A DNA stretch of 40,546 nucleotides from contig JANLHZ010000099.1 of NCBI GenBank assembly GCA_024653775.1, positions 1 through 40,546 of the forward strand, in the 5' to 3' direction. Both the position numbers and the translations under genes were made by a program. The notes under the pieces are model-generated. The model worked only from the letters and a program-made list of their open reading frames with translations, was not told the origin of the DNA and ran no database searches. The first letter of the stretch is position 1, and every line of letters starts with the position of its first letter. This stretch comes from Planctomycetota bacterium. Lineage in GTDB: Bacteria; Planctomycetota; UBA8742; JACQVU01; JANLHZ01. Positions 1 through 40,546 of this stretch are shown in pieces.

Positions 1-9
1 ATGTAACTG

Positions 10-75
10 CACGTGACACGGTCATCTTGACCGTGAAATCGCGAATGAGACCTCCCTACCACGTGGTCCAGCGAA
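10..75. repeat. Twin-hairpin dispersed repeat, copy 1 (decayed)
   Basis: The first hairpin is intact: CACGGTCA (17-24), loop TCT, TGACCGTG (28-35). The second hairpin is degenerate compared with the copy at 26537-26600, but the flanking CACGTGGT and CGAAC blocks still align over about 65 bp. It belongs to the family also seen near 23.9, 26.5, 27.4 and 36.5 kb. Confidence 0.6.
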
Positions 76-258
76 CGCTTGGGCAGTAAATATCAAATTG
101 TAGAACTTTTAAAAATTATCATAGCGTCACGAGTCGTAACACTATTTTTATTGACGATTAAATATGGTTTTTAGATTAGTAATAGCTATTAATTTCGTTT
201 TTTGATATGCATCTGCCGTATGAAGGGTGGGGCTGGAAAATTTTAGTCCGAGCCATTG

Positions 259-280
259 GCGCAGACGAGGACGTCTGCGC
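259..280. repeat. Perfect 9-bp hairpin (REP-like)
   Basis: GCGCAGACG (259-267), loop AGGA, then CGTCTGCGC (272-280), followed by CTCCCAG. This composition is typical of dispersed palindromes between genes in repeat-rich candidate-phylum genomes. Only one copy is present in the window, so the repeat assignment rests on general resemblance. Confidence 0.45.
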
Positions 281-324
281 TCCCAGGCGCGCGACGTGGT
301 TAGTCGAACTCTTACTAAAAATCG

Positions 325-351
325 TACGAATAATTCGTAGACGGTACGAAT
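325..351 (-). repeat. 27-bp gene-end palindrome, copy 1
   Basis: Three heptamer half-sites: TACGAAT (325-331), ATTCGTA (333-339) and TACGAAT (345-351). The last two are separated by GACGG and form a 7-bp stem with a 5-base loop. The CCGTC loop orientation makes it sense on the minus strand, 69 bases beyond the stop of the minus-strand HEAT gene. Three other copies share the same spacing. Confidence 0.75.
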
Positions 352-365
352 AAAATGCAATAAGC

Positions 366-400
366 GGGGGCCTCAGGTTCGACACGAACAAGAGACCCCC
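366..400 (-). terminator. Stem-loop downstream of the HEAT gene
   Basis: GGGGG (366-370) pairs with CCCCC (396-400), then CTC with GAG after one mismatch, and an inner GTTCG/CGAAC stem closes on ACA (377-389). It starts 20 bases past the stop at 421. There is no T-run on the minus strand, so it may be a processing or protective structure rather than an intrinsic terminator. Confidence 0.4.
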
Positions 401-420
401 ACTGAGGGATTGAGAATCGT

Positions 421-2652
421 TTAGTACAAGTCGCTGAGCTGGGTGCCGTTGACCTTGTAGTTGTGGTCGCGGGCGGTCACGCTGAACGCGCTGCATCCGA
501 ACTTGCTTTCGATCTCGCCGAGCGCGGAGACGATCTTTATCTGCACGAAGTAGTGTCGCTCGGTTTCGTAGGTTGCCACCAGGTGGTCGATCGCCCGGCG
601 ATTCCTGCCGATGCCGAGCGCGAGGCATACCGCGCTCCGGACTTCGGAGCTGTCCGAATTCAGGAGGTGGTTTTTGAACACGTCCGGAAGGTTCTCATCC
701 TCGTACAGCAACCCGAACGCTATCGACGCGTTCCAGATCAGGTCCGTGTTGTTCCGGTTTCTCGGATTCGCCAGCACGCTTTCCATCAGTCTGCGGTCGC
801 TCGTTAGCTGCTCCGCCTCCGGATTGCTCTGGTCGGACGCGTCGATCCCGAGATCGCGGTAGCTGAACGCGAGACCGTAGAACGCGTAGTGCCGGACGTC
901 GGCCCGCTCCCTTTCGTCGGCGACGCATTTTCTGAGCGCCGCGCGGACGACGCCGCGGGTTTCTACGCTCACGCGTTTCGAAAGAAGGCCGAGCGCGGTC
1001 GCGGAGGCGCTTCTGACGCTTGTGCTGTTTTCGCCCTCGCCGGACAGTTTCTGCGCCAGCGTTCCGAGGACGGCGTTCAGCTTCTGTTCGTCCGCTCCGG
1101 GAACGTCGTACATAATCGCAAGTCCGAGCGCCGCGAATCCGCGCTCCTCGATCGACCCTTCCGTGAGGAAGTGCGAAAGGACGGAGTGCGCGATGGTGCG
1201 ATGATTCCCGTTCGACGCGGCGATCCGAGCGAGCGCGACAAGGTGCATCTCGCGGGTGAAGAGGTCTTTCTCGCGCTCGCGATTCTCCGGATCGACGCGC
1301 TGCACGATCAGATTCACGAGGCCGTTCAGCTTCGCGTCGTCGTCGATCTTGCTGTAGCAGGAAAGCGCGACCGCGATACTCTGCCTGCGCGAAATCCCCA
1401 TTCCGTCGAACGTGAGGCACTGTTTCAGGAAGTCGAGATTCTCGGGAGTGTAGCCCACCCTGCCGAGCGCGCTAAGCGCGTGGCAAGAGACCTGCTCGCT
1501 TCGATGGTTCGCCTGGGCGCGGATCAGTTCGGACGCGCTGACGTCCTTCAAAATCTCGCAGGCGGAAAGAGCCGCAACTCCGATTTCGACCTCCACGTCC
1601 GGATTGTCGAGCGCGCGGTGGATGAATGCAACGATCTCGGAAACGTCCTCTTCCTGCTTCCTCGCGAAGTCGGCCATGAATCCGAGTCCGACAAGCGCGT
1701 AGCCGCGGACCATTATGTGCTCGGACGGATTCGCGATGACCCTCGAAAGCGCCTCGAAAGAATCCGTGTCGCCAAGCATCCCGACCGCCATATGCGCGGC
1801 GGCGCGGACGAAGTTCGACTCGTCGACGAGCAGCTTATCGAGCATGGCGCGATGCCGCGGGTAACCGACCTCGCCGATCTTCAGCGCGGCGTTGAGCCGG
1901 AGCATCCAGTTTTCGTTTTCGGACGCCTTCTTCAGCACTGCGAGCACCTTGTCGAGTTCGTCGTTCGTGATCGACTGGCGGTTCGCGATGGCTTCCTGAA
2001 TCCGCGCGAGCCGTTCTTCCGGAGTGTCGCCGAACGCGAGTATTCCTTCGCGGTTGCCGGACGCCCACCACGATTCCCACACCGTGTCGGGATCCTCGTC
2101 GATGACGTGCTCCGTCTGCTCTGGAGCCTGCCCGCCTCCGGTCTGGATCGCGGGGCCGCGATTGACTGTCGCCGGCGCGGACGGACGCGAAGTAGTCGGC
2201 CCCCCAGAAGTAGCCGGCGCCTGCGGAGCGCTAGGCGCGGACGGCCCGCTTGGCGGAGTCGCGACGTTCGGAACATTCGTCACCGGCGTCGGCGCTCCGA
2301 TAGTCGGAGGTGGCGTCAGCGCGGGCGGCGCTCCGATAGTCGGAGGAGGCGTCACGCCTCCCGGCGGCGGCGGCGCGGACACGCTCGGAGGCGGCGGAGT
2401 CGTGCTCGGCGGCCTTGTGGTGTTCGGCGGCATGGTTTGCGGCGGCCCGCTCGTCGCCGGCGGCGGAGGGGTGGCGGTAGGTGGACGAGTCAACGTAGGA
2501 TCCTGCGGCCTTGGAGGTCTTGGACTCGAACTTACTGGTGGCTTAGGGGTCCATTGATTGAACTGTCCACCATGCGCCGATGCTAAATCCGCCAGCGGTA
2601 CTACCAGTAAAACCGCGGCAACGAGAACACAAATTCTGGCACTCTTCCCCAT
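421..2652 (-). CDS. Secreted Pro-rich HEAT-repeat protein
   Basis: A 743-residue exported protein. It has a signal peptide (basic MGKSAR start, hydrophobic VLVAAVLLVV core, cleavage near ASA-HGG), then about 150 residues of Pro/Ala/Thr-rich low complexity with near-repeats of PPPTIGAP. The remainder is alpha-helical HEAT-like repeats (recurrent ALG.LG, A..ALG, VR..A motifs). HEAT solenoids are protein-binding scaffolds, so a periplasmic or surface binding role is inferred; no catalytic motif is seen. Start choice: an in-frame GTG at 2661 overlaps the Shine-Dalgarno AAGGAG (2666-2661), whereas the ATG at 2652 sits 8 bases after it, so the ATG is preferred. The gene stands alone and is followed by two hairpin elements. 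Confidence 0.85.
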   Translation of the reverse strand: MGKSARICVLVAAVLLVVPLADLASAHGGQFNQWTPKPPVSSSPRPPRPQDPTLTRPPTATPPPPATSGPPQTMPPNTTRPPSTTPPPPSVSAPPPPGGVTPPPTIGAPPALTPPPTIGAPTPVTNVPNVATPPSGPSAPSAPQAPATSGGPTTSRPSAPATVNRGPAIQTGGGQAPEQTEHVIDEDPDTVWESWWASGNREGILAFGDTPEERLARIQEAIANRQSITNDELDKVLAVLKKASENENWMLRLNAALKIGEVGYPRHRAMLDKLLVDESNFVRAAAHMAVGMLGDTDSFEALSRVIANPSEHIMVRGYALVGLGFMADFARKQEEDVSEIVAFIHRALDNPDVEVEIGVAALSACEILKDVSASELIRAQANHRSEQVSCHALSALGRVGYTPENLDFLKQCLTFDGMGISRRQSIAVALSCYSKIDDDAKLNGLVNLIVQRVDPENREREKDLFTREMHLVALARIAASNGNHRTIAHSVLSHFLTEGSIEERGFAALGLAIMYDVPGADEQKLNAVLGTLAQKLSGEGENSTSVRSASATALGLLSKRVSVETRGVVRAALRKCVADERERADVRHYAFYGLAFSYRDLGIDASDQSNPEAEQLTSDRRLMESVLANPRNRNNTDLIWNASIAFGLLYEDENLPDVFKNHLLNSDSSEVRSAVCLALGIGRNRRAIDHLVATYETERHYFVQIKIVSALGEIESKFGCSAFSVTARDHNYKVNGTQLSDLY

Positions 2653-2728
2653 ATCATACACTCCTTAGGGATTTAAAAGTCAAGACCTCAGCGGGCTTTA
2701 CGCAAACCCGTAGCCAAAGATTCCGGAA

Positions 2729-2860
2729 ATGCCGCGCGAGGCTCTGAAACGCCTCGAATCGGCGTTCTCCGCGACTTCAGACGTGGCTATCCCCGCAATG
2801 CGAAAGCGATCCGCTAAGCGCGAGGTGTTACTGGACACGCCTCCGGTTACGGGTTCGTAA
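2729..2860 (+). CDS. Possible 43-residue small protein
   Basis: A short frame beginning MPREALKRLESAF and ending PPVTGS, bounded upstream by an in-frame TAG at 2711. Its codons resemble the GC-rich codons of neighbouring genes and the product is rich in Arg and Lys with a helical N-terminal half. A perfect hairpin followed by a T-run overlaps its stop, as expected of a short transcription unit. Against it: only a weak ribosome site and no recognisable family. It could equally be a gene remnant or a non-coding leader. Confidence 0.3.
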   Translation: MPREALKRLESAFSATSDVAIPAMRKRSAKREVLLDTPPVTGS

Positions 2861-2868
2861 CGATTTTT
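2846..2868 (+). terminator. Intrinsic terminator-like hairpin
   Basis: GTTACG (2846-2851), loop GGTT, CGTAAC (2856-2861), then G-A-TTTTT. It has the stem plus T-run layout of a Rho-independent terminator reading on the plus strand. The only candidate gene it could end is the small ORF whose stop it overlaps. Confidence 0.5.
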
Positions 2869-2898
2869 CGCACAAGTAAATCGAGTTTACTTTTCGAA

Positions 2899-3257
2899 CG
2901 TCCTTGTTCGCGGCGCAAGTTCGTAGTGACGCCGTCAGGCGTTTATATGCCCTCACGGGCACACTACGAGCGTCCCTGTTCGCGGCGCAAGTTCGTAGCG
3001 ACGCCGTCAGGCGTTTACATGCCCTCACGGGCACACTACGAGCGTCCCTGTTCGCGCGCAAGTTCGTAGTGACGCCGTCAGGCGTTTATGTGCCCTCACG
3101 GGCACACTACGAGCGTCCCTTGTTCGCGCGCAAGTTCGTAGTGACGCCGTCAGGCGTTTATATGCCCTCACGGGCACACTACAGACGTCCCTGTTCGCGG
3201 CGCAAGTTCGTAGCGACGCCATCAGGCGTTTACATGCCCTCACGGGCACACTACGAG
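2899..3257. repeat. Five tandem 71-72-bp units with three-way-junction fold
   Basis: Units start at 2899, 2971, 3043, 3114 and 3186. Each holds an outer inverted repeat (TCGTAGTG ... CACTACGA) enclosing two hairpins, ACGCC-loop-GGCGT and TGCCC-TCAC-GGGCA, so a single strand can fold as a three-way junction. Variation respects the fold: the T to C change in the outer arm of units 2 and 5 becomes a G-U wobble if the minus strand is the RNA, and unit 5 changes only a loop base. On that strand one loop reads GUGA, a GNRA tetraloop. A partial sixth unit follows. The array fills the gap between the divergent HEAT and acyl-CoA dehydrogenase genes. Confidence 0.85.
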
Positions 3258-3422
3258 CGTTCACTACCAAATCCCCACGCGCCGGGCGCTCTGGAAGCGA
3301 CCGGCGCGTCCAGCAATATGCTTCGTATGCGAAATAGTTTTATCAACTTGGTTGGCGAACTTCTCGCTTGCTGGTAATCTTAATTTACTGGAACCCTGAA
3401 ACCCTAAATCGTGGAGGATTAA

Positions 3423-5249
3423 ATGGCATTATCCGAATATCCGGTCAACGCGAGAGACGTCAAATTCGCTCATCTCGAATGGCTCAAAATCCAAGACGTC
3501 CTCGGCGTGGACGAGGAAATCTACAAGATGCTCCTCGACAACGGCGTCAAGTTCGCAAAGACCGAGCTTCACCCGATAAACGTAAACCTCGATCGCGAAG
3601 GATGCCGGCTCGAAGGGAACAAGGTCAAAACGCCGAAGGGACTGAAGGAGGCGTACAGTAAATTCGTCGCGGACGGCTACCTCGGAATGAACCATCCGGA
3701 GGAATTCGGCGGGCAAGAACTGCCGTTTTCGATGACGATCGGCGTGGACGAGATCCACGTCGGCGCGAGTCCCGCGTTCCACAATACGATCGGACTCTCC
3801 CGCGCCGCGGCGAATATGGTCCTCGAGATCGGATCCGACGAACAGAAGAAGAAATACGTCGCGAAACTCGTATCTGGCGAATGGCAGGGAACGATGTGCC
3901 TAACGGAGGCGGGCGCGGGCAGCGACGTCGGCGCGAGCCTCACGAAGGCAACCCCCGTGGACGAAACCAGGGGGCTTTACAAAATCCAGGGCACAAAGGT
4001 TTTCATCACGTCCGGAGATCACGATCTCACCGACAACCACATCCACGCGGTGCTCGCGAGGATCGAAGGTGACCCCGACGGAGTCAAGGGACTATCGCTA
4101 TTCCTGATTCCGAAGTTCCGAGTCGACGAAGCAGGTAGCATCGGCGAGTTCAATGACGTGAACTGCACCAAGATCGAAGAGAAAATGGGAATCCACGGCT
4201 CCCCCACCTGCGTTCTCAACTTCGGCGACAATAACAACTGCATCGGAGAACTCATCGGCGGACGCGGGCGCGGAATCCAGTCCATGTTCCACATCATGAA
4301 CGAGGAGCGCATGGCGGTCGGCGTGCAGGGAATGGCGGTCGGAAACGTCGCCTCGCTATACGCGCAGGACTACGCACATGATCGAATCCAGGGCAGCGAC
4401 ATCGGCGCGGGAAAGTCCATGTCGGGCCAGAAGGTCGCGATTGTAGAGCATCCGGACGTCCGCCGGATGATAATGACGATGAAGGGCTACATCGAAGGCT
4501 CCCGCGCGCTGCTGTACCGAACCGCGCTCGAGATCGACCTTTCGAAATTTGCCGATTCGGACGCTGACAAGGCGAAACACGAATCGAACATCGGATTCCT
4601 CACGCCGCTTTGCAAGGCGTATTGCAGCGACATCGGATTCGAGGTGTCGAGCATCGCGCTGCAAGTCTACGGCGGCTACGGCTACATCTCCGAGTATCCG
4701 GTGGAGCAGTACCTGCGCGATTCGCGCATAACGAGCGTCTATGAAGGCACGAACGGAATCCAGGCGATCGACCTGCTGTTCCGCAAGATCGCGGGAAGCC
4801 AGGGCCAGATTCTGATGCAGTGGGGCGAAGAGATTCAGGGATTCATCTCGGAGCACAAGGAGCACCCTCTGCTATCGAAGGAAGTGGCGAAGCTCGAAGC
4901 GGGCCTCGGGAAATACAGCGCGGTCAGCCAGACAGTGCTTATGGGACTCCTCGGCGGGAAGTACCGCGAGGTCGCGCTTACCGCGTCGCCTTACCTTCGC
5001 GCGACAAGCAACCTCGTCTGCGGCTATCTGCTGATGCAGCAGGCGGTCGTCGCGGCGGAGAAGGTCGCGTCTCTTCCGGCGGACCCGATGGAGCGCCGCG
5101 CGGCTGCCACGAACGATTCGGACCTCGCGTTCTACGACTCGAAGGTGCAGACGGCGAAGTTCTTCGTCAACCAGATTCTATCCCAGAACCGCTGGCTGCT
5201 CGAACAGTGCAGCGTCGAAGAGACTTCCGCCCTCGCGGCTGTGCTTTGA
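3423..5249 (+). CDS. Acyl-CoA dehydrogenase with extra C-terminal domain
   Basis: A 608-residue FAD enzyme of the long acyl-CoA dehydrogenase type, catalysing alpha,beta-dehydrogenation of acyl-CoA thioesters in fatty-acid (or aromatic or side-chain) beta-oxidation and passing electrons to ETF. Visible signatures are the LTEAGAGSDVGAS flavin/substrate motif, the late GGYGYISEYPVEQYLRD segment and VYEGTNGIQ with the expected catalytic Glu at about residue 441. Beyond residue about 460 a helical tail matches the acyl-CoA dehydrogenase C-terminal extension found in roughly 600-residue members. Start ATG follows GGAGG at 5-base spacing. The substrate cannot be told from sequence and no other beta-oxidation gene lies nearby. 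A GGGAGTA-type heptamer array begins right after the stop. Confidence 0.92.
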   Translation: MALSEYPVNARDVKFAHLEWLKIQDVLGVDEEIYKMLLDNGVKFAKTELHPINVNLDREGCRLEGNKVKTPKGLKEAYSKFVADGYLGMNHPEEFGGQELPFSMTIGVDEIHVGASPAFHNTIGLSRAAANMVLEIGSDEQKKKYVAKLVSGEWQGTMCLTEAGAGSDVGASLTKATPVDETRGLYKIQGTKVFITSGDHDLTDNHIHAVLARIEGDPDGVKGLSLFLIPKFRVDEAGSIGEFNDVNCTKIEEKMGIHGSPTCVLNFGDNNNCIGELIGGRGRGIQSMFHIMNEERMAVGVQGMAVGNVASLYAQDYAHDRIQGSDIGAGKSMSGQKVAIVEHPDVRRMIMTMKGYIEGSRALLYRTALEIDLSKFADSDADKAKHESNIGFLTPLCKAYCSDIGFEVSSIALQVYGGYGYISEYPVEQYLRDSRITSVYEGTNGIQAIDLLFRKIAGSQGQILMQWGEEIQGFISEHKEHPLLSKEVAKLEAGLGKYSAVSQTVLMGLLGGKYREVALTASPYLRATSNLVCGYLLMQQAVVAAEKVASLPADPMERRAAATNDSDLAFYDSKVQTAKFFVNQILSQNRWLLEQCSVEETSALAAVL

Positions 5250-5253
5250 GGAA

Positions 5254-5274
5254 GGGAACAGGGAGTAGGGAGCA
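5254..5274. repeat. Heptamer array after acyl-CoA dehydrogenase
   Basis: Three 7-bp units: GGGAACA, GGGAGTA, GGGAGCA. It begins five bases after the TGA stop. It is the inverse of the TACTCCC array on the far side of the four-helix-bundle gene. Confidence 0.7.
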
Positions 5275-5306
5275 GTTACGAAATTCGCTTTTCGAGAGGT
5301 GAAAAT

Positions 5307-5666
5307 ATGTCTGTAGAGAACTTTAAAGGCCTTATCGTGTGGCAGAAATCGATGAACTTTGTTGCCGGCATATATGAGGTTACGAAATCGTTTCCATCGG
5401 ACGAACGATTCGGACTAACGGCTCAAATTCGACGGGCAGCAGTTTCAGTTCCATCAAATATTGCCGAAGGAAATTCGAGGATATCGACAGCAGAATACAG
5501 ACAGTTTCTTTCCGTTGCGCGTGGATCGTTGGCGGAAGTCGAAACGCAACTTCTTATCTCACAGATGTTAGGTTTCGCAAATGAAAGCGATATCGAGTCG
5601 CTGTTCGCACTGAAACTGGAGATACACAAAATGCTATGTTCAATAATCAACAAACTCGTGACGTGA
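5307..5666 (+). CDS. Four-helix-bundle protein (23S rRNA IVS-type)
   Basis: 119 residues with the hallmarks of the four-helix-bundle family first known from ORFs in intervening sequences of 23S rRNA genes: an F..LIVWQK-like start, FGLTAQIRRAAVSVPSNIAEG in the middle, and EYRQFLSVARGSLAEVETQL. Such proteins form pentameric bundles; their biological role is unsettled. Length is normal for the family. An AGAGG ribosome site precedes the ATG. The gene is flanked by inverted heptamer arrays (5254-5274 and 5693-5713) and followed by an 8-bp hairpin, which suggests a small self-contained module placed between two unrelated genes. Confidence 0.9.
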   Translation: MSVENFKGLIVWQKSMNFVAGIYEVTKSFPSDERFGLTAQIRRAAVSVPSNIAEGNSRISTAEYRQFLSVARGSLAEVETQLLISQMLGFANESDIESLFALKLEIHKMLCSIINKLVT

Positions 5667-5669
5667 CTG

Positions 5670-5692
5670 GAAACGAACTTCGACTTCGTTTC
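5670..5692. terminator. 8-bp hairpin after the four-helix-bundle gene
   Basis: GAAACGAA (5670-5677), 7-base loop CTTCGAC, TTCGTTTC (5685-5692). It starts four bases after the TGA stop and runs straight into the TACTCCC array. There is no T-run, so termination is plausible but not shown. Confidence 0.5.
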
Positions 5693-5713
5693 TACTCCCT
5701 ACTCCCTACTCCC
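5693..5713. repeat. Heptamer array TACTCCC x3
   Basis: Three exact TACTCCC units. On the minus strand the array reads GGGAGTA and contains the TAG stop (5706-5708) of the small membrane-protein frame. It is an inverted partner of the array at 5254-5274. Confidence 0.75.
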
Positions 5714-5996
5714 TCGACTTCTTCGACGCGACCCACGCGGTGACGACATTGAACACGACCGCCGCGATGGATACGCTCCAGAGGAAGATGAGCGACGATG
5801 TGCCGATGCCGGAGGAGTTCGGGTTGTGACCGAATTTGATCTTGAGGAGTTTGCCTTTAATTCCCTCACCCCGGCCCTCTCCCGAAAGCGGCAAGGTGGA
5901 GATTTCAGAAGCCCTCGATCCTCGATCCTCGATCCTCGATCCTTCTTCGATCCTGAACCGAAGAATTTCGAGTCTTTTTTTAATCGCTTCGTCCAT
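5706..5996 (-). CDS. Small single-pass membrane protein, repeat-invaded
   Basis: A 96-residue frame starting MDEAIKKRLEILRF and overlapping the last 17 bases of the Wzy-like gene, a layout that allows translational coupling. The N-terminal 19 residues are charged and helical; residues about 65-90 form one hydrophobic transmembrane helix ending in a basic tail. Between them lie about 30 residues encoded by two repeats: four TCGATCC heptamers (5915-5942) and a CCCTCACCCC/CCCTCTCCC element (about 5858-5896). Twenty-eight bases is not a multiple of three, so gain or loss of one unit would shift the frame. The stop lies in a third heptamer array. No family recognised; it may be a decaying gene. 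Confidence 0.5.
   Translation of the reverse strand: MDEAIKKRLEILRFRIEEGSRIEDRGSRASEISTLPLSGEGRGEGIKGKLLKIKFGHNPNSSGIGTSSLIFLWSVSIAAVVFNVVTAWVASKKSRE
5858..5896. repeat. CCCTCACCC/CCCTCTCCC dispersed repeat, copy 1
   Basis: The motif CCCTCACCCC followed by CCCTCTCCC also occurs near 37549-37579 as CCCTCACCC then CCCTCTCCC. Here it is translated in frame inside the small membrane protein as a Ser/Gly/Glu-rich linker. Confidence 0.55.
5915..5953. repeat. Heptamer array TCGATCC x4 plus partial
   Basis: Four exact TCGATCC units (5915-5942) and a degenerate continuation. It lies inside the minus-strand small membrane-protein frame, so unit number sets the reading frame downstream. Confidence 0.75.
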
Positions 5997-8900
5997 GGAG
6001 CTTCTCTTTCAGTTCATCGAAAGTTTCTTTAGTGCCGCGCGTCAGGCCCGTATCGTTTTCCGCGAAAGTGAGCGCGCTGAGGAACGAATCCGTCGCCCGC
6101 GAGTAAGGATCGTCCGCGGCTCGATCAAGCACGAGGAAAACCTGACACAAATAGTAGTACATCAAATACTCCTGATGTGAAAGTTTCTCCTGGGGATAAA
6201 CGAGGTACATTTTCGCCTTCTCGAAAAGCGCGTCGTCCGCGGCGAATCCGTTATCCGTCCGCTGAAGCGTCGGCATCGCTTTGGCGAAAAACCGCGTTCC
6301 GAGATCGATCGCGGCGCGCGCGAGGTCGCGCTGGTATTCCTGGGTAAGCGAGTTCGCCACCGCCGGATCGAACTCCCGCTCCGGATTCACGGGGTCTTTC
6401 AGCCTCGTCGGATCGTTCTTTACGCGGAAGAAGGCCATCTCGTATTCGCTAAAGATCTGCTCCGCCTGCGCGTCCGACATCGTCTGCCCCGCGAACTGGA
6501 CCTGAATCCCCTTGAAGCAGATCAGCGCGAAGCCGTCGTCGTTCTGAGCGACAGCCATCCGCGCGGCTTCGACGAACCACGCAACGTTCGCGGGATTGTA
6601 GTTGAACGCCATCGAGTAATACTCGCGCTTTTTCGCGTATCCGGACTCCGCCGAGGCTTTCCGGTAGTACGCGTCCGCAAGCTCGTTCTGGATCCGAAGT
6701 CTGTGCGCGGCCTCGGTTTCGTCGCGCGGGTTCTCGGGCGCGGTGAGCGCCCGCGCGAAGCACTCGATATATTTGTCGGTGTCTCCGAGGGCTTTGTAGC
6801 ACTGCCCTTCGAGGAACGATCCGAAATACGTCCTCCGCTGGTGGCCTTCGAGTCCTTCGAGCAGCGCGAGCGCTTCGCGGTAGTTGCCGCCGGCCACCTG
6901 AAGCTCGATGTCGTGGAGTCTTACGAGGGTATCCATCTTCTCGAATCCGGTCCGCGCGCGCAGGTACGTCTCGTCCGCGTCCGGGGTCTCCGCCGCGAAG
7001 TGCATGATCTGCTCGAAAATTTCCCGCGCCTTGATCTTGTCTTGCACGCCGCCGAGCTGATACGCCTCCGCGAGCACGAGGTAGCCTATCATCGGGAGGC
7101 CCTTCTCCTGCTCCGAGTTCAGCTTTTCCAGAGCCGCGATCGCTTCGTGACGAAGGTCCATCTTCAGAAGGAGCCGCGCGCGATGGATTTCGAACATCAC
7201 GGGATCGAGGCAGATTCGATAGAACTCGACCGCGCGCTGGTAATAGAACATCCTTCGGTCGCCTTGGAAGCGAGAAACGAGGGAATCGTAAACGTCCGCG
7301 AGGCGCGACATCACGGGAAGCATCGTGAACGAAAGCTCGAACTGCTGCCCGACTATAACGCTCGGATCGTTCCGGACCGCCTTGAAATAATATCCCTCCG
7401 CGAGAATCAGCCGCGTGACGTAATCGACGTCCGAGAGTTCGCGTTTCTTCGTCTCAGCCTCGCGAAGAACGATGTCGCCCATCGTCATCAGCAGCCACGA
7501 ATCCTCCGCGTGGACCGAAAGTCCGCGTTCCGCCCAGTTCCGCGCGCGACCGAAATAGCCGTACTCGAGTTCCGTATTCGCGAGTATCTGATACCCGCGG
7601 AGGTTGGTGCGGTTTTTCTGGATCGAAAGTTCGCCGAGCTGTTTCGCGCGGTCGAGCGCCCCGAGGCGCAGCGCGATTTCCGCCGCGAAGTTGAGCGGCC
7701 TTTCGCTGTACGAAAGCTCCCGGCACGCCGCCTCGGCTTCCCGAAGCGCTTCAAGGTTTTCGCCCTTCATCGCAAGTTCGCGCGCCGCGAGAAGATGCAT
7801 CTCGCCGCTAAGCTGCTCGAAGTTCCTTAGCAGCGCGCCCGCGAGAAGGATCAGCCCGCAGCCGAGGAACGCGAGCCGCTTGATCTTCCGCTCTTCCGCT
7901 GGAACTTCGCGACTGACGCGGATCTCCCCACGGCTCCAGAGTTTCAGGTTGCAGACGAGCGCGACCAGCGCGATGAAAAGCAGCCTCGACGCCGGAAGCG
8001 CCCGCGGGAAATCGAAACACGCGGACGTGAACACGATCATAAGCCCCGCGCCCGCGCAAATCGCGCTGACGAAGACGAATCCGTCTGGTGACGTCGCATA
8101 CCTTGCCGCGACGCAAAAAAGGACGATCCAGAAAAGCCCGTAGAGCGCGATTCCGATGACCCCAGTCTCGACGAAGAATTCGAGGTGATCGTTATGCACC
8201 CACCTTGGCTGGTGCAGCATCTCGAAGTTCCGCGGCACGCCTTCCTCCCAGTCGGTCGAAACGAACTGCGGGTAGATCAGCCGCCACGCGCCTGCGCCCC
8301 AGCCGAAGAACGCGAACTCCGTGTTCACGGGCCAGAGCGCGCGATCTTTGCCGGTGTCGATTCCCATCGCGTGGAGAGTCTCGCGGAACCTCTTGATCCT
8401 GCCCTTGTCTCCGCCGCGCTGAACGATGCTTTCGAATGTCGACGCGATCGTGCTCTTGGTGAAGTCCACCTCGGACGCGCCACCTTCAGCGGGATTCCCG
8501 ATCTTTTTTGCGTCCAGAATCACGAGCCCCGACCCAAGCAGAATTACGGCGATCGCAAGAACTATCGCCGACGCCTTTATCGTCAGAATCGTCTTTTCGA
8601 GCTTCGCGGGATCATTGTTCGCGCGGAGCATGGACGCGATCAGTCGCAGCGCCGCGCCGATGTAGCCGAGCGCGGTGAAGAACGCGATAACCACGAGCGC
8701 ATTCGAAATCAGCGCGAGCCACGCGCTGTCCGCTCCGCCTGAAAAGTTCTTCATCGCCTGATAAACGAGATACGACGAAACGAAAACGCACGCGAGTCCA
8801 AGCGTCATCGTCTTGTACGGCATCGAGGGTTTGCGATCCCCCACTCTTTCGAAAAACGTTCTCATTGACAGCATCACGCCGACGAAAACGAGCGCTCCGA

Positions 8901-9843
8901 GAATCGCGACCAGCGAAGCGCGGGTTTTCGAGATCGTCAGAATGTAGTAAACGGTTCCCAGGGCGATCGCGAGACCAACAGGAAGCGAAAGGAAACGCAA
9001 CTTCGACTTCGCCCTGAACCCGAGAAAAGCGAGCAGCCCGATAAACCCGAGTCCGAACGCGAAATAGCTCGACGCCAGATTCGGCTGGCCGAAGAACGCC
9101 GCCGCCTTCGACGGCGGGAGCACGACCTGAAGTTCGCTCCACGCACTCTCGCTATAGACCTTCGTGTATTCCGGACTATCGACGAACATCTGCGTCCGTT
9201 CAGTCGCGCGCTGCTGCGCGTCCGGAACCGCCTTCTCGAACAGACTCTGCTCGAACATAGCGATCCCGATCGAGAGCGCGATCGACGCACCGACAACCAG
9301 CGCGAATTTGCGAACGAACGCTGGATCGTTGAATAGCTGGACGAGCACGAAAAGCAAAACCAGCGAAAACGCCCAGCTTCTGATGACGACGAAACTCGCG
9401 CCGAGGTTCAGCGGAACGTCGGTAAACGCCTTGCCTTCGAGAGCTTCCGCCGGCATCTGGAACGCGACTCCCCACGGACTCAGCGCGAGAACGATCACGA
9501 GCGAAAAAAACAGAAAGAACGGAAGCGGGAACCTGAGCCTTCTGCGCGTCCCGCTCAGCCTGTCGATCGCGAACAGCACGAGAAGCAGCGCCGACGCGAT
9601 TTCGAACACGATCGAGCGCGCGTCGATGACGTACTCGTCTATCAGCGGCAGGAACGCGCTGATTTTCTCTCCGGATGGAAACGTGTACTCCCCGCTCCGC
9701 AAAAACACCACGAACGGCATCACGAACGCGAGCAGCAGCGCCACCGCCGCGGAGAACCTGTATCCCCGGCTGTTTTCCGCCAAGAGATGCGTTTCCAGAG
9801 GACTCGCCTTGAACGCCTCGCCACCAGTATTTCCTGATTCCAT
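5980..9843 (-). CDS. O-antigen ligase/polymerase-like protein with TPR tail
   Basis: A 1287-residue inner-membrane protein. The first about 650 residues hold a dozen or more hydrophobic helices and the Wzy_C/O-antigen ligase signature, VHNDHLEFFVETGVIG, with the His at residue 550 in a large periplasmic loop. Members of this superfamily (WaaL, Wzy, PglL) polymerise or transfer undecaprenyl-linked glycans. After the last membrane helix (about 660-690) some 590 residues of TPR-like helical repeats follow, rich in A....G....A and YY.A spacing. Fusion of a Wzy_C domain to TPRs is known; usual length without it is 400-600. GGGGA precedes the ATG. Upstream neighbours are a polyprenyl-phosphate sugar transferase and a radical SAM protein on the same strand, supporting a surface-glycan role. 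Confidence 0.87.
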   Translation of the reverse strand: MESGNTGGEAFKASPLETHLLAENSRGYRFSAAVALLLAFVMPFVVFLRSGEYTFPSGEKISAFLPLIDEYVIDARSIVFEIASALLLVLFAIDRLSGTRRRLRFPLPFFLFFSLVIVLALSPWGVAFQMPAEALEGKAFTDVPLNLGASFVVIRSWAFSLVLLFVLVQLFNDPAFVRKFALVVGASIALSIGIAMFEQSLFEKAVPDAQQRATERTQMFVDSPEYTKVYSESAWSELQVVLPPSKAAAFFGQPNLASSYFAFGLGFIGLLAFLGFRAKSKLRFLSLPVGLAIALGTVYYILTISKTRASLVAILGALVFVGVMLSMRTFFERVGDRKPSMPYKTMTLGLACVFVSSYLVYQAMKNFSGGADSAWLALISNALVVIAFFTALGYIGAALRLIASMLRANNDPAKLEKTILTIKASAIVLAIAVILLGSGLVILDAKKIGNPAEGGASEVDFTKSTIASTFESIVQRGGDKGRIKRFRETLHAMGIDTGKDRALWPVNTEFAFFGWGAGAWRLIYPQFVSTDWEEGVPRNFEMLHQPRWVHNDHLEFFVETGVIGIALYGLFWIVLFCVAARYATSPDGFVFVSAICAGAGLMIVFTSACFDFPRALPASRLLFIALVALVCNLKLWSRGEIRVSREVPAEERKIKRLAFLGCGLILLAGALLRNFEQLSGEMHLLAARELAMKGENLEALREAEAACRELSYSERPLNFAAEIALRLGALDRAKQLGELSIQKNRTNLRGYQILANTELEYGYFGRARNWAERGLSVHAEDSWLLMTMGDIVLREAETKKRELSDVDYVTRLILAEGYYFKAVRNDPSVIVGQQFELSFTMLPVMSRLADVYDSLVSRFQGDRRMFYYQRAVEFYRICLDPVMFEIHRARLLLKMDLRHEAIAALEKLNSEQEKGLPMIGYLVLAEAYQLGGVQDKIKAREIFEQIMHFAAETPDADETYLRARTGFEKMDTLVRLHDIELQVAGGNYREALALLEGLEGHQRRTYFGSFLEGQCYKALGDTDKYIECFARALTAPENPRDETEAAHRLRIQNELADAYYRKASAESGYAKKREYYSMAFNYNPANVAWFVEAARMAVAQNDDGFALICFKGIQVQFAGQTMSDAQAEQIFSEYEMAFFRVKNDPTRLKDPVNPEREFDPAVANSLTQEYQRDLARAAIDLGTRFFAKAMPTLQRTDNGFAADDALFEKAKMYLVYPQEKLSHQEYLMYYYLCQVFLVLDRAADDPYSRATDSFLSALTFAENDTGLTRGTKETFDELKEKLHGRSD

Positions 9844-9873
9844 TTATTTTTCCCCGATACTCGATCCAATTTT

Positions 9874-9929
9874 CCGACTACAGACTACCGACTACTTCCT
9901 CAATCAAAAATCGAAACTCAAAAATCCGG
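9874..9929. repeat. Two heptamer arrays between glycan genes
   Basis: First array: CCGACTA, CAGACTA, CCGACTA (9874-9894). Second array: AATCAAA, AATCGAA, ACTCAAA, AATCCGG (9902-9929), degenerate but with a constant 7-bp period. The second array ends two bases from the stop (9932) of the minus-strand WecA-like gene. Confidence 0.65.
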
Positions 9930-9931
9930 GG

Positions 9932-11020
9932 TCATTCCTTCTTTCGTTCCGCGGCCTGTTCGAGAATGATCACGATCATCACCATCAGCAGCGCGAGCAG
10001 CAGAACCATTGCGTGCAGTAGTTCGCTATCCAGCCTCGAAATCAGGAAGCCTGCGATACTCGTGACCGTCGACATCAGCAGCGTGACGACGATCACTTCG
10101 AGGTTCGAAAGTCCAAGCTTCGCAAGACGATGCGTGAAGTGATTCGTGTCGCCGCTGAAAATCGACCTGCCCGCGCGAAGCCTCAGCCAGCAGACGCTCA
10201 TCGTGTCGTAAAGCGGAAGCATGAACATCAGTATCGGCATCGTCACCGGAAGCCACCACTGATCACCCGAATGGAACGTCAGAAGGATCGAGACCACCGC
10301 GAACATGTAGCCGAGGAAAAGACTCCCCGAGTCCCCGAGATACGAATGCGCGGGCGGGAAGTTGAAAATGAAGAACCCAACCTGTACGCAGACGATGACG
10401 AGAATGATCGCGAGCACGAAAAGCTGCCCGCCGAAAACCGCGATAAGAGCCATGCCCGCCGCGATGCCAAGTACTAGCGCGCTCAGGACGCCGTCCATGT
10501 TGTCGAAAAGGTTGAACGAGTTCATCAGCGCGAGAATCCAGAACGTTGTCACGATCTCCGGCACAAAAGGCATCTCCGAGTTGAACGTAACCGTGAACCC
10601 CGACAGCGGCAGAATCGCGGAAAGCGCGGTCAGCAAAAGCAGTTTCAGCCACGGCCGCATCTCTATAAAGTCGTCGATCAGCCCGACGACGAAGACTCCC
10701 GTGCCAACGCCGAGTATGATAAGCAAATCAGGAAACTTTTTCTGTATCCCAGGAAGCAGAGGCCGGAGCGCGGTAGCGAATTCACCGAGATCGAAATACT
10801 CCGGCATGAATCCGAACGCGAACGCGACCCAAAGAATCATCGCGGTTGTACAGAACCATACCGCCATTCCGCCCGCGAGTGGCGTTCCGCCGCCTTTCCA
10901 GCGCTCCCTTCCGGATTTCGACACCAGGCCGATCATTCTGGAAAACCTGATCGCGCCGAAGTTGCACGCGACGCTCATCAGCGTGGCTATAATGGCTACA
11001 ATCGATCCGAGTGAATACAT
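9932..11020 (-). CDS. Polyprenyl-phosphate sugar-1-phosphate transferase (WecA/TagO/MraY family)
   Basis: A 362-residue polytopic inner-membrane enzyme that starts lipid-linked glycan synthesis by moving a HexNAc-1-phosphate from a UDP-sugar to undecaprenyl phosphate. Family motifs are in order: GLIDD (Asp116-117), NSFNLFDNMDG (Asp173, Asp176), YLGDSGSLFLG (Asp230) and the late DTNHFTHRL (His294, His297). These are the Mg-binding and catalytic elements of the MraY/WecA superfamily. The FNLFDNMDG form and HFTHRL fit WecA/TagO better than MraY. It is upstream of the Wzy-like gene with an 88-base gap filled by heptamer arrays, and downstream of the radical SAM gene, probably one transcription unit. 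Confidence 0.9.
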   Translation of the reverse strand: MYSLGSIVAIIATLMSVACNFGAIRFSRMIGLVSKSGRERWKGGGTPLAGGMAVWFCTTAMILWVAFAFGFMPEYFDLGEFATALRPLLPGIQKKFPDLLIILGVGTGVFVVGLIDDFIEMRPWLKLLLLTALSAILPLSGFTVTFNSEMPFVPEIVTTFWILALMNSFNLFDNMDGVLSALVLGIAAGMALIAVFGGQLFVLAIILVIVCVQVGFFIFNFPPAHSYLGDSGSLFLGYMFAVVSILLTFHSGDQWWLPVTMPILMFMLPLYDTMSVCWLRLRAGRSIFSGDTNHFTHRLAKLGLSNLEVIVVTLLMSTVTSIAGFLISRLDSELLHAMVLLLALLMVMIVIILEQAAERKKE

Positions 11021-11059
11021 TAGGTCGCCGGTTCCGGTCCGCGTTCCGTTCCCAATTTC

Positions 11060-11108
11060 TTAATTCTTAACTATTAACTATTAACTATTAATTGTTAATT
11101 ATTAATTA
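11060..11108. repeat. Seven perfect-phase heptamers TTAAYTN
   Basis: Seven consecutive 7-bp units: TTAATTC, three TTAACTA, TTAATTG, two TTAATTA. The last unit contains the stop codon (11106-11108) of the minus-strand radical SAM gene, so on the sense strand the array begins exactly at the stop. Confidence 0.85.
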
Positions 11109-12731
11109 TTCGCGGGGTTTCGGGAGGAACCTGCGCAGATAGCCCGCGACCCGCACGGCTTTGGTGGTGCGAAGTCTGTCAAGCTCCTCGCGGGTTTGTT
11201 CGAGCAGCTTGGAAGTCTCCGCGAGACGTTCGACTTCCTGCGCGTGCAGGCTGCGCGCCTTGACGAGCTGGTCCCGCGTGCGGTAAAGCTCGCTCGAAAT
11301 CTCTTCGTGGAACCGTCCGATCTGCGCAAAGTGATCCTCGTCCGAAAAATCGTAACCGCCGCCGAAGTTCGGGAATATCTCTCGCAGACGACTCTCCAGA
11401 AGCTGTTTCCGCCTCAGTCTGATGAGAAGGTTGTTCGAGTCGTCCTTCAGCCGCCACTCGGAGCCGTCGCCCTCCACCTGGAACTCATCCCGTCGATCGT
11501 AGATCCACGAGTCCGGGACCATCGTCATCACGTTCACGGACGCCACCGCGTCGATCCACGGGCTGTTCTCGCGAAGGAATTCGACGCTTTCGACAAGATG
11601 CTCCTCCGTCTCTCCGGGGTAGCCGACGATGAGGTTGATCAGCACCTTGATCCCGGCTTTGCGGGTGCGTTTGAAAACGTCGCGGGCCTGATCGAGCGTG
11701 AAGCCCTTGTTCATCCTCTTAACGATCTCCGCGCAGCCGCTCTCAAGACCGAATTGCAGCGCCCAGCATCCCGCGAGCTTCATTCGTTCGAGGAGTTCGT
11801 CCTTCATTCCGTCGCGGATGATCGCGTTCCCGCCCCAGCGCACTGGAAGCCCGCGTTCGATCATTTCGTCGGCGAACGCGCTCATCGCCTTCAGATTCCC
11901 GGTAAGAGTCAGATCGCCGAACCAGATGTTGTCTGCGTTGTAGCGCTGGTGGTAGTATTCGAGCGCGTTCGTCAGCGTCTCAGGCGGCGTGTTGCGATAC
12001 TTGGGCCAGAGCTGGATGTCGTTGCAGAACCTGCACTTTCGCGTGCAGCCCCGCGAGAGCAGCGCCGGAATCGTGCTCATCCTGTTTTCGAGGATTCCGA
12101 ACTCGTCGAAGGTCGGAAACGGCACCTCCTCCATGTCGAGCAGCTTCCTTGCCTTGAACACGGGTGTCTCGATTCCGTCGTCACGGAACACTTCGATTTC
12201 ATCGGGCGTGGGCGTGCCATTCAGAATTCCGGGATCGCGCAGGATGTGATCCAGAACGTACTCGCCTTCCCCCATGACGAAAACGTCCGCAATGCCGGGC
12301 GCGATCTTTCTGCGCAGTACCTCGTTGCTGCACGAGACTCCACCCAGCACGACCTTCTTCTCCGGCGCGAGCCTTCGAACGCTTTCGATTACGCGGTTTG
12401 CGAACGGAACCGATGTATACAACGCCGAGAATCCGATTATCGGGTGCGAAGTGGCCGCGATGTTCCCGACGTGTTCGTCAATCTGGTCCGCGAACTCTTC
12501 GAAGCATCTGCCTGCGAGCCAGAATTCCTCTTCGCCGAGACGCCACGCGAGCCGCTGCACTTCCGGATTCGCGTTGAACAGCTTGACGTTCAGATCGTAA
12601 AGCTCCGCCACGTAACCCCTGCTCTTTAGATACGTCAGCAGCGACGCCACGCCGAGATGCGGCGTCTGCGGCTGCCACGGCGGCATCGGGACGAGCAGGA
12701 TCGAGGCTTTGGAGTTTTGTCCGCTGTTCAT
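11106..12731 (-). CDS. B12-binding radical SAM protein
   Basis: A 541-residue enzyme of the cobalamin-binding radical SAM class. Residues about 10-165 form the Rossmann-like B12-binding domain (LGVASLLTYLKSRGY early, GVADVFVMGEGE-like end). The radical SAM core follows with the [4Fe-4S] cysteines in RGCTRKCRFC (Cys229, Cys233, Cys236), then the GLESG segment and NLIVGYPGET. The C-terminal about 80 residues are a Glu/Arg/Leu-rich coiled coil ending in a basic tail. The class does methylations and C-C bond chemistry on lipids, cofactors and natural products; the substrate here is unknown, though the neighbourhood hints at lipid or glycan modification. GGAG lies 6 bases before the ATG. The stop codon is inside a heptamer array. 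Confidence 0.88.
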   Translation of the reverse strand: MNSGQNSKASILLVPMPPWQPQTPHLGVASLLTYLKSRGYVAELYDLNVKLFNANPEVQRLAWRLGEEEFWLAGRCFEEFADQIDEHVGNIAATSHPIIGFSALYTSVPFANRVIESVRRLAPEKKVVLGGVSCSNEVLRRKIAPGIADVFVMGEGEYVLDHILRDPGILNGTPTPDEIEVFRDDGIETPVFKARKLLDMEEVPFPTFDEFGILENRMSTIPALLSRGCTRKCRFCNDIQLWPKYRNTPPETLTNALEYYHQRYNADNIWFGDLTLTGNLKAMSAFADEMIERGLPVRWGGNAIIRDGMKDELLERMKLAGCWALQFGLESGCAEIVKRMNKGFTLDQARDVFKRTRKAGIKVLINLIVGYPGETEEHLVESVEFLRENSPWIDAVASVNVMTMVPDSWIYDRRDEFQVEGDGSEWRLKDDSNNLLIRLRRKQLLESRLREIFPNFGGGYDFSDEDHFAQIGRFHEEISSELYRTRDQLVKARSLHAQEVERLAETSKLLEQTREELDRLRTTKAVRVAGYLRRFLPKPRE

Positions 12732-12896
12732 CGAACTCCGGAAATTTCGAACGCTTTCCGCGCAAATATCGGGATTGGAATTCTACGCGCACAAACCGCT
12801 AAATTCTATGAAGTATTGCTCCACCGGCCCCGTTTCGCGGAATTTGACGAAGGCCGGTTCGCCTTCAATGCCTGCGCAAGTCCTTAAACCGTTCAG

Positions 12897-13274
12897 TCAG
12901 GATTCCGTGTTGGCTCCTCCCTGCTCGTCGAAGAACGGCATCGACCAGGAAAGTCCGGATACTGCCATGAAACCATCCCTTCCGAGGGCAAGCACCTTTG
13001 GCGCGCCCTTCGCGGCCATCTTTCTGAGGGTGTAGTAAGCGTCGGCTTCTCCTGACTTTGCGCGGATTATAAGCCGAACTAGAATGCCGATACGCGTGGT
13101 GTGTCTGACGTCTGGTTTGTGGCGGTTTTGTCTCCAGTTGGACACAGTCTGCAAATTGACGCAGAGCAGTTTCGAGATTTCGAAACCCGTTCCTTTGAAG
13201 CCTATGTTCTTCAGGTTATCGGAAAGGTAATTAACGATGTCTGAAGGGCGTTCGAAGTCAATCTCTGGGTTCAT
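12897..13274 (-). CDS. Small HTH protein of a GRDGF family (paralogue 1)
   Basis: A 125-residue protein. The centre carries a helix-turn-helix of the Cro/C1 kind (GFEISKLLCVNLQTVSNWRQ, then HKPD), followed by a helical stretch RIGILVRLIIRAKSGEADAY and a terminal block LALGRDGFMAVSGLSW. The protein at 32001-32336 aligns over both halves: TV..W, H.P..RH, RI..LV.L..RA..G.ADA, and LA.GRDGF...SG..W. I know no named family with this block; a DNA-binding regulator is inferred from the HTH. A GTG six bases upstream abuts the AAGGAG site, whereas this ATG sits 5 bases from it, so the ATG is preferred. Upstream DNA is very AT-rich with a 9-bp inverted repeat that could be an operator. Confidence 0.75.
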   Translation of the reverse strand: MNPEIDFERPSDIVNYLSDNLKNIGFKGTGFEISKLLCVNLQTVSNWRQNRHKPDVRHTTRIGILVRLIIRAKSGEADAYYTLRKMAAKGAPKVLALGRDGFMAVSGLSWSMPFFDEQGGANTES

Positions 13275-13311
13275 GTTCACTCCTTCCGCAATGATGAAAA
13301 GTACAGTACGT

Positions 13312-13366
13312 CTATAAAACAGATGAAATAATGATTTAAAAATTTAGATTAATATAAGTTTTATAG
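13312..13366. promoter_or_regulatory. 9-bp inverted repeat upstream of HTH gene 1
   Basis: CTATAAAAC (13312-13320) and GTTTTATAG (13358-13366) are exact reverse complements, 38 to 92 bases upstream of the HTH gene start, in strongly AT-rich DNA. Placement suits an autoregulatory operator or promoter. An AT-rich inverted repeat could also occur by chance. Confidence 0.35.
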
Positions 13367-13542
13367 CAAGACATATATATAAATAATTGCGAAATATTAC
13401 TGCTCCACTAATTTCGTGTCAATCACATTTTCCAAACCAGCCTGAAATTTTCTGACCGAGTTTCATACTGCGAGACTCTTCTTTCTCCGGAATACGTAAA
13501 GCTGCGCGGAGGAAATCTCGACATGGACGAAAACTGTTGTCG

Positions 13543-16050
13543 TCAGAACAACCTCGTCGTCAGCATGATGACGTCGTTGAAGATGACGAACCCCATCAGA
13601 AGCAGCAGCAGCACGAGACCGCAGTACGTCGCGGCCATCTGGACCTTCATACTCACGGGACCGCCCCTGATCTTTTCGAGGATGATGAAAACCAGATGCC
13701 CGCCGTCGAGCACCGGAATCGGGAGCAGGTTTATCACCGCGAGGTTTATCCCGAGAAGCCCTAGGATATAGAACCAGTTGCCAAGACCCTTCATGGCCGC
13801 GTCGTGCGTGAAGTACGCGATCTGCCCCGGACCGCCGAGATTTTTGACGCCGACAGAGCCAATGAAAAGACTCCGGATCGTTTTGAAAACCTCCTCGATC
13901 ATCTTGAAGCTGTTCGCGATACCGAGAGAGACCACCGTTACCGGATCGCTCGTCTGAAGCAGCTTTTCGCCCACGACGAAACTCTGCACTCCGAGGAGTC
14001 CGATGGTGTTTTTCATCTCCGGGTTCAGCCGCGCGCTTTTCTTTTCGTTCTCCGGAGTCACCCACTCCATGTAGATCAGCGTTTTCTGATTCGTCTCTCG
14101 TTTCGCAAGTTCCTCGTCCGCGAGATGCGGTAGTCTCGACAGCGCGCCCTGCATCACCTGATTGATGTTCCTCGCGGGGACACTCTCTGCGACGTTTCGC
14201 TCGTCTCCCTCGCCGTAAAGGCGCTCGTAGTCGAACACGACGAGTTCTGTACCTCCAGCAGCCGCGTCCGGATCAGAGAAGAAGTCCGTCCTCACGCTGG
14301 TCGCAACGAAATACAGCGAAGTTCCAACGATGAGAATTCCCAGAATCATTCTCCCGCGCGGACTGAGAATGTCATCCTCGGTCTTTTCCCCGCCGCGGGA
14401 CTTTAGGCCGCGAGACTTGAGAAGGAGCCACACTCCGACAAGAATAACGAGCGAATAGAAAACGTAGCCCACTGGACTCACCTGCCGGAGGTCTCCGAGG
14501 GCCCTCGCGCTCTCCCGCACCTTCAGCGACTCGAAAGGAGCCTGATCGACTCCGTGGAGCGCGATGTTGAGCATCGTTATCCTATCCCCCGCTTGTACGC
14601 CAGCGCGGTCCGCGGGACTCCCCTGCCTCACAGCGTTCACCGCCTCCGATTGCACCTCCTCAGCGACGAACCCGAGATCTCCCAAGTCGAACCCGAAATT
14701 CCCGGGATGCTGAAGTTCCGTCGCGATTTCCCTAAGTTCTCCTTCCGTATCTGAAAAGCGAAGCGTCAGTTCGCCCGCGATTCCCTTTTCAAGCAGCCGC
14801 GTCAACTCCTCAGCGCTATTCACCTCGATCCAGCCGTCCGGATCGATCTCGAACTCCTCGTGGGAGCTTTCCCGCGGCGCCGGGCCTATCGACTCTTCGC
14901 CTGACTCGATGGCGCCATCGCCGGCGGATTCTTCCTCTGACGCGTCTTCTTCAGAGGGAGGTTCCGAAGCTGCGCGCGAATTTTCGATCCCTTCGCGAAG
15001 CGCGTCGTTTTTCACTGAAACGAGTGTCCATCCTGGCTTCACTCCGGCCTTTGCCAGCGAATTTCCGGCCTGCACGCTGTGTACGACGACGCTCATCTGA
15101 CTCACGATGCCGAGGTCCCAGTCGCTGACGAGTTCGAGCGCGATTCCACCGAAGGTCTTTTTGACGGTTTCTCCGTTCTCGGTACGCTCGACGACGATGC
15201 TAACGGTTTCGCCGGCGCCCGCGTCGACCCTTCTCAGCATCGAACGCACGTCGGCCTCGTATTCCGTCTTCGAGCCGTTCACCTCGACGACTCGATCCCC
15301 GGCTTTGATACCCGCCTCCGCCGCGGGGCTTCCGGGCTGGACCGCTCCGATGACGTTACTCCCGAGCGGCGCGATGCCCATCTGCTGCAAGCGGAGTTCT
15401 TCGCTCTGGATCGGGGTGACGATGATAGTTTCGAATCCATCGCCGCGCTTGACTTTAATCTCGACCGACTCGCCCGGCGCGGTGTGCGCGACCGCGGCGC
15501 TCAGCTCGTTGAAGGTTTCGACCTCCTTGCCGCCGACCGCCACGATTACGTCGTGCGGCCTGATCCCAGCCTCCCACGCCGGACCCGCGTCCGGAAGGAG
15601 GTCTTCGTCGGTGCTGTCCGCCATCTTCGAGCTGACGAACCCGACCTCGTTCGTCGGGAACAGAATCCCGACGCTGAACGCGATCATAAAGCAGATGAAC
15701 GCAAAGATGGCGTTCATCGTAACGCCTGCTACGATCACGATCGCGCGCTGCCAGGGTTTCTTGCTGCTGAACTCGTCGTCGTCGCCGGTTTTGGGTTCAT
15801 CCGGATTTTCGCCCTTCATTTTCACGTAGCCGCCGAATGGAATCCACCCGATTTTGTACAGCGTGCCGCCGCGGGTGAAGCTGACGATCGCCTGCCCGAA
15901 ACCTATGCTGAACGCCTCCACGCGGATGCCGACGCTTTTCGCCGCGAGGAAATGCCCGAGTTCATGCACGAAAATCAGAAGTCCAAAACCAAGCACGATG
16001 CTGATCCATGGCCAGACTTCGGAAAGAATTGAAATCAGAATAAAACTCAT
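13543..16050 (-). CDS. RseP-like site-2 metalloprotease, oversized
   Basis: An intramembrane zinc protease of family M50 that cleaves membrane-bound anti-sigma factors or signal-peptide remnants. The first helix carries HELGH (His29, Glu30, His33) followed by the FGGYVKM segment; the last helices carry NLLPIPVLDGGH with the third metal ligand Asp782. Between them are at least three PDZ-like units: about 145-210, 235-300 and 480-530, each with an A..AG...GD...VNG-type core, plus a partial one near 330. The family normally has about 450 residues; this has 835. The extra length includes a Ser/Glu low-complexity linker (about 355-410), and two added hydrophobic helices near 545-565 and 590-610. 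No rasP-associated dxr, cdsA or uppS gene adjoins it. Confidence 0.9.
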   Translation of the reverse strand: MSFILISILSEVWPWISIVLGFGLLIFVHELGHFLAAKSVGIRVEAFSIGFGQAIVSFTRGGTLYKIGWIPFGGYVKMKGENPDEPKTGDDDEFSSKKPWQRAIVIVAGVTMNAIFAFICFMIAFSVGILFPTNEVGFVSSKMADSTDEDLLPDAGPAWEAGIRPHDVIVAVGGKEVETFNELSAAVAHTAPGESVEIKVKRGDGFETIIVTPIQSEELRLQQMGIAPLGSNVIGAVQPGSPAAEAGIKAGDRVVEVNGSKTEYEADVRSMLRRVDAGAGETVSIVVERTENGETVKKTFGGIALELVSDWDLGIVSQMSVVVHSVQAGNSLAKAGVKPGWTLVSVKNDALREGIENSRAASEPPSEEDASEEESAGDGAIESGEESIGPAPRESSHEEFEIDPDGWIEVNSAEELTRLLEKGIAGELTLRFSDTEGELREIATELQHPGNFGFDLGDLGFVAEEVQSEAVNAVRQGSPADRAGVQAGDRITMLNIALHGVDQAPFESLKVRESARALGDLRQVSPVGYVFYSLVILVGVWLLLKSRGLKSRGGEKTEDDILSPRGRMILGILIVGTSLYFVATSVRTDFFSDPDAAAGGTELVVFDYERLYGEGDERNVAESVPARNINQVMQGALSRLPHLADEELAKRETNQKTLIYMEWVTPENEKKSARLNPEMKNTIGLLGVQSFVVGEKLLQTSDPVTVVSLGIANSFKMIEEVFKTIRSLFIGSVGVKNLGGPGQIAYFTHDAAMKGLGNWFYILGLLGINLAVINLLPIPVLDGGHLVFIILEKIRGGPVSMKVQMAATYCGLVLLLLLMGFVIFNDVIMLTTRLF

Positions 16051-16150
16051 TACAAAAAATCCCTTGTTCGCTAAGATTATACCCCCGTCTCGAAGTACAG
16101 GCGTAAACTTTATACGCTCGCAGGAGAAAAGGCAACGAAACCTTAAACGA

Positions 16151-17035
16151 ATGAACGAATCGAAACTTCAGGTCGAACCAATGCGCGCCGGAATTGTCGG
16201 GACGGGCGCGGTCGCGCTCAGCTTCTCCGGAAGACTCCGCGGAAGTCCCTGCGAACCTTCGTCGATATTCGGAAGGTCGCGGGCGCGCGCGGAGGAAATC
16301 GCCTCGCGCACGAACGTCCCCGCCGCGACGTCGCTCTCTGCGCTCGCGCAAATCGCCGACGTTATATTCCTGTGCGTCAGCGATCCAGCGATCGAGGAGG
16401 TCGCCTCGAAGCTCGCGGCGGAAGCAACTCTTGAAGGAAAGTTCGTCGTCCACACGTCCGGGGTATTCGACTCGTCGATTCTCGCGCCCTGCGCTGAAAA
16501 AGGTGCGATCTGCGGATCGTTTCACCCGATGATAAGTTTCCCACGGGACGTGATCGTGGACGCGGAGGCGTTCCGCGGCGCGTTCGCGATAGAAGCCCCG
16601 CCAAGGCTCGCGGCAATGCTTCGAAACCTCGTCGCGTTCTTCGGAGGAGAGGCGCTCGAAATCGCGCCGGAGAAGAAAATCCTGTACCACCTCGCAGCCT
16701 GTATGAGTTCCGGATTCGTAGTGGCGACGTTCGCCGAGATCGCACGGGCCGCGAAAGTCGTTTTTCCGGACGAGGACGAAATCGCGGCCACGGGGCACTT
16801 TATCGCGCTCGCGATGAACACTCTTCGGAATATCGAGTCCCGCGGCGCACTGAATTCATTCTCCGGGCCGATCACGCGCGTGGACTCCGGGACTATCGCA
16901 AAACACGTCGCCGCGATACGCAGGTTCGTTCCGGACCTCGAACCGTTCTACCGCGAAATGTCGAAACGAATGCTCTCCCACCACCCCCCGGACGTGCGCT
17001 CGAAAGTCGATCTGGACGAAATTTTCGGGGGTTGA
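16151..17035 (+). CDS. Rossmann/DUF2520 dehydrogenase-like protein
   Basis: About 294 residues with an N-terminal NAD(P) Rossmann fold (MRAGIVGTGAVALSFSGRL, then DVIFLCVSDPAIEEV) and a C-terminal helical DUF2520 domain beginning near the conserved HTSG...GSFHPMISFP stretch. The family belongs to the 6-phosphogluconate dehydrogenase-like fold; from memory some relatives act as an alternative ketopantoate reductase in pantothenate synthesis, but the substrate here is not determined. ATG at 16151 lacks a clear ribosome site; an in-frame ATG at 16181 follows AGGT at 7 bases and is equally likely. The open frame extends upstream into the divergent protease gene, which is not real. It is followed 16 bases later by thiE, so the two are probably cotranscribed. 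Confidence 0.82.
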   Translation: MNESKLQVEPMRAGIVGTGAVALSFSGRLRGSPCEPSSIFGRSRARAEEIASRTNVPAATSLSALAQIADVIFLCVSDPAIEEVASKLAAEATLEGKFVVHTSGVFDSSILAPCAEKGAICGSFHPMISFPRDVIVDAEAFRGAFAIEAPPRLAAMLRNLVAFFGGEALEIAPEKKILYHLAACMSSGFVVATFAEIARAAKVVFPDEDEIAATGHFIALAMNTLRNIESRGALNSFSGPITRVDSGTIAKHVAAIRRFVPDLEPFYREMSKRMLSHHPPDVRSKVDLDEIFGG

Positions 17036-17051
17036 TCCGAAGCGAGGAAAA

Positions 17052-18122
17052 ATGGACATCGACGCGCTCAGAATTATCGACGCCAACCTGAATCGATCGC
17101 GCGAGGCTCTGCGGACAATCGAGGAGTACGCGCGGTTCGTCGTCAGCAACCAGCGGATCGCACTTGAGCTGAAGTCGCTCCGGCACGAGTTGACGGGCGC
17201 GTTTCTTTCCGCGGACGACGCCGCGCGGGAACTCATAGCGGCGCGGGACTCCGAAAATGACGTCCTGCGCGACAGCAGCGACGCGGTTTCTTCGCCGCGG
17301 GGGACGACGGGGGAAATAGTCGCAAGCGCGTTCTCTCGGCTGAAGGAGAGTCTTCGCGTTCTCGAAGAGTACTCGAAGGCAGCGTCCGGAGCGACCAGCC
17401 GCGAGGTCGAGCGTCTAAGGTACAAGGTTTACGATCTCGAAAAGGACGTCACGGTCAGAGGCCGCAAATTGCGTACGCTGAGCGACGCGCGGCTGTACGC
17501 GATCTACACCGACGAAATCGCCGCGCATCCGTTAGAGACGCTCATCGAAGCGTGGCTTGACGCTGGCGTGAAGCTGATCCAGTTACGGATGAAACGGGCG
17601 AGCGACGCCGAACTCTTTCGCGCCGCGGAGAGGGCGAGACGTCTGACGGAGAATTCGGACGCTCTGCTCGTGGTGAACGATCGCGTGGACGTCGCGCTCG
17701 CGGTAGACGCGGACGGCGTTCACGTCAGCGAGTACGACCTCCCGCTGTCCGCGGTGCGCAAAATTTCGCGAGGGAATCTCATCGTAGGCTACTCGACCCA
17801 CAGCCTTGCGGACGTCCTGCGGGCACGCTCCGGAAAAGCCGACTACATCGGCGCCGGTCCGGCGTTCGAAACCTCGACGAAGCAGGTTCGCGAGCTGAAA
17901 GGCCCCGCGTATCTCGAATCCGTCGCGAAGTTCGACGATGAATTCCCCGTCTTCGCAATCGGGGGCATCGACGCGTCGAACGTCGCTGAAGTCCTCGCCA
18001 CGGGCGTAAACCGCGTCGCCGTCAGCGGTGCGCTCTGCAAAGCCGACGATCCGGGGAAAGCCGCGCGGGAGTTGCTGGCGTTATTGCAGGACGCCGCCGA
18101 TAATATTACAAATAATTCGTAG
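17052..18122 (+). CDS. thiE: ThiD2-ThiE fusion, thiamine phosphate synthase
   Basis: A 356-residue cytosolic enzyme. The C-terminal two thirds (about 145-345) is a ThiE TIM barrel joining HMP-PP and thiazole phosphate to give thiamine phosphate: LIQLRMK, VNDRVDVALAVDADGVHVSEYDL, VGYSTHS and ADYIGAGPAFETSTK are the expected phosphate- and substrate-binding segments. The N-terminal about 125 residues (RIIDANLNRSREALRTIEEYARF) match the ThiD2 domain that is fused to ThiE in several phyla and has HMP-phosphate kinase activity. The fusion would supply both steps. GAGG is 4 bases before the ATG. The TAG stop is inside the 27-bp gene-end palindrome. No THI element is visible upstream, as expected for an internal operon gene. 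Confidence 0.9.
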   Translation: MDIDALRIIDANLNRSREALRTIEEYARFVVSNQRIALELKSLRHELTGAFLSADDAARELIAARDSENDVLRDSSDAVSSPRGTTGEIVASAFSRLKESLRVLEEYSKAASGATSREVERLRYKVYDLEKDVTVRGRKLRTLSDARLYAIYTDEIAAHPLETLIEAWLDAGVKLIQLRMKRASDAELFRAAERARRLTENSDALLVVNDRVDVALAVDADGVHVSEYDLPLSAVRKISRGNLIVGYSTHSLADVLRARSGKADYIGAGPAFETSTKQVRELKGPAYLESVAKFDDEFPVFAIGGIDASNVAEVLATGVNRVAVSGALCKADDPGKAARELLALLQDAADNITNNS

Positions 18123-18133
18123 ACGGTACGAAT
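18107..18133 (-). repeat. 27-bp gene-end palindrome, copy 2
   Basis: Half-sites TACAAAT (18107-18113), ATTCGTA (18115-18121) and TACGAAT (18127-18133) with the same 1- and 5-base spacers as copy 1. It lies between convergent thiE and the M28 peptidase gene. The thiE stop is inside it; in sense orientation it belongs to the minus-strand peptidase, 23 bases past that stop. Confidence 0.75.
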
Positions 18134-18156
18134 ATAATGTACGATACACCTCCAAC

Positions 18157-20229
18157 TCACCGACGGCTGGTCTCGGCGATCTGCACGTAGCAAAACAGCG
18201 TCGAGTTCGCTGGGATGGGCCCCGTCACACGCGCGCCGTATCCGAGCGCTGGAGGAATCACCATCCTTCGAACGCCGCCGACGTTCATTCCGGGAACGCC
18301 TTCCTGCCAGGCCTTGATCAGTGCGTCCAGCGGAAAACTCGCCGTGGGTTCCGAGCCGAACTCGAAGTTCTCCGGATCATCAAGAACTTTGCCCTTCAAG
18401 CTGCTGTCCGTCGCGTCGACCACGGTCCAGTTATCGAGACACATCACGTACCTGACGGTGATCATATCGCCGCTCTCAACCTGTTTGCCGTCTCCGACAA
18501 TGACGTCGAGGTACGAAAGCCCGGAGGTCGTGGTCACCCACTGCTGCTCCTCGGCGGGAACGTCCGCTCTCTGCCTTGGCGACATCCTCATGCCGCATAC
18601 TGGGCAATTACCCGGTTCTTCCGAAGTTACACAGCGCATTGGGCATTCATATACGATTGCCGGAGTCGCTCCGTTTTCCGCGCCCTGCGCATGCTCGTGC
18701 GCGCCGGTACCACCCGCGGACGAATCCGGAGTTTCGCCTTCGCCGCTTTGCTCCTCGGACCAGCTCACGACAGCGGTGTGCTCATGACCCGCGCGGAAGA
18801 ACCGGATCGTCATATCCGCCGACTCTTCGTTTTCGAGCACAAGGTTCGCGAAGGAACTCACGGAGTGATGACGCTCCAGCGACGCTCCGTCGACAGAGAC
18901 GATGATGTCGCCCTCCTTCAGCCCGGCTTCTTCTGCGAGGCTGCTATCCCGAACAGCGACAACGCGAGCTGCGCCCTGGTCGTCGGTAAGCCTCAGACGC
19001 TCGCGGGTGTTCGTGGTAATGGTGCCGCGGGTTCGTCCGTCCCGTACCGGGACGTCGATTGTATCGTCTTCCGTGACTTCCCGCAGCGTCACGCCGATCG
19101 CGCGAGGCCGCGGGATTTCGCCGGTGGCGTTTCTCTGTCGTTCCTGCTCTCCACGCGCCTGCTCGCGAAGCATGTTAAGCCCCGCACGCAGCGCGTCGAG
19201 CACGCTGGGCGGCTCGAACCGCGGGCGATACTCCCGTCCCGCGATCGTGTACGTCAGCATGTAAACGCTCCGCGCCACGTCCGCCATCTGATCGTACGCC
19301 AGATACTCGCGGTGATCCCGTGCGCCGTGGTAGTCCGGGTGGAAACCGCTGAAATACGCGATCGACGGAACTTTCGCCTTCTGGAACGGCGCGTGGTCGC
19401 TTCCGCCTATGCCGGTGAGCGTGCCGAGGTCGCCGCTCGAATACGTGAACTGTGTATCGAGGTTTGCGTTCACGCGTTCGAGGATCTGCTCGAAGTAGCC
19501 GTCCTGCGCGCTGTCCCCGCCTTCGACGTTCACCGGGTGTTCTTCGTTCCTGCCGATCATGTCGAGGTTGATCATCGCCGCGGTGTCCGCGAGCGGATAC
19601 GTCGGGTTCGCGACGTACGCTTCGCTCCCGAGAAGTCCGTGTTCCTCCGCGCAGAAAAGCATGAAAACGATGCTGCGCTTCGTCCTGACCTCGCCTTTCG
19701 CGAACGCTTCCGCAACTTCGAGCACGCCGGAGCTTCCGGACGCGTTGTCGTCGGCGCCGTTCCAGATGTCGTCGTCGCCGTATGGTTCGCCGAGGCGCGC
19801 GCTGTCAGGCTGGCCGAGTCTGCCGACGTGGTCGAGATGCCCGCCGACGATGACGACTTCCTTGGAAAGCTCCGGATCGCTGCCGCGGTGGATGGCGTAG
19901 ACGTTCCAGCCCGTCACGCTCGCGGGACCGCCCTCGACCTGCCCGCGGACGCCAAACTCGAACTCGTAGAAGTATTCCCCGTCCGTTCCCGCGCCTTCGA
20001 GGCCCATTTCCTCGAACTGCGCCTTCGCCCAGTCCCGCGCCTTCTCGAATCCGGGAGTGCCCGCGTTCCTGCCCTCGAGTTCGTCGCGGGTCAGATATTC
20101 GACCCTGCGCTCGAGATCGTCCGCGTTGATCGTCGCAAGTCCGCGCTGGAAATCGCTCACCTCCGCGCCGGCAAATGTGCTGAATACAAAAAGTGAAACC
20201 ACCGATGAAAACAAAACCTTGTTAGTCAT
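18157..20229 (-). CDS. Secreted M28 aminopeptidase fused to PDZ, metal-binding and FKBP domains
   Basis: A 690-residue exported protein with a signal peptide ending near FAGA. Residues about 35-335 form an M28 zinc peptidase with ligands in GGHLDHVG (His131), NGADDNASG (Asp160/161), FCAEEHGLLG (Glu195/196), NLDMIGR (Asp223) and GGSDHAPF (His279); the family trims N-terminal residues from peptides. A PDZ domain follows (about 405-490), then a His/Glu/Gly-rich linker, a short heavy-metal-binding motif with CPMRC and CPVCGM (Cys529, 533, 542, 545), and a C-terminal FKBP-type prolyl isomerase domain (about 565-690). M28-PDZ pairs are known; adding the metal site and isomerase is unusual. An AGAGGA site precedes the ATG. 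Periplasmic peptide processing plus folding is inferred. Confidence 0.88.
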   Translation of the reverse strand: MTNKVLFSSVVSLFVFSTFAGAEVSDFQRGLATINADDLERRVEYLTRDELEGRNAGTPGFEKARDWAKAQFEEMGLEGAGTDGEYFYEFEFGVRGQVEGGPASVTGWNVYAIHRGSDPELSKEVVIVGGHLDHVGRLGQPDSARLGEPYGDDDIWNGADDNASGSSGVLEVAEAFAKGEVRTKRSIVFMLFCAEEHGLLGSEAYVANPTYPLADTAAMINLDMIGRNEEHPVNVEGGDSAQDGYFEQILERVNANLDTQFTYSSGDLGTLTGIGGSDHAPFQKAKVPSIAYFSGFHPDYHGARDHREYLAYDQMADVARSVYMLTYTIAGREYRPRFEPPSVLDALRAGLNMLREQARGEQERQRNATGEIPRPRAIGVTLREVTEDDTIDVPVRDGRTRGTITTNTRERLRLTDDQGAARVVAVRDSSLAEEAGLKEGDIIVSVDGASLERHHSVSSFANLVLENEESADMTIRFFRAGHEHTAVVSWSEEQSGEGETPDSSAGGTGAHEHAQGAENGATPAIVYECPMRCVTSEEPGNCPVCGMRMSPRQRADVPAEEQQWVTTTSGLSYLDVIVGDGKQVESGDMITVRYVMCLDNWTVVDATDSSLKGKVLDDPENFEFGSEPTASFPLDALIKAWQEGVPGMNVGGVRRMVIPPALGYGARVTGPIPANSTLFCYVQIAETSRR

Positions 20230-20262
20230 CTCATCCTCTGTCTAAGTACCAGGAAACTTTTA

Positions 20263-20510
20263 ATGAGAATAATTTTGATTTTATCCACAGATTTCACAGA
20301 TTCACACAGACTAAAGAGTATATCGACAATAAATGAAGTCGAAACCGATGTGGGCGAACAAAAAATCTGTGTCCATCTGTGGATCGAAAATATGAATCTG
20401 CGAAATCCGCGTAATCTGCGGATAGATTTTGGTTCCGGCTTCGCATGGCTGTGTTAATCTGTTTTCATCTGTGGATACAAACTCACCCTGCGAAGTCTGC
20501 GGACGAACCA
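20263..20510. repeat. CACAGAT/ATCTGTGG-type dispersed repeat
   Basis: The gap between the divergent M28 peptidase and aminotransferase genes is built of short variants of one word: ATCCACAGATTTCACAGATT near 20281, ATCTGTGTCCATCTGTGGAT near 20368, ATCCGCGTAATCTGCGGAT near 20404 and TTCATCTGTGGATAC near 20463. The first and later copies are inverted, so a large stem could form. Similar text is a common intergenic repeat in candidate-phylum genomes. It covers the promoter region of both genes. Confidence 0.6.
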
Positions 20511-21710
20511 ATGACAATCTCCTCGTTTTCCGACAATCCCCGCGAACTCGAAGACTCATCCGTCCTCGAAACGTTCGCGAAGTTCCCTTTCAGCGTAGAG
20601 CGCGGCGAAGGCTGCTACATCGTGGACGACCACGGAAATCGTTACCTCGACTTCTACGCCGGGCACGCGGTGACGCTCACCGGGCACTGCCATCCGCGCA
20701 TCGTCGGCGCGATACAATCCCAGGCCGAAGAACTTATCTTCTACTCGAGCGCCGCGTATTCGAGCGTCCGAGGCCGCGCGGCAGCGAAACTCGTCAGCCT
20801 CGCGCCGAAAAACATCGCGCGCGTCTTCTTCTCGAATTCAGGCGCCGAGGCGAACGAAAACGCTATCAAAATGTCCCGCCGGGTGACGGGCAAGAGCGAA
20901 ATCCTCAGCTTCGAAGGTTCGTTCCACGGAAGAACCCTCGCCGCGATACAGGCTACCGGAATCCCGAAGTACCACTCGCACATTCCGAAGGACGAATCGT
21001 TCAAGTACGCGCGGGTAAACGACATCGGAGACGTCCGCGCGAAGACGAGCCGCGAATCGACCGCGTGCATCATCGTCGAGCCGATCCAGAGCACCAAAGG
21101 GATGGTGGAGTTCGATATCGCTTTCCTGCTGGAACTCCGCGCGCACGCAAATGAAATTGGCGCGCTGCTCGTTTTCGACGAAATCCAGACCGGACTTGGA
21201 CGCACCGGCAAAATGTGGTTCGCGAATCATCTCGGCGAAGACCCGGCGTCAATGCCCGACGTGATGACCCTCGCGAAGGCTCTCGCGAGCGGACTCCCCG
21301 CGGGCGCTACCCTCGTCAACCAGCGCGTCGTCGACAACACAAGCATAGGCGACTACGGCTCCACCTTCGGCGGCGGACCCGTGGTCTCTGCCGCGATGCT
21401 TGCGACTCTCGACGTGATCGAATCCGAACACCTCGTTCGAAACGCCGCGGAACGCGAAAAGCAGATCAGGAATGAACTCGCGGGCGCGAAAGGCGTAGCT
21501 CGAATCCGTGGCCGCGGGCTCCTCCTCGGCCTCGAACTCGATGGCGACGCTGCGCCCGTGCACAAGGAACTCCTTGCACGGAAGATAATCACGGGCACCG
21601 CGATGGACAAGAGCGTGCTCCGGCTGATGCCGCCATGCACGATCACTTCGATCGAAGTTCACCAGTTCACGCGGACTCTGCTGGATCTGCTGGCAGATCA
21701 TTACAAGTAA
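20511..21710 (+). CDS. Class III PLP aminotransferase
   Basis: A 399-residue cytosolic fold-type I enzyme of the acetylornithine/ornithine/GABA aminotransferase family. Conserved stretches are GCYIVDDHGNRYLDFYAGHAV, the PLP-phosphate site SNSGAEANENAIK, SFHGRT, VEPIQS, VFDEIQTGLGRTG and the Schiff-base lysine Lys256 in TLAKALASG, then STFGGGPV. Size and the compact N-terminus resemble ArgD and related enzymes, but no arginine or lysine biosynthesis gene adjoins it, so the amino donor is undecided. The frame opens at 20445 inside a dispersed repeat; the ATG at 20511 fits the family's N-terminus better, although its ribosome site is weak. The TAA stop lies in the first arm of a 14-bp hairpin. 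Confidence 0.88.
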   Translation: MTISSFSDNPRELEDSSVLETFAKFPFSVERGEGCYIVDDHGNRYLDFYAGHAVTLTGHCHPRIVGAIQSQAEELIFYSSAAYSSVRGRAAAKLVSLAPKNIARVFFSNSGAEANENAIKMSRRVTGKSEILSFEGSFHGRTLAAIQATGIPKYHSHIPKDESFKYARVNDIGDVRAKTSRESTACIIVEPIQSTKGMVEFDIAFLLELRAHANEIGALLVFDEIQTGLGRTGKMWFANHLGEDPASMPDVMTLAKALASGLPAGATLVNQRVVDNTSIGDYGSTFGGGPVVSAAMLATLDVIESEHLVRNAAEREKQIRNELAGAKGVARIRGRGLLLGLELDGDAAPVHKELLARKIITGTAMDKSVLRLMPPCTITSIEVHQFTRTLLDLLADHYK

Positions 21711-21745
21711 TTCGTACCGTCTACGAATTACTTGTATGATTTTTA
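21703..21745 (+). terminator. 14-bp hairpin with T-run containing gene-end palindrome copy 3
   Basis: The 27-bp element (21710-21736) is here sense on the plus strand. Its arms are extended so that 14 bases (21703-21716) pair perfectly with 21722-21735 around loop CCGTC, and ATGATTTTTA follows. This is the best terminator-like copy of the family and overlaps the aminotransferase stop (21708-21710). Confidence 0.75.
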
Positions 21746-21761
21746 TCCGTCGGCATAATGA

Positions 21762-21788
21762 TACGAAAAATTCGTAGACGGCACGAAT
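21762..21788 (-). repeat. 27-bp gene-end palindrome, copy 4
   Basis: Half-sites TACGAAA (21762-21768), ATTCGTA (21770-21776) and CACGAAT (21782-21788), with spacers as in the other copies. It starts 7 bases after the stop of the minus-strand carboxypeptidase and is sense for that gene. With copy 3 it makes a back-to-back pair between two convergent genes. Confidence 0.75.
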
Positions 21789-21795
21789 AAAGTGT

Positions 21796-23343
21796 TCAGC
21801 TTACGCCGTAGAGAGAGCCGTACGTCTCACGCAGGTGCGAAAGCATCGCTTTGTCGGACAGAGGCTTTCCAGTAACCCTCTGCACGAGTTCATGGGCCGT
21901 GTAACGCTTGCCGTGGCTGTGAATCTTCTCGCGGAGCCACTCCCGCAGCGGCGTGAAATTGCCCTTCCGGAATTCGTCCTTCAGCCCCGGAAGGTCTTTC
22001 TTCGCCTGATCGAAGAACTGCGCCGCGTAGCAGTTCCCCATCGTGTACGTCGGGAAGTAGCCGATCAGTCCCGCGGCCCAGTGCGTGTCCTGAAGACAGC
22101 CTTCCGCATCGTTCGTGACCTTCAGCCCGACGAGTTCTTCGAACCGCTTGTTCCAGTACTCCGGAACGTCCCAAACGCCGAGTTCACCGTAGAACAGTTT
22201 CTTCTCGACGTCGTACCGCAGCGCGATGTGAAGGTTGTAGCTAACCTCGTCCGCGTCGATCCTGATGAAGCTCGGCTGGACCGCGAGCACAGCCTTGTGA
22301 AAATCATGCGCTTCGAGGTCCGCGAGCGCAGGGAAGTACTCCTTTGCGGCGGGCGCGAAGAACTCCCAGAATTCCGCACAGCGAAGCACCATGTTTTCCC
22401 AAAGACGGGACTGCGACTCGTGAATCGCCATGCTCACCGGACTCCCGAGCGGGACGCCGAAGTGTTCCGCTGGAAGGCCCTGCCCGTAAATCGCGTGGCC
22501 GGTCTCGTGGATCGCGCTCGAAAAGCCGTCGAAGAACCGATCCTCGTCGTAGCGCGTGGTCATCCGGATGTCGAACGGCCCAAGCTCGGTGCAGAACGGA
22601 TGCGCGCTTTCCGCAATCATTCCGTGCTCGAAATTGAAGCCGAGCGTCCCGGAAACGAACTTCGTAAATTCCCGCTGCTTATAGAGGGGACACTTGCGAT
22701 GGATTTTCTCGGCCTGCCACTTCGCGGTCGGCGCGGTCTTCGCCTTCCCGGACTTCTGCGCCTCGACAATCGCGTGGAACAGCGGACCGACGTCCTTTTC
22801 GATCGCATGCAGAAGCGCATCGACTTCCTTTTCCCTTCCGTCCGGTTCGTACTGCTGAAGGAGTTCGTCGTAGGTCGCTTCGCCCTCGCCGTAGCAGCGG
22901 GCGGTTTCGCGAAGAAGTTCCACAAGTCTCTCCAGCTTGGGCGCGAAGATTTTGAAGTCCTGCTTCTGTTTCGCCTCTATCCACGCGGTAAGCGCGGTCG
23001 ATCTCGCGCGGGTGAAATCCTCGACCAGCTTCTGTGGCAGTTTCGTCGCGCGATCGTAATCCCGTCGCATCTCCTTTATGTTGATCGCTGTGTCAGTGTG
23101 GGGGTCAGACGTGTAGTGCTTATCGTCCTCGACGATATCGAGAAGCTCCGCAATCCGCGGATTCACCGCTTTCTGGTGTACTGCGCCGGAAAGGGCCGCG
23201 AGCTGCTCGCTCCGGTACAGGCTGCCGGCGCGGACAAGGTTGACCTCCTGATCCCACGAGACGACGCCCGCGATGCTGCCCCACAGTGTAAGGTCTCTCC
23301 AGCGATTAAGAAGTTCCTCGTACGCTTCCCTCGATTTCGGCAT
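21796..23343 (-). CDS. Carboxypeptidase Taq-type metallopeptidase (M32)
   Basis: About 515 residues, matching the usual size of the M32 family, which removes C-terminal residues from peptides in the cytosol with a divalent metal. The zinc-binding HETGH (His279, Glu280, His283 from this start) sits in SSAIHETGHAIYGQGLP; the family's SRLWENMV, IRIDADEVSYNLHI and later TMGNCYAAQFF segments are also present. The open frame begins at a GTG (23358) but GGAG lies 6 bases before the ATG at 23343, which is therefore preferred. It is convergent with the aminotransferase. Upstream DNA contains a 147-bp direct repeat and may hold regulatory signals. Confidence 0.9.
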   Translation of the reverse strand: MPKSREAYEELLNRWRDLTLWGSIAGVVSWDQEVNLVRAGSLYRSEQLAALSGAVHQKAVNPRIAELLDIVEDDKHYTSDPHTDTAINIKEMRRDYDRATKLPQKLVEDFTRARSTALTAWIEAKQKQDFKIFAPKLERLVELLRETARCYGEGEATYDELLQQYEPDGREKEVDALLHAIEKDVGPLFHAIVEAQKSGKAKTAPTAKWQAEKIHRKCPLYKQREFTKFVSGTLGFNFEHGMIAESAHPFCTELGPFDIRMTTRYDEDRFFDGFSSAIHETGHAIYGQGLPAEHFGVPLGSPVSMAIHESQSRLWENMVLRCAEFWEFFAPAAKEYFPALADLEAHDFHKAVLAVQPSFIRIDADEVSYNLHIALRYDVEKKLFYGELGVWDVPEYWNKRFEELVGLKVTNDAEGCLQDTHWAAGLIGYFPTYTMGNCYAAQFFDQAKKDLPGLKDEFRKGNFTPLREWLREKIHSHGKRYTAHELVQRVTGKPLSDKAMLSHLRETYGSLYGVS

Positions 23344-23450
23344 AGTTTTCTCCGTCACGGGTTCTAATCCTTGTCTCCGCTGTAGATTAGCCCTATTCCG
23401 ACGGCATTCAAGGAAGCCGAGGTTTTTTGTGCTTTTAGCGGTGGTTGTCG

Positions 23451-23556
23451 ATAAACCCCCGCCGCGGGAACCCTTCTAATCCAGTAAAGAACCATGGCTC
23501 AGATGCTGTCCACTATGCGAGTATCAGTGTGAAACGCAGATAAAGGAAAATTTGTA
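23451..23556 (+). repeat. 147-bp-period direct repeat, copy 1
   Basis: Begins ATAAACCCCCG and runs through a conserved 27-bp core (23518-23544, starting CGAGTATCAGTGTG and ending GCAGATAAA) to an AT-rich tail. It aligns with 23598-23704 through most of its length with scattered substitutions. Confidence 0.75.
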
Positions 23557-23597
23557 AATTTACACTACACGACACTGTATTATCGGCGTAATATTGT

Positions 23598-23704
23598 ATA
23601 AACCCCCGCTGCGGAAGCCATTCTCACTCAGGAAAAAACCACGGTTCAGACACTATCCATTATGCGAGTATCAGTGTGAAACGCAGATAAAGGATAATTT
23701 GTAC
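23598..23704 (+). repeat. 147-bp-period direct repeat, copy 2
   Basis: Same start (ATAAACCCCCG) and same exact 27-bp core at 23665-23691. The core is invariant while flanks have diverged, suggesting selection on the core or recent gene conversion. Confidence 0.75.
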
Positions 23705-23743
23705 TTCTATACGGCAATATAATTTATTATCTCCGATTCAAAT

Positions 23744-23950
23744 TCACTCACCCGGTGGCGCGTCGAGGCTCACCGCAGCAACGGGAGCGTGGGAGCCGCT
23801 GTGTGCCTCAACGTCCTTCGTGACTACACCTTCCCCTGTTTCAGGGTTGAATCTGTCGAAATGGATGCCGAAAGTACCGCCCCCCGCGTGCGTTAGCACG
23901 CAGATATGATCGGCTTTCACGGTCAGGATGACCGTGCCACGCGCAGTCAT
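23744..23950 (-). pseudogene. Duplicated C-terminal fragment of the beta-helix protein
   Basis: A 68-residue frame whose last about 44 residues repeat the C-terminus of the upstream beta-helix gene: GGTFG, HFDRFNPETGEGVVTKD and VEAHSGSHAPVA occur in both. The first about 23 residues are not protein-like: they are translation of a twin-hairpin repeat (23886-23943). Its ATG overlaps the stop of the upstream gene by 4 bases. The copy extends about 135 bp with few differences and both stay open, so the duplication looks recent. It is most simply a tail duplication with a repeat at the joint. Whether it is translated is unknown. Confidence 0.6.
23886..23943. repeat. Twin-hairpin dispersed repeat, copy 2
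   Basis: GCGTGC/GCACGC hairpin (23886-23901) and CACGGTCA-GGA-TGACCGTG (23918-23936), ending in CCACGCG. It sits precisely between the two copies of the duplicated beta-helix tail. Confidence 0.65.
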
Positions 23951-25203
23951 TCCCCGAGAGGGACCGGAGCGACGGGAGCGTGGGATCCGCTGTGTGCCTC
24001 GACGTCCTTCGTGACTACGCCTTCACCTGTTTCAGGGTTGAATCTGTCGAAATGGAAGTTGCCGAAAGTACCGCCTTCGTTGTCCTTGATGAAAATCTTG
24101 AACTCGTTTTTCAGCGAGCCGTCTTCGTTCGCCTTCGCGGGGTTGACGATGCCGTCCCATAGAATCGCGGGCAGCGGAAGCTCTCCAAATATTCCGCGGA
24201 TCGCCTTTCCGAGGTCGCCCACCGTGTCCGGATCGTACCCGGCGTTTTCGATCTTGTTGTCGTGAATGTTGATCGTTTCCGGGAACGGATCGTAGTTCTT
24301 GTCTTCGCTGAACTCTCTTCCCGTGGAAAGGAAACTGACGACTGCGATCGCGGTCGTCTTGTGGTTTACGATGCGGTTCTGGAAATACTCGACGTTGTCC
24401 ATCGCCATGATCATCATTCCCGTCCCCGGCGGAACCGTGGAAACGATCGTCCCGGTCGATGCGAAGTTTTCGTGGTTATTGTCCTCGCAGACGTTGTGGT
24501 GGGTGCGCGAATTCCTGCCGTTACCGCGAAGGCCTGGAAGGTCGAAAACGAAAATGCCGCAGGAGTTGTCCTTCGCGATGTTTTCGTAAACGTCGGAGCC
24601 GACTGTGTTCTCGATCTCGATGCCGACGACGTTGCGCTCGACCTTGTTCCTCCGCACGATGACGTTGTCCGTCTGGCCGCAGTAAATCCCGGAGTCGGAC
24701 GCGCAGTAGACCTCGCAATCCTCCATCAGCACGTTTTTGCACAAGATCGGATACAGACCGTAGCCGCCGTTCGTCTCGAGCGGTCCCGCCGTCCATTCCG
24801 CGCGCACCCGGCGGAATACCACGTTGCTGACGCCCTCGACCTTGATTCCGTCGCCCTTCGTGTCTTCCACCGCGAAGTCCTCGAGGGTGACGTCATTTCC
24901 GGTGAACATCATCCCCTGCGCGCCCGCGATCTGCTCCTTGAAGCTCAGGATAGACTTCCGATGACCCGCTCCACGGAGAGTCACGCCGTCCACGCTGCAC
25001 GAAATCTCGCTTGCGCACTTTATCGTGCCCTCCGGAAGCACGACTACGGTCCCAGGCTTCGCGTTAAGGAGCGCCTCTTGCAGCATCTCCGCGGCGTTGT
25101 CGCCTGCCGCGATATTAACAACGCTGGAGGCTTCATCCTGGCCACAATCGAAAATTATGATCCCTGCAAGTACTATCGCTACGATAACGAGGACTCTGTT
25201 CAT
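23947..25203 (-). CDS. Right-handed parallel beta-helix lipoprotein
   Basis: A 418-residue exported protein. The N-terminus is a short hydrophobic segment ending IIIFDCGQD, a plausible lipobox with Cys near residue 20. Then comes an LPEGT start typical of pectate-lyase-like folds, followed by many short beta-helix rungs: VTLRGAG, VTLEDFAVEDTKGDGIKVEG, NVLMEDCEVYCASDSGIYCG, NVIVRRNKVERN and INIHDNKIENA. Such right-handed helices bind or cut polysaccharides, or act as surface scaffolds; no clear catalytic residue set is visible. A textbook AAGGAG is 5 bases before the ATG. The C-terminal about 44 residues are duplicated just downstream. It lies after aspartate kinase on the same strand, without an obvious functional link. 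Confidence 0.82.
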   Translation of the reverse strand: MNRVLVIVAIVLAGIIIFDCGQDEASSVVNIAAGDNAAEMLQEALLNAKPGTVVVLPEGTIKCASEISCSVDGVTLRGAGHRKSILSFKEQIAGAQGMMFTGNDVTLEDFAVEDTKGDGIKVEGVSNVVFRRVRAEWTAGPLETNGGYGLYPILCKNVLMEDCEVYCASDSGIYCGQTDNVIVRRNKVERNVVGIEIENTVGSDVYENIAKDNSCGIFVFDLPGLRGNGRNSRTHHNVCEDNNHENFASTGTIVSTVPPGTGMMIMAMDNVEYFQNRIVNHKTTAIAVVSFLSTGREFSEDKNYDPFPETINIHDNKIENAGYDPDTVGDLGKAIRGIFGELPLPAILWDGIVNPAKANEDGSLKNEFKIFIKDNEGGTFGNFHFDRFNPETGEGVVTKDVEAHSGSHAPVAPVPLGE

Positions 25204-25252
25204 TTCAACTCCTTGATCTCGATTCAGTAATTCGATCCTGATTCCTGCATTT

Positions 25253-25280
25253 TCAATTCTTAATTCTTAACTCTTAACTC
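25253..25280. repeat. Heptamer array TTAAYTC x4
   Basis: TCAATTC, TTAATTC, TTAACTC, TTAACTC. It ends two bases before the complement of the aspartate kinase stop (25283), so it immediately follows that gene in sense orientation. Consensus is close to the array at 11060-11108. Confidence 0.75.
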
Positions 25281-25282
25281 TT

Positions 25283-26503
25283 TCAGTCCTCCAGCGGCTG
25301 GTCGAGGTCCAGATTCGAGTGCAACGCGAGCACTGCGTCCGCAAGTCTGTCCTTCGGAATTACCGCGGTTACGGCGGTTGTGCTGGAGGAAATCATATCG
25401 ATGTTGACGTCGATGTCGGCGAGGATTTTGAAAACCCCGCCGATGACTTCAGTGCTCGACGCGATGCCCTCGCCAATGACGGTGATCGTGCCGACGTTCT
25501 GCTCGCAGATGACTTCCCGCGCGCTGAGATTATCGCGAAGCGTCTCCGAGATTCCTTCCATCGCAGCGAGGTCGTTCGCGTCGATGATGAACGCCACGTC
25601 GTTGCGCCCCTTGTAGTTCTGGCTCTGGACGACGTACTTTACGTGGATGTTCTGCCCGCCGACGTGGGAAAAAATTTTCGCGGCGACGCCAGGCTGGTTC
25701 GGAACGCCTCTGACAACGACTTTCGCAACCTTGTCGCTCGAAGCAACCGCGCGAATGACGACCTTCTCCATATTTGTTCCTCCAATGAGCGTTCCGGGTT
25801 CTTCGGTGAAGCTGCTCCTGATGTGCAGCGGAATGCGATAGCGATACGCGATTTCGATCGCGCGCGGATGCATTTTAGCGCCGGCGTACGCCATCTCCAG
25901 CATTTCGTCGTAGCTCGCGTAGCGTATCGGACGGGCGTCCTTCACAATCCGCGGGTCCGCGGTGAGCATCGCGGGAACGTCCGTCAGAATTTCGCATACG
26001 TCCGCGTTGAAACACGCGGCGAGAGCGACCGCGGTAGTGTCCGACCCGCCCCGTCCAAGGGTGGTAATCTCTCGATGCTCGCCGAAACCCTGGAACCCGG
26101 CGACAATCGCGATCGTTCCTTCGCTCAGCGCCTCGCGGATTCGTCCGCCGCGGATTTCCTTGATCTTCGCGTTCTGGTGCACTCCGTCGGTGATGATCCC
26201 CACCTGGCTTCCGGTGAACGAGCGCGCCTTATGGCCGAGGTCGTTTATCGCCATCGCGACGAGCGCCATAGCGATCCTCTCCCCCGCGGTAAGAAGCATG
26301 TCCATCTCCCTGCGGTCTGGAGCGCCCGTGCAGACCTCCTTCGAAAGCCTGACAAGATCGTCGGTGCTCTTCCCCATTGCGGAAATGACCGCCATCACCT
26401 GAGAGTACTTCTCCTTCTGGCGAACGATCCTCTCCGCCACCCTGCGAATGTGCCCGGGCGTCGCGACCGACGTTCCACCGTACTTTTGAACTATCAGGGA
26501 CAT
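25283..26503 (-). CDS. lysC: Aspartate kinase, monofunctional, two ACT domains
   Basis: A 406-residue cytosolic kinase making aspartyl phosphate, the first step toward lysine (or diaminopimelate), threonine and methionine. The amino-acid-kinase fold shows KYGGTSV (Lys7-Val13), VAGFQG, TTLGRGGSDTTAVALAA and EILTDVPAMLTADPRIV. Two C-terminal ACT domains (about 262-335 and 340-400) with GVPNQPGVAAKIF and TEVIGGVFKILADIDVNIDM indicate feedback control by an end product such as lysine or threonine. Length is normal. The ribosome site is weak. No dapA, asd or hom is adjacent. The stop is followed by a heptamer array and its start region by a twin-hairpin repeat. Confidence 0.93.
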   Translation of the reverse strand: MSLIVQKYGGTSVATPGHIRRVAERIVRQKEKYSQVMAVISAMGKSTDDLVRLSKEVCTGAPDRREMDMLLTAGERIAMALVAMAINDLGHKARSFTGSQVGIITDGVHQNAKIKEIRGGRIREALSEGTIAIVAGFQGFGEHREITTLGRGGSDTTAVALAACFNADVCEILTDVPAMLTADPRIVKDARPIRYASYDEMLEMAYAGAKMHPRAIEIAYRYRIPLHIRSSFTEEPGTLIGGTNMEKVVIRAVASSDKVAKVVVRGVPNQPGVAAKIFSHVGGQNIHVKYVVQSQNYKGRNDVAFIIDANDLAAMEGISETLRDNLSAREVICEQNVGTITVIGEGIASSTEVIGGVFKILADIDVNIDMISSSTTAVTAVIPKDRLADAVLALHSNLDLDQPLED

Positions 26504-26536
26504 TTCGCGTATCGAAGTTTTGCGCGCTTTATGCGC

Positions 26537-26600
26537 GTGGCACGGTCATCCTGACCGTGAAAACACGGACGAGACGTCCGTGTCACGTGGTTCACCGAAC
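26537..26600. repeat. Twin-hairpin dispersed repeat, copy 3 (best preserved)
   Basis: Two perfect hairpins, CACGGTCA-TCC-TGACCGTG (26541-26559) and CACGGACG-AGA-CGTCCGTG (26564-26582), are enclosed by CGTGGC on the left and GTCACG on the right, which can pair with one wobble. The whole can fold as a three-way junction. It lies between aspartate kinase and the RsbW-like gene. Confidence 0.75.
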
Positions 26601-26732
26601 TTACACAAATTCGCGCGAACCTGCGAGGAAAGAATTACGCGGGAGATAATGTCACGAATCCTGCGCGATCGCAACCGTCAGCGTTCGTTTAATCTATCGG
26701 CCTCAGCGCCGATAGACGCAATAGTTCGCGAG

Positions 26733-27176
26733 TCAGTTCCGTCCCGCCGCCTCGGAGCGGATGTACTTGAGGCAGGTGATTACGTTCTCGCCGGTGTCGT
26801 CAAGGTGTTTGCGTTCGACCTTATCCATTATCCGCTCGATAAGATGGAGGCCGTAGCCGCGCTTGTCGCCGGATTTGATTTTCTGATCGAGCGTGCGGGT
26901 ATTCTTCTTCGGAGAGAGATAAGGCTCTCCGGTGTCCTTGAGCGAAATCTCGACGGCTTCATCGGTGATGCGGATCGAAATCTCGATCTCGTCGTCCGAA
27001 GGCGACTTGTACGCGTGGTTGATGATGTTCGACGCGGCTTCGTCGATCGCGATCAGAAGCTTCATTACGAGGTCGGACACCGCATGGTGCGACATGAACA
27101 GCCTCTCAAGCTCTTCCCGCAGATCAGCCAGATTTTTGGAATCGCTTTTGATTCTTATGGTGTGCAGTACTTCCAC
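26733..27176 (-). CDS. RsbW/SpoIIAB-like ATP-binding protein
   Basis: A protein of about 147 residues with a GHKL-type HATPase_c_2 domain, the fold of anti-sigma-factor serine kinases. The N box is AIDEAASNIINHAYK (Glu46, Asn50 from this start), the G1 region is LKDTGEPY and the G2 region is RGYGLHLIERIMD. Such kinases hold a sigma factor and phosphorylate an anti-anti-sigma partner; neither is present here, so its target is unknown. The open frame extends to a GTG at 27242 with no ribosome site. The GTG at 27176 follows AGGAAG closely and gives the usual family length and N-terminus (.TIRIKSDSKNLADLR), so it is preferred. Confidence 0.82.
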   Translation of the reverse strand: MEVLHTIRIKSDSKNLADLREELERLFMSHHAVSDLVMKLLIAIDEAASNIINHAYKSPSDDEIEISIRITDEAVEISLKDTGEPYLSPKKNTRTLDQKIKSGDKRGYGLHLIERIMDKVERKHLDDTGENVITCLKYIRSEAAGRN

Positions 27177-27553
27177 TAGCTTCCTGGGGCAACGAAGTTG
27201 TATGAATACGTACTGAGATTTCAATTGCGAATGTCGTGCCACTGAAGATAGATAATTGTATTACGCCTGTCAAGTGCTTTTTTCACACCCAAAAGGCCTA
27301 AAGTCGCCAATCGGCCAATACGCGGCGAATTCTGCACAGAAACGTCGTTCAAATTTATAATCGTTAGTGTACAAAAAAATGAACACACCTGAACAGATCC
27401 CGGGTCTATGAGTACGGACGTGTGGCACGGACGTCTCGTCCGTGAATTCCGGGAGTGCGGGTGTGTGGCGCTTCCGCCATCGTCCGTGGAAAGTAATACT
27501 CACGGGCAAGATGCCCGTGCCACGTCTGCGCTACCAGATCCCACGATAGTTTC
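27177..27553. other. Non-coding region with repeat cluster
   Basis: This gap separates the RsbW-like gene from the unknown 423-residue gene, both on the minus strand. It contains an AT-rich stretch (about 27243-27390) that may carry the promoter of the RsbW-like gene, then the twin-hairpin cluster at 27421-27525. A short minus-strand frame across the cluster is just repeat sequence. Confidence 0.5.
27421..27525. repeat. Twin-hairpin dispersed repeat, copy 4 (triple)
   Basis: Three hairpins in 105 bases: CACGGACG-TCT-CGTCCGTG (27426-27444), TGGCG-CTTC-CGCCA near 27466, and CACGGGCA-AGA-TGCCCGTG (27501-27519). GTGGCAC at the left and GTGCCAC at the right can close an outer stem. Confidence 0.7.
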
Positions 27554-28825
27554 TCATTTCCGGATGCTTCGGAACACGCGCTCTGCCCAGTAGCGATCGT
27601 CGGAATTCAGGAACGAAAGTGTCGAAATCGCAACTTCGCCCTTGCAGGCGGTTGTGCCGTGGAGCTCGGTCACGCCGTTTTTATCGAGGAGCTGGGTCGA
27701 AAACTTCGCGAAGGCCGTCCGATCTTTTTCCATTATTTCGACTACATCGTCCGGATTGTCGCCGTCCCCGATATTCAGCGCAGGAGCCTCCCCTTCGCCG
27801 AAGTATTTGATCGTCACGTAGACTTCGCGCGTGTCGTCGAAAGCGCGGAGCGTTTCGCGGTCTTCGAGCAATTCGAGCGCAAACAGCCCCTCGATGTCGA
27901 ATTTCCAGCCGCCGGGAAGGAGGACGCTCATATCCCGTCTGCGGTAGCCTATGGAAGGTTCCCGTCCGGATTCCGCGGCATTGTATTCGACCAGCTCGGC
28001 GAGTTCGTATTCCTCGCCTTCGAACTGAAGAAGCTCGTTCCATTCAGGGTACGGAAAATCGAGGGTCGGGTCCAGATCGTACGCCGTCTGGAGGTCCGCG
28101 AGAATCCGGCGCAGCGAATCTTCCTCCTCCTCATTGAACGGAGTTCTGTAGCAGCAGTCGATCCACATCATCGTCAGCGCCCGTTTCAGGTAGAACTCGG
28201 CGCCGAGTTCGGTATCCCACCACGGGAAGATGTCCGTCCCGGCTTCCGGATTTGCGATGACCCGTTCCATCCACGAGAGATCCCGATGACCGAGAGGGGT
28301 TGCGATGACGCCTTCGTGATCGAATATGAGCGCCTGCGGCAGCGCGATCTGGAATTTCCCGCCGTCCTCCTCCCGAAGTTCGACTATATGCGCGACGGTT
28401 CCGTGGAGGTGCCGGAACATCGCCAGAAGCACGCCATCGAAGTTTCCGGTGTCGAAATAACCTGTCGGATCTTTCAAGTTCGCATCGCCTTCAGTTCCAT
28501 CCCACACGATTCCGTACTTCTGTTCGATGGACTTTATCAGGTTGCAGAGATAGACGTGGTAACCCGGTCCGAGAGACGAGGTCAGGGACGAAACGCCGAC
28601 TCTCGATCCCGCGGACGCGGCGATAACGATCTCCGACAGCGGATGGAGCTTTACAAGTAGGCTCGGCCTTCCCTGGGAGTCCTTGCTCAGCGCGGATTCG
28701 ATCAGAGTTTCGGCGCAGATCGATCCGATGTACGACGAAACGTCCCGGAGCCACATTTCCGCCGCGGCGAGGGATTCATCTCCGCTCGAAGCGAAACTTC
28801 CTGTGAATGTGATTCCAACGGACAT
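27554..28825 (-). CDS. Unrecognised 423-residue protein
   Basis: A soluble-looking acidic protein with no signal peptide, membrane helix or motif I can name. It begins MSVGITFTGSFASS and has a short GVSSLTSSLGPGYH patch, a Trp-rich centre (SWMERVIANPE, FPWWDTELGAEFYLKRAL, MMWIDCCYR) followed by a helix that resembles a single TPR-like unit (DLQTAYDLDPTLDFPYPEW), and a C-terminal half of alternating beta-like segments (MSVLLPGGWKFDIEG, REVYVTIKYFG). Codon use is like its neighbours. The ribosome site is weak. It could be a conserved hypothetical of this lineage; function unknown. Confidence 0.7.
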   Translation of the reverse strand: MSVGITFTGSFASSGDESLAAAEMWLRDVSSYIGSICAETLIESALSKDSQGRPSLLVKLHPLSEIVIAASAGSRVGVSSLTSSLGPGYHVYLCNLIKSIEQKYGIVWDGTEGDANLKDPTGYFDTGNFDGVLLAMFRHLHGTVAHIVELREEDGGKFQIALPQALIFDHEGVIATPLGHRDLSWMERVIANPEAGTDIFPWWDTELGAEFYLKRALTMMWIDCCYRTPFNEEEEDSLRRILADLQTAYDLDPTLDFPYPEWNELLQFEGEEYELAELVEYNAAESGREPSIGYRRRDMSVLLPGGWKFDIEGLFALELLEDRETLRAFDDTREVYVTIKYFGEGEAPALNIGDGDNPDDVVEIMEKDRTAFAKFSTQLLDKNGVTELHGTTACKGEVAISTLSFLNSDDRYWAERVFRSIRK

Positions 28826-29013
28826 TTCGAGATCGCCTACAAAACAGGGACTTTAAATCACGAACACGGGAACTTTGAACCGTAATCGACGAAAAATTGC
28901 TTCCAGGTCGCGTATTTAGCTTTTGAATTTTGCGCTTCGGGGTGTTCAAATGTGGCGCGTCTGCGAATCCTCCCGAGAGAACCCCGCGCCCGCGGCGTTA
29001 GCCGCAAGAAGTT

Positions 29014-30975
29014 ATGAAGTTGCTTAAACTGTGTAGCATGAAAATTACCCGCTCCGGATTGCTTTTACTGACCTGGATCGTCGTCCTTACCTTCGCGTTC
29101 GCGCCTTCGTCGAGAGCCGAGAGCCGTGAGAGAGTCTCGCTCAAGTGGGAACTCGAGAAGAACGACGTCGTGGTCTATCGCACGTACAAGATCACGGGAG
29201 CGGACATCGTTAGCAACGTCGAAAAGGATATTTCGCGGCTATACTCGGTCTACGGGTACGACCTCAGCGATACGGGAGCGGGAATCGTCTACAAAACTTA
29301 TTCTCTCGCAGAGGCTTCGCTGGCTGTTGTTTGCAAACTTCCGGACAGACCAGCGCGCGAGGGAGATCGATACGAAGCAGGGTTCGAGTTCGCGGAAATC
29401 GAGGACGTCGCGCCGTTTGGCGCGAGGGCGCGGTACGAGTTCCTCGGAGAAATCGAACGCCCGGAGAGGCCCGGAGCCAAGTACCTCGGAATCAAGGGCG
29501 TCGCAGCGTTCTCCCACTCCGGACGGAATCCGAACGGCTCCTCCGAGCAGGTCGAGGGCGGCCAGATGGAGTTCGAAGTGTTTTTCAATCCGCGGGAGCA
29601 GATCGTCCATTCCCTTGTGTGGAACGTCCGGATAAAGTTGAAACGGACTTCGAATCAGGGCGAGCGGGAGTACATCGCGCACGACAGACTCGTTCGGATG
29701 AAAAAGTTTTCATATCGCTATCCGGAATTCCAGGCCGAGGTGGACACCGCGATCGACGGCTCTTCGGACGACAGCGTCAAAGGCGGCGTGGACTTCATCA
29801 TCGCCGGACGGAAGGACGACGGCACGTTTCTTCCGTACAGCAACTACAAGACCGGGCTGACGGCGCTGTGCCTTCTGACCCTGATAAAATCCGGCGTGAG
29901 CGCGCAGGATCCGGACATAATAAAAGGAATGAACTGGCTGCTCGCACAGCCCTTCGAGCACACGTACGAGGTCGGGATTTCGATTCTTGCGCTCGAGGCG
30001 TTCTACACTCCGCCTACCGAGGAGTATATGATGGAGCAGGGACTCGTCGACGATTACGTCCGCGCGCTGACTCCGCGAGATCGCAGGTGGATGCAGGATG
30101 CGGTCCACTGGCTGGTCGAAACCGATATTCAGGAGGGATACTGGGGCTACGGCTATGAGCCGATGGCGGAAACCGCTCCGGCTGACGCGAGGACTCCGGG
30201 GCCGGTTACGGGCGCACCGCAGAATCAGCCCGAACAGCCGGCGCTACCGGGCGCGGCCGTGAGACTCCCGAATATGAACGCAGAGGCCCACGGTGGCTCT
30301 CCCGACCACTCGAACAGCCAGTACGCGCTCCTCGGACTGAGCGCGGCTTCGAGGTGCGGAATCGAAGTCCCCGCGAGCGAATGGACGGAGTATCTTGAAT
30401 ACTACATAGGCGCGCAGGAACCTCGTGGCGAGCGGATCACGATGCCATTGCCCGCGGATGGAGTCCGAGGTGACGCGGACCCGAGACAGACAAGCGCCCG
30501 CGGCATCGGACAAGCCCAGTCGAGAGGATTCGGGTATCGGACGATGAACACTGCGAGCGGGTCCATGACCGCGGCGGGGATCGCGGGACTCGCGCTTCCG
30601 TTCTACGAACTTCGCGACCGGCAGATGCTGAATCCGCAGCTTCGCGGGCAGGCGGATCAATCCCTTCGCGACGCGGTCGCGTGGATGTACAAGAACTGGG
30701 ACGTAAGGCGAAATCCCGGTGGAAGCTCCTCCTGGTACTACTACTACCTTTATGGAATCGAGCGCGCGTGCGTACTTGCGGACGTCTTCTGGGTCGGCGA
30801 CCACGACTGGTACTTCGAAGGCGCGATGCAGCTTATTAAATCGCAATTCGAAGACGGCTCGTGGAGGGTCGGTCCGACGGGAAGCAAGGAAAGCAATCTC
30901 GTAAACACCTGCTTCGCACTTTTATTCCTTAAGCGCGCCACCACAAGGCCGCGGAGTCCGCAGAGCGGCCACTGA
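29014..30975 (+). CDS. Secreted alpha-toroid (prenyltransferase/squalene-oxidase-like) protein
   Basis: 653 residues with a signal peptide (core ITRSGLLLLTWIVVLTFAFA, cleavage near SRA-ES). Residues about 40-245 are beta-rich and of unknown type. From about 265 on, alpha/alpha-toroid repeats of the squalene-cyclase/terpenoid-cyclase-like fold appear: VDFIIAGRKDDGTFLPYSNYKTGLTALCLLTL, IIKGMNWLLAQPFE, YEVGISILALEAFY, and late SLRDAVAWMYKNW and WRVGPTG. The catalytic DXDD or QW-type cyclase motifs are not evident, so it is probably a structural or binding homologue, as in many planctomycete-like secretomes. A Pro/Ala/Gln linker lies near residues 390-415. An alternative ATG at 29038 would still leave the signal peptide. 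A 25-codon frame overlaps the start. Confidence 0.8.
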   Translation: MKLLKLCSMKITRSGLLLLTWIVVLTFAFAPSSRAESRERVSLKWELEKNDVVVYRTYKITGADIVSNVEKDISRLYSVYGYDLSDTGAGIVYKTYSLAEASLAVVCKLPDRPAREGDRYEAGFEFAEIEDVAPFGARARYEFLGEIERPERPGAKYLGIKGVAAFSHSGRNPNGSSEQVEGGQMEFEVFFNPREQIVHSLVWNVRIKLKRTSNQGEREYIAHDRLVRMKKFSYRYPEFQAEVDTAIDGSSDDSVKGGVDFIIAGRKDDGTFLPYSNYKTGLTALCLLTLIKSGVSAQDPDIIKGMNWLLAQPFEHTYEVGISILALEAFYTPPTEEYMMEQGLVDDYVRALTPRDRRWMQDAVHWLVETDIQEGYWGYGYEPMAETAPADARTPGPVTGAPQNQPEQPALPGAAVRLPNMNAEAHGGSPDHSNSQYALLGLSAASRCGIEVPASEWTEYLEYYIGAQEPRGERITMPLPADGVRGDADPRQTSARGIGQAQSRGFGYRTMNTASGSMTAAGIAGLALPFYELRDRQMLNPQLRGQADQSLRDAVAWMYKNWDVRRNPGGSSSWYYYYLYGIERACVLADVFWVGDHDWYFEGAMQLIKSQFEDGSWRVGPTGSKESNLVNTCFALLFLKRATTRPRSPQSGH

Positions 30976-31050
30976 ATCCGGATTTCGGATTTGGATCCGG
31001 ATTCAAAAATCAGATAACTCCAACTAATCGCCAACCACCAACAACTAACC
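30976..31050. repeat. Degenerate heptamer arrays after the toroid gene
   Basis: AATCCGG, ATTTCGG, then hexamer-like ATTTGG, ATCCGG start at the stop codon. A second degenerate run CCAACTA, ATCGCCA, ACCACCA, ACAACTA follows before the ABC ATPase gene. The period is close to 7 bp with slippage. Confidence 0.5.
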
Positions 31051-31064
31051 CCGAAGCTGAAACC

Positions 31065-32000
31065 ATGACTCCAGACGTAACCGTTGCCGCGTACGAAATC
31101 ACGAAAAGGTTCGGTGATTTCACAGCGATAGATAAGGTCAGCTTCGAGTTCGGCCCTGGGAAGATCCACGGGATCATAGGTCCGAACGGCGCTGGTAAAA
31201 CCACGACGATCCGCTCGCTGATGCACATACTGATTCCGGACGAAGGGAGGGTGGAACTGCTCGGAAAGCCGGTTACGAACGACACGCTTTCGAGGGTCGG
31301 CTATCTTCCGGAGGAACGCGGGCTGTACAAGAAGATGACGGTCAAGGCGATGCTGAGGTTCTTCGCGAGTCTGAAGGGACTGACAAACGCTGACGTCGAT
31401 CCGCTGATCGACGTATGGCTAACGAATTTTGGTCTCGACGAATGGAAGAATCGCAAAGTCGAAAGCCTTTCAAAGGGGATGGGGCAGAAAGTGCAGTTTC
31501 TCGCGACAGTTCTGCATAGTCCCGACGTTCTGATCCTCGATGAACCTTTCAGCGGCCTCGATCCGGTAAACACGGAGTTCATGATTTCAGTGATCGAAAA
31601 GTTTCGCGCGGAAGGCAAAACGATTCTTTTCAGCACCCACGTAATGGAGCAGGCCGAGAAGCTCTGCGACGATATTCTGATGATCCATCGCGGGAAAGTC
31701 GTCATTCGCGACACGATCTCCGCAATCAAGGAGCAGTTCGCGCAGAACGCGTTCGAAGTCGAACTCGATGGCGACGGCAAGTTCCTGAACGACCTCGACG
31801 AGGTCGCGGAAGTTCACTTCGCCGAAGAAAACGGCGGTCTGGTTTATGATGTCGAACTCAAAGAAGATCGGAGCAGCCGGGAGCTTCTTGGCTCGATAAT
31901 CGCTCACGCGGGGGTAAAGCGGTTCGAACGAAGGACGCCATCCTTGCACGATATTTTCATCGCGCTTGTGGGGGATGAAGCAAAAGTAGCGACACGCTGA
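31065..32000 (+). CDS. ABC transporter ATPase (NatA/CcmA type), orphan
   Basis: A 311-residue cytoplasmic ATPase subunit for an ABC-2 exporter. Walker A GPNGAGKTTT (about 39-48), VGYLPEERGLYKKMTV with the Q-loop-region signature typical of NatA-like ATPases, the ABC signature SLSKGMGQKVQ, Walker B VLILDEPFSGLDP and switch His in STHVMEQAE are all intact. The about 80 C-terminal residues fit the DUF4162 extension. NatA-type genes normally precede a membrane permease; here the stop codon touches, with zero bases between, the stop of a convergent small HTH gene, and no permease lies in the window. The ribosome site is weak. It may serve a distant permease or be a broken pair. Confidence 0.9.
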   Translation: MTPDVTVAAYEITKRFGDFTAIDKVSFEFGPGKIHGIIGPNGAGKTTTIRSLMHILIPDEGRVELLGKPVTNDTLSRVGYLPEERGLYKKMTVKAMLRFFASLKGLTNADVDPLIDVWLTNFGLDEWKNRKVESLSKGMGQKVQFLATVLHSPDVLILDEPFSGLDPVNTEFMISVIEKFRAEGKTILFSTHVMEQAEKLCDDILMIHRGKVVIRDTISAIKEQFAQNAFEVELDGDGKFLNDLDEVAEVHFAEENGGLVYDVELKEDRSSRELLGSIIAHAGVKRFERRTPSLHDIFIALVGDEAKVATR

Positions 32001-32336
32001 TCAGGAAGCGGATTCGCCCAGAACCGCCCAGCCCTTGCCGGAGGCGAAAAGGAAGCCGTCCCGTCCCATAGCGAGCCACGCGGGTGCCTGGTTCTTGCTG
32101 ATCTCCCTGAATATGGCCGCTGCGTCGGCATCTCCATTAACGGCTCTTGTTAGAAGGTTGACGAGTAGTTCGATCCGTTCCAAGTGTCGTTTGTGCGGAT
32201 AATGAACCCGCTCGATCCACCTTCCGACAGTCGGATTAGTAACGGCAAGCAACTGCGCGACGTTGTACATTGAATCGTTTTCTCCAAGCTGAAGGAGCAG
32301 TTTTCTTATCTTCGCGATGCTAGCAGGAACGTCCAT
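32001..32336 (-). CDS. Small HTH protein of a GRDGF family (paralogue 2)
   Basis: A 111-residue protein homologous over its length to the one at 12897-13274. It has an N-terminal helix pair, an HTH (YNVAQLLAVTNPTVGRWIER then HYPHKRHLERIELLVNLL), the A.NGDADAAAI segment and the terminal block WLAMGRDGFLFASGKGW. The conserved GRDGF turn follows the DNA-binding half and may form a small partner or ligand site; that is inference. GAGAGG is 5 bases before the ATG. Its stop abuts that of the ABC ATPase gene. A site shared with the 147-bp repeat lies 57 bases upstream. Confidence 0.72.
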   Translation of the reverse strand: MDVPASIAKIRKLLLQLGENDSMYNVAQLLAVTNPTVGRWIERVHYPHKRHLERIELLVNLLTRAVNGDADAAAIFREISKNQAPAWLAMGRDGFLFASGKGWAVLGESAS

Positions 32337-32392
32337 TTTTACCTCTCATCCCATAAATAAGACAGTTAGAAAAAATTAAATTGATTTTATCA

Positions 32393-32419
32393 TTTATCTG
32401 CGTTTCACACTGATACTCG
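32393..32419 (-). repeat. Exact 27-bp core of the 147-bp repeat, third copy
   Basis: The reverse complement of the core at 23518-23544 and 23665-23691, identical at all 27 positions, about 57 to 83 bases upstream of HTH gene 2. Flanks do not align well, so the core itself is the conserved part. Confidence 0.75.
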
Positions 32420-32555
32420 TATACAGTCAACGATTCTAAGTGGTCATTATATTTGCAGTATATCACTCCTTATGAATGTTTTACAACCGACGGGATTGGA
32501 AATGTAGACGATTGTCGTCGGTGTCTCATCCTTAATTCTACTTTCCGGGAAGGCT

Positions 32556-35500
32556 CTATCCTTCCCGCCGAAGAACTATCGCGGCAGCCTCCGCCTGATC
32601 GATCTTACGAAGCGCGTCGACGAAACGCGCGTATTCGTGCACCTCGATCCGAAAGTCCCGGAATGCGATCTCTCGCCTGAGGCGAACCGTGTTTCCTGCA
32701 CGGGAGACAGTCAACGCGTAAGTTCCAAACGCGCCGGTGACGTAAGTGCTCACCGGCGAGCTTACGATTTCGAACGCCGGATCGATTTCGATCTCGACAA
32801 CGTCGGATTTTCGCGGCATGCCATAAAAGTTATTCTCGACGAGCGGTGTCGTGCGCTGCGTGGTTTCGAGATACGCTCCAGTCAGGTTCAGTTTCTCCAT
32901 CGGGACCGCGACCTGAAAGTCGGCGCTCCCGCGCGCGGCACCCGGAGCCCGCCGGTCGAACTCGAACACGAACCTGAACGGCGCGGCCGCCTGATCGATG
33001 TTCGGGAATTCGAACCGTGCGTTCTCGATCGACGACGAAATCCCGGAAAGGAAACTCCGCGCGATCTGATTCCGGCGGAAGTCGTCGTAGTCCTTGAAGA
33101 GTTCGTTCCAGTAGAACGCGCTTTCGTCGCCGCGGAAAATCTCGCCTTGAACGTGCGCCGAGCCGGATTCGTCGACCGCGGCAGTCAGAGTCGTGCGCAC
33201 CAGGTTCAGGTCCGGTTCCCGCGTCGGGATGAACTCTATCCTTCCCGGCTCGTTGTCGAAGAACATCGCTTGACCTCCGCCAAGCGCACGCGGAAGCATT
33301 CCAAACGGCGCAAGGCGAATGTCCATGTTTATCCATATCCTGTCCGCTCCGTCCACTGCGTAGAGAGCGGGCGATCCGAGGTCCGACGCTGAGACGATTT
33401 CCGACCCGCGATCGTATTCGAGCTGATTCTCGCTTTTGACGAGCGCTACCTTCACTTCTACTCCAACGGAGCCGAGCATCGCGAGAAACAATCCCCTACG
33501 ATCTCCGCGGCGTTCGAGAATCGTCTGGTGAGGATCGCCGCTGCCGCTGCCTTTGATTTCGCGGTTGACCCACTCGTAGATCGCGAGCATCTTCTTCCGC
33601 ACGGTTACTCCATCGGCGCCGTCACCGAGGCCGCTTTCGTCAAGAATCTGCCGCGCGGTCTCGCGGACGAGTCTCGTCGAAAGCGGCGAAGTGTAGCGAG
33701 TCATCCCGATGGCGTCTTCGAGAATATCGCGGTACGCCGGGCGTTCGAAAATCTCGACGTGGGGCATGAACTCGCTCGGATCGGGCGAGCGGCTTTCGCG
33801 TTCGAGCCGTTTCGAGTCCGTAACGGTCCAGCGGTAAACGACGGTGCCGTCGCCGGGGCGGGTGATTTCCGCGGGCACGGGCATAAATCTTTCGCGAATG
33901 ACGAGGTCCTTGCCTTCGGGCACTATGACGATCCATTCCGTCACCAGAAACGGCGCCTCGAAATCCTGATCCTGAAAAAAGAACGGTCCGTAGCCGTTCG
34001 TGCGCATTTCGTTGGGGCCGTTCTGGACGATGAACTTCTCCTCGAGGAAGTTGCCCTTGCGAAGTCCCGTCATTTCGAGGCTGTAGCCCGTGCTTGCGGG
34101 TTCGAAAACTTCGCCTTCCGGAGTGATCACCCTCGCCTGAATCTGATCCCTGCGGCTGTAGACGTTCGAGTGCTGCTCTTCGGCGCGTTCGCTCATTATC
34201 CTTCTTAGCTGGTGGATGACGCTGACGCTGGACCCGTCCTCGTAGATGCGCTGAACGCTTTGATCGATGACGAGATACGAATCCGCTTTCGGGTCGTACT
34301 CGGGACCAGGGCACGTCCTAACCGCGTCGAACGGGTCCCTCGCATAAGGCGCGCTGAAGTCGTATTCGGACGGATCGACGAGAGTCCGCCCGGATGTCCC
34401 CGCGGAGCGCAGCTCGATGACCTTTTTTCTCAGATCGAAATCGCCGGGGGAGTTTGCGAGCAGCTTTTCATACCAATCGAGCGCCTTTTCCTGATTTCCC
34501 GCAAGCTGGAAGCACTCCCCGATCTCTCCGAAGACCTGAAAGTCGAACGGCCTCAGTTCCAGCCGGCGTTCGAGCGCCCACGCCGCCTCCTCGAACCTCC
34601 CGAGCTGTTTCAGGTAGTGCGCCTCCTGGTAGCTTCGATACAGGCGCTCGCCCGCGGAACTGTCCACCTCGGACCTTTGGAACGCGGACAGCGCCTCCTC
34701 GATTTTTCCCTGCATCTGGAAGATTGCGCAGATTCGATCCAGCACGTTTCTTCGGTAGGTTCCATTCACCCTGTTCATCTCCATGTAGTGCTCCATCGCG
34801 TAATCGTAGCGTCCGTCGTACCACGCTTTCGACGCGAGATAGCTCAGCGGTCTTTCGTATCTTGGGAACAGCTCGCGCGCGCGAAGGTGCGTCCTCGTCA
34901 GTTCGCTCGCCCAGCCTGCGTTTTCGTATATCGAAAGCCGCGCGTCGAGAAGCGTAAGGTCGTCCGGACGCGACTCCTCGATTTCAGAAAGATACCTGAG
35001 CGCCTCCTCGTATCGATCGTTCCTGACCATGAAGTCGATTTTCATATAGGCCGCGGGAATGTGCAGCGGATTCTCAGCGAGGACGCTTTCGATAAGGCCG
35101 CTCGCGGTGTTTAGCGCGGTCGCCCTCGGGATGTGGCGCGAGCGGAGAACCACGAGCGTCATGAAAACCTTCAGGTCCGCGCTCTCCGGCGCGAGTTTCA
35201 TAGCCCTCTCCGCGAGGTAGGTCGCTTCGTCGTGCCGGTCGTAATCGAGCATCAGGAGCGACCTGGCGGTAAGAAGCGCGGGCGAGTCCGTCTCCTCGTC
35301 GAGGCGGCTCGTCACGCTTGCGAAGTTCGTCAGAAGCCCCCGCGGGGCAGGCGAAGCGTCCGCGGGAACATCGTGCAGAACGAGATTCTCCTCGAACTTC
35401 ACGCCGCGGAGAGGAAATCCATTTCGATCGACAAGGCGGATGCGCGGCGGACTAGCGGTCGTTTTGACGAGAATTCGGTTCCAGCCCGCGGAAAGATTCA

Positions 35501-36287
35501 CGAGTACCGCGGCGTCAGCGTAAGGAAGGGAACCCGGAAGAGGCTTCTCCGCAAAAACCTTCACTTCGTTGACGTACATATCGAGATAGGAATCCGACCC
35601 GTACCCGCCTTCGCGGCCCGCGACGTGAAGTCCAGCCAGAGTTTCATTCTCGGTGTAAACCTGCGCGACGAGGTAGACGCAGCCTTCGTTTGCGCGGAGA
35701 AACGCCATCGGCTCCGGATCGAACTCGATGTTCGGATAGAACAGCTTCCGCCACGAGGTCTCGTAGTAACGGTGCGGATACTTTTCTTCGAAGCTGAGCG
35801 CTGTTTCAGGCTTGAAAACGGTCAGCATCGCGCCCGCCGGCGAGAATCCAAACGGTCCGCAGAACGCCCACTGATCGATGATTCCGAGTCCGTGAATAGC
35901 CGCACGGGCTTCGTCATGCCTTCCGAGGCTTTGAAGCAGTCTCGCGCGGTAAATATTCAGTTCGTAGTGTGTGAAGCCATTGGTTTCGACGTTCCGCAGG
36001 ATGCCTTCGGTCTTTGCAAGCCAGGTGTCCGGATGGTACTCCGTGAGCAGCGCGTCCGCGACCCGTAGCAGTGCGATGCTTTCCGGGAGATCCGGATTCT
36101 TCGCGAACGCGTCGAGCAGATCGAGTTTGTGCTGCTCGATGTCGCCCTTGCGAAAGCTCTCGTTTTCGAGGAGGACGTCCAGATTCGACGTGTCTGCCGT
36201 TTCCGCGCGCACCGTCGAAGAGGCAATGAAAAGCGTCAGAAAAGCTAATCCGACGGAAAACGCGACTTTGCGAAAGATGACATTCAT
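32556..36287 (-). CDS. TPR / DUF3857 / degenerate transglutaminase protein
   Basis: A 1243-residue exported protein (signal peptide ending near TVRA-ET). TPR-like repeats fill about 30-150 and 350-650 around a beta-rich segment. Then comes a DUF3857 domain (about 680-850; SYLVIDQSVQRIYEDGSSVSVIHQ) and a transglutaminase-like region (about 890-1010; IYEWVNREIKG). The usual GDC active-site Cys is replaced: GDRRG has Arg930 where Cys is expected. The usual FNH and DPT segments have become GSPAL and INMD, so Cys and His are both missing and the domain is probably non-enzymatic. The C-terminus has the expected Y..FR.F...VDAL..ID.AEA ending. GGAG precedes the ATG. A periplasmic scaffold or binding role is inferred. 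Confidence 0.83.
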   Translation of the reverse strand: MNVIFRKVAFSVGLAFLTLFIASSTVRAETADTSNLDVLLENESFRKGDIEQHKLDLLDAFAKNPDLPESIALLRVADALLTEYHPDTWLAKTEGILRNVETNGFTHYELNIYRARLLQSLGRHDEARAAIHGLGIIDQWAFCGPFGFSPAGAMLTVFKPETALSFEEKYPHRYYETSWRKLFYPNIEFDPEPMAFLRANEGCVYLVAQVYTENETLAGLHVAGREGGYGSDSYLDMYVNEVKVFAEKPLPGSLPYADAAVLVNLSAGWNRILVKTTASPPRIRLVDRNGFPLRGVKFEENLVLHDVPADASPAPRGLLTNFASVTSRLDEETDSPALLTARSLLMLDYDRHDEATYLAERAMKLAPESADLKVFMTLVVLRSRHIPRATALNTASGLIESVLAENPLHIPAAYMKIDFMVRNDRYEEALRYLSEIEESRPDDLTLLDARLSIYENAGWASELTRTHLRARELFPRYERPLSYLASKAWYDGRYDYAMEHYMEMNRVNGTYRRNVLDRICAIFQMQGKIEEALSAFQRSEVDSSAGERLYRSYQEAHYLKQLGRFEEAAWALERRLELRPFDFQVFGEIGECFQLAGNQEKALDWYEKLLANSPGDFDLRKKVIELRSAGTSGRTLVDPSEYDFSAPYARDPFDAVRTCPGPEYDPKADSYLVIDQSVQRIYEDGSSVSVIHQLRRIMSERAEEQHSNVYSRRDQIQARVITPEGEVFEPASTGYSLEMTGLRKGNFLEEKFIVQNGPNEMRTNGYGPFFFQDQDFEAPFLVTEWIVIVPEGKDLVIRERFMPVPAEITRPGDGTVVYRWTVTDSKRLERESRSPDPSEFMPHVEIFERPAYRDILEDAIGMTRYTSPLSTRLVRETARQILDESGLGDGADGVTVRKKMLAIYEWVNREIKGSGSGDPHQTILERRGDRRGLFLAMLGSVGVEVKVALVKSENQLEYDRGSEIVSASDLGSPALYAVDGADRIWINMDIRLAPFGMLPRALGGGQAMFFDNEPGRIEFIPTREPDLNLVRTTLTAAVDESGSAHVQGEIFRGDESAFYWNELFKDYDDFRRNQIARSFLSGISSSIENARFEFPNIDQAAAPFRFVFEFDRRAPGAARGSADFQVAVPMEKLNLTGAYLETTQRTTPLVENNFYGMPRKSDVVEIEIDPAFEIVSSPVSTYVTGAFGTYALTVSRAGNTVRLRREIAFRDFRIEVHEYARFVDALRKIDQAEAAAIVLRREG

Positions 36288-36473
36288 TTTCGTCTCCGGT
36301 GAAGATTTCCGGGTCCGAAGACTCGGACCGAAATTTAGTTTTTGGTAATCTCGGCATTATCCGCGAACAAAATAGAACGATAAAGACAATAATTTTTGAA
36401 CGCGCGGGGCGAGTCGCAGCTTAAAATGCAGTTGTGATCGCAAGATTGCCAATAATCCATTCAACAACCTATA

Positions 36474-36525
36474 GTGGCACGGACGTCTCGTCCGTGTTTC
36501 CGCTGACAAGATGACCGTGCCACAT
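36474..36525. repeat. Twin-hairpin dispersed repeat, copy 5
   Basis: CACGGACG-TCT-CGTCCGTG (36478-36496) is perfect; the second hairpin is reduced to GACAAGATGACCGTG. GTGGCAC at the left and GTGCCAC at the right can pair as the outer stem. It lies between divergent genes, 20 bases before the lipoprotein gene. Confidence 0.65.
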
Positions 36526-36544
36526 TCACCCGAAAGGCCTTCCG

Positions 36545-37480
36545 ATGCCGACACGTATGGTTCTTGCGTTTATGGTGTTTTCGGTTTCGTTCTTCGCTGC
36601 GTGCAAGCACCGCGACCTGCGCGACAACTCGGTCCGCGTCACAGTGAACGACGGGCAGCTTCTTTTCGGCGAGCTTGCGGTTCCGTTCGTGGAAATCGAC
36701 ACGGTTCTCGGACCGCTCAGGTTCAGTCCGGAAGACATCGGCGAACTCGGCCCGCTCGAAGGCTCGGACATGGAAATATCGGGAAGCACGATCAAGCTCT
36801 GGCTCCGCGACGGAAGCGAGTATTCGGGCGAATGGATCGATCCGGAGGCGAAGCTGATCTGCGACGTGGGCGGCGAGAAGGTCGAGGTTCCTCTGCCCGT
36901 TGAGAAACTCCAGCGACTGCAATTCACAGGTTCGGAGATTTGGCCTGAAACGAGGGTCGTCCGCGTGATTACGACCCGAAATGACGATTTTCTCGTGAAC
37001 GCCGAAAATTCGCGGGTCGAACTCGACAACGGCATGGCGATTTTCAGGCCGACCTTCGCGGAGATTTCAACGATGGTGAAGGTCGAGGCTCCGGAGCCGG
37101 CTGAAGGCGAGAAAAGCGCGGAAAGCACGGAAGATAAAGATCAGATCTGGCAGATCAATCTCGAATCTGGAATGATCCTTAAAGGCAAGGTCAACGGCGA
37201 CAGGCTCGTTTTCAATCTGAACGTCGGCCCGGAGAATATCGAGGTGCCGGTGGCGGTCCTCCAGGAAATCCGGCAGGAATACTGGGATCCGTACTTCGAC
37301 GGGGATTACGCCGAAAGCGACGCGACCGCGAGTTACGGGCCGCCGATGCAGACGATGGCCGGTGAAACTGCGGGCGCAGAGAGGCGGCTTTCGAACCAGT
37401 TCGAATACCGGCCGGAAGATGAGGACTCGCGGTATTTCAGCAACCAAAGGTTCGAGTGGCAGAAACAGCAGTCGGAGTGA
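36545..37480 (+). CDS. Putative lipoprotein with two repeated beta domains
   Basis: 311 residues. The N-terminus MPTRMVLAFMVFSVSFFAACKHR is a signal peptide with a plausible lipobox (FAAC, Cys20). Two similar modules follow: about 28-60 (DGQLLFGELAVPFVEIDTVLG ... FSPEDIGEL) and about 200-240 (SGMILKGKVNGDRLVFNLNVG ... VPVAVLQEI). Both read as G..L.G......V.......I.VPV..I and suggest a small beta-rich domain repeated twice around an acidic linker. The C-terminus is polar and disordered. No enzyme motif. Divergent from the DUF3857 gene, with the shared gap carrying a twin-hairpin repeat. Function unknown; outer-membrane or periplasmic location inferred. Confidence 0.7.
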   Translation: MPTRMVLAFMVFSVSFFAACKHRDLRDNSVRVTVNDGQLLFGELAVPFVEIDTVLGPLRFSPEDIGELGPLEGSDMEISGSTIKLWLRDGSEYSGEWIDPEAKLICDVGGEKVEVPLPVEKLQRLQFTGSEIWPETRVVRVITTRNDDFLVNAENSRVELDNGMAIFRPTFAEISTMVKVEAPEPAEGEKSAESTEDKDQIWQINLESGMILKGKVNGDRLVFNLNVGPENIEVPVAVLQEIRQEYWDPYFDGDYAESDATASYGPPMQTMAGETAGAERRLSNQFEYRPEDEDSRYFSNQRFEWQKQQSE

Positions 37481-37490
37481 ATTCAGCCAC

Positions 37491-37506
37491 GCGCCCGCTT
37501 GGGCGC
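37491..37506 (+). terminator. GC-rich hairpin after the lipoprotein gene
   Basis: GCGCCC (37491-37496), loop GCTT, GGGCGC (37501-37506), ten bases after the stop. No T-run follows, so it may be a stabilising hairpin. Confidence 0.4.
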
Positions 37507-37548
37507 CAAAGTGAACGAGATTTCAGATTCAATTCGATCCTCGATCCG

Positions 37549-37579
37549 ACTTGCCCTCACCCTAACCCTCTCCCAGGGG
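37549..37579. repeat. CCCTCACCC/CCCTCTCCC dispersed repeat, copy 2
   Basis: CCCTCACCC, then AACCCTCTCCC and GGGGG. It matches the element inside the small membrane-protein frame at about 5858-5896. Two TCGATCC-like heptamers lie just upstream. Confidence 0.5.
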
Positions 37580-37784
37580 GTAATGCCATTTATTTAACCC
37601 CTATCTATCATACGTTATTGAAAACACTTTCATTGCTCCCAAGTATCTCTAAAATTGATTAAAAATTTAGACTTAGCCTTAGTCGTAATCTTTTAAGGCA
37701 ATAAAATAATATATTTTATACTTATTACGTAATTAACAGCTTGTCGATTATAGTTTTTTATACGAACACAAGCCGAGGGAGAAA

Positions 37785-37856
37785 ATGAACATCGTGGTCT
37801 GCGAACCCGAAAAGAGCTGTCATACGATATACTTACTATTTGACATAAACATGTGA
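37785..37856 (+). CDS. Possible gene 5' remnant or 23-residue microprotein
   Basis: A 23-codon frame (MNIVVCEPEKSCHT...) with GAGGGAG four bases before its ATG and an AT-rich, promoter-like region upstream. The first ten or so codons are GC-ending like real genes here (AAC ATC GTG GTC TGC), then codons turn AT-rich and a TGA follows. This looks like the start of a normal gene cut off after about 12 codons. No family can be named from so little. A short independent peptide is the alternative. Confidence 0.25.
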   Translation: MNIVVCEPEKSCHTIYLLFDINM

Positions 37857-37879
37857 CATTACCCAGGGGGAAAGGGAAC

Positions 37880-37927
37880 TCGCCCCTCGCCCCTCGCCCC
37901 TATTTTCCGACCACCGACCACTATCCA
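37880..37927. repeat. Two heptamer arrays upstream of the GH57 gene
   Basis: TCGCCCC three times (37880-37900), a six-base spacer, then CCGACCA, CCGACCA, CTATCCA (37907-37927). Two adjacent arrays have unrelated unit sequences but the same 7-bp period. Confidence 0.75.
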
Positions 37928-37993
37928 AATTTAAGTAGATTCCCGCGAACGGCTGAATGTACCATTCGAGGTTTGTAATCGAGGTAATATCGG

Positions 37994-40333
37994 ATGGTTC
38001 AGGGAACCACTGGAAAATGGCAGCCGCTGAAGAGCGAAACTAAAACCACCGGAGTGGTGAAGCCCGGCATCGTCAATTTCTCGCTCGTCCTGCACAATCA
38101 CCAGCCAATCGGGAACCTCCCGCACGTGTTCCGCGAGGTTTTCGAGATCGCGTACAGACCTTTCATCGAGGTCTATTCGAAGTACGCGGATCGAATCCCG
38201 ATCGGACTGCATATTTCCGGGCCGCTGCTCGAATGGCTTTCCGATTACGAAAAAACCTACGTTTCAGAAATCCGCGATCTCGTCCGCTCGAACAGCATCG
38301 AACTCGTGTGCGGCGGGATGTACGAACCGATACTGCCGATGCTTCCGACGCGGGACAGGCTCGGGCAGATCGAAGCCATGCGAGCGTATCTGAAAACCGA
38401 GTTCGGCGCGAATTCCTCCGGATTCTGGCTCGCGGAACGCGTCTGGGAGCAGAGTCTTGCCACCGACATCCGCACAGCGGGGCTTGAATACACCATCGTC
38501 GATGACAGCCACTTCAAGGCTGCGGGACTGATGGAGGACGATCTCACGAGTTATTTCCTTACGGAGGACCGCGGAAACGTACTCGCGGTGTTCGCGATTC
38601 CCGAGGCACTTCGCTACGCGATTCCGTTCAAGGAGCCGCGGGAGACGATCGACTATCTTTCGCGCTTTCGGTCCGAAACCGGAGAAAACGTTATCGTGTA
38701 CGCCGACGACGGCGAAAAGTTCGGGAGCTGGCCCAAGACGAACAAGCTGATCTACACCGACGGCTGGCTTAAAAAATTCTTCGAGGAAATAATCGATAAC
38801 CGTCACTCGGTGAAAATGATCCTGCCGCGGGACGCGCTGAAGAAATGTCCGCCCGCTGGAAAGGTATACTTCCCCGACGCCTCGTATCGCGAAATGATGG
38901 AGTGGGCGCTTCCGTCGAACGTCCAGGGCGAGTTCGAGGAAGCAGTCGAAGACGCGAAGGAAGCCGGAGTCTACGAAGGACTCAGAAATTTCCTTCGCGG
39001 CGGGACGTGGCGGAACTTTCTTGTCCGGTATCCCGAGGCGAACCGGATGTACTCGCGGATGCTCCACGTTTCGTTTCTGATCGACAAGGTGATCTCCGAA
39101 AAGCGCGAGGGAGCAATTGAAGCAAGGCGCGCGCTTCATAAAGGACAGTGCAACTGCGCATACTGGCACGGAGTCTTCGGCGGGCTCTACATGCCGCACC
39201 TTCGCGACGCGGTGTACGCGAATCTGATTGCAGCGGAGAACCTCGCCCTTTCAGGAAAGCGCGGCTTCAAGGTCGAGGAGCGGGATTTCAATCTCGACGG
39301 AAGCTCCGAAATCTTCGTCCGGACCGACCACGTTACGCTCTACGTCGCTCCAAAGCACGGCGCGCAGCTCTACGAGCTCGATCTGCGCAAGGTGAACTTC
39401 AACGTGATGAATCTGCTCCAGCGAAGACGGGAGCACTATCACGATAAAATCATCCAGCAGGCGGAGGAAGCCGAGGAGGAACGGCGCAGGTACGAAAGCG
39501 AACGCCGTCGAGCGCATGATCTTGTAGCCGACCTCGTAAAAACCGTCGATCCGCAGCCGCTCGACGAAGGGGATCTTTCGGACTTCGAGACCAAAATCGA
39601 GAAGCCGCTGGACGTCGAGACGATCCATCATATTCAACGCTCCAAGCACGAGAATCTCGACCAGTTCCTCGCGTACGACTGGTACCCGCGGCTTTCGCTG
39701 GTGGATCACCTCTACGATCCGGAGGCGACCATCGAGAGAATCATCGACGACCCTCTGATGGAAAAGGGCAACTTCATATCGCAACCCTACGAGGTAGTCG
39801 CAAGGAAGGTCGACGAGAAGAGCGCGTCGATCGAGTTCCATCGCGAGGGACACTTCCACATTTCCGACCCTGCGCCCGTGGTGCAGGTATCGAAGACCCT
39901 GCTTTTCCACGAAGACGATGCGGGTTTTGCCATCGACTACAAACTGAAAAACGAAAGCAGTCGTTCGATCGAATTCGTTTTCGCGGTCGAATGGAACCTG
40001 ACCCTGCTTTCCGGGAACGCGGTCGATCGCTATTTTGCGGGGGATGACAAATCGAGTCTCGGAAGTCTCGAAACGCGGCTCGACGTCGAATCGAAATCCC
40101 TCGCGATCGTCAACGAGTGGGACGGCTTCCTGGTGCGAATCGCCTCGGACAAAAAAATCGGATTCTGGACCTCGCCGATCAAGAGCGTCAGCCAAAGCGA
40201 AGACGGCTTCGAACTGAACTATCAGCAGAGCGCGGTTTTCCCTCACCAGAAAGTCAAAATCGATTGCGGCAGGGAATTCTCGTTCGGGCTGAGATTCGAA
40301 ATCGAGTATTTCGACGCGCGCAAGAACCAGTGA
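37994..40333 (+). CDS. GH57 glucan enzyme (alpha-amylase/4-alpha-glucanotransferase type)
   Basis: A 779-residue cytosolic enzyme of glycoside hydrolase family 57, which cleaves or transfers alpha-1,4-glucan. Family motifs are visible: HNHQP (34-38), GGMYEPILPMLP, WLAERVWE with the retaining nucleophile Glu148, and YADDGEKFGSWP with the acid/base Asp at 238 or 239. The order is catalytic barrel (about 25-310), a helical DUF1925-like part (about 320-420) with CNCAYWHGVFGGLYMPHLR, and a beta-rich DUF1926-like C-terminus (about 430-775). Within the latter a charged coiled-coil stretch (about residues 480-525, QQAEEAEEERRRYESERRR) is an insertion relative to what I recall of the family. GAGG is 11 bases before the ATG. 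A role in glycogen turnover is likely, but no other glycogen gene is in the window. Confidence 0.9.
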   Translation: MVQGTTGKWQPLKSETKTTGVVKPGIVNFSLVLHNHQPIGNLPHVFREVFEIAYRPFIEVYSKYADRIPIGLHISGPLLEWLSDYEKTYVSEIRDLVRSNSIELVCGGMYEPILPMLPTRDRLGQIEAMRAYLKTEFGANSSGFWLAERVWEQSLATDIRTAGLEYTIVDDSHFKAAGLMEDDLTSYFLTEDRGNVLAVFAIPEALRYAIPFKEPRETIDYLSRFRSETGENVIVYADDGEKFGSWPKTNKLIYTDGWLKKFFEEIIDNRHSVKMILPRDALKKCPPAGKVYFPDASYREMMEWALPSNVQGEFEEAVEDAKEAGVYEGLRNFLRGGTWRNFLVRYPEANRMYSRMLHVSFLIDKVISEKREGAIEARRALHKGQCNCAYWHGVFGGLYMPHLRDAVYANLIAAENLALSGKRGFKVEERDFNLDGSSEIFVRTDHVTLYVAPKHGAQLYELDLRKVNFNVMNLLQRRREHYHDKIIQQAEEAEEERRRYESERRRAHDLVADLVKTVDPQPLDEGDLSDFETKIEKPLDVETIHHIQRSKHENLDQFLAYDWYPRLSLVDHLYDPEATIERIIDDPLMEKGNFISQPYEVVARKVDEKSASIEFHREGHFHISDPAPVVQVSKTLLFHEDDAGFAIDYKLKNESSRSIEFVFAVEWNLTLLSGNAVDRYFAGDDKSSLGSLETRLDVESKSLAIVNEWDGFLVRIASDKKIGFWTSPIKSVSQSEDGFELNYQQSAVFPHQKVKIDCGREFSFGLRFEIEYFDARKNQ

Positions 40334-40546
40334 GCGCGGATCGAGGATAAGTGTTCACGGGGTTTCCCTCTCACTCCGGGAGCACACCTTCGTTCGACCT
40401 GATTTCGTATACGCGTAACCGCCTTCTCGGCTTTGCAGCTTACAGGTAAACACGCCAGCGGAGTTCAACCATATCCACCATCAAAATCAGTTATATGAAA
40501 TTTTTAATAAAATTCTATAAGATGGCATAGCGGCTGAATTTCGACA

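Follow-up and report, generated by a model that had tools for sequence, protein, structure and literature searches.

The window analyzed here, a stretch of 40,546 nucleotides from a Planctomycetota bacterium, carries a tandem array that very probably arose by local head-to-tail amplification of a REPIN, an element whose spread by a transposase of the RAYT class we infer. The element consists of two head-to-head GTAG-tagged REP hairpins, separated by a very short linker and forming a three-way junction in single-stranded DNA. REPINs of this type would spread, or would formerly have spread, through the action of a Y1/HuH RAYT (TnpA-REP) on the folded single strand, and the copy in the window would later have been multiplied fivefold together with ~19 bp of flanking DNA, whether by RAYT action at adjacent copies, by slipped replication or by unequal recombination. 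Because GTAG is base-paired in the folded dimer, a RAYT would need a single arm or an open form of the element. The array itself is thus mostly ordinary, a tandemly amplified REPIN and so a known kind of mobile element, but the analysis identifies as a REPIN an unannotated, assembly-breaking repeat family, within which several contigs of the host genome start or finish.

The array and its fold

TRF delimited the array to positions 2895 to 3260 of the window (no strand assigned), with a period of 72, 5.1 copies and 93% matches. Each unit of 71 to 72 bp is made up of a 53-nt core and a spacer of ~19 nt; the cores (consensus GTTCGTAGTGACGCCGTCAGGCGTTTATATGCCCTCACGGGCACACTACGAAC) start at 2919, 2991, 3062, 3134 and 3206, at spacings of 72, 71, 72 and 72. 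In each core, the outer stem encloses a pair of 5-bp hairpins, each closed by a 4-nt loop, and a linker of 5 nt. On the plus strand, unit 1 (2919 to 2971; 84.8 bits with the covariance model) reads GTTCGTAGTG, the hairpin ACGCC-GTCA-GGCGT, the linker, the hairpin TGCCC-TCAC-GGGCA and CACTACGAGC. The other cores, likewise on the plus strand, are unit 2 (2991 to 3043; 78.5 bits), with a T-to-C change at core position 9; unit 3 (3062 to 3114; 81.1 bits); unit 4 (3134 to 3186; 79.2 bits), with the altered 3′ end CTACAGAC; and unit 5 (3206 to 3258; 75.1 bits), with the same position 9 change and one loop change. Units 2 and 5 differ at a single base over 72, and duplication therefore accounts for at least part of the growth of the array. 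The covariance model, which for the window was trained on dispersed copies plus the five array units, matched the five array cores and nothing else in the window.

Folded as DNA, unit 1 reached −17.5 kcal/mol (z = −6.6 against dinucleotide shuffles) and unit 3 reached −16.9 kcal/mol (z = −5.4). Across the array units z ranged from −3.8 to −6.6, and for each unit tested none of 200 shuffles folded as well as the real sequence. An earlier note, made from the sequence of this DNA, had described five tandem 72-bp units that each fold as a three-way junction, and both the array and the fold were borne out, the latter far beyond chance. The note had also given each unit an 8-bp outer repeat around two 5-bp hairpins; the hairpins were as described, and the outer stem measured 6 to 8 bp in the array and reached 10 bp in copies elsewhere.

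A dispersed family of GTAG-tagged dimers

With a covariance model trained on 35 copies, we found at least 148 matches to the core in the host genome (a lower bound), mostly singles. Among the own-genome matches listed, complete dimers prevailed, and complete elements formed arrays in the window (five units), on contig C164 (five) and on contig C301 (four), and pairs on C160 and C72, all other complete matches listed being singles. The earlier note had proposed this count of singles and arrays, and had regarded a head-to-tail array of five between divergent promoters as unusual. That was overstated, since the same genome holds at least two more arrays, of five and four units, and two pairs; its rarity is also countered by the tandem arrays of cyanobacteria (see below) and by published accounts of REPINs and BIMEs, which include such arrays (PMC3116915, PMC8266576).

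With ORFs called crudely, 7 of the 59 loci in the sample fell within one, and the gaps of the 49 copies between two called genes were codirectional in 25 cases, convergent in 17 and divergent in 7. The family thus does not seem to be selected for a divergent setting, and its preference for codirectional and convergent over divergent gaps is shared by REPs (PMC3733652). The window array, which a probably spurious 157-aa ORF overlaps, stands outside the divergent class of this count, although its real neighbors are divergent.

A second palindrome contains or adjoins many of the 53-nt copies, and it exists both empty (GTGCCGGGCACTCTGGAAGTGACCGGCAC) and with the element at its apex. We found empty forms at L040, at L097 and, beside the array, at 3279 to 3307 of the window (GCGCCGGGCGCT-CTGGAAGCGACCGGCGC; no strand assigned), and filled forms at L023 and L028. 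This comparison of paralogous copies within one genome (the empty sites found were paralogous only, not orthologous) points to a dimer that acts as an insertable unit.

Other arrangements were seen as well. A longer subfamily (65 to 77 nt) has a longer linker, and many of its copies sit within a larger repeat with ends GTAACTGTTCACGGGGTAGTTCGC and GCGAACTACCCCGTGAACAGTT. The larger repeat, with inverted ends GTAACTGTTCACGGGGTAGTTCGC, was present at own-genome loci L093, L104, L106, L107, L108, L110 and L117, among others; an IS66 transposase was considered as its source and rejected, as the host genome has none. Arrays of the left hairpin only form a second set (C77, C160 and others), and at L018, L019, L023, L027, L028 and L051 the left hairpin GTTCGTAGTGRCGCCGTCAGGCGTTGAA is repeated directly upstream of a complete element, with a period of 28 (39 in L051).

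REP dimers (BIMEs and REPINs) are defined by GTAG beside a small hairpin, an inverted pair and high-copy dispersal, and the transposases associated with REPs are the RAYTs (TnpA-REP) (PMC3733652, PMC3116915, PMC8266576). Each arm of the host element consists of GTAG, TG and a 5-bp hairpin with a KTNA loop, the second arm being inverted, and GTAG accordingly lies 5′ of a small palindromic hairpin in both arms. One or two bases separate GTAG from the hairpin; the left-arm GTAG is invariant in the 35 own copies, and the right-arm CTAC is nearly so. The inverted pair occurs as one unit, as seen in the prevalence of complete dimers and in the nesting of the dimer in the second palindrome; the copies are numerous and mostly extragenic; the structure is kept by compensatory change; and the genome has Y1_Tnp genes, both points being taken up below. 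Judged from its sequence, the family belongs to the REPIN class on structure, copy number and arrangement, and its mobilization we infer.

Like the REPINs of Pseudomonas fluorescens SBW25, the elements have two inverted REP hairpins per dispersed unit, are mostly singlets and form ordered tandem arrays that include the flanks, with arrays also adjoining RAYT genes, as described by Bertels and Rainey (PMC3116915). Unlike them, the element is 53 nt long with a linker of 5 nt (next-neighbor distances in SBW25 are 71 and 110 bp [PMC3116915]), its arms differ in their stems, the tag that is shared is lengthened to GTTCGTAGT, and none of the host RAYTs has the host element in its flanks. Escherichia coli BIME-2 likewise consists of a REP and an inverted REP amplified head to tail (PMC8266576, PMC2817692), but E. 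coli REP stems are longer and bulged, and the window array lies between divergent genes, the setting least used by REPs (PMC3733652). The GTAG tag, short stem-loop, HH dimers and heterodimers are shared with the GTAG REP superfamily of Di Nocera et al., which has 24 families and was compared here by its described features; members have been reported from Cyanobacteria, Chloroflexi and the PVC group (PMC3733652).

Compensatory change and RAYT genes

Three own-genome copies have the left stem CGCC/GGCG replaced by CGAC/GTCG, a C-G pair becoming A-U. Only 2 of 500 shuffles reached the covariation score of the close own-genome set, which is weak by itself because just one pair varies on both sides. 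In G001, a genome from the same order, the layout is kept with different stems (GTAGTTCCGCC-GTGA-GGCGG and GACGCCC-TCAC-GGGCGCACTAC). A pattern that fixes TTCGTAGT, T.A in the loops and ACTACGAA and leaves the inner stems unconstrained matched at least 112 stretches across phyla; the matches listed come from Cyanobacteria, Chloroflexota, Planctomycetota and Acidobacteriota and also from Verrucomicrobiales/Lentisphaerae, Spirosoma, Desulfococcaceae and UASB270. Among these listed matches, 144 of 182 inner hairpins were fully Watson-Crick paired, against 11% with the arms shuffled, and at least 28 different perfect stems were represented; 49 of 85 distinct hairpins were perfectly paired (shuffle mean, 2.2; maximum, 9), and the junction base pair was complementary in 90 of 118 elements (35 ± 5 expected). 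The first loop base, which the pattern leaves unconstrained, was T in 229 of 236 hairpins, the loops listed being mostly TTTA or TTCA. The idea that the units are under constraint to fold is supported by compensatory change at each of these levels: within the genome, in the same-order relative and across phyla. The covariation test that the earlier note had suggested thus favors its view of a constrained folded structure rather than mere duplication, and the cross-phylum pattern agrees with its statement on dispersed single copies of similar layout in several phyla.

Five Y1_Tnp genes in the host genome exceeded the Pfam cutoff, of which at least one (L009) seems closer to an IS200-type transposase, and a scan of the flanks of all five found no host element. 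Y1_Tnp genes were present in 25 of 25 sampled genomes with the element, and one type of RAYT is accompanied by elements of this layout in three cyanobacteria. At L271 (Microcoleus), the RAYT adjoins 10 full head-to-tail elements with a period of 67 (one of 76, with a run of N); at L288, 5 complete elements and 1 partial element run to the contig end with a period of 67 to 68; and at L290, elements lie on both sides. As sequences, the L271 and L288 arrays have the same arrangement as the window array and the RAYT-side arrays of SBW25 (PMC3116915). Hairpins with GTAG or GGAG and KTNA loops occurred at 13 of 70 Y1 loci, against a shuffle mean of 0.5.

SELEX with a group 3 TnpA-REP showed that a T-T-N-A loop is required, and cleavage in the one system tested suffers when the first loop base is G (PMC8266576). 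The TTNA loops of the cross-phylum relatives match this requirement of the tested group 3 enzyme and the loop determinant of the Marinomonas group 3 REP, whereas the GTNA loops of the host family depart from it and correspond to the poor-substrate change in the tested system (PMC8266576). For the RAYT class of L011, the best relatives occur in the other two genomes whose elements have GTNA loops, a link to the element that we regard as suggestive only, because the flanks of these relatives lack the element. A Y1 fragment also lies near window-type elements at the Phycisphaerae locus L295, but it is not clearly recognizable as a RAYT. What counts against identifying the family as a REPIN, then, is the lack of a host RAYT flanked by the element, together with the GTNA loops, the paired GTAG and the restriction of empty sites to paralogous ones.

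It is conceivable, and we put it forward tentatively, that the compact Y-shaped dimers, with their tag GTTCGTAGT and their KTNA loops, constitute, in many phyla, a single distinct REPIN lineage or a convergent design that one RAYT class maintains. If so, the two GTAG guides would pair with each other in a closed junction, which would imply dimeric or sequential RAYT action unlike that of the single-hairpin systems studied so far. This wider family with its nine-base tag is the part most worth following, and its short, covarying members from different phyla, together with the RAYT-side arrays, could serve in tests of RAYT dimer recognition and amplification.

Several Y1 loci had features of their own. 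L012 (host C288:13721-16954; ORF 388 to 2730, minus strand) is the one purH that we found for the host and contains, within one 783-aa open frame, an in-frame RAYT-like Y1 transposase of ~200 to 250 aa, inserted between AICARFT_IMPCHas profile positions 58 and 77; six relatives have a contiguous purH, with open frames of 527 to 610 aa. A similar RAYT-like domain lies in frame in a DNA-methylase-like ORF at L085 (G001 C466:7449-10538), where GTAGCGCAGGCG hairpins read as VAQAS-type peptides. At ~1017 to 1280 of L010 (host C117:6312-9650), a RAYT is followed by five tandem copies of another palindrome (GTGACGTGCCAGTCACC..GGTGCCTGGCACGT).

The setting of the array and other readings

The array is flanked by a HEAT-repeat protein gene (421 to 2661, minus strand; Pfam HEAT_2, E = 5.5e-27) and an acyl-CoA dehydrogenase gene (3423 to 5249, plus strand; Pfam Acyl-CoA_dh_1, E = 1.1e-21), both transcribed away from it. 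The earlier note had placed it between divergent promoters; the genes are indeed divergent, but a consensus scan found no sigma-70-like promoter, and the description therefore holds for gene orientation only. This position would suit an array that binds proteins or relieves supercoiling between the two genes, insulating both, in that negative supercoils favor palindrome extrusion and gyrase, IHF or Pol I might bind, as in E. coli BIMEs; BIME-2 arrays of E. coli do bind gyrase (PMC2817692). The scarcity of divergent gaps among the intergenic copies (7 of 49) speaks against this reading, which we consider unlikely and which would in any case be a possible use of a REPIN array and not a different origin. 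The array may act on its two neighbors through supercoiling or bound proteins; it need not serve them at all.

We think it improbable that the array is a cis-acting structured RNA or regulatory leader, in which five transcribed Y domains would affect the mRNA of one of the divergent genes through stability, termination or protein binding. The strong folding and the compensatory changes would fit such an RNA, and transcription of REPs is common, with protection or termination of mRNA among the possible outcomes (PMC3733652), but no Rfam family matched the window at gathering score, no terminator-like site was found within the array, and copies occur in many unrelated contexts, including inside other repeats. 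The nearest relative has no such element upstream of its acyl-CoA dehydrogenase ortholog, which also speaks against a leader but says little about the array because that gene has a different neighborhood.

The wobbles bear on the same question, as the earlier note had favored a minus-strand RNA. The change at core position 9 gives a C.A mismatch on the plus strand and, as the note had stated, a G-U wobble on the minus strand, but the argument rests on this one change common to two units. Over the 35 dispersed copies, plus-strand wobbles outnumber minus-strand ones (35 versus 18 cells; 11 versus 7 distinct types), so that wobbles do not single out the minus strand. The GTGA that the note had read as a GNRA loop is the minus-strand loop of one hairpin; the loop of the other, in its own GTAG orientation, is GTCA, which is not GNRA, and the prevailing loops across phyla are TTTA and TTCA. 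A minus-strand RNA with a GNRA loop thus finds no support, and the result is a caution against reading the window array as a regulatory RNA or an operator cluster.

Plain tandem duplication of a random hairpin sequence without mobile origin is very improbable. The near identity of units 2 and 5 indicates that some of the array was duplicated recently, and duplication may describe the last step, the growth in copy number; as a full explanation it is refuted by the dispersal of the core at more than 100 places, by a layout kept across phyla while the stems change and by insertion in another repeat. A CRISPR-like array, for which the regular repeat-spacer periodicity found by TRF might speak, was rejected and has a negligible chance of being correct, as the spacers are near-identical between units and CRISPR spacers are unique.

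The window holds other features apart from the amplified REPIN. A stand-alone gene for an S23/bAvd-like 23S rRNA-intervening-sequence protein lies at 5307 to 5666 (plus strand; E = 7.3e-39); an Rfam scan found no rRNA in the window. An intergenic tandem duplication of 147 bp (1.9 copies, 79% matches) occupies 23451 to 23731, and the AT-rich heptamer TTAATTA is repeated ~7 times at 11060 to 11110, between two minus-strand genes.
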